Below, piece by piece: positions 1 to 64,000 of a stretch of 64,000 nt of DNA. A program made the position numbers and the translations under genes. This stretch comes from Pseudoselenomonas ruminantium (GTDB lineage: Bacteria; Bacillota; Negativicutes; Selenomonadales; Selenomonadaceae): positions 1 through 64,000 of the forward strand of contig NZ_FRBC01000003.1 in NCBI RefSeq assembly GCF_900142515.1, in the 5' to 3' direction. Below the pieces are notes generated by a model. That model was not told the DNA's origin. It saw only the letters and a list, made by a program, of their open reading frames with translations, and did no database searches. Position 1 is the stretch's first letter; every line of letters starts with the position of its first letter.

Positions 1-120
1 AAGTTTCTTCAAACATCTGGCTTAATCATGTTGCATGATTATTTTGCATTGTTTAGTTTTCAAAGAACAATCTTGCAAAGCATTTCTTTCGAAGTGCCTG
101 TCGCTTCAAGCGACTCATTT
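1..120 (-). other. Probable rRNA operon leader (16S gene expected just left of the window)
   Basis: On the minus strand, downstream of two tandem strong promoters, the sequence has no credible ORF. It contains the phrase CTTTGAAAACTAAACAATG (near 52-70), the type of leader seen between rRNA promoters and 16S genes in Firmicutes. The 16S gene itself is not in the window, so this is inferred from the promoter pair and leader style. Confidence 0.6.
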
Positions 121-149
121 ATCTTACCACCATCAGATCAGCTTGTCAA
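121..149 (-). promoter_or_regulatory. Proximal rRNA-type promoter P2
   Basis: Minus-strand TTGACA (144-149), 17-nt spacer, TAAGAT (121-126). It is a near-consensus sigma-A promoter pointing left, about 130 bp downstream of a second consensus promoter. Tandem promoters with no gene between them are typical of rRNA operons. Confidence 0.75.
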
Positions 150-253
150 GAACTTTTTGAAGTTTTTTCGAAGCTTTTTGGAAGCTTTTCAGCGGCCTGC
201 CAATCAAGGCTTGCTGGGCTGTTTCATTTCCGTATCTGTCAGCGACTTGTATT

Positions 254-282
254 ATATTACACGAGTCTTGAGCATATGTCAA
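254..282 (-). promoter_or_regulatory. Distal rRNA-type promoter P1
   Basis: Minus-strand TTGACA (277-282), exactly 17 nt, TAATAT (254-259). It lies just beyond the terminator of the upstream minus-strand gene, so it starts a new leftward transcript; together with P2 it forms a tandem rRNA-type promoter pair. Confidence 0.75.
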
Positions 283-301
283 CACCTTTTTTGAAAAAAT
301 A

Positions 302-327
302 TAAAAAAAGTCCCCGCAATGCGGGGA
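302..327 (-). terminator. Rho-independent terminator after the 332-1057 gene
   Basis: The minus strand reads TCCCCGCATTGCGGGGA followed by CTTTTTTTAT, a GC hairpin plus U tract starting 5 bp after the stop codon of the upstream gene and insulating the rRNA-type promoters. Confidence 0.85.
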
Positions 328-331
328 TGCT

Positions 332-1057
332 TTATTTCAGCCGGATTACGCCAGGCTGCACGATCTTCCAGGAACCAGCCTTACGAGTGAAACAGGCGGG
401 TAATTTCACCTGGATCTGCTTGAAGCTGCCTGTTTCGTAATTAGAAGCAAACGTCTCTTTCATGCCCCCTGCCTGATGCAGCTTCTCATCATAGGGAACT
501 AATGGATTGGGAACCACCACAAAATCCTCCGGCTGCCCTGCCACGTTCCACGCCCAATAATTGCTGCCTGCCACTTGCTCTACGGTCTCATACGACAGGC
601 TGCCGCCATTCGCGCTTGCCGGACCTGACACCACGCAGACGAGCAAAGTCAGTTTATGGCTTTTCACAAAGTTATCGCAGGCCTCTGCCGCCCTTGGCAC
701 ATTCATGCTATTCGCCAGGTTATTGTAGTCATCCACAAATTTACGCCAAACCTCTGGCTGCATTTTCTTCTCTGGCGGGGTACGTTTTTGTGTATCAGCT
801 GCAGCTGATGCCCCCGCCTCAGCCGCAGGCGCTGCTTCTCCGCGCCGTATTTTGACTGCGCCGTTTTTGAGTTCTCGGATTTCCTGTTGCAAGAGCTTCA
901 AATCGCGCTCCAGCTGTTCGATCTTCAGGATCTTATCGCGTCTGCTGATGATAATGGAATAGTTGTAAGCTGTCCCAATAAGCGCCACTATACTGACTGC
1001 GCCGACCAATATCAGTATCATATCCGCCATCATAGGTGAAAACAAAGCCGGTTCCAT
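332..1057 (-). CDS. Membrane-anchored coiled-coil protein of unknown function
   Basis: I do not recognise a family. The ~241-residue protein has one hydrophobic segment near residues 10-32, a charged heptad-like stretch (about 40-70, rich in Leu, Glu, Lys) that should form a coiled coil, an Ala/Pro-rich linker, and a C-terminal region of about 140 residues with a globular look. It is probably a bitopic inner-membrane protein with the C-terminal part on one side. The ATG at 1057 is preferred because AGGAAGG lies 6 nt before it; an earlier in-frame ATG at 1063 abuts the ribosome site. It follows the 1076-1798 gene by 18 bp, so the two are likely co-transcribed and end at the terminator at 302-327. 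Confidence 0.65.
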   Translation of the reverse strand: MEPALFSPMMADMILILVGAVSIVALIGTAYNYSIIISRRDKILKIEQLERDLKLLQQEIRELKNGAVKIRRGEAAPAAEAGASAAADTQKRTPPEKKMQPEVWRKFVDDYNNLANSMNVPRAAEACDNFVKSHKLTLLVCVVSGPASANGGSLSYETVEQVAGSNYWAWNVAGQPEDFVVVPNPLVPYDEKLHQAGGMKETFASNYETGSFKQIQVKLPACFTRKAGSWKIVQPGVIRLK

Positions 1058-1075
1058 AATCATCCTTCCTCTCTA

Positions 1076-1798
1076 TCAGGTTTCTTTCTTGCCATTCAAG
1101 ATATCACACAGCTCCAGGATATTCTTGATGCGGTTCGCTTCCACCGCAGATAACATACGGTCGTCATTGGAGCCGCCATCCACGCCCAACATCAGGATCT
1201 TGCCTGCCAGTTGATCACCAACCTCCCGCATGGCCTTGAGCGTCTCCGTATCCGCGATCTGGTCACACCATTCCATAATGCCGCTGTTCGTCTTAGCTGT
1301 GACGACATTGCCTGTGGTCCGCACGAAGTAAATGCTGTCTTCCCCGGTCTGCAAGCCTACGCCATGAAATCCCATCGGTCTCTGCCCGCGATGACGCAGG
1401 ATAATATGGATCACCGCATTGCCGCCTGCATCCCGAACCAGATACGGCTGTATAAAGATGCCATCCTCGGTGGGGTCTTCATAACGGTAATAGGTGGAAC
1501 CATCCATTTCCTTGGCTACCAACATATCCGCAGTCAGGCCGCGAATAACCTGGTCCGGTTCTTCCGCCCGCCCGGTACGCTTGTCGATAAGGGCTTGTTT
1601 ACGGCGAGCCTTTTCCCGTTGTGCTGCTTCCTTGGCCTCTTTTTCAGCCTGGACCGCTTTCCTGGCGGCTTCTTTCTTATCCTGTTCCGCCTGCACGACA
1701 GCTCGCGTCTGGTCATACTGTATCGCTGCATAATAACCAGCCACTCCAGCCACCCCAATGACCAACAGGGCTAAAATGATATATTTCAGCTTCGCCAT
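1076..1798 (-). CDS. Membrane-anchored coiled-coil protein of unknown function
   Basis: Unrecognised protein of about 240 residues. It has an N-terminal transmembrane segment (roughly residues 5-25, Ile/Leu/Val/Gly rich), then an Ala/Lys/Glu/Gln-rich stretch to about residue 75 that is a strong coiled-coil candidate, then a soluble domain of about 160 residues. The architecture (single anchor, coiled coil, C-terminal domain) repeats that of the gene just downstream, suggesting a functional pair. The ATG at 1798 has AAGGGAGTG 8 nt upstream; the longer frame (to 1837) would begin ahead of this ribosome site and is rejected. Confidence 0.65.
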   Translation of the reverse strand: MAKLKYIILALLVIGVAGVAGYYAAIQYDQTRAVVQAEQDKKEAARKAVQAEKEAKEAAQREKARRKQALIDKRTGRAEEPDQVIRGLTADMLVAKEMDGSTYYRYEDPTEDGIFIQPYLVRDAGGNAVIHIILRHRGQRPMGFHGVGLQTGEDSIYFVRTTGNVVTAKTNSGIMEWCDQIADTETLKAMREVGDQLAGKILMLGVDGGSNDDRMLSAVEANRIKNILELCDILNGKKET

Positions 1799-1894
1799 AA
1801 CAGACACTCCCTTCTCTGGGCGAATGACACTTCTCATCGTAGATATACGCCCCGAAAACTGAATTTTCCTGCAAGGGCGAAGAAAAAACTACGC

Positions 1895-1922
1895 AAAAAG
1901 CCCTCCCCCGAAGGAGAAGGCT
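1895..1922 (-). terminator. Terminator downstream of the amylase gene
   Basis: The minus strand forms AGCCTTCTCC-TTCG-GGGGAGGGCT followed by TTTTTGC, a stable hairpin with a UUCG-like loop and U tract, 8 bp after the amylase stop codon. It ends the porin-amylase transcript. Confidence 0.85.
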
Positions 1923-1929
1923 TAGAGCA

Positions 1930-4900
1930 TCACTTCATTAACATCATGCCCTGATTTTCATTCAGATGCAATTTCACTTTTCCATTCTGTACACTGACCG
2001 TCGTCCCTGTCAATTGGTCGGTAAACACCGTACCATCTGCAGCAAACTGCACGGGCAGTTCCACATCAGCAGCACCGCCGCGGTTCAAAGCCACGATTGC
2101 AGCTTCGCCCTGCGCATCCGTCCGGGCAAAAGCATAGACATCACCGCGCGCCAGCAGTGTCTGCACATCACCATGCGCAAAAAGCTGTTTATTCCCTGTC
2201 CTTACGCTGATGACCTTGCGATAGAAATCCACCAGCTCCTTGTCCTCACGGCCCCAAGGATAAGTACGGCGGCAATCCGGATCAGCACTGCCATAGACAC
2301 CGGCTTCATCCCCATAGTAAATGGTGGGCATGCCGGGATACCCCATCAGGAACATGGCCGCCAGTTTCAGACGGGCCTTGCCCAAACGGTAATCAAAGTC
2401 CTGGCGGGAAGCCTGCGCCACATTTTCCTTGCCACCACCGAATTTATAGATAGCTCGGACGGTATCATGGGAATCCACGATATTCATCAGGTCATAGAGC
2501 GCTTCCTTCGGATAATTCTGCCGCAGCACCGTCAGTTCATCATCACAGGCCTCGGCCTTGCCCTGATTCAGGAACAGATCGCCCACTGCAAAGGAAAGCT
2601 TGTAGTTCATCACCGAGTCAAATTGGTCACCCGTCAGGAACTGCGTGCCATCCTGCCAGATTTCTCCCAACAGCAGCGGTTCTTCACCCGATTGCGTGCG
2701 GATGGATTTCACATCTTTGCGCACATTCGCCCAGAATCCCGGTGGAACCTCCTTGGCCACATCCAGACGCCAGCCGGACAGTCCATCATCAAACCATTTC
2801 ATGATGACACCCTTCTGCCCGTCACGGCCCCGCAGGAGATAATCGCCCAAATCGGACACCTGCGTGCCTGCTTCACTGCCGGGATAATCCGCATCCCGGA
2901 ACGGCGTCAGGCTGTCAAAGCCCTGCCAGTCATGGTAAGCATATTTCTCGCCCATGCTGTCCTTGGTCTTTTCATTGCGGATCTCAAACCAGTTTTCCCA
3001 ATGCCACGGTGAGAATACCTGACCTTCGGCCTCCAGCTGTTTCTTCGCTTCAGCCTTAGCTGCCTCCAGCTTCATATGTTTATCATTCATCAGGTCGTAA
3101 ATGCGCGACCAGTATTCATAGGCTCCGACTGTCTTGTACTTGCCATAACGGTCAAAGTAGATCGAGTCATCCCCCACATGATTGAACACACCGTCCATGA
3201 TCAGGTGCATGCCCCGCTTCTGCATTTCGGCAGCCAAAGTCTTCAGTTCTGGCAATTTTCCTAATATCGGGTCAATATTGCCATAATCCACGGCATCATA
3301 GCGGTGATTGGAGCACGCTGCCGACAGCGGATTGACATAGATTGCCGTAATGCCCAAATCCTGCAGGTAGTCCAGCTTCTGCGCAATGCCGGCGATATCC
3401 CCGCCAAAGAAGTCATTGCATTCCCAGTTGTCGCCATCAGCTTTGGGAGACTTGCTGGCATTGGCAGGCAGATCCGTCCAGGCGCGATGCTGCACGGGCT
3501 GGCTGCCTCGTGCCGTGGTACGGGCGTTATCATTGCTGGGATCACCATTAAAGAAGCGATCCGGGAAAATCTGATAGGTCACAGCCTCCTTGGCCCAATC
3601 CGGCGTATGGAAGTCCGCACTGTAGACTGTCAGCTGGAAGGGTTTTGCCCCGCGCAGTTTAAGCGCGCCCGTATGGCCCGGCTTATCATCATCGCCGTAT
3701 TCCTTGGTATCATCCAACACGAATTTATAGCCATAGATCCCATTTTCCTGCGGACGTATCGTGACTTCCCAATAATCCCGCCCGCCATGGCTTTCCTTCA
3801 AAGCCAGCGGATATTCCGTCTTCGTGCCGGCAGCATAGTCGGGATTGTACTCATCGCCGCCATTAGCCGTGATTTTTGCCTTGTAAAGCACGGCTTTGAC
3901 ATTTGCGGCTTCATCTTTGCCCACAGCCAGCCGCAACGTTACCGGAGAACCCGCCTTGATGGCTTCAAAAGGGACGCGGTAAGCCTTGCTCCAGGTATCA
4001 TGTTCCACCAGCTTTTCCGAAATGCGCCCATCATCCGCGATCAGGCGGTTTTCTTTGCTGTCATAATAGAACGTCACCGCGCCATCTTTTTTGATATTCA
4101 CCGTCTGCGACAATGGCTTCTTGCCCTTCTGCGCGACTTTGACCTGATAATTGCCCGCTTTCAGATCCACCGTCTGCTGATAGAACTCCGCCAGCTGCAG
4201 ATCCTGCATGGTATCATCTTTGAGCGCACCGAAGCTGCCACTGATTTTCGGCAGGCTGCCATTATCCAGCATCTTATAACTCGTGCTGTCAGCGATGGCA
4301 TGCGTCTTGTCATTGTAATAGAACGTAACCTTCTGCGCCTTGGGCAGGGTCAGCTGCACATTGGCACCGTCAAAGTTGCCGCCCAGACCATAGTTTTCTG
4401 CCCAGCTGCCGCCCACAGCAATCTTATAATAGTAAGTGCCGGCCGGCAGATCCACGGACAAGCTGTAGAAATCATGTCCCAGCGGCTTCATGCGGGTAGC
4501 CATATCGCCCGGGTCCCAGTCCTTCTGGGCTCCGGCCTTGGACTGCACAGTCCCCGCCAGCACGACCACGCGCCCCTGAGCCGCTTCCGCTTTTTTGGCA
4601 GCGGCCTGATCCGCTTCCATGCCCTCGTAGCTGACCGTAGTCTCATGACTCAGGCTGTCATAAGTAAAGGTGACTTCTTTCTCCGCCGAAAGTTTCAGGC
4701 TGATATTGCCGCCATCGCGGGCACCGCCCGCACCATAATTCTCATTCCAGCTGCCACCGATGGCAACCTTGAATTCATAATTGCCCTTGGGCAGTTTGCC
4801 TTTGAGCTGATACTTGCCATTGTCGACAGGCTGCATGATGGTCGCACCATCAGCCGGAGCCCAATCATTGCCGGCACCGAGCTTGGACTGTACCGTCCCC

Positions 4901-5061
4901 ACCAGCACCACATCCGTTGGCCCCACCGCCTGCGCAGCTTCTGCCGTAGCAGCAGCCAGGCCAGCGGGCATCCCCGCTGCAGGGAACGGCATAGGAGCTG
5001 CCCAAAGCCCCAATGCCAAAGACATGCCAATAGCAGCCTTCAAGGATTCTTTGCGATTCAT
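1930..5061 (-). CDS. Secreted GH13 alpha-amylase/neopullulanase-like enzyme with N-terminal starch-binding-type modules
   Basis: Hydrolyses alpha-1,4 (possibly alpha-1,6) glucans outside the cytoplasm. A signal peptide (about residues 1-42) is followed by two similar modules (about 50-145 and 165-260) that share VGTVQSKxGAxxDW and IGGSWxENYG, the look of pullulanase X25/CBM-like repeats, then a beta-rich segment and a GH13 barrel from about residue 480. The three catalytic acids are visible: Asp in GWRLDVAKE (~765), Glu in LLLGEIWQD (~797), Asp in NIVDSHDT (~863); DGVFNHVG is conserved region I. At 1043 residues it is longer than a plain cyclomaltodextrinase because of the N-terminal modules. 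The ATG has AAGGAG 9 nt upstream. It lies 20 bp after the SLH porin gene, in one transcript. Exact bond specificity cannot be read from sequence. Confidence 0.9.
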   Translation of the reverse strand: MNRKESLKAAIGMSLALGLWAAPMPFPAAGMPAGLAAATAEAAQAVGPTDVVLVGTVQSKLGAGNDWAPADGATIMQPVDNGKYQLKGKLPKGNYEFKVAIGGSWNENYGAGGARDGGNISLKLSAEKEVTFTYDSLSHETTVSYEGMEADQAAAKKAEAAQGRVVVLAGTVQSKAGAQKDWDPGDMATRMKPLGHDFYSLSVDLPAGTYYYKIAVGGSWAENYGLGGNFDGANVQLTLPKAQKVTFYYNDKTHAIADSTSYKMLDNGSLPKISGSFGALKDDTMQDLQLAEFYQQTVDLKAGNYQVKVAQKGKKPLSQTVNIKKDGAVTFYYDSKENRLIADDGRISEKLVEHDTWSKAYRVPFEAIKAGSPVTLRLAVGKDEAANVKAVLYKAKITANGGDEYNPDYAAGTKTEYPLALKESHGGRDYWEVTIRPQENGIYGYKFVLDDTKEYGDDDKPGHTGALKLRGAKPFQLTVYSADFHTPDWAKEAVTYQIFPDRFFNGDPSNDNARTTARGSQPVQHRAWTDLPANASKSPKADGDNWECNDFFGGDIAGIAQKLDYLQDLGITAIYVNPLSAACSNHRYDAVDYGNIDPILGKLPELKTLAAEMQKRGMHLIMDGVFNHVGDDSIYFDRYGKYKTVGAYEYWSRIYDLMNDKHMKLEAAKAEAKKQLEAEGQVFSPWHWENWFEIRNEKTKDSMGEKYAYHDWQGFDSLTPFRDADYPGSEAGTQVSDLGDYLLRGRDGQKGVIMKWFDDGLSGWRLDVAKEVPPGFWANVRKDVKSIRTQSGEEPLLLGEIWQDGTQFLTGDQFDSVMNYKLSFAVGDLFLNQGKAEACDDELTVLRQNYPKEALYDLMNIVDSHDTVRAIYKFGGGKENVAQASRQDFDYRLGKARLKLAAMFLMGYPGMPTIYYGDEAGVYGSADPDCRRTYPWGREDKELVDFYRKVISVRTGNKQLFAHGDVQTLLARGDVYAFARTDAQGEAAIVALNRGGAADVELPVQFAADGTVFTDQLTGTTVSVQNGKVKLHLNENQGMMLMK

Positions 5062-5081
5062 ATTCCTTAGCTCCTTTCCGC

Positions 5082-6608
5082 TTAGAAATGGAAGTCCAAC
5101 CAGGTGCGGAGGATATGACGTTTCACAGGATTGTTCCAGGTGATCTGCTCAGAAAGATGCGGTGCCCAGAGGGTTTCCCATTCCACATTATGTGCCGGCA
5201 CACACTTGAAGCCAAAGTACCAGCCACGCACGCCATTGGTAAAGGTCGGCTCACGGGTAGACCATTCATCATCATGGCCCAGGTCTGCAAAAGCACCGAG
5301 GTTCACATACTTCGCATAGAGTCCATAACTGCCCACACGGTTGAGGTCCGTGCCTCTGTATTCTGCCTTGAAGGCCCAATCGCGGTCACCATGGCCATAG
5401 GTTTCATCCTGCTTGGTAAAGGCATGGACATAGGAACCGGTCAGCGTTACGTCCTTGATTGGTTTCACGCTGAGATCGGCATTGACAAAGCCCTTCGTAT
5501 CATACCAGTAACCAGAGCCATTTTCCTGATATTTATGCCCCACAATATGCGTATAGCCAACATTAGCATTGACATATTTGCCAATAGGGCCCCAGAAATC
5601 CAGGGTTGCATTGACCGGTGCGCGCCGTACCTGCACATCCGTATGGTCATAGGTATAGATGTTCTTGGATGGATCGTTGGGATCCGGGGTGCTGTTCCAT
5701 ACCGGCGTAAAGCTGGAGCAGTCCGAAGAAGATTTCCAATACTGGGCGCTCACCCACCAGCCATGGCCTTTTTCAATGGGATGATAGGTGGCGATACCAT
5801 CGACCTGCCCCCCCAGAAGCAGGTTCTGCATGCCGATGCCGTTCCACTTGCGGCCGATATTCGTGTACCAGTCATGTTTCGGCCCTAGCTGCAATTCCAC
5901 CCAGATATTGCTGACCAGGCCGCTGTGGTTCGTATCCATATCCGGCATATCCCGCAGCTCACCGGTTACCGGCGCGCTGATCTTATGAGCTACGCCATTG
6001 GGATCGTTTGCCACCGAATCCTTCATGACATATTCACGGTCGCGATAACGGGCATTCTTTTCAATGCTGAACCGGGCAGTAGCATGGGGATTTACTTTCA
6101 GGGAGCCTTCGAGATCCATATAGAAGCGATTGTTGTAATCCCCGTTCTTTTCCTGCCCCCAGGCTCTGGCATCATTTTTCAGGCCGTTGTCACTGCCCAT
6201 CTGCACACGGGCCAGGCCATGCAGCTGGAAGCGGTCTGCCTTTTCCTTCAATTCCTTGATGTCTTTATCATGCGCATCCACCCGGCGTTTCAGCGTATCC
6301 ATCTCACCAGCATACTCTGCAGCCAGTTTATCGAGCACGGCTTTATCCCCAAAGTTCGTGTCCTTTTTCTGCATGGCCTTGGCTACAATAGAAGCCACCT
6401 CATAGCGAGTCATGGTGCGGCCTCCCTGGAAGGTATTATCTCCCATTCCTTCAATAACACCTTCTTTGGCCAGATAATCCAATGCCTCATAACTCCAATG
6501 ATCTTTTGGCACATCACTGAAGCTGTCAGCACTGGCGGCATAAACCTGGCCCATGGCCCCCACGGTCAAACCTGCTAAGATTGCGACAACTTTCTTGTTC
6601 ATTCTCAT
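5082..6608 (-). CDS. SLH-domain outer-membrane porin (OmpM type)
   Basis: Outer-membrane beta-barrel anchored to peptidoglycan by an SLH domain, the typical major porin of Negativicutes. Signal peptide (about 1-25), one SLH domain (about 30-80: FSDVPKDHWSYEALDYLA through TMTRYEVASIVAKAM), a coiled-coil segment (about 95-130, KRRVDAHDKDIKELKEK), then a long beta-rich region ending in the aromatic residue Phe, the outer-membrane insertion signature. The ATG at 6608 has GGGAG 8 nt upstream; a TTG at 6614 is too close to that site. Its position directly before the secreted amylase suggests uptake of amylase products across the outer membrane; that role is inference from context. Confidence 0.9.
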   Translation of the reverse strand: MRMNKKVVAILAGLTVGAMGQVYAASADSFSDVPKDHWSYEALDYLAKEGVIEGMGDNTFQGGRTMTRYEVASIVAKAMQKKDTNFGDKAVLDKLAAEYAGEMDTLKRRVDAHDKDIKELKEKADRFQLHGLARVQMGSDNGLKNDARAWGQEKNGDYNNRFYMDLEGSLKVNPHATARFSIEKNARYRDREYVMKDSVANDPNGVAHKISAPVTGELRDMPDMDTNHSGLVSNIWVELQLGPKHDWYTNIGRKWNGIGMQNLLLGGQVDGIATYHPIEKGHGWWVSAQYWKSSSDCSSFTPVWNSTPDPNDPSKNIYTYDHTDVQVRRAPVNATLDFWGPIGKYVNANVGYTHIVGHKYQENGSGYWYDTKGFVNADLSVKPIKDVTLTGSYVHAFTKQDETYGHGDRDWAFKAEYRGTDLNRVGSYGLYAKYVNLGAFADLGHDDEWSTREPTFTNGVRGWYFGFKCVPAHNVEWETLWAPHLSEQITWNNPVKRHILRTWLDFHF

Positions 6609-6698
6609 AACCAAAGCTCCCTTTCTCTAATAACAACATATATTCATTTATTGATATGTTTACTTAAACTCTTCCCCAAAAAGAAGAGCTATTTACGT

Positions 6699-7472
6699 TT
6701 AAAGATTCGCCAGCAGCATCCCGCCCACAGAGGGATATACCGCTCTGGCTTTTTCCTGGATTGCCTTCCGGGCTGTATCTACGGTAAAGCCCTGGAACGC
6801 TTCCAGCATGGGCAGGTCATTGGTCTCATCGCCAATGGCATAAACCTCCGGCTCCTGCCAATGCATCAGCTGCACCAACATCTCAATGCCCTGTTTCTTG
6901 CTTACGCCGCGGGGTACGATATCCACGCTGCAGCCATTGGGATAGGCCTCGACCACATCACCATATTTCTCGTTGATGATCGCGCTGACCTCATCCGCTT
7001 CGCTGGCCTGCGGAAAGCCCAGGCAAAACTGATGGATCTGCGGCAGGTTCATGATGTCTTCTTCTTTTATCTTGACAATGGTGAAGTTCCATTCCTGCGC
7101 CTCCCGCATGATCCAGGATCCCTCCCGTTCATGATAAAGATAGGTCTTGTCCAAGGCCGAAAACGCAAAATGAAAGGAACGTCGTACAGCGGGTTCTTTT
7201 ACCATTGCCGCCAGCACGTTGTGCGGGATCTCGCCCTGCCATAAAGCAGTCCCATCAGCCCGGCAGATTATGCCGCCATTGTTGCAGACCGCATAATCGG
7301 ATTCAATGCCGTAATATTTCAGCTGTGGCATCAGCATCCCATAATCCCGCCCGCTGACGACGCCGAATTTATGGCCAGCCGCCCGCCAAGCCTTGACACC
7401 GGCCACATCTTCAGCGGCTATTGTTCGCTGACGGAAAAGGGTCCCATCATAGTCGCTTGCTCCAATCTTCAT
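6699..7472 (-). CDS. HAD-superfamily (Cof-type) sugar phosphatase
   Basis: Cytoplasmic haloacid-dehalogenase-type phosphatase of 257 residues, the usual Cof length. Motif I is SDYDGTLF at the N-terminus (nucleophile Asp), a C2-type cap occupies the middle, and GDETNDLPML near residue 215 is the C-terminal metal-binding motif. The start overlaps the stop of the alpha-glucosidase gene by 4 bp (ATGA), so the two are translationally coupled. In this context it could dephosphorylate a sugar phosphate formed by PTS uptake; substrate is not readable from sequence. A second ATG or start is not needed. Confidence 0.85.
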   Translation of the reverse strand: MKIGASDYDGTLFRQRTIAAEDVAGVKAWRAAGHKFGVVSGRDYGMLMPQLKYYGIESDYAVCNNGGIICRADGTALWQGEIPHNVLAAMVKEPAVRRSFHFAFSALDKTYLYHEREGSWIMREAQEWNFTIVKIKEEDIMNLPQIHQFCLGFPQASEADEVSAIINEKYGDVVEAYPNGCSVDIVPRGVSKKQGIEMLVQLMHWQEPEVYAIGDETNDLPMLEAFQGFTVDTARKAIQEKARAVYPSVGGMLLANL

Positions 7473-9163
7473 ATCGCTTCACCTGTTTCTTTGATATAGA
7501 TAACGGATTCCCAAGGGCGTAAAGAACCGTGAGCACTATCGGGAATGGTTTCTGCCAGCAATTTCGCCCCAGTCAATTCCGGCAAGTCATAGAATTCTGC
7601 CCTGTCCGTGAAATTGATCAACGTATATACACTGCGGCAGCCAAACCGGCGCTTAAACGCCATAATAGAAGGATGCTCTGGCAGCAGCTCCGTATAATCG
7701 CCCTGCTGCAGGACACCAGCCGCTTCACCATAAAGGCGGAGTCTGGCCATACGGCGATAAAAACTCAGGACGGAATCTTCATCCAGCGCTTCCGTTTCCA
7801 CACATTGCTGACGGAAATCTTCATGCACGGGCAGCCAGGGGGTACCGGTGGTAAAACCGGCATTCTTCCCCCGGGTCCACTGCATAGGGGTGCGGGCATT
7901 GTCACGGCTGTAGCGGTGAACAATGTCCAAGGCCTCGGCAGGGGTCTTGCCTTCAGCCAGAGCCAGGTCATACTGGCCATGGGAGGATATATCGTTGTAG
8001 TTCTCAATCGACCCCCAGGCCACATTAGCCAGGCCTAATTCCTGCCCTTCGTAGATAAAGGGGGTTCCACGAAGGGTCATAAGCATGACGGCCACTGCCT
8101 TGGCTGCCAAAATCCGATCTGCTGTAAAGGGGAAGTAATGATTGACACAGCGCATCTGATCGTGATTTTCAAAGAAAATAGGATACCAGCCATTTTGCGC
8201 CGTAGCAAACTGACTGGCGCTGAGCACCTGTTTCAGGCGGGGAATGATTGCGGGGGAATAGCCCGTTGCCTGACTCCAAAGCTCACCATGGGGAAATTCC
8301 AGATTCATATGGGAAAACTCAAAGAGCATATCGAAAACGCCCTTTTCGCCGACCCACTTGTCCAGATCTTCCGGCTCAATGCCATTGGCCTCGGCCACGG
8401 TAAAGATATCGTGGCCTTGGAAGACCTTTTCCTTGAACTCATGCAGGAAATCCAGGATGCCCGGGGTATTGGCGATCATGGAATGGATATTGACCATGCC
8501 GTCATCACTGTCCGGCTCGCCATCCACGAATTCTGCAGGTTTCTTGATGTAGACAATGGCATCGATGCGGAAGCCGCCCACACCCTTGTCCAGCCAGAAA
8601 TTAGCCGCATCATAGAGCGCCTGCCGGACCTGAGGATTTTCCCAGTTCAGATCCGGCTGAGCCTCAGCAAAGGTGTGCAGATAATACTGCTGACGGGCTT
8701 CGCACCAGGTCCAGGCACTGCCGCCGAAGATGGAGCGCCAGTTGGTGGGTGCCGAACCATCAGGCTTGGCATCCCGCCAGATATACCAGTCACTGTGTTC
8801 ACTGTCCCGAGAGCTTTTCGAGTCGATAAACCAGGGATGTTTGTCGGAAGAATGGTTATAGACCAGATCCATGACCATGCGGATGCCCCGGCGCTTGCCT
8901 TCGGCGATCAGCCGTTCCATATCCGCCATCGTGCCATAGGACGGGTCAATGCCCGTGAAATCAGCGATATCATAACCATTATCCACCATGGGAGAAGGGT
9001 AGACCGGCGTCAGCCAGACAGCTCCGACTCCCAGCGTGTTCAAGTAGTCCAGTTTTTCGGTGACACCATTGAGATCCCCCATGCCGCTGCCTGTAGTATC
9101 GAGGAAGCTCTTAGGGTAGACCTGATAGACATTGGTTTTCTGCCACCATTTCAAATCGTTCAT
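7469..9163 (-). CDS. GH13 alpha-glucosidase / oligo-1,6-glucosidase family enzyme
   Basis: Cytoplasmic 564-residue GH13 enzyme without signal peptide. N-terminal WWQKTNVYQVYPKSF is typical of the oligo-1,6-glucosidase/trehalose-6-phosphate hydrolase/alpha-glucosidase branch. Catalytic residues are Asp in GFRIDAI (~203), Glu in TVAEANG (~257) and Asp in FFENHDQMR (~333). It sits 12 bp downstream of the PTS EIICBA gene and is coupled to the HAD phosphatase gene, so it should cleave the (phospho)disaccharide or maltodextrin brought in by that system. Whether it acts on phosphorylated (maltose-6-P, trehalose-6-P) or free sugar cannot be decided from sequence. The ribosome site is GGAG 7 nt before the ATG. 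Confidence 0.9.
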   Translation of the reverse strand: MNDLKWWQKTNVYQVYPKSFLDTTGSGMGDLNGVTEKLDYLNTLGVGAVWLTPVYPSPMVDNGYDIADFTGIDPSYGTMADMERLIAEGKRRGIRMVMDLVYNHSSDKHPWFIDSKSSRDSEHSDWYIWRDAKPDGSAPTNWRSIFGGSAWTWCEARQQYYLHTFAEAQPDLNWENPQVRQALYDAANFWLDKGVGGFRIDAIVYIKKPAEFVDGEPDSDDGMVNIHSMIANTPGILDFLHEFKEKVFQGHDIFTVAEANGIEPEDLDKWVGEKGVFDMLFEFSHMNLEFPHGELWSQATGYSPAIIPRLKQVLSASQFATAQNGWYPIFFENHDQMRCVNHYFPFTADRILAAKAVAVMLMTLRGTPFIYEGQELGLANVAWGSIENYNDISSHGQYDLALAEGKTPAEALDIVHRYSRDNARTPMQWTRGKNAGFTTGTPWLPVHEDFRQQCVETEALDEDSVLSFYRRMARLRLYGEAAGVLQQGDYTELLPEHPSIMAFKRRFGCRSVYTLINFTDRAEFYDLPELTGAKLLAETIPDSAHGSLRPWESVIYIKETGEAI

Positions 9164-9175
9164 GTTATATCTCCA

Positions 9176-11293
9176 TTAGAATACGAGTACCGGGGTTGCA
9201 CTGGCTTTCACATCAGCATCCTCATGTTTCTGCATCTGCGGATAGTCAGCACTGTTGGTCACAGCCATGATGACGGTAGTCTGATAACCGGCATCCTTGA
9301 TGACCTGCTGATCGAACTGGATCAGCGGCGAACCAGCCTTTACCTTATCGCCCGCTTTTACGAGAGCCTTGAAGCCCTTGCCGCCCAGTTTCACCGTATC
9401 AATGCCGATATGGATCAGGATTTCGGCACCGTTGGCAAAACGCAGGCCAATGGCATGTAGGCTCTCTTCCATGATCATGGTGACTTCTGCATCAGCCGGA
9501 GCGACGACTGTATCATCGGTGGGTTCGATAGCAACGCCATCCCCCATCATCTTCTGGGAGAACATATCATCTTTCACTTCGCTCATATCAATGAGCTTGC
9601 CGGAAACGCAGGCGCTGAGCTTCATGCCCAGGCTGCTGTCCAGAGCAGTTTCCTGCGGCGCTGCCTGCTGCACGGCTGCCCCTTCAATCTTCTCACCTTT
9701 GAGCAGGGCATCGAAATAGCTGCGCACCTGCGGTACAGAAAGACCGACGATAACCTGGATGGCCTTGCCATTCTTCACGAGCCCGAAAGCACCGGCCTTG
9801 GTGAACTTGCCTACTGCAGCCACCTTATCCGCATCGGCTACCGTCACACGCAGGCGGGTAGCACAGTTGGTGACTTCCTTGATATTGTCCGGGCCGCCCA
9901 GGCAATCGAGGAATACTTTGGCCTTGATGGCCAGTGCATTATCGGCCAGGCCCATCTCTTCCATTTCTTTCTTGGCCTGATATTCAGCCTTGGAGAAGAG
10001 TTTATCTTCCACATCATCAGCCGTACGGCCAGGAGTTGCATAATCAAATTTCAGAATCAACGTACGGAAAACTACAAAGTAAATACCCGTGAAGCACAGA
10101 CCGATGACGATCTGCATGATATAAGTACCCGCATGATACTGGAACAGCGGGACCCAGTTCTGGACAAAGCAGTCAATGAGGCCGCCGCCGAAGTTGCCGG
10201 CCAGGCCGATCGCATAAAGTGCCGTGGACAGGCAGGCAGAGAGAACAGCATGCACCAGATAAAGAAGCGGTGCGACAAACAGGAAGGTGAATTCCAAGGG
10301 TTCCGTAATGCCGCAGATCACAGCGGTAAGGGTTGCCGGGATAAGGAGCGCTGCGGTCTTCTTGCGTTTTTCCGGCTTAGCGCACATATAGATAGCCAGT
10401 GCTGCACCGGGCAGGCCAAAGACCTTGGAGCTGCCATGGAGGGCAAAACCGCCTTCCGGGAACATCTCCTTGAGGCTGTGTGCGCTCGTGGCAAAATCAT
10501 TGAGATGCTGCAGCCAATAAGCCTGAATGCCGCCATCGCAGACAGCCGGGCCGAAGATGAACGGCAGATAGATGAAATGATGCAGCCCTGCAGGCAAAAG
10601 GATTCTTTCTGAGAACGTGTAAGCCCAGACACCAACCAATCCACTGGTCTTCAAAAAATCCTGGAACTGCATGATAGCATGCTGCACAGCCGGCCATACC
10701 AGGCAGAAGAGGAAGGCCAGCGGAATCATTACGAGGAAGCCTACCGCGACGACAAAAGCAGGGCCTTTGAAGATACCGAGCCAGTCGGGAATATTCGTAT
10801 CATAGAAGCGATTGTGGAGATATGCGGTCATGCAGGCGATAAAGATGGCCCCGAGCATACCCATATCCAAGGTCTTGATATTGGCAATCATGGCCAGTCC
10901 CGTGCCGGCTCCGGCATCCTGACTGTAATCCACTCCGAAGTATGCACCATGAAGGGTGAGGAACCCGGCGATGAAGTAGTTGAACAGCATGTAGATGACG
11001 AAACCTTCCATCGCGCAACGGGCTTGTTCCTTTTTCGCAAAGCCGATTGGCACGGCGATGGCAAAAAGAATCGGCATCTGGGCGAAGACCGTCCAGGCCC
11101 CCTGTTCGACTACGAACCAGAAATCGTACCATAAGGTTCCCTGCGCAGCCAGGCTGCCGAGAATGCCTTCATTCTTACAGATGATGGATAATGCCACCGT
11201 CAAACCAAAGAACGCGAACAGGATGACCGGCGTATACATCGCGCCGCCAAACCGTTGCATCCCCTGCATCAGACGGTCTTTACTGATTGTCAT
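9176..11293 (-). CDS. PTS EIICBA permease, glucose/maltose (alpha-glucoside) family
   Basis: Phosphotransferase transporter of about 705 residues with domains in the order IIC-IIB-IIA. The IIC part (about 1-420) holds many hydrophobic helices; IIB carries the phosphocysteine in VTNCATRLRV (~478); IIA at the C-terminus carries the phosphohistidine in LIHIGIDTVKLGG (~627). A fused IIA means only EI and HPr are needed in trans. The start at 11293 is chosen because AGGGGG lies 7 nt before it; the frame stays open upstream through the terminator hairpin. Co-transcription with an alpha-glucosidase and control by a neighbouring RpiR regulator point to maltose or another alpha-glucoside as substrate; glucose is the main alternative. 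Confidence 0.9.
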   Translation of the reverse strand: MTISKDRLMQGMQRFGGAMYTPVILFAFFGLTVALSIICKNEGILGSLAAQGTLWYDFWFVVEQGAWTVFAQMPILFAIAVPIGFAKKEQARCAMEGFVIYMLFNYFIAGFLTLHGAYFGVDYSQDAGAGTGLAMIANIKTLDMGMLGAIFIACMTAYLHNRFYDTNIPDWLGIFKGPAFVVAVGFLVMIPLAFLFCLVWPAVQHAIMQFQDFLKTSGLVGVWAYTFSERILLPAGLHHFIYLPFIFGPAVCDGGIQAYWLQHLNDFATSAHSLKEMFPEGGFALHGSSKVFGLPGAALAIYMCAKPEKRKKTAALLIPATLTAVICGITEPLEFTFLFVAPLLYLVHAVLSACLSTALYAIGLAGNFGGGLIDCFVQNWVPLFQYHAGTYIMQIVIGLCFTGIYFVVFRTLILKFDYATPGRTADDVEDKLFSKAEYQAKKEMEEMGLADNALAIKAKVFLDCLGGPDNIKEVTNCATRLRVTVADADKVAAVGKFTKAGAFGLVKNGKAIQVIVGLSVPQVRSYFDALLKGEKIEGAAVQQAAPQETALDSSLGMKLSACVSGKLIDMSEVKDDMFSQKMMGDGVAIEPTDDTVVAPADAEVTMIMEESLHAIGLRFANGAEILIHIGIDTVKLGGKGFKALVKAGDKVKAGSPLIQFDQQVIKDAGYQTTVIMAVTNSADYPQMQKHEDADVKASATPVLVF

Positions 11294-11351
11294 TGTAATG
11301 CCCCCTAATTCATTATGGTTTATTATTGCTTCGCTGAATAAAGGATAACCC

Positions 11352-11385
11352 AAAAAGCCCGCGAACACAATAGTTTCGCGGGCTT
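11352..11385 (-). terminator. Terminator between the RpiR regulator and the PTS gene
   Basis: The minus strand reads AAGCCCGCGAA, 9-nt loop, TTCGCGGGCTTTTTG: an 11-bp stem with a U tract. It lies 78 bp after the regulator's stop and 60 bp before the PTS start, so the PTS gene either has its own promoter in the short gap or is controlled by readthrough (attenuation). I see only weak -10-like CATAAT in the gap. Confidence 0.8.
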
Positions 11386-11462
11386 TCGGCACTATGGCCT
11401 GCAGCTGTATTTTGTTACATTTGGCGTACTTTGTTCCATGCCTTGCCCACTAAAGGCCCTGG

Positions 11463-12233
11463 CTATTTTTCCCTGCGCTGCAGATACATGCGGTACTTCA
11501 CGAACCAGACCTCAATCAACATAAAATAAGGCATCATGGACTGAAAGGCCGTATGCTCATCTTCGCTGTCATAGAGCTGGAAACGCGCCGGCGATACATA
11601 CAGGTTCACCGTCGACAAGCTGGCCAGCGTGTTATCATGCAGCTTCGTAATGGAGATGAAGGGTACATCCAATAGCTGCAGGCGCCGGGCAAAGTCTACG
11701 ACCAGAGGCGTTTCCCCCGACAGGGAAACGAAGATAAAAAGATCATCAGCCGTCAGGCTCTGGGCAATAGAGGCAAACTCCTCCCGCCCACTGATTTCAT
11801 AGATCAGTACGTTATCGTAGAAAAACAGGCGCTTGAGCTCCTGTGCCACATTGCTCTGCACATATCCCGAAGCAAAGATGAACACCCGGTCAGCCTCATG
11901 GATCAAGCGGCTGGCACTGTCAAAATTCCGCTTAAAGACCTTGCTGGCCGTCTGCGTGTAGAAATCCTGCAGATCCTGCAGGACATCCTCTTTATAGTAG
12001 GACTTCGCCCCTTCCTCCATCTTGAGCACAGCTTTCAAATCGCCAAATCCGTCAAAGCCCAGCTTCTGGGCAAAACGCACAATGGTGGTAGATGACACGG
12101 CACAATTCCTCGCCAGCTCATGAATAGAAATATGCCTTGCTTCCATCCGATGCTGAAGGATGTATTTATAGATGACCATATCGGTGTCATTCAAATCCTG
12201 CAAATGCGCATTAATGATTTCTTCTAATCGCAT
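11463..12233 (-). CDS. RpiR/MurR-family transcriptional regulator
   Basis: 256-residue regulator: N-terminal HTH_6 domain with recognition region NCAVSSTTIVRFAQKLGF (about 42-60), C-terminal SIS sugar-isomerase-like domain (about 105-235) that binds a phosphosugar. Family members control sugar-phosphate and PTS genes; here it directly precedes the PTS-alpha-glucosidase-HAD operon on the same strand and is the obvious candidate regulator. It diverges from the sigma-like gene at 12387. Confidence 0.9.
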   Translation of the reverse strand: MRLEEIINAHLQDLNDTDMVIYKYILQHRMEARHISIHELARNCAVSSTTIVRFAQKLGFDGFGDLKAVLKMEEGAKSYYKEDVLQDLQDFYTQTASKVFKRNFDSASRLIHEADRVFIFASGYVQSNVAQELKRLFFYDNVLIYEISGREEFASIAQSLTADDLFIFVSLSGETPLVVDFARRLQLLDVPFISITKLHDNTLASLSTVNLYVSPARFQLYDSEDEHTAFQSMMPYFMLIEVWFVKYRMYLQRREK

Positions 12234-12386
12234 GAAAAAACCTCCATTTCCCCTTCATAGTATAGCAAATTACACGATATAAGCCAAATATCAGCCCATT
12301 TGAGCGTCAAAACCTGCCTTGCTGCTGAAGGATTGCTTTTCTATACTGAACATCAGCAAAGATCTATAGGAGAAGGAGGTTTTACC

Positions 12387-12986
12387 ATGTATCAGGAACA
12401 GGAAGAAAACGAACTGATCTGCCGCGCACAAAAAGGCGACAAGCAGGCTTGTTGCAAGCTGCTTGCCGCCTATGAAGGACTGCTCCGGAAAATGAGCCAT
12501 CGCTACCAGCATACCCCTGCTGGCAGCCAGCTGAGCGAAGATTCACCGGGCATCCTCAACCTGGCATTTATGGAAGCACTCAAAGAATTCGATTCCCGCC
12601 GGGGCACACACTTCGCCGCGTTCCTGCAAAGCCGCCTCCACGGTGCCATCTACAAAGCCTTCCGCCGAAGCTTAAACGATCGCGGGCACACGGCCCATCC
12701 TGAAACAGGCACGGAGGACAACACGGAATGGTATGATGCCATCGCCAGCCCAGCCCCAACGCCCGAGCGCTATGCCGCCGCCCGCACGGAACTTGCCGCC
12801 ATCTTCCATCATCTGAGCACCGCGGAAAAACGACTGCTATCACTGATCTACGTCCGGGGACTCTCATTAAAAGAAATCGCCCGCCGGCTGGAGCTGAGCC
12901 CTGCGGCTATCAGCAAGCGCAAGGCAAAACTCCTGGCACATATTCAGGCCATCACCGACATGGATACAGCCTGTCCCTGCACATAA
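12387..12986 (+). CDS. Small sigma-70-like / sigma-region-4 regulatory protein
   Basis: 199-residue protein with a weak sigma region-2-like N-terminal half (ENELICRAQKGDKQACCKLL; then FMEALKEFDSRRGTHFAAFL, like the core-binding helix) and a clear C-terminal region-4 HTH: LSTAEKRLLSLIYVRGLSL then KEIARRLELSPAAISKRKAKLL (about 140-185). It resembles small phage-like or ECF-like sigma factors. The ATG has AGGAGG 7 nt upstream (12375-12380). The last 43 bp overlap the end of the convergent LacI gene, and no terminator separates them. Target promoters are unknown; no anti-sigma factor is adjacent. Confidence 0.75.
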   Translation: MYQEQEENELICRAQKGDKQACCKLLAAYEGLLRKMSHRYQHTPAGSQLSEDSPGILNLAFMEALKEFDSRRGTHFAAFLQSRLHGAIYKAFRRSLNDRGHTAHPETGTEDNTEWYDAIASPAPTPERYAAARTELAAIFHHLSTAEKRLLSLIYVRGLSLKEIARRLELSPAAISKRKAKLLAHIQAITDMDTACPCT

Positions 12987-13981
12987 TCTTCCTGCAGGTT
13001 GCGGACACTTTCCCGTTCCACAAAGGTCAACGGCATGTCCAGATTGGGTGTCTCACGCTTATCCTGCAGCAGATAAAGCAGATAGCTGGCGGCCTTCATG
13101 CCCATGAGCTCATAGTCAAAGGACACGGTAGTGAGCGCCGGATAGACAACCGCACCCACTTCATAACCGCCAAACCCCACGACAGAGATCTCCCGGGGGA
13201 CATCAATCCCCCGTTCATGGAAGTAACGCAGGATTCCCAGACTGATATTATCCGTAGCCCCCACGACAACACTGGGGGCTAATTTGCGTATTTCCTCGGC
13301 CTGATTATAAGCCGAGAGAAAATCAAAGCCCGTTTCCACGAAATCGACGCGGGCATCCGTCCGGTCCTCACAGAAGCCTGCCAGGAAGCCCTGTTTGCGC
13401 TCAATGCCCACCGCTTCATCATGTTCGGTTACACCGGCAAACACGGCATGCTTATGCCCCATCTGCCGCAAATAGACGCCCATGCGATGACCTGCCGCCG
13501 CGTCATCCATCTTCAGGCAATGCACCGCCGGATTCTGCTGGCCCAGATAGACAATGGGCAGGGACCATTCCTGCGCCCGCTGCACATGTTCAGCCGTAAT
13601 GCCCACAGAATCCACCAGGATTGCATCCACGCCCTGCTGACGCAGCTTCTGCATGTTCTCCAATTCCTTCTCGGCGGAAAGCTGGCTTACCAGCAGGATG
13701 CTCTGATACCCCTCCGGCTCCAGTATCCGGGTAATGCCCGCCAACAGTTTCCCCACCGTCACGGAATCCATGCGCGGCAGCACGATGCCGATCAATTTGC
13801 TCTCTCTGGTCTTTAACCGCTTGGCAAAGAAATTGGACTGAAATCCGGTCTGCTCAATGGCCTGACGCACACGCGCCTGCTTTTCCACACTGATATAGCC
13901 ATTATTCAGATAGCGGGATACCGTGCTTTTCGAGACACCAGCCAGCTCGGCTACATCTTTGATTGTTATCTTTTGTTCCAT
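12944..13981 (-). CDS. LacI-family transcriptional repressor (sucrose-repressor-like)
   Basis: 345-residue LacI/GalR repressor. The HTH is at residues 4-25 (ITIKDVAELAGVSKSTVSRY), followed by the hinge and a periplasmic-binding-protein-like effector domain. The HTH and the segment LNNGYISVEKQARV resemble ScrR-type sucrose or GalR-type repressors, but no sucrose genes are next to it. The start at 13981 (MEQKIT) is preferred over an upstream TTG, although its GGGGAAG ribosome site is about 12 nt away. Its 3' end overlaps the convergent sigma-like gene. A palindrome covers its own -10 box, suggesting autorepression. Confidence 0.88.
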   Translation of the reverse strand: MEQKITIKDVAELAGVSKSTVSRYLNNGYISVEKQARVRQAIEQTGFQSNFFAKRLKTRESKLIGIVLPRMDSVTVGKLLAGITRILEPEGYQSILLVSQLSAEKELENMQKLRQQGVDAILVDSVGITAEHVQRAQEWSLPIVYLGQQNPAVHCLKMDDAAAGHRMGVYLRQMGHKHAVFAGVTEHDEAVGIERKQGFLAGFCEDRTDARVDFVETGFDFLSAYNQAEEIRKLAPSVVVGATDNISLGILRYFHERGIDVPREISVVGFGGYEVGAVVYPALTTVSFDYELMGMKAASYLLYLLQDKRETPNLDMPLTFVERESVRNLQEDYVQGQAVSMSVMA

Positions 13982-14015
13982 ATTTATGCTCAACTTCCCC
14001 AAATCGTCGCGTAAT

Positions 14016-14030
14016 CTAATTATATATTAG
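14016..14030 (-). promoter_or_regulatory. Palindrome covering the -10 box of the lacI-type gene
   Basis: CTAAT-N5-ATTAG contains a perfect minus-strand TATAAT (14019-14024), 35 bp before the repressor start. No good -35 element is visible. A repressor bound here would shut its own gene; this is inference from position and symmetry. Confidence 0.4.
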
Positions 14031-14078
14031 GAGATTTTTACCTAAAATGCAAGAAAAGAATGGAACTAATCCCACACA

Positions 14079-14753
14079 TCATATATTCGGCAATTGCCAA
14101 TCGATCGGCGCCTGTCCGGTACGTTTGAGAAAGTCATTCACCCGGGAAAACGGACGACTGCCAAAAAAGCCCCGATAAGCAGACAGCGGACTGGGATGCG
14201 GCGATTCCACGATGAAATGCTGTGGATTCGTGATCATCGCCTTCTTGCGCCGGGCAGGTGCGCCCCAGAGAATGAAGGCCATCGGCTTCTCCCGCTGATT
14301 CAGCAGTTCGATGATCCGGTCCGTGAACGTTTCCCATCCCTTGCCCTGATGCGAAGCAGCCTGATGCGCCCGCACCGTCAGCACCGTGTTGAGCAGCAGG
14401 ACACCCTGCTCCGCCCAAGGCTTCAGGCAGCCATTGTTCGGGACCGTACACCCCAGATCGGTCTCCAATTCCTTGAAGATATTCAACAGCGACGGCGGCG
14501 GCTCCACGCCCGGCAGTACCGAGAACGAAAGCCCGTGTGCCTGCCCATCCCCATGATAGGGATCCTGCCCCAGGATAACCACCTTGGTATCCGCATAGCT
14601 CGTATAATGCAGCGCATTGAAAATGGCATACATATCCGGAAAGATCTGCCGCGTGCGATACTCACCGATCAAAAATTGCCGCAAATCCTGATAATAAGGC
14701 TTCTTCAATTCATCATTCAAGAGCCCCGCCCAATCATTATGAAAGATCTCCAT
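14079..14753 (-). CDS. ung: Uracil-DNA glycosylase, family 1
   Basis: Removes uracil from DNA at the start of base-excision repair. 224 residues, the usual length. Seen motifs: water-activating loop [21 protein letters not shown] (catalytic Asp about 63; quoted in part), [21 protein letters not shown] and the DNA-intercalating loop [18 protein letters not shown]. It starts 3 bp after the folK/folA stop, so it is the last gene of the folate operon. Linkage to thymidylate/folate supply is a sensible one, since folate shortage raises dUMP incorporation, but that functional link is inference. Confidence 0.97.
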
Positions 14754-14756
14754 TGT

Positions 14757-15743
14757 TTACCTCACCTCATCAGCCTCAGCCCGCACATACCGGACAAACG
14801 AAAGTCCCTGCCGGGACTCGCGGGCAGACTCGGAAAAACCATCAAACTGCGGGAAAAACGTATCCGCCGCCCAGTCGCCTGCCACTTCGGTCAGCAAAAG
14901 CTCCCTGGCATAAGGCAACAGCAGCGAATACACCTCACCGCCGCCGATGCCGATAAAACGCTTGTGCGGATAATCCCGGCAAATCTTGCCCAGCACACAC
15001 CAAAGTTCCGTCAGACTGCGGCATAGCAAAACATCATCCCGCTGCAGCGTCCGCGAGAGCACGATATTCACCCGGTCCGCCAGAGGCCTGCCTCCCGGCA
15101 AAGATTCCAGGGTCTTGCGCCCCATAATGACCACCTGGCCAAGGGTCTCCTGCCGGAAATGCGCCATATCCTCAGCATGGTGCAACAACAGGTTTCCCTG
15201 TTTCCCAATGCCCAGCTTCTCATCCACGCAGGCAATCAGAGACAACGGATATGGCTCACTGACCTCCGCAGCCGGAAAGATCTCCTGCCCGGCTATGGCC
15301 TCATCCTGGCACCAGTCCGCCACCCTGCGCCCCTGCACCACCAGATCCGGGGCAATATCGTTCAACGGTGTGAGCACGAAAGCCCGTTCTGTAAGATAGG
15401 GATGCGGCAGCCGCAATTCTTCCTCAGCCGAGGTAAAACCTTCGGCCCAAAGCAAATCGATGTCAATGGTGCGCGCCCCCCAATGCTCGTGACGCACCCG
15501 TCCCAGGTCAAATTCAATCTGCTGCGCTCGATGTAAAAAATCCAGCGGTAGCAGGGATGTTTCCACTGCTGCCGCTGTGTTTATAAATGCAGGCTGATCC
15601 AGTTTTCCCCAGGGAGCTGTCTCATAAAAAGGAGCATGTCTCAACAACCTGGTACGGGGCAGAGCGCCCAAACGCCGCAAGGCCTCCCGCAAAGTCTCGC
15701 CCCGATTGCCCAGATTGGCGCCTAAGCTCAGATAAATACGCAT
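14757..15743 (-). CDS. folK-folA: Fused HPPK (FolK) - dihydrofolate reductase (FolA)
   Basis: 328-residue bifunctional folate enzyme. Residues 1 to about 155 are 6-hydroxymethyl-7,8-dihydropterin pyrophosphokinase: MRIYLSLGANLGNRGETL at the start, then HEHWGARTIDIDLLWAE and LPHPYLTERAFVL. Residues about 165-328 are dihydrofolate reductase: SLIACVDEKLGIGKQGNLLL, VVIMGRKTLESLPGGRPL, FIGIGGGEVYSLLLPYAREL. Both halves keep their key residues, so both activities (pyrophosphorylation of the pterin and NADPH-dependent reduction of dihydrofolate) are expected. FolK-FolA fusion is unusual; FolK is more often fused to FolB or FolP. It lies 3 bp after folB in a tight operon. Confidence 0.93.
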   Translation of the reverse strand: MRIYLSLGANLGNRGETLREALRRLGALPRTRLLRHAPFYETAPWGKLDQPAFINTAAAVETSLLPLDFLHRAQQIEFDLGRVRHEHWGARTIDIDLLWAEGFTSAEEELRLPHPYLTERAFVLTPLNDIAPDLVVQGRRVADWCQDEAIAGQEIFPAAEVSEPYPLSLIACVDEKLGIGKQGNLLLHHAEDMAHFRQETLGQVVIMGRKTLESLPGGRPLADRVNIVLSRTLQRDDVLLCRSLTELWCVLGKICRDYPHKRFIGIGGGEVYSLLLPYARELLLTEVAGDWAADTFFPQFDGFSESARESRQGLSFVRYVRAEADEVR

Positions 15744-15746
15744 GGC

Positions 15747-16109
15747 TTAGGACCGGCTGCGCACTACACTGATGCTGGCATCCGTAAATACCCCCGGCAA
15801 CGGAGCATGGGGCTTGTGTACCGTCACCCGCACCTTCTGTACTTGCGCAAAATCCCGCAGGATGAGCTGGGCGATCTCCTCCCCGACGGACTCGATCAGC
15901 TTCCGCGGCTGTCCTTCCACGACTTTTTTCACCACGGTATAGACTTCTGCATAATTGGCCGTGGCTTCCAATTTATCCGTTTTTCCTGCCTCCTGCAGAT
16001 CCAGATACATGCTCACGTCCACAGAAAACTCCTGCCCCATCTGCTGTTCCTCTGGCAGCACGCCATGATAGCCATAAAAATTCAGGCCCGTCAGTTTTAT
16101 CTTATCCAT
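15747..16109 (-). CDS. folB: Dihydroneopterin aldolase
   Basis: Converts 7,8-dihydroneopterin to 6-hydroxymethyl-7,8-dihydropterin and glycolaldehyde. About 120 residues, the family's normal size, with LNFYGYHGVLPEEQQMGQEF at the N-terminus (active-site Glu), NYAEVYTVVKKVVE in the middle and VRVTVHKPHAPLPG near the C-terminus. The ATG at 16109 overlaps the folP stop by 8 bp and has GAGGAG 8 nt upstream, lying inside folP. Confidence 0.95.
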   Translation of the reverse strand: MDKIKLTGLNFYGYHGVLPEEQQMGQEFSVDVSMYLDLQEAGKTDKLEATANYAEVYTVVKKVVEGQPRKLIESVGEEIAQLILRDFAQVQKVRVTVHKPHAPLPGVFTDASISVVRSRS

Positions 16110-16962
16110 TCTGCTCACTCCTCAAAATCACATCCGCCATCCGGCACATCCGCACAATGGGCTTCACATCATGCACCCGCACGATGCTGGCACCCTTCAT
16201 GATGCCGATCACACAGGAAGCGCCCGTAGCTTCCATACGTTCATCCACCGGCAGGCCCAAAGTCTTCCCGATAAAGCTCTTGCGGCTATTGGCCAGCAGC
16301 AAAGGATATTCCCTGCCCGCAACCGTCAGCAATTCTTCCTGCCGCCGCAGGACCTCCACATTCTGCTCAGCGGTCTTGCCAAAGCCAATACCCGGATCAA
16401 AGATGAATTGTTCCTCCTTCATCCCTGCCTTCCGGCCAATCCGCAGGGATTCCTGGAAAAAGTCCTGCATCGCAGCGATAACATCCCCGCTGTACTCTGT
16501 GCCGTTCTGATTATGCATCACGATCACAGGCAGACCACATTCAGCAGCCACCTGCGCCATCATTCCCGGCTCTTTTTCATACTGCAGCCCCCAGATATCA
16601 TTGAGGATATGGGCACCGGCTTTTGCTGCCGCCCGTGCCGTTTCTGCCTTGAAGGTATCCACGGACACGGGCACCGGCGAATTCTTGAGGATTTCTTCCA
16701 GCAACGGCATCAGTCGTTCCATTTCCTCACTGGCAGGCATCGGCGTGAACCCCGGACGGCTGGATTCTGCCCCCACATCAATGATATCCGCACCATCCGC
16801 TACCATTTCTTCCAGATGACGCAATGCGGTATCCCGGGTGTTGAATTTGCCACCATCGGAAAAGGAATCCGGGGTGATATTCAGGATTCCCATTACCAAC
16901 GTGCGCCCGCCCAGTGTCAATCTCTTTCCATCGGCAAAATCATAAGTTCTTGCTGCAGTCAT
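16102..16962 (-). CDS. folP: Dihydropteroate synthase
   Basis: Joins 6-hydroxymethyl-dihydropterin pyrophosphate with p-aminobenzoate. 286 residues from the ATG at 16962. Family signatures: MGILNITPDSFSDGG, DIIDVGAESSRPG, SVDTFKAETARAA, HILNDIWG, FIFDPGIGFGKT and LLANSRKSFIG. The start overlaps the folE stop by 4 bp (ATGA) with a GGGGGGAG ribosome site 7 nt upstream. This is the sulfonamide target; no resistance-type insertion is apparent by eye. Confidence 0.96.
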   Translation of the reverse strand: MTAARTYDFADGKRLTLGGRTLVMGILNITPDSFSDGGKFNTRDTALRHLEEMVADGADIIDVGAESSRPGFTPMPASEEMERLMPLLEEILKNSPVPVSVDTFKAETARAAAKAGAHILNDIWGLQYEKEPGMMAQVAAECGLPVIVMHNQNGTEYSGDVIAAMQDFFQESLRIGRKAGMKEEQFIFDPGIGFGKTAEQNVEVLRRQEELLTVAGREYPLLLANSRKSFIGKTLGLPVDERMEATGASCVIGIMKGASIVRVHDVKPIVRMCRMADVILRSEQNG

Positions 16963-17525
16963 GCTTTTTCTCCCCCCAAAATCATCCATGCCTGTTGATA
17001 AAGAGCGGTATCATCCTTAAACACGCCATTACACTCCGAAGTCACCGTGCGGGTACCATGTGCCAGATCCCCCCGCATAGTCATGCAGAGCTGCTGCGCC
17101 TCTACGACCACCAGCACAGCACGGGCACCTAGATCCCGCTTCACTGCTGCTGCGATCTGCGCCGTGAGACGTTCCTGCAACTGGGGCTGATGGGAGAGCT
17201 GTTCCACAAGCTTCGAGAACTTGCTGAACCCTGCCACCCGTCCGTTTTCTGGCAGATAGGCAATACTGACCTCGCCAAAGAAAGGTACCAGATGATGCTC
17301 ACACATCGAATAAAAAGGCACATGACGCACAGCCACGATGCCATCAGAACCGGCATCGAAGGTCTCCCCCCAAAGTCCTGCCGTATCCTTGTTGATTCCA
17401 TTGAACAGGAATTCATACATCTGTGCCACCCGCTCAGGGGTTTTTTCCATGCCCCGTGCCTCTATATCCACACCTACGGCTTCCAAGAACTCACGCATGG
17501 CCTTTATCGCCCGTTCATTTGCCAA
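16959..17525 (-). CDS. folE: GTP cyclohydrolase I
   Basis: First enzyme of folate synthesis (GTP to 7,8-dihydroneopterin triphosphate). 188 residues. Zinc and active-site segment VPFYSMCEHHLVPFFGEVSI, then RVAGFSKFSKLVEQLSHQPQ and LCMTMRGDLAHGTRTVTSEC complete the family pattern. Translation most likely starts at a TTG (17525), with GGGGAGG 7-8 nt upstream; no ATG fits the ribosome site. It is the first gene of the folE-folP-folB-folK/A-ung operon, with a promoter at 17552-17580. Confidence 0.96.
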   Translation of the reverse strand: MANERAIKAMREFLEAVGVDIEARGMEKTPERVAQMYEFLFNGINKDTAGLWGETFDAGSDGIVAVRHVPFYSMCEHHLVPFFGEVSIAYLPENGRVAGFSKFSKLVEQLSHQPQLQERLTAQIAAAVKRDLGARAVLVVVEAQQLCMTMRGDLAHGTRTVTSECNGVFKDDTALYQQAWMILGGEKA

Positions 17526-17551
17526 AAAAAAACCTCCCCATCTGCTTACTG

Positions 17552-17580
17552 ACTATAATATACTACACTTTCCCCAGCAA
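17552..17580 (-). promoter_or_regulatory. Promoter of the folate operon
   Basis: Minus-strand TTGCTG (17575-17580), 17-nt spacer, TATAGT (17552-17557), ending about 27 bp before the folE start codon. The match is moderate, but it is the only candidate between the terminator at 17597-17622 and folE. Confidence 0.5.
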
Positions 17581-17596
17581 GAAAAGGCAAACAGAC

Positions 17597-17622
17597 AAAA
17601 GACCGGTCAAAACTGACCGGTC
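17597..17622 (-). terminator. Terminator of the acyltransferase gene
   Basis: Two GACCGGTC blocks (17601-17608 and 17615-17622) pair into an 8-bp stem; on the minus strand the hairpin is followed by TTTTGTCTGTTT. It lies 8 bp after the acyltransferase stop codon and separates it from folE. Confidence 0.75.
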
Positions 17623-17629
17623 AAACCAA

Positions 17630-19462
17630 TTATTTTTCCAATGTCTGCACAATCGTAGCCTTCACTAATTGTGCAAAAGCCCTGGCACCCTCGTTATTGG
17701 GATGGACGCCGTCCTCCACCAGCCACTCAGGATGCTGGCTGGCAGCACTGCACCAGTCCACAATGGTCACATTGGGATGCGCTTTCACCAGCTCTGCCAG
17801 ATAGGCATTATTGGTATTCTGCCATTTCAGATGCGGTGCATAGGTATTGACCCAGAATATATGCCGCTGCGGCCCCAAAGCATCCAACAGCCGCTTCGTC
17901 TGGACTTCATAACGCTCACCGCCGGCAATCGGGCCATTGGTTCCCAGAGCAATGACCACAATATCCCCGATTTTCCCCTGGGCGACCCAGGCCTGAGCCA
18001 CATCAGCGCCGCCACTTACATAGCGGGATACCTCTGCATCGATCTGACAATCAGGCAAAGCTGCCCGCAATTCACTGCCTGCGCCCAGCATCACCGAGTC
18101 ACCGATGCAGGCAATGCCATTCAGGTTGACCGCCTTTTTCACCACAGATTCTGCTGCCGGATCTGCTGCCGCAGGTGGTTCCTCCACAGGTTTATCCTGT
18201 ACCTGATCCAGCTGCTCCGCTTCATGAGCCAGCCGCTGCGCCAGCTCCTGCTGGATATTGGCACGCGCATCAGCAGACATGGCAATCCCATAACAGCCAC
18301 TTCCCATAAAGAACATGCCCGCTAACGACAGGCAGGCCAGCACCATTACCCTGGCCGCTTGGACACCAGACCCACAGGCAAAGAAATGCGGGCGCCGCAG
18401 GAAAGCTGCCAGGCGTTCTCCCCACAAAGTCAACAAGAAAATAGCCAGCAATTGGAGGCCATAATGCCAAACTTCGCTTGTATAACCGAACTGTTCGCTG
18501 AGGTAAATCACAGGATACTGCCAGAGAAAAATCCCATAGCTGTGCTGGCCCAACCACTTGCAGACACCATTATCCAGCCAGGCCCCCACCAGCAAGCGGT
18601 CATCCGTCGCCAGCTTCATAAGCAGCATGAAGACAAAAGTCATCGCCAGCATGCCGCCCTGATAAACCAGCGGATTGCCGCCATCCAGCCGGCAATACAC
18701 CACCACGGTTGCCACCAGGGCAACTGCCGACAACAGATATTTCCCCCACGAGCTCCCGGCCGGAACGCGTCCTCCGAACGAAGATAACGGACCGTTTGCC
18801 GCCACGGCCAGCCCCAGGCCCGCGCCCCAGAGGAGCGCACAGATCCGGGTATCCGTGCCATAGTAGAGCCGGGTGATATCGCCGCCCTGCTGATAAAGCC
18901 ACGGCATCAGGCCAGAAGTCCCTGCCGCCAATAAGAACAACAGGCCAATGGCCCAGCGCCGCCCCAAGATTTCCCAGAAGGCAACGACCACAGCAAAAAG
19001 CACTGGCCACAGCAGATAATACTGCAATTCCACCCCCAGGAACCACAAATGGGCAAAGGGCGAAGCATTCAGCAGACGCGTAAAATAATCCATGCTCTGC
19101 CCGATCTGCCACCAGTTATTATACCCCAACAAGATGGAAAGCACTTCCGGCCGCACCGCTGCTACCGCATTGGGCACCAGCCAGTAAAGCACGCCGATAC
19201 TGCTGAGCAGCATGATCAGCAGTTCCGGATAGATCCGCCTGACACGCTTGCCATAATAGGAAAGCATGCCAAACCGCCCATCCCGCCAGGCATTGAAACT
19301 CGTATAAGACAACAAGAATCCCGTCAGCACAAAAAACAAAACCACGCCCATATAACCACCTGGAAGCATATCCGGCACCATATGGAACGCCGTGACCCCG
19401 GCAATCGCCAGCGCACGCAAACCATCCAGACCTCGTAACTGGGGCCGTTTCCCCAAATTCAT
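17630..19462 (-). CDS. OafA/OatA-type membrane O-acyltransferase with SGNH domain
   Basis: Transfers acyl (usually acetyl) groups to cell-surface glycans. About 610 residues: an acyltransferase-3 membrane part (about 1-370, start LRGLDGLRALAIAGVTAFH with the conserved His, around ten hydrophobic helices), a linker rich in Pro/Ala/Glu, and an extracytoplasmic SGNH hydrolase-like domain with GDSVMLGAG (~454), LGTNGP and the catalytic DGVHPN near the end. This architecture is that of peptidoglycan or LPS O-acetyltransferases such as OatA/OafA; which polymer is modified is not readable. Start ATG at 19462 has GGGAGG 9 nt upstream, in a sequence that can pair with an upstream arm (see 19469-19538). 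Confidence 0.88.
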   Translation of the reverse strand: MNLGKRPQLRGLDGLRALAIAGVTAFHMVPDMLPGGYMGVVLFFVLTGFLLSYTSFNAWRDGRFGMLSYYGKRVRRIYPELLIMLLSSIGVLYWLVPNAVAAVRPEVLSILLGYNNWWQIGQSMDYFTRLLNASPFAHLWFLGVELQYYLLWPVLFAVVVAFWEILGRRWAIGLLFLLAAGTSGLMPWLYQQGGDITRLYYGTDTRICALLWGAGLGLAVAANGPLSSFGGRVPAGSSWGKYLLSAVALVATVVVYCRLDGGNPLVYQGGMLAMTFVFMLLMKLATDDRLLVGAWLDNGVCKWLGQHSYGIFLWQYPVIYLSEQFGYTSEVWHYGLQLLAIFLLTLWGERLAAFLRRPHFFACGSGVQAARVMVLACLSLAGMFFMGSGCYGIAMSADARANIQQELAQRLAHEAEQLDQVQDKPVEEPPAAADPAAESVVKKAVNLNGIACIGDSVMLGAGSELRAALPDCQIDAEVSRYVSGGADVAQAWVAQGKIGDIVVIALGTNGPIAGGERYEVQTKRLLDALGPQRHIFWVNTYAPHLKWQNTNNAYLAELVKAHPNVTIVDWCSAASQHPEWLVEDGVHPNNEGARAFAQLVKATIVQTLEK

Positions 19463-19468
19463 CAAAAA

Positions 19469-19538
19469 AATCCTCCCTTTTCAAATTCTACCTTCATTAC
19501 ACTATAAAGGATAGAACTCATAAAAACAAGGGAGGATT
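19469..19538 (-). promoter_or_regulatory. Long-range hairpin: terminator and/or ribosome-site sequestering element
   Basis: On the minus strand AATCCTCCCTT (19538-19528) pairs perfectly with AAGGGAGGATT (19479-19469), then TTTTTTG-ATG follows. The downstream arm contains the acyltransferase ribosome site. The structure could end the SLH-protein transcript and could also mask the ribosome site; the 48-nt loop makes the first role weaker than usual. Confidence 0.45.
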
Positions 19539-19553
19539 CTCATCCATCAACGC

Positions 19554-20168
19554 CTATTTCTGCAGCGCATTCAAAAATGCTACCATTACAATAGCGGCTT
19601 CGTTCTTGGTCATATGTCCGTCACCACGGAAGGTACCATCGCCATATCCGCTCATAATATCCTTGCCACACACATCACTTACAGCCTCATAGGCCCAATG
19701 CGCCTGCGGCACATCACTGAAGGAAACCGATGCCGCGCTATGTTCTTTCCCAAAAATATGCAACAATTTGTGCAGGCTCAATGCAATTTCCATACGCGTC
19801 ATAGCCTTATCACCACGGAAAGTGCCATCACCATAACCAGACAACACTTCATAGCCGGCTGTCATGCTGATCTTATCGGCAGCCCAATGGCTGGCAGGTA
19901 CATCTTTGAACGTGGCTTTCTTGGCCTGCCCGCCTGATTTTTCCAATACGCTGCCGACCATATAGGCAAAATCATAACGCGTCAGATTGCTGTCCCCTTT
20001 GAACAAGCCATCACTGCCCTGATGAAGGATGCCCTCATCCGTCAATGCGATAACCTTGTCGTAGGCCCAATGCCCTTGCGGCAGATCCTTATACTGGGCA
20101 GCCATGGCATTAGCCGATATCCCGATAACCAGTGCAGCCGCCATTGCGGCAAATTTTTTCTTCAACAT
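19554..20168 (-). CDS. Secreted protein with three SLH domains
   Basis: 204-residue envelope protein made almost only of three S-layer homology domains after a signal peptide (about 1-25, ending AMAA). The repeats are DLPQGHWAYDKVIALTDEG, DVPASHWAADKISMTAG and DVPQAHWAYEAVSDVCG, with GYGDGTFRGD and TR/TK motifs. SLH domains bind pyruvylated or polyamine-modified peptidoglycan, so the protein is probably attached to the wall in the periplasm. There is no other domain, so it may be a spacer or outer-membrane tether. The ATG at 20168 has AGGAGG 10 nt upstream; the longer frame is rejected. Confidence 0.85.
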   Translation of the reverse strand: MLKKKFAAMAAALVIGISANAMAAQYKDLPQGHWAYDKVIALTDEGILHQGSDGLFKGDSNLTRYDFAYMVGSVLEKSGGQAKKATFKDVPASHWAADKISMTAGYEVLSGYGDGTFRGDKAMTRMEIALSLHKLLHIFGKEHSAASVSFSDVPQAHWAYEAVSDVCGKDIMSGYGDGTFRGDGHMTKNEAAIVMVAFLNALQK

Positions 20169-20344
20169 GATAACATCGCCTCCTGATTCTCTTTCCCAAA
20201 TCACAAAACAATTATTCGCTATGTACACCCCAAAATCCTGTTTTATGCCGGAATCCTGACAAGATTTATTGCAGAAGGCATAGCCAAAAAAAACGATCTG
20301 CGTTATGATGGTATTCGATGAAACGATTTGCAGGAGGAAATTTT

Positions 20345-21055
20345 ATGTTAGATCTACTCGATGTCCATACGCATACCATCGCCAGTGTTCACGCCTACAG
20401 CACCCTGCGTGAAATGATCACGGCGGCCAAAGAGAAAGGACTGTCCCTGATTGGCATTTCTGACCACGGCCCCAAGATGCCCGGAGCCTTCCACGAATTC
20501 TACTTCTGTAACTTCAAGGTCATTCAGCGGGACGCCTATGGCATCGACCTTGTCATGGGTGTTGAACTGAATATCCTCGATTTCTCCGGTTCCACAGATT
20601 TGCGGCAGGACCTCTTGGACCGCATGGACTACGCCATCGCCAGCCTCCATGATCCCTGCATCCGCCCCGGTACCAGAGAGCAGAACACCTGCGCCCTGAT
20701 CAATGCCATGAAAAATCCCAAGGTAAAGATCATCGGCCACCCGGATAACCCATATTATCCCGTGGACTTTGATGCACTGGCCCAGGCTGCCAAGGAAAAC
20801 AAGGTGCTGCTCGAATGCAACAACAGCTCCTACACCCCCGGCGGCAGCCGCCAAGGTTCCAGAGAACTGGCCGGTGAACTCCTGCAAGCCTGTCAGAAAC
20901 ACGGCACGATGGTCATCCTGGGCAGCGACGCTCATATCGACCTTGATGTGGGCAACCACACGCACGCCCAGGAACTCATAAAAAAATACCAGTTCCCGGA
21001 GGAACTGGTCATCAACAGTCAGCCAGAACGGTTCAAAACGTGGATAAAGGACTGA
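20345..21055 (+). CDS. PHP-domain hydrolase (YcdX-like phosphatase)
   Basis: 236-residue PHP (polymerase and histidinol phosphatase) protein with the metal-binding motifs DVHTHT (near the N-terminus), GISDHGPKMPG, GHPDNPYYPVD and GSDAHID. These match the YcdX-like trinuclear-zinc phosphatases rather than histidinol phosphatase (HisJ); no his genes are near. AGGAGG lies 8 nt before the ATG at 20345. The gene is one of few plus-strand genes in the left 53 kb and converges with the NlpC/P60-like gene, whose stop is only 5 bp away, with no terminator between. Confidence 0.87.
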   Translation: MLDLLDVHTHTIASVHAYSTLREMITAAKEKGLSLIGISDHGPKMPGAFHEFYFCNFKVIQRDAYGIDLVMGVELNILDFSGSTDLRQDLLDRMDYAIASLHDPCIRPGTREQNTCALINAMKNPKVKIIGHPDNPYYPVDFDALAQAAKENKVLLECNNSSYTPGGSRQGSRELAGELLQACQKHGTMVILGSDAHIDLDVGNHTHAQELIKKYQFPEELVINSQPERFKTWIKD

Positions 21056-21060
21056 AATTT

Positions 21061-21675
21061 TTACTTGCCCGTATAGCGGTATACTTCCGTCCAGCCACGT
21101 CCATAGGCACTGTAGCAGTCAATCTCGCCGCCCTGATCGCCAGTGCGCCAATCACCGCCTCTGGGGTTATTGACGCCCCGCGCTTCCACAGTCTTGCCGT
21201 TGCCGATATAGATGGCCACATGGGCTTCGGGCCGGCACAGGATATCGCCGCGCTTGAGATTATCCTTGACCTCATTCCAGGAATATTTCGTGAATCCGCC
21301 GATCCTCTGCATATCCGGCCAGATGGTATCGGCATCACCGCTATACTGCTTGCCCTGATAGAGTTTCATGTAATCGGGATTCTGATGCCAGGCCTCAATG
21401 ATGGGAAAACCGGCATGTTCCAAAGCATGATAAACCAGCGCTGAGCAGTCGTAATCCGGCCCCTCCCGGGAACCTGTATAAGGATTATTTGCCGTAGCAT
21501 TCTCTGCCCCCTGGGAATAACCGTGACTATCGTCCGCCGCAATCTGCAACGCCCATACTACAGCCTTCTCCATGGGGTTATCCTTTTGCGGGGCAGCCTG
21601 TGCTGCAGACAGTCCGCCCCATATCATGCTTCCCGCAACCATAGAAGCCACAATCCAGCGGCTTATTTTTCTCAT
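21061..21675 (-). CDS. Secreted NlpC/P60-like cysteine peptidase
   Basis: 204-residue protein with signal peptide (about 1-28, AAQAAP cleavage region). The catalytic Cys is in YDCSALVYHAL and the His in EAHVAIYIGNGKTVEARG, the order of NlpC/P60 cell-wall hydrolases, which cut peptide cross-bridges of peptidoglycan. No binding domain is present. The ATG at 21675 gives a clean signal peptide; GGCAGG-type ribosome site upstream is modest. Confidence 0.8.
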   Translation of the reverse strand: MRKISRWIVASMVAGSMIWGGLSAAQAAPQKDNPMEKAVVWALQIAADDSHGYSQGAENATANNPYTGSREGPDYDCSALVYHALEHAGFPIIEAWHQNPDYMKLYQGKQYSGDADTIWPDMQRIGGFTKYSWNEVKDNLKRGDILCRPEAHVAIYIGNGKTVEARGVNNPRGGDWRTGDQGGEIDCYSAYGRGWTEVYRYTGK

Positions 21676-21821
21676 AACCTGCACCTGCCTTTTCCTCTTT
21701 GCTCTCAAAATCCATTACTGATACTTATTATTATACATGGCAGGCACATTTTTTCAACAATCAGGTATTTAGTACCTGATAGAAAAATCTGCTGCTAAAA
21801 AAGATGCTGTAAACATACATA

Positions 21822-22427
21822 TAAATTGCAGTTTGTCGTTTAGTTCGTGCTGAAACTATCCCGTTCATACGCAACAGGGGTTCACGGGGGAGTGCTTTTT
21901 CTGTTTCCGCTAAACGACCCTCCCTGTAAGGTTAGAGTTGTTTAGCTGGATTGCGCCGGGCAGGCCAGCGGCGCGTTTTTCAGCGTGCTCTTTAGCTGCT
22001 GCCTGCGTCGGGCCGGTCTTCGCTGCGCTCAGACGGTCGCTCCCACAGAAAAAGCACTCCCCCGTTCGCCACCAGGCACGATTTTGGCAATTGGCACAGA
22101 CTCGGTTCTCCTGTGACAAGAACATCGATGTGCTTGCACCTTTCAGCAAAGGCGTAGTAGTCTTTACGAGCGTACCTTTGGGTGGAGGTGGGGATGCTTT
22201 TTCGCCGACGGAACGACTGCCTGAACGAAGTGAAGGCTGGCCCGCAAACAGCATTGGCTGGAAGCTTCGTTGATTGGAGCGCCGTTGGCCTGCCCGGCGC
22301 AGGTAGCTGGAAGATGCTTACTTCTGCTGGCGGGTCATTTAGTGGAGCGGCGAAAAAGTATTCCCACCGCCGCCCCACTGCTCTGTAACGAATTGCGTTT
22401 CAGCTCGCACCCACAAACTGCAATTTA
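21822..22427. repeat. 606-bp inverted-repeat element, two structured arms, no convincing gene
   Basis: The ends are a perfect 15-bp inverted repeat, TAAATTGCAGTTTGT (21822-21836 and reversed at 22413-22427). Inside, GC-rich 22-mers at 21953-21974 and 22279-22300 are inverted copies with one mismatch, at matching distances from each end (131 and 127 bp). More of the left half resembles the reverse complement of the right half, so the element looks like two diverged copies of a ~300-nt unit facing each other. Each copy has its own hairpin: left 21885-21903 pairs with 22046-22064 (19 bp, perfect); right 22196-22207 pairs with 22348-22359. The stem sequences differ between copies but pairing is kept. 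No transposase and no clear target duplication are seen. Confidence 0.75.
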
Positions 22428-22433
22428 CACGCC

Positions 22434-22465
22434 AAAAATCCGCTGACATTTCTCAGCGGATTTTT
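22434..22465. terminator. Bidirectional terminator at the end of the envelope operon
   Basis: AAAAATCCGCTGA-CATTTC-TCAGCGGATTTTT, a 13-bp perfect stem with A/T runs on both sides. On the minus strand it lies 34 bp after the stop of the 22500-23186 gene and also shields the inverted-repeat element. Confidence 0.88.
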
Positions 22466-22499
22466 GTGATTTCCGGGAGATATTTCACTGCCCGATAAA

Positions 22500-23186
22500 T
22501 TAATTTTTTCTCTTGTTGCCGCTTTTGCCACAAAGCTTTTCCGTGAGCATATCTGCAGTCTGGACGGTCGCTTTGCGGACAGCGTTATGGACGCTGATCT
22601 GCGTTACCTTGCGGGTACCCACGGTGACATAGCCGGCCGCTTCACTCCCTAACTTGGCAATGGCACTGTCGGATTTACCCTCGCCCTTTGCCGCCGCTAT
22701 GATTTCACCGGTCCGGACATCCATCACCCGGGCCACGACCTGCGCTCTTACCGTATGCACTTTGGCACCGCTGCCCATGACGGTGGCCGTGTTCTCACTG
22801 ACCACCAGGCTGCCGAGATTGCCGTAGACAATATAGGGAACGCCGAGCAGCTCACCGATTTGCTGTGCACTATCCGGGTCAATCCGCCCCGTGTATTTTA
22901 TCCCCGCGGCCTGCAGCTTCTCCGCATATATATCCTTGTCCATGATGATGAATTTCCCGGATTCGAGCATCTGTTCAATCAGATAATCACTGATAGACTT
23001 ATTCGCGCCCTTCATCTGCACCTCGCTGGTGAAAGCCCCTGGATAACTGCCAAAATCCATCACCGCGATCCGGCAAGGTACCTCCACCAATGGCGCCGCC
23101 AGAACACTGTCGGCTGACAATCTTGACCATAACAGAACTGCCAGCAGCCACAGGATGAACATCCCTTTTTTCAGCACGGTTTGCAT
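22500..23186 (-). CDS. CsgG-family envelope protein (paralogue 1)
   Basis: 228 residues with an N-terminal hydrophobic signal (about 8-30) and a CsgG/LpoB-like fold: CRIAVMDFGSYPGAF, then SISDYLIEQMLESGKFIIMD, LLGVPYIVYGNLGSLV and ARVMDVRTGEIIAAAKGEG. CsgG is the outer-membrane pore lipoprotein of curli export; distant relatives include FlgT and LpoB. I see no lipobox Cys at the cleavage region, so it may be soluble periplasmic or an uncut anchor. It is the last gene of the envelope operon. Function inferred only at family level. Confidence 0.72.
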   Translation of the reverse strand: MQTVLKKGMFILWLLAVLLWSRLSADSVLAAPLVEVPCRIAVMDFGSYPGAFTSEVQMKGANKSISDYLIEQMLESGKFIIMDKDIYAEKLQAAGIKYTGRIDPDSAQQIGELLGVPYIVYGNLGSLVVSENTATVMGSGAKVHTVRAQVVARVMDVRTGEIIAAAKGEGKSDSAIAKLGSEAAGYVTVGTRKVTQISVHNAVRKATVQTADMLTEKLCGKSGNKRKN

Positions 23187-23223
23187 TCCGCTCCGCCCCT
23201 TCCTGCAGCCTCGAACTCACGCC

Positions 23224-24255
23224 TCAAAAAACTTTTTTGAACTTTACCCCTGTCGTAACACCGTGCTGCTTGCCCATCCAGCCGGTGACATTGATATCCA
23301 GCGCACTGGAGGATCGGGCCGACTGGCGTACCTGCCAGCCCAGTTCGAGCATGCCGCTGGAGCCGTGCTCACTATCGCCCTTCACACTCCAGCCGTTCCC
23401 ATACGTATCGGCGGCACCGCTATGGTCATACTGATAAGCCAGCCCGGTGTAAAAGCTCTGGGTTTTGCTCGTATAACGGGTAACCTTTGCGCCGACGCGG
23501 AAACGGCCGCTGTTGCTCGAACTCGTCCTGTAGCCGAACTTGTTGAGGCTCAGGCCTTTCTGATAGGTATGATGATACATGCCATAGACTTTCAGAATAC
23601 TCTGCGGATCCACCTTGAGCTGCCGCCCCACATGAATATGCCCGGACCACACAGGCGCCGAAGCATCATCGCTGATCCAGCCTCGCTGCGTATATTCTAC
23701 CTTGTTGCGGCCATAACGCAGACTGGCTTCATAGTAGAAACCATTCTGCATGGATTGGCGCACTATGCCTCCGCCTGCCCAATAGGTGGTTTTGCCGTTT
23801 CCCATTTTCCCCCATTGGTTCGAATAGGTGTCAAAACGGCCATGACCATAGTCGATGACCGGCGCAAAGGTGAGCTGGCCGCCACCAGCAGTATCGATGG
23901 TCTTGGCCAGGCCCAGATTCACACCGGTGCTATTCGATTTAATCTCTCCATCCTTAAGATTCGTGTTAAGGTGGCCATATCCCACATTGGCAAAGACCTG
24001 AAAATCCCCGGAAGAAGGGGCGCCCGCCACATTCACATCCACCTTGTCGCCATCCTCTTTGACTTCCACGGTATCCGCCGCCAGCCAATCAGTGGACAGA
24101 TCCGCCACCTGATTGATAACGGTCTGGGCAGGTATGTTCTCACTGACACTGCTCCCTGCATAAGCGGGCGCAGCATACAGGGCCACGCTGCCCGCCAATC
24201 CCCCCAAAAGCACATTTCTCGTGATTATCCTGCGCTCTTTGCTGCTTAACTTCAT
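23224..24255 (-). CDS. Outer-membrane beta-barrel protein (autotransporter-barrel-like)
   Basis: 343 residues. After a signal peptide (about 1-33, APAYAGS) and a short N-terminal segment, the rest (about 85-343) is alternating beta-strands rich in Gly, Tyr, Ser, and the last residue is Phe (GVKFKKVF), as in outer-membrane barrels. The look (FANVGYGHLNTN, YYEASLRYGRNKVEY, VGRQLKVDPQSILKVYGMY) is that of an autotransporter beta-domain, but there is no long passenger. Start ATG at 24255 has GGAAGGA 9 nt upstream; earlier in-frame ATGs overlap that site. It sits between two CsgG-like genes in one operon, making it the candidate outer-membrane partner. Confidence 0.8.
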   Translation of the reverse strand: MKLSSKERRIITRNVLLGGLAGSVALYAAPAYAGSSVSENIPAQTVINQVADLSTDWLAADTVEVKEDGDKVDVNVAGAPSSGDFQVFANVGYGHLNTNLKDGEIKSNSTGVNLGLAKTIDTAGGGQLTFAPVIDYGHGRFDTYSNQWGKMGNGKTTYWAGGGIVRQSMQNGFYYEASLRYGRNKVEYTQRGWISDDASAPVWSGHIHVGRQLKVDPQSILKVYGMYHHTYQKGLSLNKFGYRTSSSNSGRFRVGAKVTRYTSKTQSFYTGLAYQYDHSGAADTYGNGWSVKGDSEHGSSGMLELGWQVRQSARSSSALDINVTGWMGKQHGVTTGVKFKKVF

Positions 24256-24279
24256 CGTTACCATTCCTTCCTGCAAAAA

Positions 24280-25128
24280 TTATTTCAAAAACAATTTTCC
24301 CGTTTCGACATCGGCAAGCAGGGCCTCTGTCACCTTGCCGGCAGCCTGCTCGAGCGCCTTGCGATAAAGGCTGCCGCTCAGCCTGGCCGAGCCCAGGGTA
24401 ACTGCACCGATGGTAATCCCTCTGGTGGTCGCCAGGCCTACCACCCGCTTCGTCCACAGGACTTCCCCCGTGGCCGCTTTTATCAGGCGGATGTCGCATT
24501 CGATGCCTATCCCGGACCTGCTGATCTCGATGTCCCCGAGCATGCCACCCAACGGCCCCGAGATGCCGCTGAGCGACACCGAGATGGGAGTTGCTGCCAG
24601 CGCCGAAGCGGTGTTGACCGCCGTCGACATCGCGGCATAATCCACATTCCACCAATTGCCAATTCCCATATTGATGATGGTTCCCTGTATGAGATAGTCC
24701 GCCTTGTGCTGTTCGCCGATAGCGCGCGTGATCGAAGGCGTCACGATCTGCCCGACCGAGGCCGTGGCAATGGATTGTGCCTTGTTCTCCCGAAACCCCG
24801 GCCCCTCAAAGAGAGCATTGTAATCATGGGTGGCAGCCGCCGTCTTGAATTCCTGCAGCTCCTGCATTTTCTCGCGGTAGAGTTCCCGCTCCATATTTTC
24901 CTCAAGCGGCCGGGTCTCCATCAGGCGGAAACGATGACTGTCAAGCAGACGCACCATCACCAGCTCCGAGAGCTGCTCGGCCGTCTCGATGGCATCATAG
25001 CGGGTATCATCGGTGAATTTCATCAGCACGCAGGCCGGACGGTTATCTGCTGCCGGCGCCGCCCCCGCCAGTTGCGGCAACAGCAGCCCCAGCGCAAGGC
25101 CTGCAAAAAGAATTTTTCTCAGCTTCAT
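24280..25128 (-). CDS. CsgG-like secreted envelope protein (paralogue 2)
   Basis: 282 residues with signal peptide (about 1-24). Features shared with the other two CsgG-like proteins: VLMKFTDDTRYD near the N-terminus, LSELVMVRLLDSHRFRLMET, HKADYLIQGTIINMGIGNWW, and a C-terminal IRLIKAATGEVLWTKRVVG. It carries an insertion rich in small residues (about 170-205, NTASALAATPISVSLSG) that could be a membrane hairpin like the CsgG barrel-forming loops; that is inference. The start overlaps the end of the upstream gene by 4 bp. Confidence 0.65.
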   Translation of the reverse strand: MKLRKILFAGLALGLLLPQLAGAAPAADNRPACVLMKFTDDTRYDAIETAEQLSELVMVRLLDSHRFRLMETRPLEENMERELYREKMQELQEFKTAAATHDYNALFEGPGFRENKAQSIATASVGQIVTPSITRAIGEQHKADYLIQGTIINMGIGNWWNVDYAAMSTAVNTASALAATPISVSLSGISGPLGGMLGDIEISRSGIGIECDIRLIKAATGEVLWTKRVVGLATTRGITIGAVTLGSARLSGSLYRKALEQAAGKVTEALLADVETGKLFLK

Positions 25129-25910
25129 TTCGCCTTTGCCTCCTTGCGCTTCGTAACATCCGCCAGCTTAGCCGGCAGGGAAAGATATTCTTCCCGCGGG
25201 GCAGCGGTAAAAGCCTTTACCGCAATAATACACTTATGCCCCGTAAGGTTCCCGGCAGCATCCGCACCGAACTCGGCAACTGCGATTTTTGTCAACACGC
25301 CGCCTGTAAAATAGCAGCGGATAATCTGCGTGCGGTCCTCGCTTTTCCCCTGATAATCCTCATAGGTGACGCCACCCGCCAGAGTGCCAGCCGCCACCTG
25401 AGCCCAACCTTGGGGACGGCCCGCAGAAAGCAGAGCATTTATGATCCGGGACATATCCTCATCCCCGTAGCTCTTGCCCTCCAGGGCTTCGGCCAGATAG
25501 TTGCGGTTATTGGCCGTCACCTGATTCTTTTTTGTGCCGAAATACTCATAGCCGCCTTTGCCCTTGTATTTCGTGAAAAAGAAGTCCTCCCCCCCCTTCG
25601 TCAAGCGGCAGGCGGCAAATTCCTCATCCCCGACTTCCTCGTAACGGTCCTCTCCCCGGCTCACGATCATCCCCTTGCGGGGGCGATTGGTCAGATAATC
25701 ATTCTGCGCCACCGCCAGCCCAGTCTTGCCGAAAAGGTGCACCCGGTCACGATTGGTGACCCGCTCCGCCGGGGTAATGTTGTGATATTCGATGGTGTAA
25801 CGGCCCTCCAGCAGGATTTGCCGATAGCGATCCAACGCAGCAGCCTCGCCAAAGGACGCAGGCAAGATTTCCAAGCCAAGAAGCAGGAGCACCAGCAGGC
25901 ATTTCATCAC
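25125..25910 (-). CDS. Secreted protein of unknown function
   Basis: 261 residues, signal peptide about 1-24 (ILPASFGEAAA). I recognise no family. The mature part is a mixed alpha/beta sequence with LLEGRYTIEYHNITPAERVT near the start and AVKAFTAAPREEYLSLPAKL near the end. The N-terminal phrase (FxxGRYTIEYHN) resembles FHSGQFYVEYKDDYN in the next upstream protein, and both have a lengthy C-terminal region ending in a transport-like beta segment, so they may be distant paralogues. Tight operon: 0-bp gap upstream, 4-bp overlap downstream. Confidence 0.65.
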   Translation of the reverse strand: MMKCLLVLLLLGLEILPASFGEAAALDRYRQILLEGRYTIEYHNITPAERVTNRDRVHLFGKTGLAVAQNDYLTNRPRKGMIVSRGEDRYEEVGDEEFAACRLTKGGEDFFFTKYKGKGGYEYFGTKKNQVTANNRNYLAEALEGKSYGDEDMSRIINALLSAGRPQGWAQVAAGTLAGGVTYEDYQGKSEDRTQIIRCYFTGGVLTKIAVAEFGADAAGNLTGHKCIIAVKAFTAAPREEYLSLPAKLADVTKRKEAKAK

Positions 25911-26723
25911 TCAAATCCCCTCCAGAATGCCAATCTGCACCGGCTCTTCCAGAAGGTCATTCATATCCCCCCTGCCGGCAGCGTAGAGTTTCGTTTTTTT
26001 GGCCACGCGGAACAAATCCTGCGGCCAGGCACTGCCTATGGCCTTTACCTCCAGCGTGTTCACCGCCATTTCCCGGCCGTTGCTCACCACGAAGGAACGG
26101 GCCAGCATCAGTTGCCCATCCAGGTATAAAAGCTCATATTGGTAGTCCGCATCCCTTCCGTCAAAGGTCTTCAACTTGCTGCTGTAACGGTCGGACTCGT
26201 AATTCTTTCCCCCCAGCACGACCTTGCCGCTCTCCAGGAATTGCGGCTCCGTCATGGACTTAGCGTAAGCTGCATAGGGATCGTCCCAGTAAAGCGGAGC
26301 TAGTTCCAACGGCAGGGCGAGCTTCGTCTTCACCTTGCTCCAGCCCATGCGGGGATCGAGGTTTTCGCCTTCCGCTTCCGCTGCGGGGCAGACAAAGGCC
26401 TTGTCCGGCTCAATGAACTGATAGTATCTCCCATCCTTATACATGGTTTCCGGATTCCGCGGCGTACGGCCGCCAAAAAGATTGCCGATAGGATTCAAAT
26501 TCGTCACCCAGGACAGGCTGCTGCCGTAACGGGTGCGCTCCATGCGGGCACCCCCCGCCTCACCGATGACCCGCACATTGTAGTCATCCTTATATTCCAC
26601 ATAAAACTGCCCAGAATGAAAGATACTACGCAACTCCCCGGCCGCCGGATTTTCGGCACTGACCGCCGCAGGGCACAGGCAGCATAGGCACAGCCATAGC
26701 GCTGTTATGGATTTTTTCATCAT
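25911..26723 (-). CDS. Secreted protein of unknown function
   Basis: About 270 residues with signal peptide (about 1-23, CLCPAAVSAEN). No recognised family. RSIFHSGQFYVEYKDDYNVR at the mature N-terminus is similar in style to the neighbouring 25125-25910 product. The open frame extends upstream to 26984, but that part overlaps the CsgG-like gene in another frame and is very Arg-rich; the ATG at 26723, 1 bp after the upstream stop, gives a proper signal peptide and operon spacing. Confidence 0.65.
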   Translation of the reverse strand: MMKKSITALWLCLCCLCPAAVSAENPAAGELRSIFHSGQFYVEYKDDYNVRVIGEAGGARMERTRYGSSLSWVTNLNPIGNLFGGRTPRNPETMYKDGRYYQFIEPDKAFVCPAAEAEGENLDPRMGWSKVKTKLALPLELAPLYWDDPYAAYAKSMTEPQFLESGKVVLGGKNYESDRYSSKLKTFDGRDADYQYELLYLDGQLMLARSFVVSNGREMAVNTLEVKAIGSAWPQDLFRVAKKTKLYAAGRGDMNDLLEEPVQIGILEGI

Positions 26724-26724
26724 C

Positions 26725-27657
26725 TCACACCCGCCGCCGCTGGCCTTTGCCGTCCAATTTGGCCAAGAAACCGAATTTCTTGTTGAACACAAGATCGTCA
26801 ACGGCTTTATACAGGGCGTTCCGGACCTGCACCTGACTGAACTCAGTCGTGCCAATCGTAATCGTGTGCTGTACGGTCTGCTGTACGTGCTGCACGACGA
26901 CAGGCTGAGTCCCCTCCGTGGTGCTCTCCGTGGCGCTCTCCGTAAGGCTCGTATCCAACACTCCCGCAGCCGTTTCGGATTCACTCGTTTCCGTCTCGGC
27001 AGAAGTGCTCTCTACTGCCTCGCTGGACGTGCTCTCCGCTGCCTCGCTGGACGTGCCGGCCACCGCCTCACTGGATGTGCTTGCCGCGGGCTCGCCGATG
27101 ACCGGTGTTGTCACCGTTTTCTTGAGCTTGAACTGGGCATAGGTGCTGGCAGATTCACCTGTACCACTGGCGGCACAGACAATCTGCCCGGTTTCCACAT
27201 CAATCATGCGCAGGGTGACATTGGCAATCACCGTATTCTTCTTGCCCCCCACAGAACCGGCCTGGCTGTTCTCATAGGACATGCCGCTTTTCTTGGCACT
27301 GAGGCCTGTGACACTGCCGGCGATGAGATATTTCACCCCCGCCAGCCTCCCTACTGCCACAGCAGTACTCTGATCCACCAGTCCGCTCATATTGAGCTTA
27401 TGCTCCTCCGTGATGGCCAATAGTTCCGAACGTTCAATGAGGTTGAACCTGCCCGTATCTAAAAGCGCTTCAATGACGAACTCCGACACCATGCCTGCAT
27501 CCTCTAACGACAGTTCCTTGGACACCGCCGCCCGCTGGGCATAGGGAAGCACCGCCACGTTATCCCGCGCCTTGTCCAACGCGGCCTCGCACCCCCCTTG
27601 CGGGACAAGCAGCAACGCCCAGAGCACGAGCATGCCCAAAAACTTAACCATTCGCAT
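26725..27657 (-). CDS. CsgG-family protein, putative lipoprotein, with Ser/Thr/Glu-rich linker (paralogue 3)
   Basis: About 310 residues. The signal region ends LVPQGGCEAALDK, where Cys could be lipidated. The CsgG-like part runs from DNVAVLPYAQRA through VSEFVIEALLDTGRFNLIER, RLAGVKYLIAGSVTGLSA and RMIDVETGQIVCAASG (to ~180). It is split from its C-terminal helix (VQVRNALYKAVDDLVF) by a low-complexity stretch of about 60 residues containing repeated TSSEAV/ESTSSEA units. The ATG at 27657 has AGGAGG 8 nt upstream. Best CsgG match of the three paralogues, and the only one with a likely lipobox, as in curli CsgG. Confidence 0.75.
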   Translation of the reverse strand: MRMVKFLGMLVLWALLLVPQGGCEAALDKARDNVAVLPYAQRAAVSKELSLEDAGMVSEFVIEALLDTGRFNLIERSELLAITEEHKLNMSGLVDQSTAVAVGRLAGVKYLIAGSVTGLSAKKSGMSYENSQAGSVGGKKNTVIANVTLRMIDVETGQIVCAASGTGESASTYAQFKLKKTVTTPVIGEPAASTSSEAVAGTSSEAAESTSSEAVESTSAETETSESETAAGVLDTSLTESATESTTEGTQPVVVQHVQQTVQHTITIGTTEFSQVQVRNALYKAVDDLVFNKKFGFLAKLDGKGQRRRV

Positions 27658-28474
27658 CTTCATCGCCTCCTTGCCAGGCCGTGGATCGCACTACCTGAAC
27701 TTTTGCACCGACCTTTTTGAACAGGCCCTCCAGCCGCTCAGCGGCTTCACGGACAGCCTTGGCGCCCGCCTTTTCCTCAGCCCCTTCTGCACTTGCTGCC
27801 ACGTCACTGGCCCGCAAGGAAAAAGTTCCCACTACGTGATTGCTGCTTTTCTCGATCACCGTCACATCGAGGCTTGCCTGTCCGGAGAACAGCCCCGTAG
27901 CCGTGCTTTCCCGTTTGGCATTGGGCACGAAAATCTCCTGGCTCGAAGCAGAAAGCTCCCCTTTCACCAAAAAATCAGGATTATCCTCCTCGGCCTGCAC
28001 ATTACCAAAGCCCAGTTCCAACAGCCGCTCATTGAACACGGACTCCGCCGTCGCATCCCGTTCCGCCGCCTCTGCGCCACCGCGTGTGACCGAAACGAAA
28101 AAGGCGGGATCATTCAGGAGCATCAGCATGGTAAGCTTGTCCATCAGGCCAGCATCCGGCGCATCATTTACATCGACCAAAGCCTTCACCGTGTAACCTG
28201 CATCCGTTGCCCCTTCCTCGAGCACCTTGATTTTCCGCACGTACCCCCGGGAATGCGTATAGATATTATCCAGCGCCAGCCGGCTTTCCCGCACCAAAGT
28301 CCAGGCATCGATATACGTGCCCACAACTTCTTCCACGGCACACCTGGCCGCGTGCTGGATTGCGGCCGCACGGTCTACCCCCATCCCCTCGACGACAGCC
28401 TCCTTGGCCGAGGCAGAGGGCAAGCCTCCTAAACAGGCGGCCAGCAGCAATAGAAAGATTTTTTTTGCATACAC
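27644..28474 (-). CDS. Secreted FlgT-N/LPP20-like protein
   Basis: About 276 residues starting at a GTG (28474) with GGAAGG 8 nt upstream. Signal peptide about 1-20. The N-terminal domain VEGMGVDRAAAIQHAARCAV followed by VVGTYIDAWT has the pattern of FlgT-N and similar domains (conserved Asp/Arg/Ala repeat before an EE-VG segment). The C-terminal half has LGFGNVQAEEDNPDFLVKGE, the look of a second nucleotide-free alpha/beta domain. FlgT proteins are outer-membrane-associated and pair with CsgG-type domains; here the next gene is CsgG-like and overlaps this one by 14 bp, supporting joint function. Confidence 0.65.
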   Translation of the reverse strand: MYAKKIFLLLLAACLGGLPSASAKEAVVEGMGVDRAAAIQHAARCAVEEVVGTYIDAWTLVRESRLALDNIYTHSRGYVRKIKVLEEGATDAGYTVKALVDVNDAPDAGLMDKLTMLMLLNDPAFFVSVTRGGAEAAERDATAESVFNERLLELGFGNVQAEEDNPDFLVKGELSASSQEIFVPNAKRESTATGLFSGQASLDVTVIEKSSNHVVGTFSLRASDVAASAEGAEEKAGAKAVREAAERLEGLFKKVGAKVQVVRSTAWQGGDEDANG

Positions 28475-28639
28475 GACACGCACCTTCCTTGCACTTGTAA
28501 AATCCCCATAATGTACCCTACCTATTCGCAACTGCAGTGCAAAATTCCTGCCTATCACAGAAAGTTTTTAAGTCCCTTGCAGCGGCTCCGCCCGATCCGC
28601 ATCGCGCCGCGCATAAGCTGCCGGATAGCATACTGTCAC

Positions 28640-29605
28640 TCAGTAGACACGGAACGCTGGCTGCTCTGCTATATACTGTGTCAATTGCCATAGCCGCTCA
28701 CCACCGGACAGCCGGTAGGACTTGCCGCGGCGCAGTTCTTCGATATCCGTGAAGAAATTATGGGCATTGAAGGCGAGCACGATCCATGTGCCATCCTTCA
28801 TGTGGAAACGAAATACCTCGCTGTAATCGTCCACCTCCCCCTGATTGGCATATCCTTCTGCCCGGATAAGTGAAAGGGCATCTGCCACGGCCTGGATTAC
28901 CGCCTTGTCCCTTACGGTAAACCGCTGGAACATATGATACTGCCGGTCGTACACCAGTTCATCGCAGCTTGCGGCATTCAATCCCAAAAGTTTCGGCTCC
29001 GCAGCTAACCCGGCCAGCGTACAAGGAAAGGCACCCGCTTCGCTGCAGCTTCCCTCAGCAGGCATATCCCCTGCCTGTGGCTGGGATATCGCAGACTTTT
29101 CTCCCGCCAAATCCCCGGGCTGTATTTCCTCTCCCCTGCCGCTGGTTGGAGCCGCAAAGAGCTGCACCCAATAGACCTTCCCATTGGACAGGGTAAAATG
29201 GGCAATGCCCGTATGGGTAAAGGGCGCATGAAGAATATTGTCCAGATGGTCTGGCGAGTCCACCCAGTCATCCACGGCCCGTTCCGGCGTCAGATCCATG
29301 CCAGCGACAAGATTTTCTCCCGCCGTGCGGTAAGTCATGCCTACTTCCCTGAATACCGTCAGACAGTCCGAACCATCGGGGCGGTCATGGGCGAAAAGAC
29401 GCTCCATCTCTGCTGCGCGGATGGCCGCCGCTTTGTTGATGACGCTGTCCATGACCAAAGGCTCCAGGCCTTTTTGCTGGCGCACCTCGTTGACCAGCCG
29501 CAGCACCTCCCCGTCCTCTGCTGTCGCCGCCTCACTAGCGGGCATAAGGGCCATGAACGCCATGAACGCCACCACCAGGAGCACGAAAAACCTATGCATT
29601 TTCAT
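28640..29605 (-). CDS. Secreted CAP (SCP/PR1) domain protein
   Basis: 321 residues, signal peptide about 1-26. CAP domain at about 30-155: EVLRLVNEVRQQKGLEPLVM, AAEMERLFAHDRPDG, YRTAGENLVAG and NILHAPFTHTGIA give the conserved His/Glu set of YkwD-type CAP proteins. The C-terminal half (about 200-321) is unrecognised and contains a Trp/Phe-rich segment ending YIAEQPAFRVY. CAP proteins of bacteria are extracellular, and their biochemical role is mostly unsettled. Ribosome site GGGGGAG 6 nt before the ATG; 12-bp gap to the TPR gene upstream. Confidence 0.82.
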   Translation of the reverse strand: MKMHRFFVLLVVAFMAFMALMPASEAATAEDGEVLRLVNEVRQQKGLEPLVMDSVINKAAAIRAAEMERLFAHDRPDGSDCLTVFREVGMTYRTAGENLVAGMDLTPERAVDDWVDSPDHLDNILHAPFTHTGIAHFTLSNGKVYWVQLFAAPTSGRGEEIQPGDLAGEKSAISQPQAGDMPAEGSCSEAGAFPCTLAGLAAEPKLLGLNAASCDELVYDRQYHMFQRFTVRDKAVIQAVADALSLIRAEGYANQGEVDDYSEVFRFHMKDGTWIVLAFNAHNFFTDIEELRRGKSYRLSGGERLWQLTQYIAEQPAFRVY

Positions 29606-29617
29606 GTGGCTCTCCCC

Positions 29618-30793
29618 CTATCCTGCATAGCCAAGGGCTTGCGCCCTCTGCCAATCTGCCGCAGCCGCTGCGGCATTTCCCAGCTGCTGGTATACCAGTG
29701 CACGGTTGTAATAGCACATGCCGTTATTAGGGGCCAAGGCGATGGCCTGATTGATTGCCTGCAAGGCAGCCTGAAAATCTTTCTGAGCATAGCATACGAC
29801 GCCGAGTTTGATAAAGACATCCGGGTTCGTAGGCAGAAGGCTGGCCGCCTTCTCGAAATCCTGCCGGGCGAGAACCAATTCCTGGCGATGGTAATGGGCA
29901 TACCCGCGGTTGGAATAAGCTTCGCCATAGTTTGGATTCAGGCGGATAGCCGCATCAAACTCGGCGATGGACTCCTCGCCCCGGCCCAACTGCCAGTACA
30001 CATAGCCCCGATTGTAACGCACCAAAGGATTGTTCGGAGCAAGCCTTACCGCTACATTGCAATCCTCCAGTGCGGCTTGGGGCTGCCCTTTGACCATCAT
30101 CAGGAGCCTGCTGCGGTTGACGCGCGGCTCCAAAGCATTCGGATTGAGCCGGATGGCTTCCCCATAAAGGCTCAGTGCCTCATCGAAGCGCCCTTCATAT
30201 TCGGCCCGGATTGCTGCCGAATTCTTTTCCACGGCCTGGAAAGTATTGTCTACGGCCTGAACTTCTGCCTGAATGGCCTGCTCTTCCTGTGGCGATGCCG
30301 CCGTGTTCATCTTCTCCTTTAATGCGCGCAGCTCGGCAGCCTGCGCCTCGTATTCGGCTTGCAATTTATTGTATTTGTCCGTAATCTCCCCCACATCCCC
30401 GCGGCGCAAGCCCTGGACAGCCGCATCTGTGTCCACGCTGGCCTGAATACTGGCGATAACGGTTATATTCCCTGCCTGGTCCAAGGAATTTTCAAATTTC
30501 TTATCCTGAATCTTGAGGATATTGCTGGCCACAGCCGTGATTTCATCCGCCACCACCTGCAGATCCTTGGTCTTCGTGTAACTCTCGATATAAACGCCTG
30601 CCTGCTCCACGGCCTGGCGTTCCGCTTCCTTCAAGGCTCGCTGCTGGGCGATGTCAACGGTTTCATACTTGCTCATCGTATATTGTCCCGTGCCCTTCAC
30701 CTGCACAATTTCGGCAGCGGCAAGGCCAGGAAGTGTCGTTGCCAACAAGGCAGCAAGAGGAAGCGCGCGGAATAGCTTCCGCAATTGATTCAT
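29618..30793 (-). CDS. Secreted FlgT-N/LPP20-like protein with TPR repeats
   Basis: About 391 residues. Signal peptide (about 1-27), an N-terminal domain VKGTGQYTMSKYETVDIAQQ followed by RALKEAERQAVEQAGVYIES (FlgT-N/LPP20 style), a coiled coil (about 135-185, YNKLQAEYEAQAAELRALKE), then at least five tetratricopeptide repeats (about 195-391: GRFDEALSLYGEAIRLNPNA, GQPQAALEDCNVAVRLAPNN, GRGEESIAEFDAAIRLNPNY and so on). TPRs bind partner proteins, so this could be the scaffold of the envelope system. The ATG at 30793 gives a normal signal peptide; an upstream ATG at 30808 is the alternative. Confidence 0.8.
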   Translation of the reverse strand: MNQLRKLFRALPLAALLATTLPGLAAAEIVQVKGTGQYTMSKYETVDIAQQRALKEAERQAVEQAGVYIESYTKTKDLQVVADEITAVASNILKIQDKKFENSLDQAGNITVIASIQASVDTDAAVQGLRRGDVGEITDKYNKLQAEYEAQAAELRALKEKMNTAASPQEEQAIQAEVQAVDNTFQAVEKNSAAIRAEYEGRFDEALSLYGEAIRLNPNALEPRVNRSRLLMMVKGQPQAALEDCNVAVRLAPNNPLVRYNRGYVYWQLGRGEESIAEFDAAIRLNPNYGEAYSNRGYAHYHRQELVLARQDFEKAASLLPTNPDVFIKLGVVCYAQKDFQAALQAINQAIALAPNNGMCYYNRALVYQQLGNAAAAAADWQRAQALGYAG

Positions 30794-30847
30794 CCTTGTC
30801 CACTCCATGCACACTCATCCTTTCCAAAATCAGTAACGAAAAGTCGT

Positions 30848-30871
30848 AAAGCCGCCCCCTTAGGGGGCGGC
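30848..30871 (-). terminator. Terminator after the zinc-ribbon protein gene
   Basis: Minus strand GCCGCCCCC-TA-AGGGGGCGGC followed by TTTACGACTTTT: a very stable stem with a short U tract, 16 bp after the stop codon. It separates this gene from the TPR gene that begins at 30793. Confidence 0.75.
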
Positions 30872-30887
30872 CAGGTATGCTATCTTC

Positions 30888-32063
30888 TTACTTCACCAGG
30901 GTGGCCTCTCTGCTCTGGATCGAAATCGAGCAATTACCGCTCGTGCGTGCGTAGGCCGTGGTGTTCTTGGTCACTTTCTGTGGCAGCGTCTTGAAATATA
31001 AATGGAATACCTTATCCGTATCCTTCATGTTCTTGATCTTCAACCAACCACTAAAGCCGGAATACGTTGTTGTCTCGGTCAGTTTCTCACCCGTGTCGGC
31101 ATTATAGATGGCGATGTTGGGAGCGCAGGTTCTTACTTTGTTAATGCCGGCTTTATCTTTCTTTTCCTGGATACCGCCCAAGTTAATGGAAAGCACGATA
31201 TGGTCGGTTGCCCATTTCTTTCCCTTCAATGGACGCACGGTAAAATTGACATTGCCAAGGCCATAAGTGGTTTTGATCGTGTCCAGACGTTTTTCCTGCG
31301 GAGTGTTGGGTTTATTGTTGTTATTGTTGGTGGCTGCTGGTGCTGGTGCCGGTGCCGGAGCTGGGGCGGGCGCGGGAGCCGGAGTTGTTGCCTGCACTAT
31401 GGGCTGGTTGGCGTTGAAGCTGCCCTGCCTCCAGGCATGCCCACCTCCCTTGGGGCATTTACCAACAGGCACCTTGGCGGCAACAGATTCTGTACTCGTC
31501 GTCTTCTGATAGCATTTCAGGCAGGTATAGGTGTATTTCTTGGCAGGCGGAGGATTCAGGCTGCCACTGACCCAGTTATGTACGCCGCCCTTGGAACATT
31601 TGGTCTTGGGAACAGCCTGGGCATTGGCAATAGTGGTCGTGGTCTTTTGGTAGCACTTAGTGCAGGTGTAGGTGTACTGCTTGGCAGGCTGTGGCTTTAT
31701 CTGCGGAGTTATCGGCGGTTTAACCGGCTGAACCGTTGGCGGCTTTGCAGGCTGCGGCTTAGCTGGCTGTGGCTTAGCTGGCTGCGGTTTAGCTGGCTGT
31801 GGTCTAGCTGGCTGCGGCTGGTTTACTATGGTGCTCCGCCAGGTATGGGTGCCGCCTTTGGCACACCCTAGGACAGTAGGCATGTTGGGCTGCGTCACAC
31901 TCTTGCCGCATTTGCTGCATGTCCACTTAACCGTCGTAGCCGCCTGTGCTATGCTCTGCACGCTCTCCGGGGAAAAATCGGCCACTGGGGCACCCGTAAT
32001 CCCCAAAAAGGCTCCCGCACACACGAGAGCAACGGTCTTGTTTTTCCATGATGAGGTTTCCAT
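30888..32063 (-). CDS. Secreted protein with three zinc-ribbon-like repeats and Pro-rich linkers
   Basis: 391 residues with an N-terminal hydrophobic signal. Three repeats of about 40 residues share the pattern C-x2-C, 15-19 residues, C-x-K-G-G-x-H-x-W (CSKCGKS...CAKGGTHTW; CTKCYQK...CSKGGVHNW; CLKCYQK...CPKGGGHAW). Cys/Cys/Cys/His spacing suggests metal binding or disulfide bonding, but the motif is not one I can name. Linkers are (QPAKP)n and a (PA)n run. A C-terminal domain of about 120 residues (KTTYGLGNVNFTVRPLKG onwards) is unrecognised. Start ATG at 32063 with GGAAGTG upstream. It precedes the envelope operon on the same strand. Confidence 0.7.
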   Translation of the reverse strand: METSSWKNKTVALVCAGAFLGITGAPVADFSPESVQSIAQAATTVKWTCSKCGKSVTQPNMPTVLGCAKGGTHTWRSTIVNQPQPARPQPAKPQPAKPQPAKPQPAKPPTVQPVKPPITPQIKPQPAKQYTYTCTKCYQKTTTTIANAQAVPKTKCSKGGVHNWVSGSLNPPPAKKYTYTCLKCYQKTTSTESVAAKVPVGKCPKGGGHAWRQGSFNANQPIVQATTPAPAPAPAPAPAPAPAATNNNNNKPNTPQEKRLDTIKTTYGLGNVNFTVRPLKGKKWATDHIVLSINLGGIQEKKDKAGINKVRTCAPNIAIYNADTGEKLTETTTYSGFSGWLKIKNMKDTDKVFHLYFKTLPQKVTKNTTAYARTSGNCSISIQSREATLVK

Positions 32064-32106
32064 CCTACGCACTTCCTTTCTAAGATACGAATTTTCTTGC
32101 AATTTG

Positions 32107-32135
32107 AAGTTATCGTTCTATTCTCCACCAGGCAA
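32107..32135 (-). promoter_or_regulatory. Possible promoter of the zinc-ribbon protein gene
   Basis: Minus-strand TTGCCT (32130-32135), 17 nt, TAACTT (32107-32112), about 45 bp before the start codon. Moderate match to consensus. Confidence 0.35.
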
Positions 32136-32191
32136 AGGATTTCCTGCCTAAAGAAAAATTTCTTCCAAAGAAAAACAGGCTGTGAAATAAC

Positions 32192-32242
32192 AAAAAGAAT
32201 AACAATTGGCGAGCAAATACTTACTCGCCAATCGTTATTCTT
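32192..32242 (-). terminator. Terminator of the arabinose operon
   Basis: Minus strand AAGAATAACGATTGGCGAG, 10-nt loop, CTCGCCAATTGTTATTCTT, then TTTTG. The roughly 19-bp stem has one mismatch and a U tract; it lies 46 bp after the araA stop. Confidence 0.88.
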
Positions 32243-32288
32243 GCTATTCGCTATGCAGCCACCCGCTCAAAGGAAGTGGATGGGCAAA

Positions 32289-33713
32289 TCAGCAGATTTC
32301 TACCAGATTTACGCCCAGCATTACACCGAGGTCGTGGATCTGTTCTTCCGTCAGGCGGAAGGAAAGTACCGTATGATGGCCGCCGCCAGCTTTGATCCAT
32401 TCCGTGGAGCCTTTCTTCAGGCCGCATTTCGGCGTCCAGAGCTGTTTGGCTACCGGCAGATGCGGGGTTTCGGCTTCAGCCTTGCGGCAGTCAACCGGAT
32501 AGCTGATCATGCGGAAACCATCACGGAAGTCAGCCACGGTCACATCCACAGCTTCGCCATCAGCGCCCGTGAATACCAGACGTGCCGGATCGTCCTTGCC
32601 GCCGATATCCAGCGGATGGACTTCGACTTTCGGCTTGTCGCTGGCAATGGTCGGATCGACTTCGAGCATATGTGCACCAAGGATGGCCTCATGGCCTTTG
32701 CGCAGGTCAAGGGTGTAGTCTTCCATGAAGACCGTACGGTCATTATGAGCCATGATTTTCAGCAGGCGGGTAAGGGCTGCATGTTTCCAGTCACCTTCAG
32801 CAGCAAAGCCATAGCCGTCACGCATGAGGAGCTGGGCAGCCAGACCCGGCAGCTGTTTGAGGCCCTTGAGATCCTGGAAGTTCGTGCAGAAGGCATTGTA
32901 GCCACGGTCATCCAGGAACTTCTTGATGGCGATGTATTCGCGCAGCTGATAGCGCACGGATTCTTCGAATTTGTCCTGGGGGTTATCCTGCGGATTCAGC
33001 GTGTACAGTTCGGCCAGTTTCTTGTATTCAGCGTCGATATCTGCTTCGGAAACGGCGTCAACCTCGTCCACGAGTTCGCCTACCGGCCAGTAGTCAACCG
33101 TCCAGCCCAACTGGATCTGTGCTTCTACCTTGTCGCCTTCGGTAACGGCTACATCTCGCATGGTATCGCCGAAACGACAGACACGGATGTTGAAGCTTTC
33201 GTTATAAGCCACAGCCACATCCTGCCAGGAAGCGATTTCCTTCTGGACTTCCTCGTCGCCCCAATAACCATAGACAATCTTGTTATTGATGCCCAGACGG
33301 GAGTTCAGATAACCATATTCACGATCACCATGGGCGCTCTGGTTGAGATTCATGTAGTCAAAGTCAATCGTAGCATAGGGAATCTCATTGAGATACTGCG
33401 TAGCCAGATGCAACAGCGGTTTTTGCAGAAGCTTCGTGCCACGAATCCAGTTCTTGGCCGGAGAGAAGGTGTGCATCCAGGTGATGACACCAGCGACTTC
33501 ATCATGGTAGTTGACATCCTTCATGAACTGCGTGATGCCTTCAGCCGTGGTCATAACGCCTTTGCAGACCACCTTGTACGGCAGCTTGCCGCTCTCATTG
33601 AGCTTGGCTGCGATTTCCATCGCATCCCGTTCTACATTCTTGAGCTGCTCCTCACCATAAAGGAACTGACTGCCAGCAACAAACCAGAATTCGTAATTCT
33701 TAACTTCCAACAT
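32289..33713 (-). CDS. araA: L-arabinose isomerase
   Basis: Converts L-arabinose to L-ribulose; cytoplasmic, Mn2+-dependent. 474 residues, close to the family norm. Signature segments: [16 protein letters not shown] at the N-terminus, [18 protein letters not shown] (substrate-binding), [18 protein letters not shown] and [15 protein letters not shown]. The ATG at 33713 has GGGAAG 8 nt upstream; a 27-nt longer frame is rejected. It is the last gene of araE-araB-araA. Confidence 0.97.
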
Positions 33714-33922
33714 TGAAAATACTTCCCTTCTATTTGACATTGACTTTATATGACATTATTGTAGGTGCCTACTTTGAAGCCCCTTCCGCCCCTGACGCGG
33801 GACACCTTCCCCAGATGGGCAGGCTATTGGGATATGTGCCGCAAGATTTAACTAAACGTCCTCAGCTCAGGCTTATGAACAGCCGATAACCCAAAATCAA
33901 GGTCTATCGTTGCCCGGCGCCC

Positions 33923-35530
33923 TTACTTATCTGCTACCAGCCCGCCTGCCTGCTGTTCCAACGGCAGACCTTCCTGATAAGCTGCAATGAACTCCTTGCA
34001 TCCCTCTACTCCTTCGGCATTCGGTGTCAGCGTAGTGCTCTGGGGGTTCTTGAACACCTTGGTATCCAGGAAATCCGGCAGGCTGTCTTTGCCTGCGTTG
34101 TCCTTGGCATACACCGCCAACACTGCCATGCCCCAGGGGCCGCCTTCGCTGGCGGTTTCCATTACGGTAATGGGAATCCCCAGGCTGTCGGAAAGTACCT
34201 GCTGGGCAATGACCGGCGTCTTGAACAATCCGCCCTGTGCCACCATCACATCCGTCTTGACGCCTTCGTCCTTGATCAGCACATCCATGCCGATTTTCAG
34301 CGGTGCAAAGGCCCCGTAGAGCTGAGCCAGCATAAAGTTGCCCAAGCCCATATGGCTATGAGGTGTTCTCACGAACAGGGGACGTCCAGACTCTACCTGC
34401 GTGATGTTCTCACCGGACAGGCAGCTGTAATTCACGAGGCCGCCAGCGTCCTTGTCCGCGCCCTGCACCGTATTGAACAGGGTGCTGTAAAGTTTTGCCG
34501 GAGTCTGTTCGTGGCCAATGGCTTTGGCAAATTCCCCGAACATATTCACCCAGGCATTGATATCAGAAGAACAGTTGTTGACATGCACCATGGCCACATT
34601 GGCACCATCGGGGGTTGTGACGATGTCGATGTCCCGGTGCACCTTCTTCAAGGGTTCATCCAATACATTCATGGAAAAAGCGGAAGTACCCACGGAGATA
34701 TTGCCCGTGCGTTTGCGCACGCTGTTGGTGGATACCATGCCCGTGCCTGCATCCCCTTCCGGCGGAGCCATCAGGGCACCAGCCTTTAACGTGCCGGAAG
34801 GATCGAGCAATTTGGCACCAGCTTCACTCAAACGGCCGGCCTCCACGCCAGCTCGCAGGGATTTGGGCAGGATTGCAGTCAGCTTCCAGGGATAAGCGGC
34901 GACTTCCGGCAATCCATCGAAAATCCTGACCATGCCTTCGTCATAGTCGCCGGTGCTCTCGTCAATCGGGAACATACCAGAGGCATCGCCTACACCCAGA
35001 ACCTTCTCACCGCAAAGCTGCCAATGGATGTAGCCTGCCAGGGTCGTAAGGAAGTCAATATCCTTTACATGCTCTTCCCCATTCAGGATGGCCTGATACA
35101 GATGGGCAATGCTCCAACGCTGCGGAATGTTGAAGGAAAGTTTTTCCGTCAGCTTATCCGCGGCCTCACCCGTGATATTGTTGCGCCAGGTGCGGAAAGC
35201 AGCCAGCTGCTTGCCCTCCTTGTCAAAGGGCAGATAACCATGCATCATGGCACTGATGCCGATGGAACCAAGCTTGTCCAGCGTCACATGGTAACGGCTC
35301 TTCACATCTGCTGCGAGCTCTGCAAAGCAGGTCTGAATGCCTTTCCAGGCTTCACTCATCTCATAAGTCCAGATACCATCCACCAGCTGGTTTTCCCATT
35401 CAAAGCTGGCGCTTGCCAAAGTTTCGCAATCTTCGTTCACGAGCACGGCCTTGATACGGGTGGAGCCGAGCTCCACCCCCAGTGCCGTCGCACCGCTTTC
35501 AATGCTTGCCGCATTTTTTACCAAATCCAT
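33923..35530 (-). CDS. araB: FGGY-family kinase, probable L-ribulokinase
   Basis: 535-residue FGGY carbohydrate kinase. ALGVELGSTRIKAVLV is the phosphate-binding loop of the N-terminal actin-like domain; GISAMMHGYLPF and the C-terminal MVAQGGLFKTPVIAQQVLSD complete the fold. Between isomerase and transporter in an arabinose operon the substrate is L-ribulose. The sequence resembles the longer, Bacteroides/Firmicute-type ribulokinase more than E. coli AraB. Start ATG at 35530 with AGGAGG 8 nt upstream. No araD (epimerase) is in the window. Confidence 0.9.
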   Translation of the reverse strand: MDLVKNAASIESGATALGVELGSTRIKAVLVNEDCETLASASFEWENQLVDGIWTYEMSEAWKGIQTCFAELAADVKSRYHVTLDKLGSIGISAMMHGYLPFDKEGKQLAAFRTWRNNITGEAADKLTEKLSFNIPQRWSIAHLYQAILNGEEHVKDIDFLTTLAGYIHWQLCGEKVLGVGDASGMFPIDESTGDYDEGMVRIFDGLPEVAAYPWKLTAILPKSLRAGVEAGRLSEAGAKLLDPSGTLKAGALMAPPEGDAGTGMVSTNSVRKRTGNISVGTSAFSMNVLDEPLKKVHRDIDIVTTPDGANVAMVHVNNCSSDINAWVNMFGEFAKAIGHEQTPAKLYSTLFNTVQGADKDAGGLVNYSCLSGENITQVESGRPLFVRTPHSHMGLGNFMLAQLYGAFAPLKIGMDVLIKDEGVKTDVMVAQGGLFKTPVIAQQVLSDSLGIPITVMETASEGGPWGMAVLAVYAKDNAGKDSLPDFLDTKVFKNPQSTTLTPNAEGVEGCKEFIAAYQEGLPLEQQAGGLVADK

Positions 35531-35563
35531 AACCAAAGCCTCCTAAATGATGAAGGATATATC

Positions 35564-36991
35564 TTAGCCCATATTAGTTGCCGGGCAGGCTTTATCTTTT
35601 TTTCCGTGAGCAATTCCTGCTGCTTCAATTTCTTCCAGCGTTGCGCCACGGGTTTCCGGTACGCAGTTGCGGATGAAAGCTACGCCCAAGAGGCAGATGC
35701 AGCCGAAGATGGCAAACACAGCGGCCTGAGAAATGCTGGCCGTCATGATCGGGAACAGCAGACCTACCAGGAAGGAACCGATCCAGTTGAAGGAAGATGC
35801 CATACCAGAAGCACGGCCGCGGATTGCCAGGGGGAATATTTCACCAACGATTACCCAGGTGAGAGGTGCCCAAGTAAAGGAGTAGAACGCAACATAGACA
35901 CAGAGGAAACCAACGATCATCATGGGATCAGTATCCGGCACGATGCTGTTGATGACAGCCGGCAGGATGAAGGACAGGCCCATAACCGTACCGCCCAAAG
36001 TCAGCAGCGTGCGGCGGTTGAAGCGATCGGCCACAGCCAGGAATACGAGAGAACCGAAAACTAAGAGAATGCCCTGAATGATCGGCCACATGAGCTGGGA
36101 GCTGGCTGCCTGACCGGTAGCCTGTTCCACGATCAGCGGAATGTAATAGAAAATCGCATTAGCACCCTGGAACTGCTGGAAGGCGGCCACGCCAACGCCA
36201 GCGGTAACCAGATAGCGGTATTTGTCAGAGAGGAGAGTGCTGAGGGAAGTATTGGCAGCAGCTGCCGTTTCTTCCTGAGCCGTTTCCTGAATGTCGCGGA
36301 GTTCAGCATCCACTTCATCTTTCTCACGGATAAAACCGAGGACCTGACGAGCTTCAGCAATCTTGCCATGACGGACGAGGAAACGCGGAGATTCTGGGAG
36401 TCTCAGCACTCCGAGGAAAAGTATGACAGCGGGAACAGCGGCGAGGCTGAGCATCAGTCTCCATGCCAAAGTTTCCGGCATATCCTTTAATAGGAAGTCA
36501 ACTACATAAGAAAGAAGCATACCAGATACGATCATGGTCTGATTGATACCGGACAGGCGCCCACGCAGACGAGCCGGAGACATTTCCGACATATAAGCCG
36601 GAACGAGAGCCGAAGCTGCACCGACAGCCAGACCTAAGAGCACGCGGACAGCAATCAGATAAAGGGAACCATCCTGCGGAGCCAGACCAGAAAGAATCGA
36701 ACCGACAACAAAGATAAGTGCTGATAAAAGAATCATCTTACGGCGGCCCAGCTTATCCGAAAGCTGACCAGCCAAAGCGCCACCGAAGATAGCGCCGAAC
36801 ATAACAGAAGAAGTGATCCAGCCGATGATGCTGGCGTTGCCCGCGAGGCCCCAGTCGTTCTGCAGGAACGGAAGAGCACCGGTCATAACGCCGATATCAT
36901 AGCCAAAGAGTATACCGCCAAACGAACCAAAGAAATAGATGAATGCGCTGGAGATCTTCTTCTCCTGCACACTAGAGGAACCATTTGCCAT
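35564..36991 (-). CDS. araE: MFS sugar:proton symporter (arabinose/xylose type)
   Basis: 475-residue sugar-porter-family permease with about 12 hydrophobic segments. Family marks: GYDIGVMTGALPFL in TM1, QLSDKLGRRKMILL after TM2, PESPRFLVRHGK after TM6 and PETRGATLEEIE at the C-terminus. In an arabinose operon it most likely imports L-arabinose with protons (AraE); D-xylose is possible. It is the first gene after the operon promoter, with a GAGG ribosome site. Confidence 0.92.
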   Translation of the reverse strand: MANGSSSVQEKKISSAFIYFFGSFGGILFGYDIGVMTGALPFLQNDWGLAGNASIIGWITSSVMFGAIFGGALAGQLSDKLGRRKMILLSALIFVVGSILSGLAPQDGSLYLIAVRVLLGLAVGAASALVPAYMSEMSPARLRGRLSGINQTMIVSGMLLSYVVDFLLKDMPETLAWRLMLSLAAVPAVILFLGVLRLPESPRFLVRHGKIAEARQVLGFIREKDEVDAELRDIQETAQEETAAAANTSLSTLLSDKYRYLVTAGVGVAAFQQFQGANAIFYYIPLIVEQATGQAASSQLMWPIIQGILLVFGSLVFLAVADRFNRRTLLTLGGTVMGLSFILPAVINSIVPDTDPMMIVGFLCVYVAFYSFTWAPLTWVIVGEIFPLAIRGRASGMASSFNWIGSFLVGLLFPIMTASISQAAVFAIFGCICLLGVAFIRNCVPETRGATLEEIEAAGIAHGKKDKACPATNMG

Positions 36992-37043
36992 AGTGTACTA
37001 ACCTCATTTCTTATTTTTTCTTGTTCTTGTTTTTAAAGCTTTC

Positions 37044-37057
37044 TGTGTTCGAGCACA
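37044..37057. promoter_or_regulatory. Palindromic operator in the arabinose promoter
   Basis: TGTGTTCGAGCACA is a 14-bp palindrome with one mismatched pair, lying 5 bp downstream of the -10 box, where a bound repressor would block transcription. It fits a GntR/LacI-type AraR or XylR operator. No such regulator is adjacent; the nearest is the LysR gene at 37232. Confidence 0.55.
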
Positions 37058-37062
37058 CTTAT

Positions 37063-37091
37063 AATATAGCACTGCACAATTACTTTGTCAA
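37063..37091 (-). promoter_or_regulatory. Promoter of araE-araB-araA
   Basis: Minus-strand TTGACA (37086-37091), exactly 17 nt, TATATT (37063-37068). The match is near-perfect; the 5' leader is about 65 nt. Confidence 0.8.
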
Positions 37092-37170
37092 TGTATTTAT
37101 TACTTTTTATTTGTGATATATTTATAATTCTATATACTATTTTCAGTATATTCTTTTTATTCTTGCCTCA

Positions 37171-37216
37171 AAAATCTCCCTGGAAAGCCAGTGTGAAGCA
37201 TCCGGCTTTCCAGGGA
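37171..37216 (-). terminator. Terminator of the LysR gene
   Basis: Minus strand TCCCTGGAAAGCC, 14-nt loop, GGCTTTCCAGGGA, then GATTTTTG; 13-bp perfect stem starting 15 bp after the LysR stop codon. Confidence 0.88.
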
Positions 37217-37231
37217 AGAATCCTTGAAAAA

Positions 37232-38110
37232 TCAATAGCTGCGGGTGATTTCCTTCAGATATTTTATCAACAGGCGTTCATCATCATAGACCTGGCGTCC
37301 CTTCCTGGTGACAATGCCGGAATTGATATAGAAGGGTTCCTGCATAGGAATGACCACCAAATCATCCCGCTGCAGGATTGCCTGTCTGGTCAGAAAGGTA
37401 GAGCCGATGCCAGCCCGGACCAAGTTCTTGATGGTATGGAGATAAGGAGAATAATGGACGACCTGAGGTTTGTAGTTTTCCTGAGCATACATATCATGAA
37501 CCATGCGGTAGACGAAGAAAGAACTATCCAATAGAACGAGAGGTTCCTCCACGACATCGGCCAATGTGACAGAGTCCTTCGCGGCCAATGGATTCTGCGG
37601 GCTGGTCACGAGACAGCATTCGCAAGCGAAGAGCTTCTCATAATTGAGCTTCTGGCTGAATCCGTCTTCATAATTCGTAAAGGCGATATCCAGCTTCTCC
37701 TCCTCCACCATATGCAAAGCAGAGATACCGCCGGATTCGATGATATCCAGACGGATTTCCGGATGGGCCGCGCGGAACTCCCCCAATATCCTGGGCAGGA
37801 ACTGCGTGCCCAATTGCAACGGCATGGCCATGCGGATATGATTGCGGTTATGGGCCATATCCTGGATTTCGTCATCCAGCCTGTCCAATTGGTCTAAAAT
37901 GTGTTTGACTTTGCCAAGTAATTTATTGCCCTCATTGGTGATAATGATTTTCCGTCCCTCACGATGAAACAGGTTCAACCCCGTCTCTGCTTCCAACGTC
38001 TGCATGGCCACGCTGATGGTCGGCTGGGAAACATGGAGGTGTTCTGCCGCCTTGGTTATGTTCTGCCATTGGCAGACCTCATAGAAATATCGCATCTGTA
38101 TCAGTGTCAT
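37232..38110 (-). CDS. LysR-family transcriptional regulator
   Basis: 292 residues, the family norm, from the ATG at 38110 (AAGGAG 6 nt upstream). HTH at about 15-40: ITKAAEHLHVSQPTISVAMQ then LEAETGLNLFHREGRKI; effector-binding domain from about residue 90. It is separated from the arabinose operon by a terminator on the same strand, so it need not regulate that operon. Upstream lies a large inverted repeat (38196-38246). Effector unknown. Confidence 0.92.
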   Translation of the reverse strand: MTLIQMRYFYEVCQWQNITKAAEHLHVSQPTISVAMQTLEAETGLNLFHREGRKIIITNEGNKLLGKVKHILDQLDRLDDEIQDMAHNRNHIRMAMPLQLGTQFLPRILGEFRAAHPEIRLDIIESGGISALHMVEEEKLDIAFTNYEDGFSQKLNYEKLFACECCLVTSPQNPLAAKDSVTLADVVEEPLVLLDSSFFVYRMVHDMYAQENYKPQVVHYSPYLHTIKNLVRAGIGSTFLTRQAILQRDDLVVIPMQEPFYINSGIVTRKGRQVYDDERLLIKYLKEITRSY

Positions 38111-38195
38111 AATCTGCTCCTTTTTATCAACAGACAAGCTTCTCTTTGCCCTCATTATAGCGCAAAGGATGCGCAAAACATAGAAAAATATTATA

Positions 38196-38246
38196 GCTCC
38201 CCCTATGAGAGACAGTAAAAAATAAAACTGTCATCATAGGGGGAGC
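38196..38246. repeat. 19-bp interrupted inverted repeat upstream of the LysR gene
   Basis: GCTCCCCCTATGA (38196-38208) pairs with TCATAGGGGGAGC (38234-38246), and inside it GACAGT (38211-38216) pairs with ACTGTC (38227-38232) around a 10-nt A/T loop. Two readings are possible: terminator of the response-regulator transcript (weak U tract) or LysR operator, since it lies 36 bp before the LysR -10 TATAAT at 38154-38159. Confidence 0.6.
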
Positions 38247-38337
38247 ATATCACTGAAAGGGGCAGCTTTCTATGTTTTTCTACAGCCTCTTTTTATGTTA
38301 AACGCCATGAGAATGCCGAAGCCGTTTTCGCACGGAT

Positions 38338-39144
38338 TCAGCCATTTTTCCACTGTCCACTGGCAAAGAAATGCTCCAACAGTGCCACAAGGTCTTCTCG
38401 GGTTACAGATTTCAACAAATACCCCTGTGGTTTCAAATGCATGGCATCCATGACACTGGCGCGATCGGAATGGCCAGTCAGGAACACCACCGGAATCCCT
38501 GCCGTCTTTTCTTCCTTCCGCAGTTCTTCCAACACCTGCGTTCCAGGCATGACGGGCATATCATAGTCCAGCAGGATGAGTTCCGGCTGGCTTTTGGCCG
38601 CAATGGACACGGCCATCATACCGGTCTTGACGGCCGTTACCTGATACTTGTCCCCCAACCATTGCTGAACCATCTTCAAAAACATGACATCATCATCACA
38701 TAGCAGCAGATGGTGTTTTGCCTCAACCGGGGATGCCTGTCGGAGAGCAGATCCAGTTTTCAACGCACTTCGTTTTAACGCCAGGTCAGCAATCTGGCGG
38801 GCCACATCCGGCACTTCAAAAGGACGGGAAAATTCCGCCGCGATAGAAGCCATATCCACCTGCCTTTCCACTACCTCCAGCTCATCCGGATAACCAATCA
38901 CACAAAAGAATATACCCTCTTTATCACACTTGTCTGCCAGACAGGACAATACCTGTATATCATCCTTGACCTGCTCATTGGCATAAAACAACACCAAAAG
39001 AGTCTGCTCTTTGGTAATACCGGCAATATGCTCCATCTCAAGTTTACTATAACGGACCTCAAGATTTTCCTTTTTCAACAGACCTTCGATTGACCCCAAT
39101 ATGAACGATGTGCCCTGACTAAAGATAAGAATCTCATTTTTCAT
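38338..39144 (-). CDS. Response regulator with two receiver-like domains
   Basis: 268 residues with no DNA-binding domain. The C-terminal receiver (about 145-265) has the acidic pair in LLLCDDDVMF, phosphoacceptor Asp in LILLDYDMPVMPG, and Thr/Lys in VFLTGHSD and GYLLKSV. The N-terminal half (about 1-125) looks like a degenerate receiver that lacks the acidic pocket. Output is probably by protein interaction, such as on the hybrid kinase. The ATG at 39144 has GGAG 10 nt upstream, within the end of the kinase gene; a TTG at 39150 would overlap its stop. Confidence 0.82.
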   Translation of the reverse strand: MKNEILIFSQGTSFILGSIEGLLKKENLEVRYSKLEMEHIAGITKEQTLLVLFYANEQVKDDIQVLSCLADKCDKEGIFFCVIGYPDELEVVERQVDMASIAAEFSRPFEVPDVARQIADLALKRSALKTGSALRQASPVEAKHHLLLCDDDVMFLKMVQQWLGDKYQVTAVKTGMMAVSIAAKSQPELILLDYDMPVMPGTQVLEELRKEEKTAGIPVVFLTGHSDRASVMDAMHLKPQGYLLKSVTREDLVALLEHFFASGQWKNG

Positions 39145-39146
39145 GA

Positions 39147-41936
39147 TCAAGCGTCTCCTTTACCCTGTGGAATGATATCTGGTAACTTGTCATAATCGAA
39201 CTGCGCGACCGCCTCGCAAATGGCTGCTACACGTGCCTGTTCTTCCTTTGGGATCTGATAATCCCCCAAACTCCCGGTCACTTCATCAACCCGCTGCAAG
39301 TCACCGTCCTCCAGTGCTGTCTGTATCTGCCTATATGCCTCACGCAATTCATCAACGGCAATCAGCGGCCTGCTCGCACGGACAGGCTGCGGCTCCGCCA
39401 ACAGAAGCGAAATCTTGTCCCCAAGTGCCCTGCACCTTGCCAGGAACCCGTCCAGATCTGCCTGCAAGACCTGCTTGTCGCCGGCTTTTCCAGCATCTTC
39501 CAGTCTCTGTGCCAGAACGCTGAGTTCCTGCGCGCCAATGATGCGGGAAGTGCTTTTAAGGGCATGTATCCTGATGGTCGCATTTTCTATATCACCTGCC
39601 TGCTGCAAGGCTTCTATCTCAGTTGCATAGCCACCGACGCTATTGCCATAGGTTTTCAGCGTCGACCGATACGTTTCCAGGGAACCACAGTTCTGCAAGC
39701 CCACAGCCGGGTCGATCTCCGGTATCTCGCGCAGGAACGCCGGCAATTCCTCGGAGTTTTCTTTGGGGTCCGCCTCTGCCACGACCTTTACTTTTTCCGT
39801 AGGCAACAGATGCATAAGCATTTCCTCCAGATGATCCGGCTTGATCGGTTTGGTCAGATAATCATCAAAGCCAGCGGCCATGTATTCCTCCCGCGCGCCG
39901 GAAACCGCATTGGCAGTCAGGCAGATGATCTTCCCCTTTTGATTGGGATTATCCGCATCTGCCCGGATTTCCTTGAGGGTTTCTATGCCATTCTTACCGG
40001 GCATCATATGGTCGAGAAAGATCACATCATACTTTTTTGTCTTTGTCGCTGCGATTCCCTTATCACCGTTGTCAGCCGTATCGACCTGCACCTGTGTCCG
40101 CTTGAGCAGGCTGCTGAAAACATCGAGATTGAGCGGCATATCGTCTACCACCAACAGCATCGCATCCGGCGCAATGAACTTCTCGTGATACTTCTTGTGG
40201 GCAGCCAAAGCCGCCTTGCCCCCCTGCTTATAATCCCCCAGCGGCGTGTCCTTCACCACACCCTGCCGTACAGCAAAACGGAAGACAGAGCCCTTGCCAT
40301 AGGTACTGCTTACCTCCAGATAAGAATCCATCATCGCCAGCAGCCGCTGGGTAATGCTCATGCCCAGACCTGTCCCTTCTATATGGCTATTGCGTGCCTC
40401 CTCAATGCGTTCAAACTGGGCAAACAGTTTGGGCAGGTCCTCCTCTTTGATGCCGATTCCCGTGTCTTCCACGGCAACCTTCAGCAGGATTTCCCCCGGC
40501 TCTGTCTGAACGAAATCGACATGGAAGGTCACGATTCCCCGCTCTGTGTACTTTACCGCATTCGTCAGCAGATTGGTGATAACCTGTTTCAAGCGTATAC
40601 CATCACCAAAAAGCTTTGCCGGTATCCCGGGGTTGAAGTCCACCACCATGGACAACCCCTTGGCCTCAGCCCGTCCTCCCACCATGTTCACTAAATCATT
40701 CAACAGGGAAGATAGATCGTATTCCACGGGAATGATCTCCATTTTCCCCGCCTCGATCTTGGAAAAATCCAAGATATCGTTGACCAGGCTCAAGAGGGTT
40801 GTTCCCGCAGTTTCCACATTCGCCGCATAGGTAAGGATATTCTTGCTGTCACATTCCCGCAGGATCATCTCATTCATGCCCAAGATCGCATTGATGGGCG
40901 TGCGTATCTCATGTGACATATTGGAAAGAAATGAAGATTTGGCCTTGCTTGCCGCTACGGCATTCAACTTATCCTGCAATTGCCGGTTGGATTTTTCCAT
41001 GATATATCCCAACACCAGCACCATCACAAGTACCACCACGATAGTGGCAGCCAGCAGCATCTTCAAAGGGGCAAATACGCTGGTTGTCTCCTGAATGGAC
41101 CAGGAGCGCCAATCATTGATAATAGGTGCCGTATAGACAATGTAGTTATTGCCCTTATAGTTGATTTCAAAAAAGTCCTGTTGGGCCTTCTCTTCTGCAG
41201 CGGCAATCGCATCCCAAAAGGAACTGCCACCTGACGCATCATATTTTTTTCCCACCTCATCCGGGTCGGAATGGGCAATAACCGTGTTTTCATCATCAAG
41301 GATCACGACATAATCCGATCCCCCCTCAGCCTGCGCGACCTCAGCCAGCATCTTTTCCATCCGTTCAAGCGTAATATCCATCGCCACGACGCTTTTGCCA
41401 TCGGCCAGCAATTTCACTATGGATATCACCCGCTTGTTGGTGAACGCATCCTCATAACCTGCCACCAACCCCACATTACCACCAGCCTTCATGGCTGTAA
41501 CATACCAGGGCCGTTCCTGAGGGTTGAAAGATGTATCCATATCAGCCGTAAACATGCCATAACTGTCCACATAAGCATATAGGCCGGTAGTATTTTCCAG
41601 CACCGTACTGGTCACCGCGATGGTCTGTTTAGCCAAATATTTGCGGAATTCTTCAGGACTACGATTCTTGGCCAGCATCTTGTCCATAGTATAGGCCGTC
41701 AATTGAATAGCATTCATGCTGACCGCCAGATAATCCCGCACCTGATCAGCCGTAGACCAGGCAGACATCTGCTCATGTTTTATGATATTCGTACGCTTCT
41801 CATTATAGAGCATAGTATAATACGACAGAATGATGCCCACGAAAAAGAGAATGATCACTACCGAAATCAGCATATTCTTCAGTGTAGCAGTCCTATACTC
41901 TTTATTTTCCAAAAGCTGTTTCAAGCGAACAAACAC
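39147..41936 (-). CDS. Hybrid sensor histidine kinase (dCache-HisKA-HATPase-REC-HPt)
   Basis: About 929 residues. TM1 (about 22-42), extracytoplasmic dCache-like sensor (about 60-300; Cache motifs AYVDSYGMFTADMDTSFNPQ and YVVILDDENTVIAHSDP), TM2 (~310-332), HisKA with SHEIRTPINA, HATPase with N box LTNAVKY, G1 DTGIGIK and G2 GTGLGMS, a receiver with FLDHMMPGKNG, and a C-terminal HPt domain with phospho-His in RIHALKSTSRIIGA. A complete phosphorelay in one protein. The frame is open to 42188, but GTG at 41936 has GGGAGG 10 nt upstream and gives a sensible start; the longer N-terminus would overlap a terminator. Ligand unknown. Confidence 0.88.
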   Translation of the reverse strand: MFVRLKQLLENKEYRTATLKNMLISVVIILFFVGIILSYYTMLYNEKRTNIIKHEQMSAWSTADQVRDYLAVSMNAIQLTAYTMDKMLAKNRSPEEFRKYLAKQTIAVTSTVLENTTGLYAYVDSYGMFTADMDTSFNPQERPWYVTAMKAGGNVGLVAGYEDAFTNKRVISIVKLLADGKSVVAMDITLERMEKMLAEVAQAEGGSDYVVILDDENTVIAHSDPDEVGKKYDASGGSSFWDAIAAAEEKAQQDFFEINYKGNNYIVYTAPIINDWRSWSIQETTSVFAPLKMLLAATIVVVLVMVLVLGYIMEKSNRQLQDKLNAVAASKAKSSFLSNMSHEIRTPINAILGMNEMILRECDSKNILTYAANVETAGTTLLSLVNDILDFSKIEAGKMEIIPVEYDLSSLLNDLVNMVGGRAEAKGLSMVVDFNPGIPAKLFGDGIRLKQVITNLLTNAVKYTERGIVTFHVDFVQTEPGEILLKVAVEDTGIGIKEEDLPKLFAQFERIEEARNSHIEGTGLGMSITQRLLAMMDSYLEVSSTYGKGSVFRFAVRQGVVKDTPLGDYKQGGKAALAAHKKYHEKFIAPDAMLLVVDDMPLNLDVFSSLLKRTQVQVDTADNGDKGIAATKTKKYDVIFLDHMMPGKNGIETLKEIRADADNPNQKGKIICLTANAVSGAREEYMAAGFDDYLTKPIKPDHLEEMLMHLLPTEKVKVVAEADPKENSEELPAFLREIPEIDPAVGLQNCGSLETYRSTLKTYGNSVGGYATEIEALQQAGDIENATIRIHALKSTSRIIGAQELSVLAQRLEDAGKAGDKQVLQADLDGFLARCRALGDKISLLLAEPQPVRASRPLIAVDELREAYRQIQTALEDGDLQRVDEVTGSLGDYQIPKEEQARVAAICEAVAQFDYDKLPDIIPQGKGDA

Positions 41937-42120
41937 AATGGATCCACCTCCCAGGGAAACCATAGGAGTCTTCTTGGTCAAATGGAAGTACGCGCCAGAC
42001 TCTTTGTTACCGGATAAAATTCGACAACAGACTGCCCGGTTCCTGCTGAAAAACACAATCACACAGCCGGACAGCTGCACCATCATCACCTGTCTTAAAA
42101 AATCCGCTAAGATCACGAAA

Positions 42121-42158
42121 AAAAAAACGATTGTTGCACGTGCAACAATCGTTTTTTT
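42121..42158. terminator. Perfect 19-bp palindromic terminator after the sulfur operon, with parS-like core
   Basis: AAAAAAACGATTGTTGCAC is mirrored exactly, giving A7/T7 flanks on both strands; it lies 36 bp after the sulfite-reductase stop on the minus strand. Its centre, TGTTGCACGTGCAACA (42132-42147), differs from the parS motif at one position, which may be coincidence of sequence. Confidence 0.85.
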
Positions 42159-42194
42159 ATATCCTTTTGCCCAAACGAATAACAGCAAGATTGC

Positions 42195-43058
42195 TTATTC
42201 AGCTGCTGCCTTGATGACCTGACGGAACTCATCCCAGCCAATCCTGTCCAGCAGATTGCGGAAGCGTTCGCCCTTCTTGCCGTGCTGTTCAAAGTAATCC
42301 AGTGCAGCATCCAGGGTCTTATAGAGCTTGTCTTCGCCGTAGATGATGGGCGTGAACTTCTTGCCCACGGCAATGCGGTTGCCGTAGAGGCCGCCGAAGG
42401 ACACAGCAAAGCCGATTTTTTTCTCCCAGGCACCGAAGCTGCAGCTCTTGATGCACTTGCCACAATAGACGCACTTGCGATGGTTCCAGGTGATTTTCTT
42501 GTTTTCCCTGTCCATAGCCAGCGCGCCCTGCGGGCAGATCTTGACGCAGGCACCGCAGAATTTGCAGCTGTCATGCTGCCATACAGGCTTTACGGCACCC
42601 TTGACGCCAATGTCGTTTTCCTCGGTCTTGAGGCAGTTATTATGGCAGCCCGTGAAGCCCACCTTGAACTTATGGGGCAGGCTGCGGCCGGCGTAACGCT
42701 CGGCGAATGACTCGGCAAGTCTGCTGGTATCGATAAGGCCCGAACGGCAAATGGCACAGCCCTGACAAGCCGTGATGGTGCGCACCTGGGCACCGCAGAA
42801 GCCCGTGGCCAGACCGCCTGCCGCCAACGTTTTCTTGACATCTTCAATATCCTTTTCCTTGATAAAGGGAATCTCGATGCCCTGACGAGAGGTCAGATGC
42901 ACATAGCCCTCGCCGAATTTTTCCGCCACTTCCTGCACGGTCTGCAGCTGGGCGGCAGTGAATTTGCCCCCCACGCTCTTCAGGCGCATAGAAAAACACC
43001 CGGGTTGCTTCTGCTGCATAAAGCCGTGGGCTTTCAGCTCCTTGTAATCGTATGCCAT
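42195..43058 (-). CDS. Siroheme sulfite reductase-like protein with ferredoxin domain
   Basis: 287 residues. An N-terminal sulfite/nitrite-reductase half (VHLTSRQGIEIPFI), siroheme/4Fe-4S ligands in TACQGCAICRSGL and GFTGCHNNCLKTEENDIG, then an inserted ferredoxin pair CKFCGACVKICP and CVYCGKCIKSC. This is the short AsrC/Fsr-like anaerobic type, not the CysI hemoprotein of aerobic bacteria. It should reduce sulfite to sulfide with ferredoxin or another low-potential donor. It is the last gene of the sulfate operon, after cysN, and is followed by a terminator at 42121-42158. No flavoprotein partner (CysJ or AsrB) is encoded nearby. Confidence 0.9.
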   Translation of the reverse strand: MAYDYKELKAHGFMQQKQPGCFSMRLKSVGGKFTAAQLQTVQEVAEKFGEGYVHLTSRQGIEIPFIKEKDIEDVKKTLAAGGLATGFCGAQVRTITACQGCAICRSGLIDTSRLAESFAERYAGRSLPHKFKVGFTGCHNNCLKTEENDIGVKGAVKPVWQHDSCKFCGACVKICPQGALAMDRENKKITWNHRKCVYCGKCIKSCSFGAWEKKIGFAVSFGGLYGNRIAVGKKFTPIIYGEDKLYKTLDAALDYFEQHGKKGERFRNLLDRIGWDEFRQVIKAAAE

Positions 43059-43099
43059 AATATCTGCTCTCCCCTAAATATTTTTTCTCTATTATACGC

Positions 43100-44527
43100 T
43101 CAAATACCCTCGCCGTCTATGCCGCTGAATACTTCCCGCTCCGTGCGTTCCAGACGGACGATTTCGCCGTCCTTGACCACCACGATGAGTTCGCCGTTCT
43201 GGGGCAGGTGGTTCATGATATAGCGCATGGCTTTCTGGGAGAATTCTCCCTGCTGTTCCTTCTCGGCCCCGAGCACGATGCCTCCACCGGCCACATCATA
43301 GCCGTCCACCAATACGAAGCGGCCCGTAGCCTGATAGTCCTGGAAGCGGTCAAAGGCGATTTCCTCTTTGAGTTTCAGGATGACTTCAGCCACATCATTC
43401 AGGCGGATTTCCTTGACGGTTTCCGCCGCCCGCTGGTCAAGGCTAGAGGCATCGATAATCTTTTCAATGCTCTCCACCTGAGCTTCCACTTCCTGCGTGC
43501 CCAATTTCAGCTTATAGCGGCGATTGAGCTTCAGGGAATTCTTGCCCAGCCAGAACAGGGACACCCGCAGGCGCTTGCCCGTCAAGGGCGGCGTATCGGC
43601 AGCCCGGGTGATGATCTCGCCCCGCTGGTTGAAGAACTCGTCGGCTACCTGAATGCCCGTGGAAGCGCCGGCACTGGCCTCTTCCACCTTGTCCTTGGAC
43701 TGCCAGTACGGGAACGCCACGACCTTCGTCTTGCGGCCGCCGGGATAGATGGCAATCTCGTCTCCAACTGCCAGCTGACCAGCTTCGATACGCCCCGCAA
43801 TGATGCGGCGGGAATCGAATTTATAGACATCCTGAATGGGCAGGCGCAGGGCCTTGCTCACAGCCGCCTGTTCCCCTTCCAAAAGGTCGAGGGCTTCGAG
43901 CAGGGTTTCGCCCTTGTACCATTCCATATGCTCCGAATGGCTGGCGATATTGTCCCCCTGTAACCCCGAGACAGGAATATATTTCAGCGGATAAACACCC
44001 AGTTCCGCCAAGAATGCGCCCATCTCATGCTTGATTTTCACGAAGGAGGTTTCAGCGTAGCCTGCCAAGTCCATCTTATTGACCAGCACATATACCTTCT
44101 TGATGCCCAAAAGGCTCAACATATAGGCATGGCGGCGGCTCTGCTCCTGCACGCCCTGCTTGCCGTCCACAATCAGGAGTGCCGCTTCAGCACCGGCGGC
44201 GCCAGAAATCATGTTCTTCAAAAATTCCTTGTGGCCCGGCGCGTCGATGATCACATAATCCCGCTTGGCTGTGGAGAACTGGATGCGGGTGGTGTCGATG
44301 GTGATGCCCTGCTGCTGTTCCTCCTCAAAGGCATCCAGAAGATAGGCGTACTCGAAGGGCTTGCCCGTGTCGTGAGCAATCTTGGCCACCTTATCGATGG
44401 CCCCCTGGGGCAGGGAATCCGTGTCGTAGAGGAGCCTGCCGATAACGGTGGACTTGCCGTGGTCCACATGGCCCACCACCACGATATTCAAACCGGCTTC
44501 TTTATGATTATGTTCTGTATTGCTCAT
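43100..44527 (-). CDS. cysN: Sulfate adenylyltransferase GTPase subunit with C-terminal DUF2292-like domain
   Basis: Drives ATP sulfurylase (with CysD) by GTP hydrolysis. GTPase motifs: GHVDHGKST, DTTRIQFS, DAPGHKEF, NKMD; domains 2 and 3 follow to about residue 425. The last ~50 residues (SQKAMRYIMNHLPQNGEL, VVVKDGEIVRLERTERE, ending DGEGI) are an added domain of the DUF2292/YezD type, matching both halves of the small protein at 53547-53876. CysN alone normally ends before this. Start ATG shares a base with the cysD stop. Confidence 0.93.
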   Translation of the reverse strand: MSNTEHNHKEAGLNIVVVGHVDHGKSTVIGRLLYDTDSLPQGAIDKVAKIAHDTGKPFEYAYLLDAFEEEQQQGITIDTTRIQFSTAKRDYVIIDAPGHKEFLKNMISGAAGAEAALLIVDGKQGVQEQSRRHAYMLSLLGIKKVYVLVNKMDLAGYAETSFVKIKHEMGAFLAELGVYPLKYIPVSGLQGDNIASHSEHMEWYKGETLLEALDLLEGEQAAVSKALRLPIQDVYKFDSRRIIAGRIEAGQLAVGDEIAIYPGGRKTKVVAFPYWQSKDKVEEASAGASTGIQVADEFFNQRGEIITRAADTPPLTGKRLRVSLFWLGKNSLKLNRRYKLKLGTQEVEAQVESIEKIIDASSLDQRAAETVKEIRLNDVAEVILKLKEEIAFDRFQDYQATGRFVLVDGYDVAGGGIVLGAEKEQQGEFSQKAMRYIMNHLPQNGELIVVVKDGEIVRLERTEREVFSGIDGEGI

Positions 44528-45345
44528 TACATATACCCCTCTTTCCGCAGTTTCTGCATGGCGTAGGAATCCTCCTGATCCTGCTTGCGCCCTGCCCGCT
44601 CACTGGTGGTGGTGTGCTTCAGTTCCTCAATAATTTTGTCCAGCGTGTCCGCATTGGACTTAATCTGGCCCGTGCAGCAGGCGCAGCCCAACGAGCGGTA
44701 GCGCTTGCCGTTCTTGGCAAAGTACAAATCGATGATGGGAATGTTCTCCCGGCGTATGTACTCCCAGATATCCAGCTCATTCCAGGCCAGCAGGGGATGG
44801 ACGCGGATATGGTGGCCTTTCGGGAAATCCGTCTTGAACTGGTCCCAAAGCTCCGGCGGCTGGTTGGCATAATCCCAGGCATCATCCTCCTTGCGCTCAC
44901 TGAAGACACGCTCCTTGGAACGGGAACCTTCCTCATCCCGTCGCACGCCCACAATCAAGCCGTCAAAGCCGTATTCCTTCACCACCTGCTTGAGCCCCTC
45001 GGTCTTCAAGGCCTGGCAGCAGGCCAACCTGCCCTTGTCCGGGCCCATGCCGGCATCGATGGCCGCCTGATTGGTATGAACAATCAAATCCAGATTGAGT
45101 TCCTTAGCCACCCGGTCACGATACTCAATCATCGCGGGAATCTTGTGCTTCGTATCCACATGGATGAAGGGAAACGGGCAATGGCCGTAAAAGGCCTTCT
45201 TCGCCAGCCACAGCAGGACGGTGGAGTCCTTGCCGATGGACCAGAGCATGCCCAACTTCCCTAATTTCTTATAAGCCTCCCGCAGGATATAGATGCTTTC
45301 GGCTTCCAATCTGTCTAACTTATCTGCTGTTTCTGTCTGCGCCAT
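44527..45345 (-). CDS. cysD: Sulfate adenylyltransferase catalytic subunit
   Basis: PP-loop ATP sulfurylase subunit, 272 residues. SIGKDSTVLLWLAKKAF is the PP-loop; VHTNQAAIDAGMGPD, GVRRDEEGSRSKERVFSER and PLLAWNELDIWEYIRRENI follow the family. It makes APS from sulfate and ATP with CysN. It lies between aprB and cysN in the sulfate operon; the ATG comes 21 bp after the aprB stop. Confidence 0.96.
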   Translation of the reverse strand: MAQTETADKLDRLEAESIYILREAYKKLGKLGMLWSIGKDSTVLLWLAKKAFYGHCPFPFIHVDTKHKIPAMIEYRDRVAKELNLDLIVHTNQAAIDAGMGPDKGRLACCQALKTEGLKQVVKEYGFDGLIVGVRRDEEGSRSKERVFSERKEDDAWDYANQPPELWDQFKTDFPKGHHIRVHPLLAWNELDIWEYIRRENIPIIDLYFAKNGKRYRSLGCACCTGQIKSNADTLDKIIEELKHTTTSERAGRKQDQEDSYAMQKLRKEGYM

Positions 45346-45366
45346 AATGCTCCCCTACTTTTCTAT

Positions 45367-45678
45367 TCAATATTTATTGGCTTCCTGCTTGACCGTGACA
45401 ATCTCATCAGAGCTGCCATCCGGCCAAAGCATCTGCCATTTGATTTCTCGTTCATTGTTTTGGGCATAGAGCCTGCCGCCACTGCCGCCAAGGTCCGCCG
45501 CCAGATAATAATAGATAGCCTGACGGGGGCACTCCTTGACGCAGGCGGTGCAGCCCCAGCAATCCCGCACATCGCGAATATGGGCTTTTCCTTCCCACAA
45601 CTTTAGCAAGTTGCCGGGGCAGGCCTCCGTGCAGAGGCCGCAGCCTACGCACTTGTCTTTTTCAATGGCGATACTCAT
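45367..45678 (-). CDS. aprB: Ferredoxin-like APS reductase beta subunit
   Basis: 103 residues with two 4Fe-4S clusters, CVGCGLCTEACPGN and CWGCTACVKECPRQ, and a short C-terminal tail (GGRLYAQNNEREIKWQM). It is the electron-transfer partner of AprA; dissimilatory AprB is longer (~150), so this is the short type of assimilatory clusters. The start overlaps the aprA stop by 4 bp. Confidence 0.88.
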   Translation of the reverse strand: MSIAIEKDKCVGCGLCTEACPGNLLKLWEGKAHIRDVRDCWGCTACVKECPRQAIYYYLAADLGGSGGRLYAQNNEREIKWQMLWPDGSSDEIVTVKQEANKY

Positions 45679-47354
45679 CCCACCGCCTCCTTGCTTTCAG
45701 ACTCAACCAAAGGACGGCGGATAATCTTCACTTCGCCTTGTTCCAGACGGGAATTGATGAAAAGCTGATATTCCTCCCGCCGCTCCGGGTAGTCCAGATG
45801 CTCCCCAAAAGCATGCCAGCGGGTTTCCTGCCGGGCTGCCAGATGGGCAATCAAGGCCTTGCAGACCAGCAGCCGCTCCCGCAGTTCAAAAATCTTCAAG
45901 AGGCCATAGAAATCGGCCGCCCGCAGCTTGTCGCTGAGTTTTGTCAATCGCTCAATATGCTTGCGGGCGATACGCAGGGAGCTTTCACTGTAGCCATAAT
46001 GACTCTTGATGCCTCCGGCGTATTCATCCATGGCCTGCTGCATGGCTTCTTCGAGACTTTCCACGGTGTAGTTTCCTTCTGAACTTCCCTCCATGAAAGT
46101 CTCCACTTGCTTGATGATATTTTCCTGCACCTCTGCGTCAATCCCGCTCTTACCCGCCTGCCGGGCAAAGGCTGCTGCCGCGCGGGCGGCGATTTCCCCT
46201 TCCACAAAGGAGCCGGTCACGTATTTCTGCGGACAACCTCCGGCCACATCCCCGGCAGCAAAGAGCCCCGGCAGAGTCGTTGACCGGTCATTGCCGATCC
46301 AGTAGCCGCTGGCAGTATGACCTCCCACCACATAGGGCTCAGAACCTTCGATTTCCACATCGTAATCCCGGGGATTCAGGCCGCTCTCCCGCCAAAAGAG
46401 GGTTTGAGCCGGGGCCATATTGAGATAGGCCCGCTCCAAAGCCGCCGCCTGTTCCAGCGTGATGCCCTTGGTGCCCAGATAACAGGGCCCATGGCCCGCC
46501 AAGTTTTCCTTGACCACTGCCCAGAGCCGCTCCGCCGTGGTGTTGCCATATTTATCCTGATACTTCTCCCCACGGGAATTCACCTGCGGTGCGCCCACCC
46601 CCTGAGCAATGGTGCCCGTAGGCGCGATGGTGCCCTTACACCTGAGGGCGATAAACCGCATCTCGAAGGTGGTCATCTCCGCCCCGGCCCGCAGGCCCAT
46701 GGCATAGCCCGCTCCGGTATTAAAGGGACTGTACCACATCTTGTGCCGGGAAGTTCCCGGATGGTTGGGCTGGTAAAGCCCCGCTGCTCCGCCCGTGGCA
46801 CAGATAACCGCCCCCGCGCTGATGATGACGGCTTCCTCTTTGGCAAGGTCGATGCCCCAGGCTCCCCTGACCCGGCCATCTTCCACCAGATAGTCCACTA
46901 TATTGATATGGTTCAGCACTTTGACATTTGCCTTGTCCTGTACGGCCTTTGCTAATATCGGCTTGATATTTTCCCCATTTATCTTGATATTGCGCCAGCC
47001 CCGGGAGGCATAGCTGCCATCGGGATTCTTCTGAATCACCAGCCCCAGTTTTTCCAGCTTGGCAGTGACTTCATTGAGCCCCTCACTCATGGAGAGCAAC
47101 AAGTCCTCCCGCACGATGCCCGCCGCATCTTCCTTGGCGTAATCGGCATAATCCTGTGGCGTATGCCCCGGCGTGATATAGGCGTTCAGGGCGTTTACCC
47201 CTGCCGCCAGACAGCCGCTGCGCTTGATATTGGCCTTGTCCGCCAACAGCACGTCCAGCCCCGGATACTCCTCCCCCAGAGTAAGGGCCGCATAACAGCC
47301 TGCCGCTCCACCGCCGATGATCAGGATATCGCTTTGCTCATTTCTGACTTTCAT
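45675..47354 (-). CDS. aprA: FAD-dependent APS reductase alpha subunit
   Basis: About 559-residue flavoprotein of the fumarate reductase/APS reductase family. FAD site: DILIIGGGAAGCYAALTLGE; LFAAGDVAGGCPQKYVTGSF near residue 370 is the second FAD motif. It reduces APS to sulfite plus AMP, taking electrons from AprB. It is about 100 residues shorter than dissimilatory AprA. In a cluster with CysDN and sulfate permease it replaces the thioredoxin-dependent CysH; no cysC or cysH is present. The start at 47354 (MKVRNEQ) fits homologous N-termini, but a 9-nt longer one is possible. Assignment as AprA rather than another FAD reductase rests on context and AprB. Confidence 0.88.
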   Translation of the reverse strand: MKVRNEQSDILIIGGGAAGCYAALTLGEEYPGLDVLLADKANIKRSGCLAAGVNALNAYITPGHTPQDYADYAKEDAAGIVREDLLLSMSEGLNEVTAKLEKLGLVIQKNPDGSYASRGWRNIKINGENIKPILAKAVQDKANVKVLNHINIVDYLVEDGRVRGAWGIDLAKEEAVIISAGAVICATGGAAGLYQPNHPGTSRHKMWYSPFNTGAGYAMGLRAGAEMTTFEMRFIALRCKGTIAPTGTIAQGVGAPQVNSRGEKYQDKYGNTTAERLWAVVKENLAGHGPCYLGTKGITLEQAAALERAYLNMAPAQTLFWRESGLNPRDYDVEIEGSEPYVVGGHTASGYWIGNDRSTTLPGLFAAGDVAGGCPQKYVTGSFVEGEIAARAAAAFARQAGKSGIDAEVQENIIKQVETFMEGSSEGNYTVESLEEAMQQAMDEYAGGIKSHYGYSESSLRIARKHIERLTKLSDKLRAADFYGLLKIFELRERLLVCKALIAHLAARQETRWHAFGEHLDYPERREEYQLFINSRLEQGEVKIIRRPLVESESKEAVG

Positions 47355-47368
47355 TCGCCTCATCTACC

Positions 47369-48439
47369 TTAAATAACTACGGATTCCTTCTGCTTGGCCC
47401 GGTTTTCGATAATCCGGGTCCTGCCTGCTTCCAAACTGTAAATGCGGTGGATAAAGGCCAAAGCCTTGTCCCCGGCCTGCAACGGTGCTTTTTCCAGACT
47501 GCGGTGTGCCCGCAATATCTGCCCCCGCACCTCGATATCCACCGCTACGGAACTGCCCCGGAAGTAGGTAGCCTTCACCGTTCCCCGCTCAGCGCCCAAA
47601 GGCAAGGAAATCTCCTTCTCGTCCTTGGCCAGCTCGATAAACTCAGGACGGATAATGCCCTGATGGCTTCCTCCTTTTTCCTCAGCAGTAAAGCCTTTGA
47701 ACTGGGTATAGTCCTCCACTTTGACGGACTCACCGATAAAATCTGCCACAAAGGGCGTCTGGGGTGCCTGATAGATTTCCAAAGGGCTCCCCGCCTGTTC
47801 GATGCGGCCATTGTTGACGATAATGATCTTATCGGCCACTTCCACCGCCTCGTCCTGGTCATGTGTCACAAAGAGACTCGTGATACCTAAGTTATGGATG
47901 GCCTCCCTGAGCCAGCTGCGCAGTTCCTTGCGGACTTTCGCATCAATGGCGGCAAAGGGCTCATCCAACAATAGCAGGCTCGGGCTCGGTGCCAACGCCC
48001 GGGCAAAGGCCACCCGCTGGCGCTGGCCGCCGGATAGCTGCAAGGGATAGCGCTTGGCCACCTGACTTAGCCCGGTAAGTTCCAGCAGTTCATCGGTACG
48101 AACCTTTATCTTGTGGCTGTCCTCCTTCTGCACCCGCAGGCCGAAGGCGATATTGTCCCGCACCGTCATATGGCGGAACAGGGCATAGTTCTGAAACACG
48201 AAGCCGATGCCCCGCTCCCGGGCGGGCAAATCGTTGACCCGCCGTCCCGCAATCAGGATATCGCCCTTGTCCGGCTTTTCCAGACCTGCCAGCATGCGCA
48301 GCAAGGTGGTCTTGCCGCTGCCCGAAGGCCCCAAGAGTCCTGCCAGTTCCCCCTTGGCCACGCCGAAGCTGGCATCATTTGCGGCCTTGAAGCCGTTAAA
48401 GCTCTTCTCGATATGTTTCAGTTCCACTTCATACTTCAT
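47369..48439 (-). CDS. cysA: Sulfate ABC transporter ATPase
   Basis: 356 residues. ABC motifs: GLLGPSGSGKTTLLRMLAG (Walker A), LSGGQRQRVAFARALAP (signature), LLLDEPFAAIDAKVRKEL (Walker B) and FVTHDQDEAVEVAD (switch His). The C-terminal ~110 residues form a TOBE-like regulatory domain. Powers sulfate/thiosulfate import through CysTW. ATG at 48439 (AAGGAAGG 6 nt upstream) is preferred to one 6 nt earlier; it overlaps the end of cysW by 11 bp. Confidence 0.96.
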   Translation of the reverse strand: MKYEVELKHIEKSFNGFKAANDASFGVAKGELAGLLGPSGSGKTTLLRMLAGLEKPDKGDILIAGRRVNDLPARERGIGFVFQNYALFRHMTVRDNIAFGLRVQKEDSHKIKVRTDELLELTGLSQVAKRYPLQLSGGQRQRVAFARALAPSPSLLLLDEPFAAIDAKVRKELRSWLREAIHNLGITSLFVTHDQDEAVEVADKIIIVNNGRIEQAGSPLEIYQAPQTPFVADFIGESVKVEDYTQFKGFTAEEKGGSHQGIIRPEFIELAKDEKEISLPLGAERGTVKATYFRGSSVAVDIEVRGQILRAHRSLEKAPLQAGDKALAFIHRIYSLEAGRTRIIENRAKQKESVVI

Positions 48440-49304
48440 GGTCATCCTTCCTTTCCATGCGCCATTCCACGAAATTGCGCAGAATCAGTACCAGGACTGC
48501 CAGCCCCACCAGAATGGAGGACACGGCAAAGGCCGCGGTAAAATTGTACTCATTGTAGAGGATTTCGATATGCAAAGGCAGGGTGTTGGTCTTGCCCCGG
48601 ATATGGCCCGAGACTACCGACACGGCCCCGAATTCCCCCATGGCCCGGGCGGTACAGAGGATGATGCCGTACATCAGCCCCCATTTGATATTCGGGAGGG
48701 TTATCTGCCAGAAAATCCGCCAGCCACTAGCCCCCATCAGCGCCGCCGCTTCCTCCTCGTCCCGGCCCTGGCCCTCCATCACGGGAATGATGCTCCGGGC
48801 AATAAAAGGAAGCGTCACAAAGATGGTGGCCAGCACGATACCTGGCACCGCAAAAACCACGGCGATATGATAAGCCTGCAAGGTATCATAGAAGGGACTG
48901 AGCCTGCCAAACAACATGATGAAAAACAAGCCCGCTACTACCGGCGACACCGCAAAAGGCAAATCAATGATGGACCCCAGCAAAGTCTTGCCCCGGAAGT
49001 CAAACTTCGTCAGCAGCCAGGCCGCCGCCAGCCCGAAGATGGTGTTGGACACTACCGAGAGCACCGTGGCCTCAGCCGTCAGCCAGAGGGCCTTGCGGGC
49101 AAAAGGCTCATTGAGAGCCGCAAGATAGGCATTCCAGCCCTTGCCCAGAGCCTCCACCCCGATAAGGATCAGGGGCAGGATCATCATGACCACGAGAAAG
49201 GCTGCGCCCGTCAGGATCAGTGACCACTTGACGATTGTTTCGGTTTTGAGGAATCTGCTCTGGCTACCAGCCACAGGCTTTGCCAATTTTGTCACCGCTT
49301 CCAT
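48429..49304 (-). CDS. cysW: Sulfate ABC transporter permease CysW
   Basis: 291 residues with about six transmembrane helices and the ABC-permease EAA loop DEEEAAALMGASGWRIFWQI. IDLPFAVSPVVAGL is shared with CysT. It forms the membrane channel with CysT. It starts 2 bp after cysT ends. Confidence 0.95.
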   Translation of the reverse strand: MEAVTKLAKPVAGSQSRFLKTETIVKWSLILTGAAFLVVMMILPLILIGVEALGKGWNAYLAALNEPFARKALWLTAEATVLSVVSNTIFGLAAAWLLTKFDFRGKTLLGSIIDLPFAVSPVVAGLFFIMLFGRLSPFYDTLQAYHIAVVFAVPGIVLATIFVTLPFIARSIIPVMEGQGRDEEEAAALMGASGWRIFWQITLPNIKWGLMYGIILCTARAMGEFGAVSVVSGHIRGKTNTLPLHIEILYNEYNFTAAFAVSSILVGLAVLVLILRNFVEWRMERKDDHEV

Positions 49305-49306
49305 CC

Positions 49307-50131
49307 TTACGCCCCCTGTCTTTGCAAACGATAACGCTGATAGCCGTTGAGAACCAAAAGCACCAACAACGACATGGCCAGCATCACGATGGCCACGGCA
49401 GCAGCCGCCTGATAGTCAAACTGCTCCAGCTTGGTCATGATGAGCAACGGCGCAATCTCCGTTTCAAAAGGCACATTGCCCGCAATGAAGACCACGCTGC
49501 CATACTCCCCAATGCCCCGGGAAAAGGCCAGGGCAAAACCGCTGACGAGCGGCGTGATGAGCTCCGGCAAAATTACCTTCCGGAAGGTCAGGAATTTTCC
49601 TGCCCCCAAAAGCGCCGCCGCTTCTTCCAAAGAGCCATCCAAATCTTTCAGCACCGGCTGGACGCTGCGGGCCACAAAAGGTATGCCCACAAAGACCAAG
49701 GCAATCGTGATGCCCACTGCGGAAAAGGCCGTCGGTATGCCCAGCTGATAGAAGAATCTTCCCAGCCAGCCTGTCTCCACATAAAGGGTGGTCAGGGCTA
49801 TGCCTGCCACCGCCGTGGGCAGGGCAAAGGGCAAATCAATCAGCCCGTCCATCAGTCGCTTGCCGGGAAAATCGTAACGCACCAGCACCCAAGCCAACAG
49901 CAGTCCGAAGACCGCATTGATGATTGCCGCCGCCAGGGCACAGCCGAAACTGAGCAGATAGCCATGCACCATGCGGTAATCCGTCACCTGCCGAATGAAA
50001 TCCTGCCCGCTCATATCGCTGGCATAGAGCACGAAAGCACTCAGCGGCAGCAGCACCAGCAAAGACAGATAGAAAAACACGATTCCCATGGTCAGATGGC
50101 CACCTGGTATAACCTGCCCAGTCCTGCCCAT
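49307..50131 (-). CDS. cysT: Sulfate ABC transporter permease CysT
   Basis: 274 residues, about six helices. DLPFALPTAVAGIALTTLY and the EAA loop EEAAALLGAGKFLTFRKVIL identify the CysT (CysU) permease. It lies 21 bp after the sulfate-binding protein gene and 2 bp before cysW. Confidence 0.95.
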   Translation of the reverse strand: MGRTGQVIPGGHLTMGIVFFYLSLLVLLPLSAFVLYASDMSGQDFIRQVTDYRMVHGYLLSFGCALAAAIINAVFGLLLAWVLVRYDFPGKRLMDGLIDLPFALPTAVAGIALTTLYVETGWLGRFFYQLGIPTAFSAVGITIALVFVGIPFVARSVQPVLKDLDGSLEEAAALLGAGKFLTFRKVILPELITPLVSGFALAFSRGIGEYGSVVFIAGNVPFETEIAPLLIMTKLEQFDYQAAAAVAIVMLAMSLLVLLVLNGYQRYRLQRQGA

Positions 50132-50152
50132 ATTTATTCCTCCCTCGTAAAA

Positions 50153-51190
50153 TTACTTCTTGTAAATCTGGTCAAAGGTGCCGCCATCAGCAAAATGTTC
50201 CTTCTGGGCCTTCGTCCAGCCGCCGAACTTGTCGTCAATGGTAAAGAGCTTCAGTTCCGGGAACTGCTGCTTATACTTCTCGAAGACAGCCTTGTTGCGG
50301 GGACGATAGAAGTTCTTGGCGGCAATCTCCTGGCCTTCCGGCGAATAGAGATAATTGATGTAGGCTTCGGCCACCTTGCGGGTGCCCTTCTTGTCCACTA
50401 CCTTGTCCACGATAGCCACAGACGGCTCGGCCAGAATGGAGATGGACGGTGCCACAATCTCGTAATCCGGGGAATCCTTCAGGGTAATCAGTGCTTCATT
50501 TTCCCAAGCAATCAGCACATCGCCTTGACCGCGCTGCACAAAGCTGGTGGTGGCGCCGCGAGCGCCGGAATCAAGGGCCACGACGTTCTGGAAGAGCTTC
50601 TTGACGAAAGCCTTTACCTGCCCTTCATCGCCATTGAACTTCTCCCGGGCGTATTCCCAGGCCGCCAGATAATTCCAGCGAGCACCGCCGGAGGTCTTGG
50701 GGTTCGGCGTGACGATCTTCACATCATCACGGGCGAGGTCATCCCAGTCATGGATGTTCTTGGGATTGCCCTTGCGCACGAGGAATACGATGGTTGACGT
50801 ATAGGGCGCAGAATTGTCTGGGAACTTCTTGAGCCAGTCCTTTTCGATAAGGCCAGCTTGAGCGATTTCGTCCACATCATAGGCCAAAGCCAGCGTCACC
50901 ACATCGGCTTCCAGTCCCTCAATCACGGAGCGGGCCTGCTTGCCGGAACCGCCGTTGGATTGACGGAACTCGATATCCTGACCGCTGGCCTTCTTCCATT
51001 CTCCCGTGAATACCTGATTGAACTCCGCATAGAGTTCCCGGGTGGGATCATAGGACACATTCAGGAACTCACTGGCCGCCTTGCCGTCTTCCCCACCGGC
51101 TGCCGACTCATCCCCGCAGCCTGCAAACAGGCCTGCGGCCGCCACAAGCCCCAAAGCTAAACTCGCTGCTTTCCACCACTTCTTCATCAT
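50153..51190 (-). CDS. sbp: Sulfate-binding lipoprotein
   Basis: 345-residue solute-binding protein of the sulfate/thiosulfate ABC transporter. A lipobox LFAGCGDES near residue 25 anchors it in the cytoplasmic membrane. [40 protein letters not shown] and [20 protein letters not shown] are the family's ligand-binding segments. It is the first gene of the nine-gene operon. Start may be 51190 or the adjacent ATG (51187). Confidence 0.95.
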
Positions 51191-51235
51191 GAATTCCCCC
51201 TCAAAAATAGATATGATTGCTTATTTATAAAACAA

Positions 51236-51287
51236 GAGGTTCCACAAACAGCCCTGCAGGGCAATCTGTGGAACCTCCAATTTTTTT
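51236..51287 (-). promoter_or_regulatory. Leader hairpin of the sulfate operon, possible attenuator
   Basis: GAGGTTCCACA (51236-51246) pairs with TGTGGAACCTC (51267-51277) around an inner palindrome GCCCTGCAGGGC (51251-51262). It lies in the ~155-nt leader. On the minus strand it is followed by TTGTTTTAT, weak for termination; on the plus strand by seven T. It matches no riboswitch family I recognise. Confidence 0.5.
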
Positions 51288-51354
51288 GGTCAGTTCACTG
51301 AACCATGTGCATATGTAACACTTCTTCGCTATGCTTGCGTTGATGATGACATTT

Positions 51355-51393
51355 ATGTTACACTATTACACCTATTATGTCAATAGGTGTAAT
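51355..51393 (-). promoter_or_regulatory. Promoter and palindromic operator of the sulfate operon
   Basis: Minus-strand TTGACA (51378-51383), 17 nt, TAACAT (51355-51360). The -35 sits inside a perfect inverted repeat ATTACACCTAT-N7-ATAGGTGTAAT (51365-51393). The same arrangement is found before the tandem-DUF2292 gene at 53902-53940. A repressor bound here would occlude the -35 region. Confidence 0.82.
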
Positions 51394-51472
51394 AAATAAT
51401 CACAGAAATACTTTTCATACTATCATTACATTCCCCTTGGTTAGCAGAATGGATAATTTTCCTCCGACACTT

Positions 51473-52756
51473 TTAACGCTTCATGTTTATGGCTGTTTCC
51501 GTCAGTTCGTCACTAACAGTTATTGTTTTAGCATTAGACTGGAAACCACGCTGTGTTATAATCATATCCGCAAATTCATTTGCCACATTCACATTCGACA
51601 TCTCCAAAGCCCCTGGTGTCAGGACAGTACCAAACTCTCCTGCTTTAATCGTTAGAGGCTTACCTGAATTGGCACTTTCCTGATAAAGACTCTTACCAGT
51701 CTTTAAAAGACCTGCCGAATTGCTAAAATGTGCCAATGCCACCTGCGCCTCAGAACGACGCGTACCATCCGTGTATATGCCCGTAATTATTCCGGAGGAA
51801 TCAATTTGAATTTCTTTTAACGTAGCATCACTACCACCGATACTTTCCGTTAAAGGTAAGTCCAATGTAAACGTAATATCATTTTTTCCATCCGTTATAG
51901 TAATTGTATTACTACCAGCCACAGCTCCACCGGGTTTTAGAACCCAATTTGATTTATACTTATCACTATCCATACTAATGGCTTTATATGTTTTACCATC
52001 AATTGTGATAGTGAGCGGATATTGCTTCGTTACACTCCCCATGGTCAAAATATCGTATGTTTGAAAATATACATCTGTTCCCTTCGCAACTTCAAATGTA
52101 GCTGCTGGTATAATTTGGACCGTTGCACCTTTGCCATCTTGGTCTACAATATCTGCAGTCTGGGCACCAAGTAGAACATCATCTTTAAAACTCCACTTTT
52201 TTCCATTGTCAGGAATCCCACTTATACGAAATTCTTTCCCTCCAAATTCGACACTAAAAGACTCATCCGCAAGCGGCTGACCTATTGTTATTTTTATATT
52301 CTCTATTCCACCAGTCGTGTCAATTACACCTTTGCTTGCCATCCATCCCTGCACAAAATGACCACTACCCGGCAGTACATAGTTTCCTGTCGCATCAAGG
52401 TCGAAGACACCGTCACGGGTGTAATAAGTTTCATTTCCTCCCCTTACTATAAACAAGCCATCCCCCGAAAGGCACAGGTCAGTGTTTTTACCGGTCATCA
52501 TAGGCGCACCATCTTTGAAAATAAGGTCTGTACTTGCTGTTTGGGTTCCCAGACCAATCTGAGTGGGATTTGTACTTCCTACGTTTCCATTAGAAGCGGC
52601 GGCACCTTTAATATTTTGTGATAGAATATCGGCAAATGTTGTGCGGCTGGATTTGTAACCTACTGTATTAACATTGGAAATATTATTACCAACAGTATCC
52701 ATTTTGCTTTGATGATTTTTAAGTCCTGACGCCCCAGTATACAACGAACGAATCAT
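51473..52756 (-). CDS. flgE: Flagellar hook protein (FlgE family)
   Basis: 427 residues with the flagellar rod/hook marks at both ends: YTGASGLKNHQSKMDTVGNN at the N-terminus and ANEFADMIITQRGFQSNAKT at the C-terminus; the middle is a Thr/Asp/Gly-rich beta domain. Hook proteins polymerise outside the cell after export through the flagellar machinery. No other flagellar gene is in the window. The gene is visibly richer in A/T than its neighbours and sits between two sulfur-regulated units, suggesting an insertion. Ribosome site GGGAGG 8 nt before the ATG. Confidence 0.9.
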   Translation of the reverse strand: MIRSLYTGASGLKNHQSKMDTVGNNISNVNTVGYKSSRTTFADILSQNIKGAAASNGNVGSTNPTQIGLGTQTASTDLIFKDGAPMMTGKNTDLCLSGDGLFIVRGGNETYYTRDGVFDLDATGNYVLPGSGHFVQGWMASKGVIDTTGGIENIKITIGQPLADESFSVEFGGKEFRISGIPDNGKKWSFKDDVLLGAQTADIVDQDGKGATVQIIPAATFEVAKGTDVYFQTYDILTMGSVTKQYPLTITIDGKTYKAISMDSDKYKSNWVLKPGGAVAGSNTITITDGKNDITFTLDLPLTESIGGSDATLKEIQIDSSGIITGIYTDGTRRSEAQVALAHFSNSAGLLKTGKSLYQESANSGKPLTIKAGEFGTVLTPGALEMSNVNVANEFADMIITQRGFQSNAKTITVSDELTETAINMKR

Positions 52757-53009
52757 AATAACATTCCTCCCTGAATTATCGAACCACTATATGTTCATCG
52801 CTTGTCATCAGATTTACTGTTACCAATAGGCGTAAATAATGCCATCGTATAATTTACGCTCCCAAAATCCTTGATTTTCACGCATGCCACTCCATTTTTG
52901 GCACACTTCGACAAGGTTCCCCCATATCCCTGCTGAAAATCATTATTTTTTACATAAGCCAATCCATGTATTGTTATCGAAAGGGAAGTATCCCTTAGAA
53001 AATTTATTC

Positions 53010-53038
53010 TTGACACAGTCCTTGGGCTCATGTATCTT
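53010..53038 (+). promoter_or_regulatory. Consensus promoter with no protein gene behind it
   Basis: Plus-strand TTGACA (53010-53015), 17 nt, TATCTT (53033-53038). Only a 15-codon ORF (MVTTSGCSHPFRWGQ) and no ribosome site follow, so the product may be RNA. Confidence 0.5.
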
Positions 53039-53044
53039 AAAGGC

Positions 53045-53200
53045 AAGAGAATATATGGTTACTACGAGTGGCTGTAGCCATCCCTTCCGTTGGGGACAAT
53101 AAAGATACAGCGGAGTTGACCGTCGGTGAAGGTAGGGAAATTTACCGCTGCTCGAAGATAGGGAGAATTGTGTTGGCAAATCTCCCTATCTTCTTAAGAA
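53045..53200 (+). ncRNA. Candidate small RNA
   Basis: About 155 nt downstream of a near-consensus promoter, with local pairing potential (TGGCTGTAGCCA; CCCTTCC with GGTAGGG) and a strong 13-bp hairpin at 53154-53193 near the end. The hairpin has no U tract; the next terminator is at 53221-53255. I could not match it to 6S, SRP, tmRNA, RNase P or a known riboswitch. Confidence 0.3.
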
Positions 53201-53220
53201 AAAGAACAAGCATCATAGCA

Positions 53221-53255
53221 AAAAAGTGCTGAGATTGTAAAGTCTCAGCACTTTT
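53221..53255. terminator. Terminator in the flgE/DUF2292 interval
   Basis: AAAAGTGCTGAGA, 8-nt loop, TCTCAGCACTTTT. On the minus strand six T follow (for the DUF2292 transcript); on the plus strand four T (for the possible small RNA). Confidence 0.8.
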
Positions 53256-53273
53256 GACGTATAAACATTTTCC

Positions 53274-53408
53274 TCAAATAAAATACTCGATGGTTTTCTC
53301 TGGCGTAAGTTTGGTGCGGGTGTCAAAGAGCAGCACGGCTTCCCGCTCATCCATAGCCCCCAGCGCATAGGGGCCGTCGTCCTCGCGGTTGAAGCAGTAA
53401 AAGGGCAT
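53274..53408 (-). pseudogene. 44-codon coding remnant or small gene
   Basis: A minus-strand frame from ATG 53408 to TGA 53274 reads MPFYCFNREDDGPYALGAMD and continues to KLTPEKTIEYFI. It looks like the real tail of a protein (protein-like composition, codon use like neighbours), but it has no good ribosome site and the frame is closed upstream. Likely a gene fragment; a genuine small protein cannot be excluded. Confidence 0.3.
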
Positions 53409-53461
53409 CCACCATCAAGCTGTTCTCCCCCATATACACCGACCTGCCGGATAGATTTCGC

Positions 53462-53536
53462 TTATTTTTCCACCTGCCCCAGATAGCTCAGATCATAATT
53501 CACCTGCAAATCCCGAAGCCTCCGTTGATTACGGTC
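53462..53536 (-). pseudogene. Short C-terminal coding remnant
   Basis: In-frame minus-strand fragment TDRNQRRLRDLQVNYDLSYL-GQVEK then TAA at 53462, with a stop (TAG) directly upstream and no start. It looks like the C-terminus of a lost protein. Family not recognised; it and the 53274-53408 fragment lie between the DUF2292 gene and the hook gene. Confidence 0.3.
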
Positions 53537-53546
53537 AGTCTATCTA

Positions 53547-53876
53547 TCAAATACCATCCCCATCCATAAACCGCTGTTTTTCCAGACGGTCGAAATGGGT
53601 GATTTCTCCCTTTTTCACCACGATGGTAATCCGGCCATAATAGAGACTTTTCAATTCCCGCTCAATCAGCTTGCGGATATTTTCCTCCATTATCGGGGAC
53701 CAGACCTGAGGTTTTGGCACCCCCTGCCAGGGATGCACCCGCATCTTTTCCGTGCGCTCTACCTGAATCAGCACACCATTCTGGGCCACTAATACCACTT
53801 CTCCAAAATACACCCCTCGCAGGACTTCCAAAATATAATGCAGAACCTCCGCTGGAATATCTTTCATAAGCCTCAT
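53547..53876 (-). CDS. Small protein with two DUF2292 (YezD-like) domains
   Basis: 109 residues made of two copies of one ~37-residue unit: EVLHYILEVLRGVYFGEVVL to VERTEKMRV, and NIRKLIERELKSLYYGRITI to DRLEKQRF. The ending MDGDGI matches the IDGEGI ending of CysN in this window, whose C-terminal extension is the same domain. Function is unknown; the domain occurs around sulfur assimilation, and here it shares the sulfate operon's promoter/operator. The start at 53876 (GGGGAG 4 nt upstream) or an ATG 9 nt later is possible. Confidence 0.82.
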   Translation of the reverse strand: MRLMKDIPAEVLHYILEVLRGVYFGEVVLVAQNGVLIQVERTEKMRVHPWQGVPKPQVWSPIMEENIRKLIERELKSLYYGRITIVVKKGEITHFDRLEKQRFMDGDGI

Positions 53877-53901
53877 GCACTCCCCTAAATAACATGCCCC
53901 T

Positions 53902-53940
53902 ATGTTACAACATTACACCCATTATGTCAATAGGTGTAAC
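53902..53940 (-). promoter_or_regulatory. Promoter and operator of the tandem-DUF2292 gene, twin of the sulfate operon's
   Basis: Minus-strand TTGACA (53925-53930), 17 nt, TAACAT (53902-53907). The inverted repeat ATTACACCCAT-N7-ATAGGTGTAAC (53912-53940) differs from the one at 51365-51393 at two outer bases, with the same centre TATGTCA and the same position relative to the -35. Confidence 0.8.
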
Positions 53941-54049
53941 CCCCATTTCTCAAGCAATCCGCCTGAGCCACGCAAAACAGCAGGATTTTTTGAGTTTTGA
54001 GCGAATACAATCATATAGAATACTTATTTTTGCAAAGGAGATGATTTGG

Positions 54050-54703
54050 ATGAGAACCCCAAGACAATTATTGCCCATTGCGGGATTTTTATGCCTGCTC
54101 TGTCTGTTGCTGCTTCCTGCCCTGCCCGCCAGCGCTGAAAAAACCGACTGGGTGGACAAGAACTATGACTTCAGCAAAGTCCACAAAGCGCTGGTCTATG
54201 ATATCGTGCTGACAGACACCAGTGAATTTGAAAGTGACCTGCTGGAACAGACCCTTCAGGAAGATTATCTGAAGAATGCCCAACGGCCCAAATACCAGCT
54301 TATCCGCCCGGAAAAAGCTGCCGTGCTGTCGCCGGAAAATCCACAGGCAGCGGCTGATATCTACATCAAAGCCGAACTCCTGAAATGGCATGACGATTCC
54401 TATATCAAGGAACCATACACTTCCTGGGAAACAAAAACAGGCTCCCGGACCAAGAAAATGCCCGACGGATCCAAGATTGAAGAAACCTATCAATACACCG
54501 TGCCGGTCTATCATCCTGCCCGCACCATCTACACCTCCACCGTACGCCTGAAATTCGAGGTCTTTGATGCCAAGACCAATCAACGGATCATGGCCAGGGA
54601 TGAATTGCGCCTGCGTGATGATTCTCAGCATGGACAAAAGGGGATATTCGGCCGTATCAGCAAATCCTTCTTTGATGATTTAGGAAAAAAACTGCATCAT
54701 TGA
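54050..54703 (+). CDS. Secreted protein of unknown function
   Basis: 217 residues with a strong signal peptide (about 1-30, LLLLPALPASAEK). I recognise no family by name. The mature part is polar, with LVYDIVLTDTSEFESDLLEQ, YYxxP-type segments around EPYTSWETKTGSRTKKMPDG and a C-terminal FGRISKSFFDDLGKKLHH; it has the look of a periplasmic DUF4136-like domain, but this is uncertain. AAAGGAG lies 9 nt before the ATG at 54050; the open frame reaching back to 53894 overlaps the DUF2292 promoter. First gene of the plus-strand block. Confidence 0.7.
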   Translation: MRTPRQLLPIAGFLCLLCLLLLPALPASAEKTDWVDKNYDFSKVHKALVYDIVLTDTSEFESDLLEQTLQEDYLKNAQRPKYQLIRPEKAAVLSPENPQAAADIYIKAELLKWHDDSYIKEPYTSWETKTGSRTKKMPDGSKIEETYQYTVPVYHPARTIYTSTVRLKFEVFDAKTNQRIMARDELRLRDDSQHGQKGIFGRISKSFFDDLGKKLHH

Positions 54704-54877
54704 TACAAGCTATTGTTCCTAACAGTATTTATAAGAAAATCCTATAACCTTATCAAAAAACTGAATTTTACAGGCCATGCCTTCTATGGCATAATAATCT
54801 CATATCAAAGAGATGAGATTGTATAATTATTGTATATTCTCTCTTCCTTTCCATAACACAACATCACATCAGATTAG
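54704..54877. other. Gene-free gap with a short hairpin
   Basis: No ORF with a ribosome site. It holds an inverted repeat AATCTCAT-N9-ATGAGATT (about 54800-54825) in A/T-rich sequence, without a clear T run; nothing else is recognisable before the terminator at 54878. Confidence 0.5.
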
Positions 54878-54907
54878 GCCAGCCCGCTCCCCTTGGGCTG
54901 GCTTTTT
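54878..54907 (+). terminator. Terminator before sbcD
   Basis: GCCAGCCC-N9-GGGCTGGC followed by TTTTT; it lies about 175 bp after the 54050-54703 stop. Next to it, TTTTTCACGTGCAAAA (54903-54918) is a degenerate parS-like sequence. Confidence 0.8.
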
Positions 54908-55004
54908 CACGTGCAAAACTTCCGACAAAACTTTATTTCGCCCTACACTCTGACTAGCAAATAACGCTATAATAGAAAAGAAAGCAAAATAAGGAGGCGT
55001 CACC

Positions 55005-56156
55005 ATGAAATTCTTTCATCTTTCCGATTTGCATATCGGTTTGAAACTCATCAATCATGACCTCAGAGAAGATCTGGAATACATTTTACAGGAAATCATC
55101 AGGCTAGCAGCAGAACGCCAGCCGGATGCCATAGTCATCGCCGGTGATATCTATGATAAGGCCGTCCCCTCTGCCGAAGCGGTCACCCTGTTTGATGAAT
55201 TCATCACGCAACTCAGCACCGCCATTCCTCAGGCAGAGATCATGCTGATTTCCGGCAACCATGACAGTGCTCCCCGCGTCAATGTCTTCCGTTCCCTGCT
55301 CGCCCGCCACCATCTGCATATGATTGGCCTGCCCCCTCAGACCCCGGATCAGTATATCGCCCAGGTTACCCTGACAGATGAATACGGCCCCGTGAATTTC
55401 TATCTGCTTCCCTTCGTCAAGCCCTCCATGGTCAAAGCCATCACGGGCACGGACGAGAATGGCAATAACCTGTCCTATGATGCTGCCCTCCATGCTCTTG
55501 TTGCACGTGAAACAATCGATACGAAACAGCGCAATGTGCTCGTAAGCCATCAATTCTACCTATCGACCAACGGCAACGTCGAAGATATTCTCCGCAGCGA
55601 ATCCGAAATCATCACCGTGGGCAATATCGATGCCATCAATGGCGATATATTGGAACAGTTCGATTACGCGGCCTTGGGACATATCCATAAGCCCCAACAG
55701 CTCAATGGCCAGGAATGCTATCGCTATTGCGGGACCCCCTTGGCCTGCTCCGTCAGTGAAGCGGGCCAGGCCAAGGGAATCATCGAGGTCGAACTCCTGG
55801 AAAAAGGCACGGTTACCACCACCCTTCTTCCTCTTCACCCACTGCATCCTGTACGTAAGTTAAGGGATACACTCAAAAATATCCTGTCCCTCCCCTCCAC
55901 GGATTATGTCAGCATCACACTGACGGACAAAGAAGATCTCGATGTATTCGATATGCAGGACCGCTTGCGGGAAGCGTTTCCTAACCTTCTGGAAATCCAG
56001 CGGGAAGGACAGCGGCAGGTCAATTATGGACAGAATATCACAGCTCAGGATATTCTGTCCCCATTTGATTTGTGCAAGAGCTTCTTAGGTGATATGGACA
56101 GCGAAGAAGAACAGCTGCTTACAGACATCATCAACGAAGTACAACAGGCACGCTGA
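55005..56156 (+). CDS. sbcD: DNA repair exonuclease subunit SbcD (Mre11 family)
   Basis: 383 residues. Metallophosphoesterase motifs: DLHIGLKL, AGDIYDKAVPS, SGNHDSAPRV, LVSHQFYL and LGHIHKPQQL. With SbcC it cleaves hairpins and processes DNA ends. GGAGG lies 8 nt before the ATG. A TATAAT (54969-54974) is the likely -10; no good -35 is seen. A parS site lies inside the gene (55499-55514). Confidence 0.97.
   Translation: MKFFHLSDLHIGLKLINHDLREDLEYILQEIIRLAAERQPDAIVIAGDIYDKAVPSAEAVTLFDEFITQLSTAIPQAEIMLISGNHDSAPRVNVFRSLLARHHLHMIGLPPQTPDQYIAQVTLTDEYGPVNFYLLPFVKPSMVKAITGTDENGNNLSYDAALHALVARETIDTKQRNVLVSHQFYLSTNGNVEDILRSESEIITVGNIDAINGDILEQFDYAALGHIHKPQQLNGQECYRYCGTPLACSVSEAGQAKGIIEVELLEKGTVTTTLLPLHPLHPVRKLRDTLKNILSLPSTDYVSITLTDKEDLDVFDMQDRLREAFPNLLEIQREGQRQVNYGQNITAQDILSPFDLCKSFLGDMDSEEEQLLTDIINEVQQAR
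55499..55514. promoter_or_regulatory. parS site 1 (ParB/Spo0J binding)
   Basis: TGTTGCACGTGAAACA, exact match to the Firmicute consensus TGTTNCACGTGAAACA, lying within the sbcD coding sequence. Confidence 0.85.
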
Positions 56157-56170
56157 TTGGAGGAACTGGC

Positions 56171-59100
56171 ATGAAACCGATAAAACTCACCTTACAAGCA
56201 TTTGGTTCCTATGGCGAACGAACCATCATTGATTTTACCCGCCCCAGCCAAAGCCTCTTTCTGGTTACGGGCGATACAGGCGCCGGCAAAACCACGATCT
56301 TCGATGCACTGGTCTATGCCCTGTACGGCGAAAACAGTTCCAACACCAACAAGAAAACCGGCAATGACCTGCAAAGCCAGTTTGTCGGCCGGGATATCGA
56401 ACCCTTTGTCGAACTGACCTTCAGTGAAGCCAAAGGCGGCAATGATGAAATCTATACCGTCCACCGGACGCCCGCCCATTTTCGCAAGCGCCAGCGCGGC
56501 ACAGGCGGGGATATCGCCGTCAATGAAAGCATCGCCCTGACCCTGCCAGACGGGACGGATTTTTGCGGCAAGAACAATGAGATCAACGCTAAGCTGCAGG
56601 AGATCCTCGGCCTGACCAAAGAGCAATTCATGCAGGTGGGCATGATTGCCCAGGGGGAATTCATGGAGCTGCTGCGCACGGATTCGGCAACGAAAAAAGA
56701 GATCTTCCGCAAACTCTTCAATACCGACATCTTCCAACGGCTTATCGATGCGTTGAAAGAACGCAACAAGGACGCACAGGGAAAAATGGAAAAACTCCTG
56801 CTGCGCTGCAAGCTGAAAGCCGAGGATATCCGCCTGCCGGAAGGTACGCCTGCCGACAGCACCATAGCCCAGTTGAAAGCCGCGATCAGCAATGCAGACA
56901 AGCCGAATATCGCCACCATTGAAAGACTGATGGAAGAACTTTTGCCGCTATGTGAAAATCTTGGCCAGCAGGAAAAAGACCTTACGGCAGAATATGAAGT
57001 TCTTGCCGCACAGCAGGAAAAGAGCATTTCGGCTTATACTGCGGGAAAGATCCTGGCCAACGCCTATGACGAACTGGATAAGATCACCGCACAGGAAAAG
57101 GAACTGCTTGCCCAACAGCCCCAACAGGAAAAAGAAGCCCAGCTCTCACAGGCTATCCTGTCTGCCTGGCAGATAAAAGCCGCCTATGATATTTATGCGG
57201 GCACGGATAATCTCCTGCAGAAAACCAGTGAGCAGAAAGAGCGGGAATCCACCCGTCTCCCCCAGCTGAAAGCGGCCGAAGAACAGAGCCAGGCCAGGAA
57301 TCAAGCAGCACAAGAAGCCCAAAAAGAGGAACTGGCCCGTCTGGCGACTCTGCAGACAAAAGTTGCAGCCGCCCAGGATAATTTTGCCGCCATAGCAGCT
57401 GCGGAAAAAGCCTGTGCAGCCGCCCAGACCAAAGCCACCAAAGCGCAGGCTGAAAACAGCTCGGCGCAAAAAAAAGCTGCTGACTTCAAAGAAGAAGTAC
57501 AACAGTGGAATCAGCGCTTTCAGGAATTATCGCCTGCTGAAGGCAAGATGCAGGAATGGGTTGGCAAACAGGAAAAAATCAATACCTGGCAAAAACAGCG
57601 CCAGGACCTCGTGGACCTGAAGCAAAAACTGGCCACGGCTCAGAATACGGCCACACAGGCACAGACAGCCTTTAAGCAGGCCGAAGCCAGCTATCAGCAG
57701 GAACAGGCCGCCTACGAACATGCCCACCGGATTTTCCTCAATGCACAGGCAGGACTGCTGGCTGCCAATCTGCAGCCGGACACCCCCTGCCCGGTCTGTG
57801 GCTCCACCACACATCCCCACCCCTATATCCTGGCCGCCGAGGAACAACCTTTGGAGCGGCAGGAATTGGAAGCCTTGCAAAAAAAGGTCCAACAGCTCAA
57901 CCGTCAGCAGAATGATGCTTCTCAGGAAGCAGGCAAAGCCTTGGCCAGATACAACAACTTGAACGAGCAGTATCAGTCAGCCAAGGAAAGTTTCATCACC
58001 AGCCTGCAGGAGGCCAATATTGCCGCTGAGACCGACATGTCGGACATTGCAGAGGAACTGAACAAATGGCAGGCCATCATCCAGAACAAACTGCAGGAAT
58101 ATACCTTGGCCGTACAGGAAGCCAAAACGCTAAAAGAAAAACTTGCCACCAGTGCAGAAAAGCTGGACCAGCTGGAAAAAGCTGCCCAGAATACGGACAA
58201 AGAACACAGGCAGCTGGAAACCGAGTGGCAGAATCTGAACAGCCAATTGGAGACTCTCAAAGGCCAGCAGGCATATGCCTCGCCTGCTGCGGCCGAAGCC
58301 GAGCTGCAGGCAGGCAAAAGAAAGCTCCAGCAGTCACAGGCCGCTGCCAAACAGGCCGAAACCGAAATGGCAGCAGACCAAAAAGCCCGGCAGGAAGCCG
58401 AGACCATCATCAAGGACTGTGACAGCAAGCTGCCCCAGCAAAAATTGGATAAGGAAGCAGCGTTCAGCGAATATCAGAAAATCTGCACAGCCAAAGGGCT
58501 GACCGAAGAACAATGGACGGCACTGACCACGCAATACACCGCGCAGGATGGAGAAACGAAACGCATCCACTATCAGGAATATAAAGAAACCTGTCAGGGA
58601 ATCCAGGGACAGAAAGCAGCTCAGTCCAAAAACATCAACCAGCAGGAACGTCCTGATCTGGCGGCCCTTGCCGCAGCACAAAGTGCCATTAACACACAAT
58701 GCCAGGAACTGGATGAACGGCGGAAACAAGTGCAGCAGATGCGGCAACGCAATGAAGAAGCCGCCACGACACTGCGCGGACTCATCGGTTCCCGCAACAG
58801 CAAACTTGCCGATACAGCCCGCCTCGAGAGTCTCTATAACCGACTCTCCGGCAAGATGAAGGGCAGCCGCATGGATATCGAAACCTTCGTCCAGCGCCAC
58901 TACCTCCAGCAGATCCTTCTGGCAGCCAATTACCGCTTCGCCGAAATGTCAGCAGGCCAGTTCGAACTGCGCCTGATGCCTGTCGAAGATGCAGGACAAG
59001 GCAAGAATCGCGGCCTCGATCTCAGAGTTTACTCCACCGTCACCGGTCAGGAGCGGGATATCAAGACCCTCTCCGGCGGCGAATCCTTCATGGCAGCCCT

Positions 59101-59362
59101 GTCTTTGGCCCTGGGGCTTTCCGACCAGATCCAGGCCAACACAGCGGCCATCAATCTCGATATCATGTTCATTGATGAAGGCTTCGGCTCTCTTGATGAC
59201 CATTCACGCGGACAGGCAATCCGTGTGCTCAAGCGCCTGTCCAGCGGGAATAAACTCATCGGAATAATCTCCCATGTAACCGAACTCAAACAGGAAATCG
59301 ACAACCAACTACTTGTACGAAAAGATGATAAGGGCAGTCATGTCCAGTGGCAAATAAACTAA
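56171..59362 (+). CDS. sbcC: DNA repair exonuclease subunit SbcC (Rad50 family)
   Basis: 1063-residue SMC-like ATPase. N-terminal Walker A in VTGDTGAGKTTIFDALVYAL (~30-50), a very long coiled coil on both sides of the zinc hook CPVCGSTTHP (~538), and C-terminal signature LSGGESFMAALSLALGL (~967) and Walker B LDIMFIDEGFGSLDD (~995). It starts 15 bp after sbcD with GGAGGAA upstream. The coiled coil is Ala/Gln/Lys/Glu-rich with no obvious frameshift. Confidence 0.97.
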   Translation: MKPIKLTLQAFGSYGERTIIDFTRPSQSLFLVTGDTGAGKTTIFDALVYALYGENSSNTNKKTGNDLQSQFVGRDIEPFVELTFSEAKGGNDEIYTVHRTPAHFRKRQRGTGGDIAVNESIALTLPDGTDFCGKNNEINAKLQEILGLTKEQFMQVGMIAQGEFMELLRTDSATKKEIFRKLFNTDIFQRLIDALKERNKDAQGKMEKLLLRCKLKAEDIRLPEGTPADSTIAQLKAAISNADKPNIATIERLMEELLPLCENLGQQEKDLTAEYEVLAAQQEKSISAYTAGKILANAYDELDKITAQEKELLAQQPQQEKEAQLSQAILSAWQIKAAYDIYAGTDNLLQKTSEQKERESTRLPQLKAAEEQSQARNQAAQEAQKEELARLATLQTKVAAAQDNFAAIAAAEKACAAAQTKATKAQAENSSAQKKAADFKEEVQQWNQRFQELSPAEGKMQEWVGKQEKINTWQKQRQDLVDLKQKLATAQNTATQAQTAFKQAEASYQQEQAAYEHAHRIFLNAQAGLLAANLQPDTPCPVCGSTTHPHPYILAAEEQPLERQELEALQKKVQQLNRQQNDASQEAGKALARYNNLNEQYQSAKESFITSLQEANIAAETDMSDIAEELNKWQAIIQNKLQEYTLAVQEAKTLKEKLATSAEKLDQLEKAAQNTDKEHRQLETEWQNLNSQLETLKGQQAYASPAAAEAELQAGKRKLQQSQAAAKQAETEMAADQKARQEAETIIKDCDSKLPQQKLDKEAAFSEYQKICTAKGLTEEQWTALTTQYTAQDGETKRIHYQEYKETCQGIQGQKAAQSKNINQQERPDLAALAAAQSAINTQCQELDERRKQVQQMRQRNEEAATTLRGLIGSRNSKLADTARLESLYNRLSGKMKGSRMDIETFVQRHYLQQILLAANYRFAEMSAGQFELRLMPVEDAGQGKNRGLDLRVYSTVTGQERDIKTLSGGESFMAALSLALGLSDQIQANTAAINLDIMFIDEGFGSLDDHSRGQAIRVLKRLSSGNKLIGIISHVTELKQEIDNQLLVRKDDKGSHVQWQIN

Positions 59363-59364
59363 AA

Positions 59365-59404
59365 AACAACGCCTTGTAAGCAAACCTGCTTGCAAGGCGT
59401 TGTT
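59365..59404. terminator. Bidirectional terminator between sbcC and the racemase gene
   Basis: AACAACGCCTTG...CAAGGCGTTGTT, 12-bp stem with inner pairing AGCA/TGCT. On the minus strand TTTTTT follows (strong, for the racemase gene); on the plus strand only TTT. Its right arm overlaps the first bases of parS 2. Confidence 0.8.
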
Positions 59405-59416
59405 TCACGTGCAACA
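59401..59416. promoter_or_regulatory. parS site 2
   Basis: TGTTTCACGTGCAACA, reverse complement of the TGTTGCACGTGAAACA site in sbcD, so an exact match to the consensus. It lies between convergent genes and touches the terminator arm. Confidence 0.88.
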
Positions 59417-59422
59417 TTATCG

Positions 59423-60133
59423 TCAGGCAATCAATACATCATCCGTCGTTTCTTCCCGGGCAAATCTCACCGCCGCTTTAGCCAGTTCATCCGTCGGATC
59501 GATGAACGTTCCTTCCAGACCATACATACTCACAGCTACGGGAACTTCCGTACATCCCAGGATAAAGGCCTCTGCTCCCTGCCGCTGCATATCAGCCAGC
59601 AGCTCCCGGATTGCACTGGTATCATAGCCTGCATTATTGGCTTTGACACCATCATAGATCATATCATCCACAAGATGCTGATGTTCTGCCGCCGGAGCGA
59701 TACATTGGATACTATTGGCAGCCAACGAATTTTGATAAAGGCCTGTGCTGATCGTACCGCTGGTTGCCAACAGGCCGACATTCTTATAACCTTTTTCCCG
59801 GACACTGGCGACAGCAACATCAATGATCGACAACACCGGAATACTGATCTGCGGCAGGATTTCCGGCAGGAAATAATGAGCGGTATTACAGGCGATGATG
59901 ATGAAATCCGCGCCCCCCATCATCAGCCGCTTAGCGGTCTTGACCATCTCCGGAGCCGGGGATGCGCCCAAACCTTTGATTGCCTTGGTACGGTCAGGAA
60001 TCTGCGAATTATTATCCACCAGCATAGGAATATGCTCCTGATCACAGGCAGCCGGCGTTGCCATAATGATTTTCCGCATCAGATCCACCGTAGCCATTGG
60101 CCCCATACCACCCATAATACCGATTGTTTTCAT
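59423..60133 (-). CDS. Aspartate/glutamate racemase family protein
   Basis: 236 residues. The two catalytic Cys are in IIACNTAHYFLP (~82) and ILGCTEVPVA (~190), and the N-terminus GIMGGMGPMATVDLM is that of aspartate racemases and related YgeA-like enzymes, which use no cofactor. It may make D-aspartate or D-glutamate, or act on another amino acid. ATG at 60133 with AGGAG 8 nt upstream. It is divergent from the LysR gene at 60273, which probably controls it. Confidence 0.9.
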   Translation of the reverse strand: MKTIGIMGGMGPMATVDLMRKIIMATPAACDQEHIPMLVDNNSQIPDRTKAIKGLGASPAPEMVKTAKRLMMGGADFIIIACNTAHYFLPEILPQISIPVLSIIDVAVASVREKGYKNVGLLATSGTISTGLYQNSLAANSIQCIAPAAEHQHLVDDMIYDGVKANNAGYDTSAIRELLADMQRQGAEAFILGCTEVPVAVSMYGLEGTFIDPTDELAKAAVRFAREETTDDVLIA

Positions 60134-60150
60134 ATTGCTCACTCCTCTTA

Positions 60151-60188
60151 CTTGCTTAAGAAGATTTGCGTACGTTCATCTTGCTTAA
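60151..60188. promoter_or_regulatory. Direct repeats in the divergent racemase-LysR promoter region
   Basis: CTTGCTTAA at 60151-60159 and 60180-60188, 29 bp apart (about three helical turns), with the palindrome CGTACG between them. The spacing suggests two regulator contacts on one DNA face. No published motif is being matched here. Confidence 0.4.
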
Positions 60189-60272
60189 AGCATACCACCG
60201 TCGTAAAATATAAGCAAATACATATAACTATATAAATCATATAAAAATATTTTATATACAGGAGTGATTGTG

Positions 60273-61196
60273 ATGACCGGTATGGAATACGTCTATACGG
60301 TATATGAAGAAAAGAGTTTTTCAGCCGCAGCCAAAAAACTCTTTATGACACAGCCAGCCTTATCAGCATCAGTCAAAAAAGTCGAGAGTGAATTGGGGCT
60401 ACCCATCTTCGACCGCTCCCACTCGCCCCTGCGGCTCACTGATGCAGGCCGGGCATACATAGAGGCAGCTGAAAAAATCTTCCAGATACAGAAAAATCTC
60501 CAACGCTTTGTCAACGACCTGGCCGAGCTGGAAAGCGGCAACCTGGTGATTGGCGGCACCAATTTCGTCACAGCCTGTTTCCTGCCCCGCCTGATTAAGC
60601 AATTCAACGAACGCTATCCCAATATCCATATCTCCGTAATCGAGTCCAGCAGCGCGGAACTATTTGCAGGACTGAAACAGGGTATGATCGATCTCGTCAT
60701 CGACAGCGGCGAATGCAATACAAAAGAGTTCGAATCCCTGACATTCTTCACAGACCGGATCATGCTTGCCGTGCCCAAGGCCTTCGCCCCTCAAAACGAA
60801 CCCGCCTTTTCCCGGCAGGAAATCATTGCCGGCAAACATTCACAGCGCAATGCCGACAGAGCCAACCTGCAGGAATTCCAGGACGTCCCCTTCCTGCTGC
60901 TCGGCAAAGGCAATGATATGTACCGCAGGACCATGGAAATCTTTCGGGAAGCAAATGTCCGTCCCCATGTCCGGCTCTATCTCAATCAGCTTATGACAGC
61001 CTATCATATGGCAACAGCAGGCCTGGGTGCCACCTTCCTTACGGACACACTGATTCGCATGGCCGCTCCTAACGACACACTGGATTACTATCTGCTGGAT
61101 CACCCCTTGTTGGAACGCGAAATCTTTATTGCCAGACCACGCAGCAGTTACCATCCCCGTGCCCTGCAAGCCTTCTGGAACAGTGTTAGGTCTTGA
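60273..61196 (+). CDS. LysR-family transcriptional regulator
   Basis: 307 residues. N-terminal HTH: FSAAAKKLFMTQPALSASVK then VESELGLPIFDRSHSPLRL; C-terminal effector domain with GGTNFVTACFLPRLIKQFNE. ATG at 60273 has AGGAG 8 nt upstream; the frame opens earlier with GTG/ATT but lacks a ribosome site. Divergent from the racemase gene, a usual arrangement for LysR and its target. The stop codon is directly followed by parS 3. Confidence 0.92.
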   Translation: MTGMEYVYTVYEEKSFSAAAKKLFMTQPALSASVKKVESELGLPIFDRSHSPLRLTDAGRAYIEAAEKIFQIQKNLQRFVNDLAELESGNLVIGGTNFVTACFLPRLIKQFNERYPNIHISVIESSSAELFAGLKQGMIDLVIDSGECNTKEFESLTFFTDRIMLAVPKAFAPQNEPAFSRQEIIAGKHSQRNADRANLQEFQDVPFLLLGKGNDMYRRTMEIFREANVRPHVRLYLNQLMTAYHMATAGLGATFLTDTLIRMAAPNDTLDYYLLDHPLLEREIFIARPRSSYHPRALQAFWNSVRS

Positions 61197-61212
61197 TGTT
61201 TCACGTGCAACA
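61197..61212. promoter_or_regulatory. parS site 3
   Basis: TGTTTCACGTGCAACA, exact consensus match, beginning at the base after the LysR stop codon. Confidence 0.88.
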
Positions 61213-61308
61213 AAAAATATTTTTCCCGCCACAAGGATTTTTGAACCTGCATCGCGAATACCAAAAGCATGTAATGTTCACTGAATTTTTATGGGGAGGT
61301 ATTTTTTT

Positions 61309-62391
61309 ATGCGCAGCAAGAAACTCTGTGCTGCTGTATTAGCAGCAACTCTCGGTTTTGGTTTTATGGCCAGTGCTCCCAGCACTGAAGCTGCTACCCG
61401 CGCCGAGCTGGCTCAGATTTCTGTAAACCAAAAGGGCACCAATTTCAAGTATTGGAACAAAGATGCAAAATCTTATCAAGCTCTCACCAATTATGTAAAA
61501 GATGTCACCAACCCCAAGAGCAAGAACTTCATTCCTGTAGAAGACCGTATTGCAGTATTCGATCTGGACGGTACCCTGATCTGTGAGACTACACCGTCCT
61601 ACTTTGAATGGATGATGTATCTGGATAGAGCACTCAACGACCCAACGTTCACCCCAAAACCAGAAGACAAGGCTTATGCTGAAGTCGTCAAAGACGCCAT
61701 CTATAACACAGGCATCCCCGGAGATATGGAACGCAAAGAAGCAAAATCTCAGGCATCTGTATTCTCGGGCATGACGCTGCCAGAATATGAAGCCTATGTC
61801 AAGAAATTCATGCAGACACCAGCGGAAGGCATGAATAACCTGAAGCGGGGCGACTCCTTCTATCTGCCAATGGTAGAAGTCGTTTCTTATCTGCATGCCA
61901 ACCAGTTCAAGATCTTCATTGTCTCTGGCTCTGACCGTCAGGCTCTGCGAATCCTTACCGATGGCATCATGCCAATCGAAAAAGACAATATCATCGGCAC
62001 AGATATCTGGAATCTTGCCTCCCACCAGGGCGACACAGACGGACTGGATTATCTCTATCGCAAGGATGATGAAGTGATCCGCGGTGAATTCACCCTCAAA
62101 AACGTCAAGATGAACAAAGTATCCAATATCGCCCGCGAAATCGGCAAACAGCCGGTATTGGCTTTCGGCAACAGCTCCGGCGATGGCAGCATGTTCAACT
62201 ACACCATCACCAACAATAAATACAAGGCGCTGGCTTTCTCCCTGCTCTGTGATGACACGGAGCGCGAACTGGGCAATCAGAAGAAAGCCGATAAGATGCG
62301 GGCATCCTGCGAGAAATACGGCTGGATTCCGGTCTCCATGCGCGATGACTTCAAAACCATCTATGGTGATAATGTAACCCGGGCTAAATAA
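61309..62391 (+). CDS. Secreted HAD-superfamily phosphatase
   Basis: 360 residues: signal peptide (about 1-28, ending TEAAT), then a HAD core with motif I in IAVFDLDGTLICET (~82), motif II in KIFIVSGSDRQA (~203) and motif IV in LAFGNSSGDGSMF (~280). The cap region lies between motif I and II. Phosphoserine-phosphatase-like secreted acid phosphatases of this kind release phosphate from nucleotides or sugars; the substrate is unknown. ATG at 61309 has GGGGAGG 9 nt upstream (an earlier ATG at 61291 is before that site). Confidence 0.87.
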   Translation: MRSKKLCAAVLAATLGFGFMASAPSTEAATRAELAQISVNQKGTNFKYWNKDAKSYQALTNYVKDVTNPKSKNFIPVEDRIAVFDLDGTLICETTPSYFEWMMYLDRALNDPTFTPKPEDKAYAEVVKDAIYNTGIPGDMERKEAKSQASVFSGMTLPEYEAYVKKFMQTPAEGMNNLKRGDSFYLPMVEVVSYLHANQFKIFIVSGSDRQALRILTDGIMPIEKDNIIGTDIWNLASHQGDTDGLDYLYRKDDEVIRGEFTLKNVKMNKVSNIAREIGKQPVLAFGNSSGDGSMFNYTITNNKYKALAFSLLCDDTERELGNQKKADKMRASCEKYGWIPVSMRDDFKTIYGDNVTRAK

Positions 62392-62399
62392 AGCCAGAT

Positions 62400-62415
62400 T
62401 GTTGCACGTGAAACA
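62400..62415. promoter_or_regulatory. parS site 4
   Basis: TGTTGCACGTGAAACA, identical to site 1, 9 bp after the HAD phosphatase stop and before its terminator. Confidence 0.88.
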
Positions 62416-62429
62416 AAATTACGGCGAAG

Positions 62430-62464
62430 CGCCCCTTGATCCATGTATCAGGGGGCGTTTTTTT
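62430..62464 (+). terminator. Terminator of the HAD phosphatase gene
   Basis: CGCCCCTTGAT-CCATGT-ATCAGGGGGCG followed by TTTTTTT; 11-bp stem (one G-U pair) with strong U tract. Confidence 0.9.
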
Positions 62465-62612
62465 ATGCCCGGCGGAAGCGGCAGCAGCCCTTAAGAGACC
62501 GGATATATTTCAATCTTCAACAGAGGTTTGCAGGCCTTGGGGAACCTCATGGCGAATATCTATGACAACAACCACCAGAAGATGAATGGATTCTGCCAGA
62601 AAGGAAATTGCC

Positions 62613-64000
62613 ATGAAACTGCACAGCATCATCCGGCGCAGTGATATGTTGAAATGTATGCTCTGCGCTCCCCCACCCTGTGAATCTGCCTGTCCCCGCC
62701 AGATTGAACCAGGGAAAATCCTCCGCCATATCTGGTTCGACAACGAAGATTTTGCCGCTGCGGGTTTCGCCGACGCCAATCCCTGCGCACAGTGTGAGGC
62801 TCCCTGTCAGGAAGCCTGCCTGCGCCCCGGAGAAGTCGCGATTCAAAAACTCATTACCTGTCTCCATGAAGATGTCTCCCCCTGCCTGGACATCCCTCAA
62901 CCCACAGATGAAACGCCCCTGCGAACCGAACTCTGCGGCATTCCGCTGGAAAATCCGTTCCTGCTTTCTTCCTCTGTGGTGGCCAGTACCTATGACATGT
63001 GCGCCCGGGCCTTTGAAGCCGGCTGGGCCGGTGCGGCCTTCAAGACCATCTGCACGATGGACATCCACGAAGCCTCGCCGCGCTTTTCGGCCATCAATGG
63101 TGCCGATGGCAGCATGATTGGCTTCAAGAATATTGAACAGCTGTCCGACCACAGCGTACCGGAAAACATGTCCATTTTCCGTCAACTCAAGAAAAATTAT
63201 CCTAACAAGTTCATCCTGGCTTCCATTATGGGCAGCAATGAAGCAGAATGGACAGAACTTGCCCACACCTGCGAAGAAAATGGTGCCGATGCCATTGAAC
63301 TGAACTTCTCCTGCCCCAATATGATGGAGGAAGGCTTAGGCTCGGATATCGGGCAGATACCAGAACTCGTGGAGCGGTTTACAGCCGCAGCCAAACGTGG
63401 CTGCAATATTCCCGTGCTGGCAAAACTCACCCCCAACGTAGCCGTGATGAGTCCTGCCGCCGAAGCGGCTATGCGGGGCGGTGCTGACGGGCTGGCCGCT
63501 ATCAATACCATCAAGAGCATCATGGGCGTGAATCCCCATACCTATATCTCCAGCCCTGCCGTCCGCGGCCACTCAGCCGTAGGCGGATATAGCGGCAATG
63601 CAGTAAAGCCCATTGCCCTGCGCTTCATTGCCGAACTGGGGCAAAATCCAGCCTTGCAAGGATTGCACATCTCGGGTATGGGCGGCGTGGAAACCTGGCG
63701 GGACGCTTTGGAATTCATCCTGCTCGGTGCCGGTTCCATTCAGATCACTACGGCTGTCATGCAGTACGGCTATCGCATCATTGATGACTTGAAAGCAGGT
63801 CTGAACTACTACCTTCAGGAGAAAGGCATCCGCTCCGTCCAAGACCTTACCGGTCTGGGGCTCAGCAGCATCAGCGCCAGCACGGATGTCTTGGAACGGG
63901 ATAGCATCGTCTTTCCCAAATTCGACCGCCAGACATGTGCCGGCTGCGGACGCTGTGTGATTTCCTGCGCGGATGGCGGCCATCAGGCCATCCGGCTCAA
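62613..64000 (+). CDS. preA: PreA-like NAD-dependent dihydropyrimidine dehydrogenase subunit, N-terminal Cys-rich domain; runs off the window
   Basis: An open frame from ATG 62613 (AAGGAAAT 5 nt upstream) stays open through base 64000 (462 complete codons, no stop). Residues 1-70 are Cys-rich (CMLCAPPPCESACP, then CAQCEAPCQEACLRP), a ferredoxin-like fold as in PreT/GltD N-termini. Residues about 110-410 are a dihydroorotate-dehydrogenase barrel (LSSSVVASTYDMCARAFEAG, IELNFSCPNMMEEG, ISGMGGVETWRDALEFILLG). A C-terminal 4Fe-4S motif CAGCGRCVISC follows. It should reduce uracil or thymine using NADH electrons through Fe-S. The N-terminal part fused to PreA is not standard. The end is beyond the window. 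Confidence 0.85.
   Translation, partial: MKLHSIIRRSDMLKCMLCAPPPCESACPRQIEPGKILRHIWFDNEDFAAAGFADANPCAQCEAPCQEACLRPGEVAIQKLITCLHEDVSPCLDIPQPTDETPLRTELCGIPLENPFLLSSSVVASTYDMCARAFEAGWAGAAFKTICTMDIHEASPRFSAINGADGSMIGFKNIEQLSDHSVPENMSIFRQLKKNYPNKFILASIMGSNEAEWTELAHTCEENGADAIELNFSCPNMMEEGLGSDIGQIPELVERFTAAAKRGCNIPVLAKLTPNVAVMSPAAEAAMRGGADGLAAINTIKSIMGVNPHTYISSPAVRGHSAVGGYSGNAVKPIALRFIAELGQNPALQGLHISGMGGVETWRDALEFILLGAGSIQITTAVMQYGYRIIDDLKAGLNYYLQEKGIRSVQDLTGLGLSSISASTDVLERDSIVFPKFDRQTCAGCGRCVISCADGGHQAIRL

Follow-up and report, generated by a model that had tools for sequence, protein, structure and literature searches.

The sulfur regulon of this rumen bacterium is probably controlled at two layers, Rrf2-type repression of transcription initiation and DUF2292-dependent antitermination. 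Genome comparisons support a common operator ahead of seven units, a leader RNA with two alternative, covarying helices behind six of them, and an association of that leader with genes for DUF2292 proteins. The repression, the antitermination, the two proteins and the sulfur signal assigned below are predictions built on these observations.

The first-pass annotation of the window (the whole 64,000-nucleotide stretch that was analyzed) had described two minus-strand promoters with a common palindrome over the −35 box, and this description was confirmed. Two 29-bp inverted repeats, identical at 27 of 29 positions, span the −35 box of both promoters, and TTGACA-N17-TAACAT, read on the minus strand, is present at each. 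Operator-promoter 1 (51355 to 51393, minus strand) precedes the sulfate operon and consists of the palindrome (51365 to 51393), the −35 TTGACA (51383 to 51378), and the −10 TAACAT (51360 to 51355). Operator-promoter 2 (53902 to 53940, minus strand) precedes the tandem DUF2292 gene, likewise on the minus strand, with its palindrome at 53912 to 53940, its −35 TTGACA at 53930 to 53925, and its −10 TAACAT at 53907 to 53902. The pattern ATTACACCTAT-N7-ATAGGTGTAAT matched at 51365 to 51393 with no mismatches and at 53912 to 53940 with two, and 100 dinucleotide-shuffled versions of the window contained no match. Among 51 distinct sites of relatives, the best-conserved part of the operator was (C)CTATTGACATNATNGG-TGTAATNNTGTAACAT, the pattern columns in this set being conserved by choice because the sites were picked by patterns. 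The left arm beyond CCTA was only partly kept in these sites (C at −4 in 20/51, A at −5 in 42/51), and the entire left arm of the 29-bp palindrome was rejected as essential on this account.

The operon behind operator-promoter 1 lies on the minus strand and encodes sulfate uptake and reduction. It comprises sbp, for the substrate-binding protein of a sulfate ABC transporter (50153 to 51190; NF008022, 522.5 bits, cutoff 288); the sulfate permease genes cysT (49307 to 50131; TIGR02139, over cutoff) and cysW (48429 to 49304; TIGR02140, over cutoff); cysA, for the sulfate transporter ATPase (47369 to 48445; TIGR00968, 343.6 bits, cutoff 342.75); an aprA-like gene for adenylylsulfate reductase alpha (45675 to 47363; NF005331, 859.1 bits, cutoff 557); a ferredoxin gene (45367 to 45678) called aprB-like because it sits beside aprA, its score with the aprB model (47.5 bits) being below the cutoff of 135.65; and cysD (44527 to 45345; NF003587, 381.6 bits, cutoff 195) and cysN (43100 to 44527; TIGR02034, 344 bits, cutoff 336.1), for the small and large subunits of sulfate adenylyltransferase.

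A genome scan with the promoter pattern found seven sites in the same genome, each with no mismatches. They stand ahead of sbp-cysTWA-aprAB-cysDN; DUF2292; an M20 hydrolase, a Met-type transporter and a PLP enzyme; corrinoid methyltransferases; an esterase/ATP-grasp unit with no assigned function; a PLP enzyme, CysK and nitrogenase-like proteins; and a MetY-type protein and CysK (several of these product names were given by eye). The sulfur regulon proposed from the two window loci is thereby supported: no site stood ahead of plainly unrelated genes, since six of the seven units fit sulfur scavenging and one cannot be judged. A reversed control pattern occurred once in 189 genomes (G034). The TTGACA-centered geometry with CATA/TATG arms was found in 5 of 38 leader upstream regions outside the operator group (expected, 0.04); the strict arm test behind this count, which used 82 distinct upstream stretches and was devised after the sequences had been seen, was passed by just 16 of 44 operator promoters. 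The promoter shared by the two sulfur units of the window is real and of the repressor type, and the two units would be repressed and expressed together.

The best candidate for the protein that binds this operator is an Rrf2-family, CymR-like protein, and we lean slightly toward it. Its gene in the same genome (G000:C17:33973-34365) encodes a product that passes PF02082 (110 bits, cutoff 30) and TIGR00738 (109 bits, cutoff 73.3). Because it scores far below the cutoff of the NCBIfam CymR equivalog (81.3 bits against 195), we call it CymR-like rather than CymR, and the earlier caution that the motif cannot be assigned with certainty to a named regulator holds. The Rrf2 protein is present in 12 of 12 genomes of the genus with sites and in 0 of 10 without, a pattern that amounts to one event because it falls on a single branch of the genus tree; it was rejected as strong proof for that reason. 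There is a considerable, if smaller, chance that a protein of another family binds the operator. That reading draws on this single clade split and on the mismatch between protein and sites outside the genus, where in genus g22 two genomes (G168 and G169) carry sites with no Rrf2 protein above 57% identity and four (G029, G032, G143, and G144) carry Rrf2 proteins 69 to 76% identical with no sites. Against it, the Rrf2 gene adjoins a cysK-type gene in seven genomes (G004, G009, G010, G011, G012, G013, and G017) and, less firmly, repeats of the operator half-site lie ahead of Rrf2 genes: an inverted repeat, CCTATT...AATAGG, occurs in 7 of 12 genomes, two of them with CCCATT...AATGGG, its right arm overlapping a TATAAT −10 box, although its spacer is longer than that of the operator and 5 of the 12 genomes have it in imperfect form. 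An Rrf2-family binder also agrees with Bacillus, in which, according to the available parts of PMC2869319 and PMC3828012, cysteine genes are controlled by the Rrf2 protein CymR together with CysK.

The earlier two-promoter picture was right about the operator but missed a leader RNA between promoter and sulfate operon. This element (51229 to 51297, minus strand; 70.4 bits to model R1) is one of six such leaders; each of the seven promoters except that of DUF2292 is followed by one. Because of these six leaders, a single DNA operator was rejected as the whole of the regulation. The 131-nucleotide leader of the sulfate operon folds at −47.5 kcal/mol (z, −4.78). It contains an intrinsic terminator, GAGGUUCC...GGAACCUC followed by a U tract (51229 to 51277, minus strand), and a putative antiterminator hairpin, AACU-GA-CCAA-loop-UUGG-A-GGUU (51272 to 51295, minus strand), whose GGUU is common to the terminator. 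The general form of the hairpin, AACU-GA-NNNN-loop-NNNN-A-GGUU, is mutually exclusive with the intrinsic terminator. The letters CUGA and AGG around the internal loop are near-invariant, and those of the loop and upper stem vary. At the leader, no Rfam family exceeded its gathering threshold, the matches being at chance level; a known riboswitch was rejected as its identity on that ground, and the switch is apparently undescribed.

Both helices covary. In 29 leaders the antiterminator was 99.6% paired, with 3 of 8 pairs doubly changed, and in 32 sense sequences hand-chosen from the matches across the phylum it was 95.3% paired, with 6 of 8 doubly changed; terminator pairing was 99.4% in the first set and 93.0% in the phylum set. 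The count of doubly changed pairs was reached by 81 of 500 shuffles (29 leaders) and 6 of 500 (phylum) for the antiterminator and by 104 of 500 (first set) and 384 of 500 (phylum set) for the terminator. The cell counts and covariation scores of both helices were reached by no shuffle of 500, with relatedness inflating both measures. One hairpin set had been selected by pairing and was left out of this evidence. The AACU/GGUU lower stem, which was no pair in model R1, was examined in 102 model matches, reduced to 85 by removal of overlapping, mostly antisense ones and then to 67 distinct 5' parts, 43 of them outside the genus; a few retained rows are doubtful (L137, L144, and L139:1289). In the rows from outside the genus, the two positions of this stem that vary are paired in 81 of 86 cells (shuffled, 71.8; none of 2,000 shuffles as high), with A-U to G-C swaps. 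The leader thus has the makings of a terminator/antiterminator attenuator, with two mutually exclusive helices, one of them a terminator with a U tract, and covariation in both. That it is such a switch is well supported by these sequence comparisons, which predict antitermination.

The candidate reader of the leader is the tandem DUF2292 protein (53547 to 53876, minus strand; 109 amino acids), which passes PF10055 (65.7 bits, cutoff 22) and whose gene follows operator 2 without an intervening leader. Directly 3' of its stop codon lies a degenerate leader copy (53479 to 53542, minus strand; 9.6 bits, E of 0.05 for the 811 bases searched) that partly keeps the hairpin and lacks a good terminator. 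Of 30 loci chosen for DUF2292 alone, 14 had an R1 match on the same strand within 120 nucleotides downstream of that gene, and 30 control (Rrf2) loci had no R1 match. Within the family, the leader (R2, E ≤ 0.001) was found in 52 of 83 genomes with DUF2292 versus 7 of 106 without; an order-level scan covered the same 189 genomes and added none. Outside the family, 14 of 40 DUF2292 genomes were not among the leader matches. The leader has a wider distribution than the operator: many related bacteria carry it ahead of sulfur genes, often directly 3' of a DUF2292 gene, and some R2 matches precede nonsulfur genes. SAM riboswitches lay 5' of DUF2292, not at the leader, in 2 of 26 DUF2292 loci scanned (L244 and L247). 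The predicted DUF2292 structure repeats an alpha-beta-beta unit twice (mean pLDDT, 85.5); it had no Foldseek match with E ≤ 0.001 and no VIA Z ≥ 5 among 996 Foldseek-ranked chains realigned, and a PDB sequence search gave chance-level matches. Judged by eye, some DUF2292 genes have a 3' end that resembles the hairpin. A search of open-licence literature on DUF2292/COG5466/YezD, sulfur antiterminators, and sulfate RNA elements found nothing on the present system.

From the association with leaders, we regard it as an even call whether DUF2292 reads the leader RNA. Another RNA-binding protein might read the switch, with DUF2292 a frequent neighbor that has another task in sulfur metabolism. Although no leader was seen in 31 of the 83 family genomes with DUF2292 and no DUF2292 in 7 of the 59 with leaders, and although neither the fold nor the sequence of DUF2292 gave a clear match, we think this unlikely, though well worth keeping in mind: the 14 loci with a leader close downstream were chosen regardless of leaders, the layout resembles hutP ahead of the hut terminator, and in its own genome DUF2292 is the sole unit of seven with the operator and without the leader. 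Direct sensing of a small molecule or RNA by the leader, as a small riboswitch with no protein needed, is improbable. The near-invariant CUGA and AGG could form a pocket, and S-box or T-box leaders often control sulfur genes in clostridia (as given in the available part of PMC2940859), but the conserved hairpin has just ∼24 nucleotides, the letters of its loop and upper stem vary, and no Rfam family matches it at gathering threshold. Least probable by far is a reading in which each leader is an ordinary terminator for the gene before it and the likeness among leaders reflects nothing more than shared ancestry. Many do lie directly 3' of a DUF2292 stop codon, an ordinary place for a terminator, yet six in this genome come after a promoter, at the start of a unit, and a plain terminator would not need a second, mutually exclusive helix with covariation of its own.

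In the two-layer control that we favor, the repressor, a dimer and most likely the CymR-like protein of the Rrf2 family, would occupy the palindrome over the −35 box and keep transcription from starting while sulfur is plentiful. In six of the seven transcripts, the 5' end would be a leader whose default fold is the intrinsic terminator, and the 24-nucleotide hairpin, by borrowing the 5' strand of the terminator, would act as the antiterminator. DUF2292, made from the same operator and leaderless, would bind and stabilize this hairpin. Because it would bind the hairpin, share the operator, and have no leader of its own, read-through into the transport and reduction genes would occur only in a cell in which the regulon is derepressed and DUF2292 has accumulated, a coherent feed-forward gate. 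A broader proposal, which we put a shade below even, makes the DUF2292 (YezD-type) proteins a new family of antiterminators that bind RNA, their target being a conserved 24-nucleotide hairpin (consensus near GCUGA-CCAG-ACAA-CUGG-A-GGC) that precedes sulfur-scavenging genes in much of the phylum. They would form the second layer of a feed-forward sulfur starvation circuit whose first layer would differ between lineages, Selenomonas using an Rrf2-type operator and others a SAM riboswitch.

If true, this would give a function to a widespread protein family so far without an assigned one, add a cis-regulatory RNA that is missing from Rfam, and explain how many anaerobes gate the uptake of sulfate, sulfonate, methionine, and methylated sulfur (the last through nitrogenase-like proteins). 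The leader consensus marks candidate sulfur genes without known function in many genomes, and the switch is small and portable and therefore directly testable with reporters.

Several known systems resemble parts of this arrangement. In the hut operon, the gene for the small protein HutP immediately precedes a terminator leader governing the genes of one pathway that follow, an order often seen with DUF2292 genes; the RNA here, however, is one short hairpin, and the fold and PDB sequence searches with DUF2292 showed no relation to HutP. The RAT antiterminators of LicT and SacY are, like the present hairpin, short, with an asymmetric internal loop, and mutually exclusive with a terminator, but the consensus differs and the genes here are for sulfur, not sugar. 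ANTAR target RNAs have two hexaloop hairpins with fixed loop letters; judged by eye, the leader has one hairpin with a loop that varies in length and letters. The S-box (SAM) riboswitch and the cysteine T-box of Firmicutes control the same kinds of genes by premature termination; the leader has no Rfam match, and the SAM riboswitches of the scanned loci stand 5' of the DUF2292 gene. With CymR of Bacillus and Staphylococcus, the candidate regulator shares the Rrf2 family (PF02082), a sulfur/cysteine regulon, and a gene beside a cysK-type gene in seven genomes, but it falls below the NCBIfam CymR cutoff and its CysK link comes from gene neighborhood. For methylthio-alkane reductase and type I MGC clusters, the available part of PMC10418091 describes no such operator or leader, while the regulon here includes the same nitrogenase-like, NifB-like, and corrinoid methyltransferase types of protein.

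The larger find of this analysis is a leader RNA switch and its tie to DUF2292, a family of small proteins with a tandem member in the window (53547-53876, minus strand). The first-pass annotation had drawn attention to two shared palindromes over the −35 regions of minus-strand promoters and had read them as a sulfur regulon; the observation was right and the regulon idea mostly so. Both palindromes were located, at 51365-51393 (0 mismatches to the pattern) and 53912-53940 (2 mismatches), and 100 dinucleotide shuffles of the window gave no match to the pattern. Each spans TTGACA on the minus strand, with TAACAT 17 bases further on. Exact operator-pattern matches in the genome collection came from nine stretches (eight from Selenomonas ruminantium or Selenomonas sp. 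and one from an Anaerovibrio MAG). The whole-promoter pattern was found at seven sites in the 3.12-Mb genome to which the window belongs, with 0 mismatches each, and in 23 of 189 family genomes; a reversed control pattern occurred once across all 189. The best-kept part of the operator was CCTATTGACATNATNGG and then TGTAATNNTGTAACAT, and the left arm outside CCTA was only partly conserved; these 51 distinct sites were picked by patterns, so that conservation of the core columns partly reflects that selection, while the −10 region and CATC near +1 lie outside the two selection patterns.

The contents of the units were taken from gene lists and, for ten proteins, from Pfam. In the window, the operator at 51365-51393 precedes the sulfate operon sbp-cysT-cysW-cysA-aprA-aprB-cysD-cysN (aprB named by position only), and that at 53912-53940 precedes the tandem DUF2292 gene. 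Other units comprise an M20 hydrolase followed by metQNI (read by eye) and a PLP enzyme; a URO-D-type methyltransferase, a corrinoid protein, an MtmB-family protein, and RACo; a SAM methyltransferase, a PLP enzyme, CysK, and nitrogenase-like proteins (Pfam NifH, Oxidored_nitro, and radical SAM); and a MetY-type enzyme with CysK. The sulfur regulon holds because this set resembles sulfur scavenging; the part left unexplained is the function of one unit with operator and leader (an esterase, an ATP-grasp-type protein, and a third protein; contig G000:C49 of the window's genome, L050:2071-4767), which is a candidate for a new sulfur-scavenging step. On the same contig, nitrogenase-like D and H proteins and a NifB-like protein, of the methylthio-alkane reductase type, lie under the operator and leader (L050:11333-16444). 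An eighth, weaker site with four mismatches and without a leader (L050:8472-8494, before an MnmA-like gene) was left out of the count; it has counterparts in loci L037, L038, and L043. In a relative (L054), an operator site also precedes ssuABC-like genes. In G038, a genome from a different genus in which DUF2292 was not detected, a lone operator-leader sits on a short contig (G038:C75, L091) that may have strayed in from Selenomonas.

Between most sites and the start codon downstream, AACUGAC is followed by a short hairpin and then by AGGUU, with which a terminator stem begins. Pairing of AACU with GGUU, with the next four bases paired mutually, gives an antiterminator whose internal loop is GA/A, and GGUU is needed by both structures. 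Across 29 leaders, the antiterminator was 99.6% paired with 3 of 8 pairs doubly changed, and the terminator was 99.4% paired with 5 of 11 pairs doubly changed. Cell counts and covariation scores were above 500 of 500 shuffles, values that relatedness inflates; the numbers of doubly changed pairs were matched by 81 (antiterminator) and 104 (terminator) of 500 shuffles. A leader model, R1, found six leaders in the window's own genome (E < 1e-9), at every operator unit except DUF2292, and matched 55 of the family's 189 genomes (E ≤ 0.01). The AACU/GGUU pairs, which are absent from R1, were tested on 43 distinct 5' parts of R1 matches outside the genus: position 4-28 was A-U in 18, G-C in 19, G-U in 3, and other in 3. 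Of the 86 cells in the two lower pairs that vary, 81 were paired; shuffles averaged 71.8, and none of 2,000 reached 81. The A-to-G change opposite column 28 is explained by the predicted antiterminator only, although column 28 is also in the terminator.

In a phylum-wide alignment of 32 leaders, the antiterminator was paired in 95.3% of cells with 6 of 8 pairs doubly changed (a number that 6 of 500 shuffles also attained), and the terminator in 93.0% with 6 of 9 (attained by 384 of 500). A second model, R2, detected the leader in 60 of the 398 genomes searched from the phylum (E ≤ 0.01); several of the inspected loci precede genes without a plain sulfur tie. Rfam gave no match at the leaders beyond chance level. 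Locus L264 carries two near-identical tandem leaders 105 bases apart (298-465, minus strand) after a cysK-like gene, with a metK-type gene (by eye) next in the overlapping locus L288. An arrangement centred on TTGACA and flanked by CATA and TATG arms was present in 5 of 38 leader upstreams outside the operator group (L122, L124, L133, L134, and L135) versus 0.04 expected in shuffles, and 16 of 44 operator-group upstreams passed this strict arm test, which was designed after the sequences had been viewed. The five upstreams suggest a putative operator of the same shape with a different half-site.

In several genera the leader lies directly 3' of the DUF2292 stop codon. Searching 299 genomes of the phylum for DUF2292 yielded 30 loci chosen irrespective of the leader; 29 came from outside the family, and some share a genus or family with each other. 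R1 matched 19 of the 30 at E ≤ 1, and in 14 (L244 to L249, L251 to L253, L255, L256, and L258 to L260) the match was on the same strand within 120 nt downstream of DUF2292, overlapping the 3' end of its reading frame in L246 and L249. Several of these matches are low-scoring (down to E 0.24) yet have a core like GCUGACCAG..CUGGAGGC. No R1 match at E ≤ 1 was found in 30 Rrf2 control loci of similar total length, which, being from the genus only, control for chance and not for every composition. Downstream genes (by eye) included those of ATP sulfurylase, CysH, and SsuA/B/C types and those encoding CysK, NifB-like, and corrinoid proteins. Within the family, the leader (E ≤ 0.001) occurred in 52 of 83 DUF2292 genomes versus 7 of 106 others (Fisher value of 3e-17, overstated because the genomes are related). 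Outside it, 26 of 40 DUF2292 genomes were among the R2-positive genomes, not all 40 being certain to lie within the 398.

The window itself has a degenerate leader directly after the DUF2292 stop codon (53479-53542, minus strand; 9.6 bits), in which most of the hairpin survives and the terminator does not; it may be left over from an arrangement of DUF2292, leader, and target in that order. Nearby, at about 53270-53395 (minus strand), a remnant resembles by eye the C-terminal end of a protein that adjoins the sbp operator in another genome (G002, L058:10547-11164). The remnant suggests a past rearrangement, a flagellar hook-type gene (51473-52756) now lying between both operators.

DUF2292 appears to occupy the position of a trans-acting factor made first, because its unit is the sole operator unit without a leader in the window's genome and because in two loci, L244 and L247, it has a SAM riboswitch on its 5' side (L244:1745-1850, minus strand; L247:1235-1351, plus strand) and the leader on its 3' side, two RNA switches in series. 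Its predicted fold is alpha-beta-beta, twice (pLDDT 85.5), with no clear match in structure comparison. We regard DUF2292, with putative RNA binding, as a candidate reader of the leader, at about even odds.

For the operator itself, we lean slightly toward an Rrf2 protein as the regulator. Rrf2 proteins are present in all 22 genus genomes, and the type MISTRGRYAL... is in 12 of 12 with sites and 0 of 10 without; in a tree of another Rrf2 protein, one branch (support 92) splits the 12 from the 10, so the match counts as one event, not twelve. In another genus of the family (g22), 4 of 6 genomes with sites have a close Rrf2 protein (>200 bits); in G168 and G169, sites occur alongside Rrf2 proteins that are all more distant; and G029, G032, G143, and G144 have a close one and no site. 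The Rrf2 gene adjoins a cysK-type gene in seven genomes, and passages of two papers describe Bacillus CymR as acting together with CysK (PMC2869319, PMC3828012). NCBIfam placed the candidate above the cut-off for the Rrf2 superfamily and below it for CymR and IscR. A repeat 5' of the Rrf2 gene (CCTATT...AATAGG or CCCATT...AATGGG) is perfect in 7 of 12 genomes and has a mismatch in 5; it is weak evidence of possible autoregulation because the operator has a shorter spacer and because the −10 box overlaps the right arm of the repeat. In G005, an operator-like site with four mismatches lies upstream of a second copy of Rrf2. Separately, a second Rrf2-type gene (L107:17414-17872, plus strand), followed by a PLP enzyme of cystathionine type (by eye), has CCTATTGGTATAATAGG before its start, operator-like yet overlapping a TATAAT box.

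Nothing on the operator-leader-DUF2292 system was found in open-licence papers. Protein-dependent antitermination is of a known kind; the leader RNA would be new, as would DUF2292, if confirmed, as an antitermination protein. In gene content, the regulon is like sulfur scavenging with methylthio-alkane reductase and type I MGC clusters; MarHDK-like genes and methionine transporters are reported near such clusters (PMC10418091).
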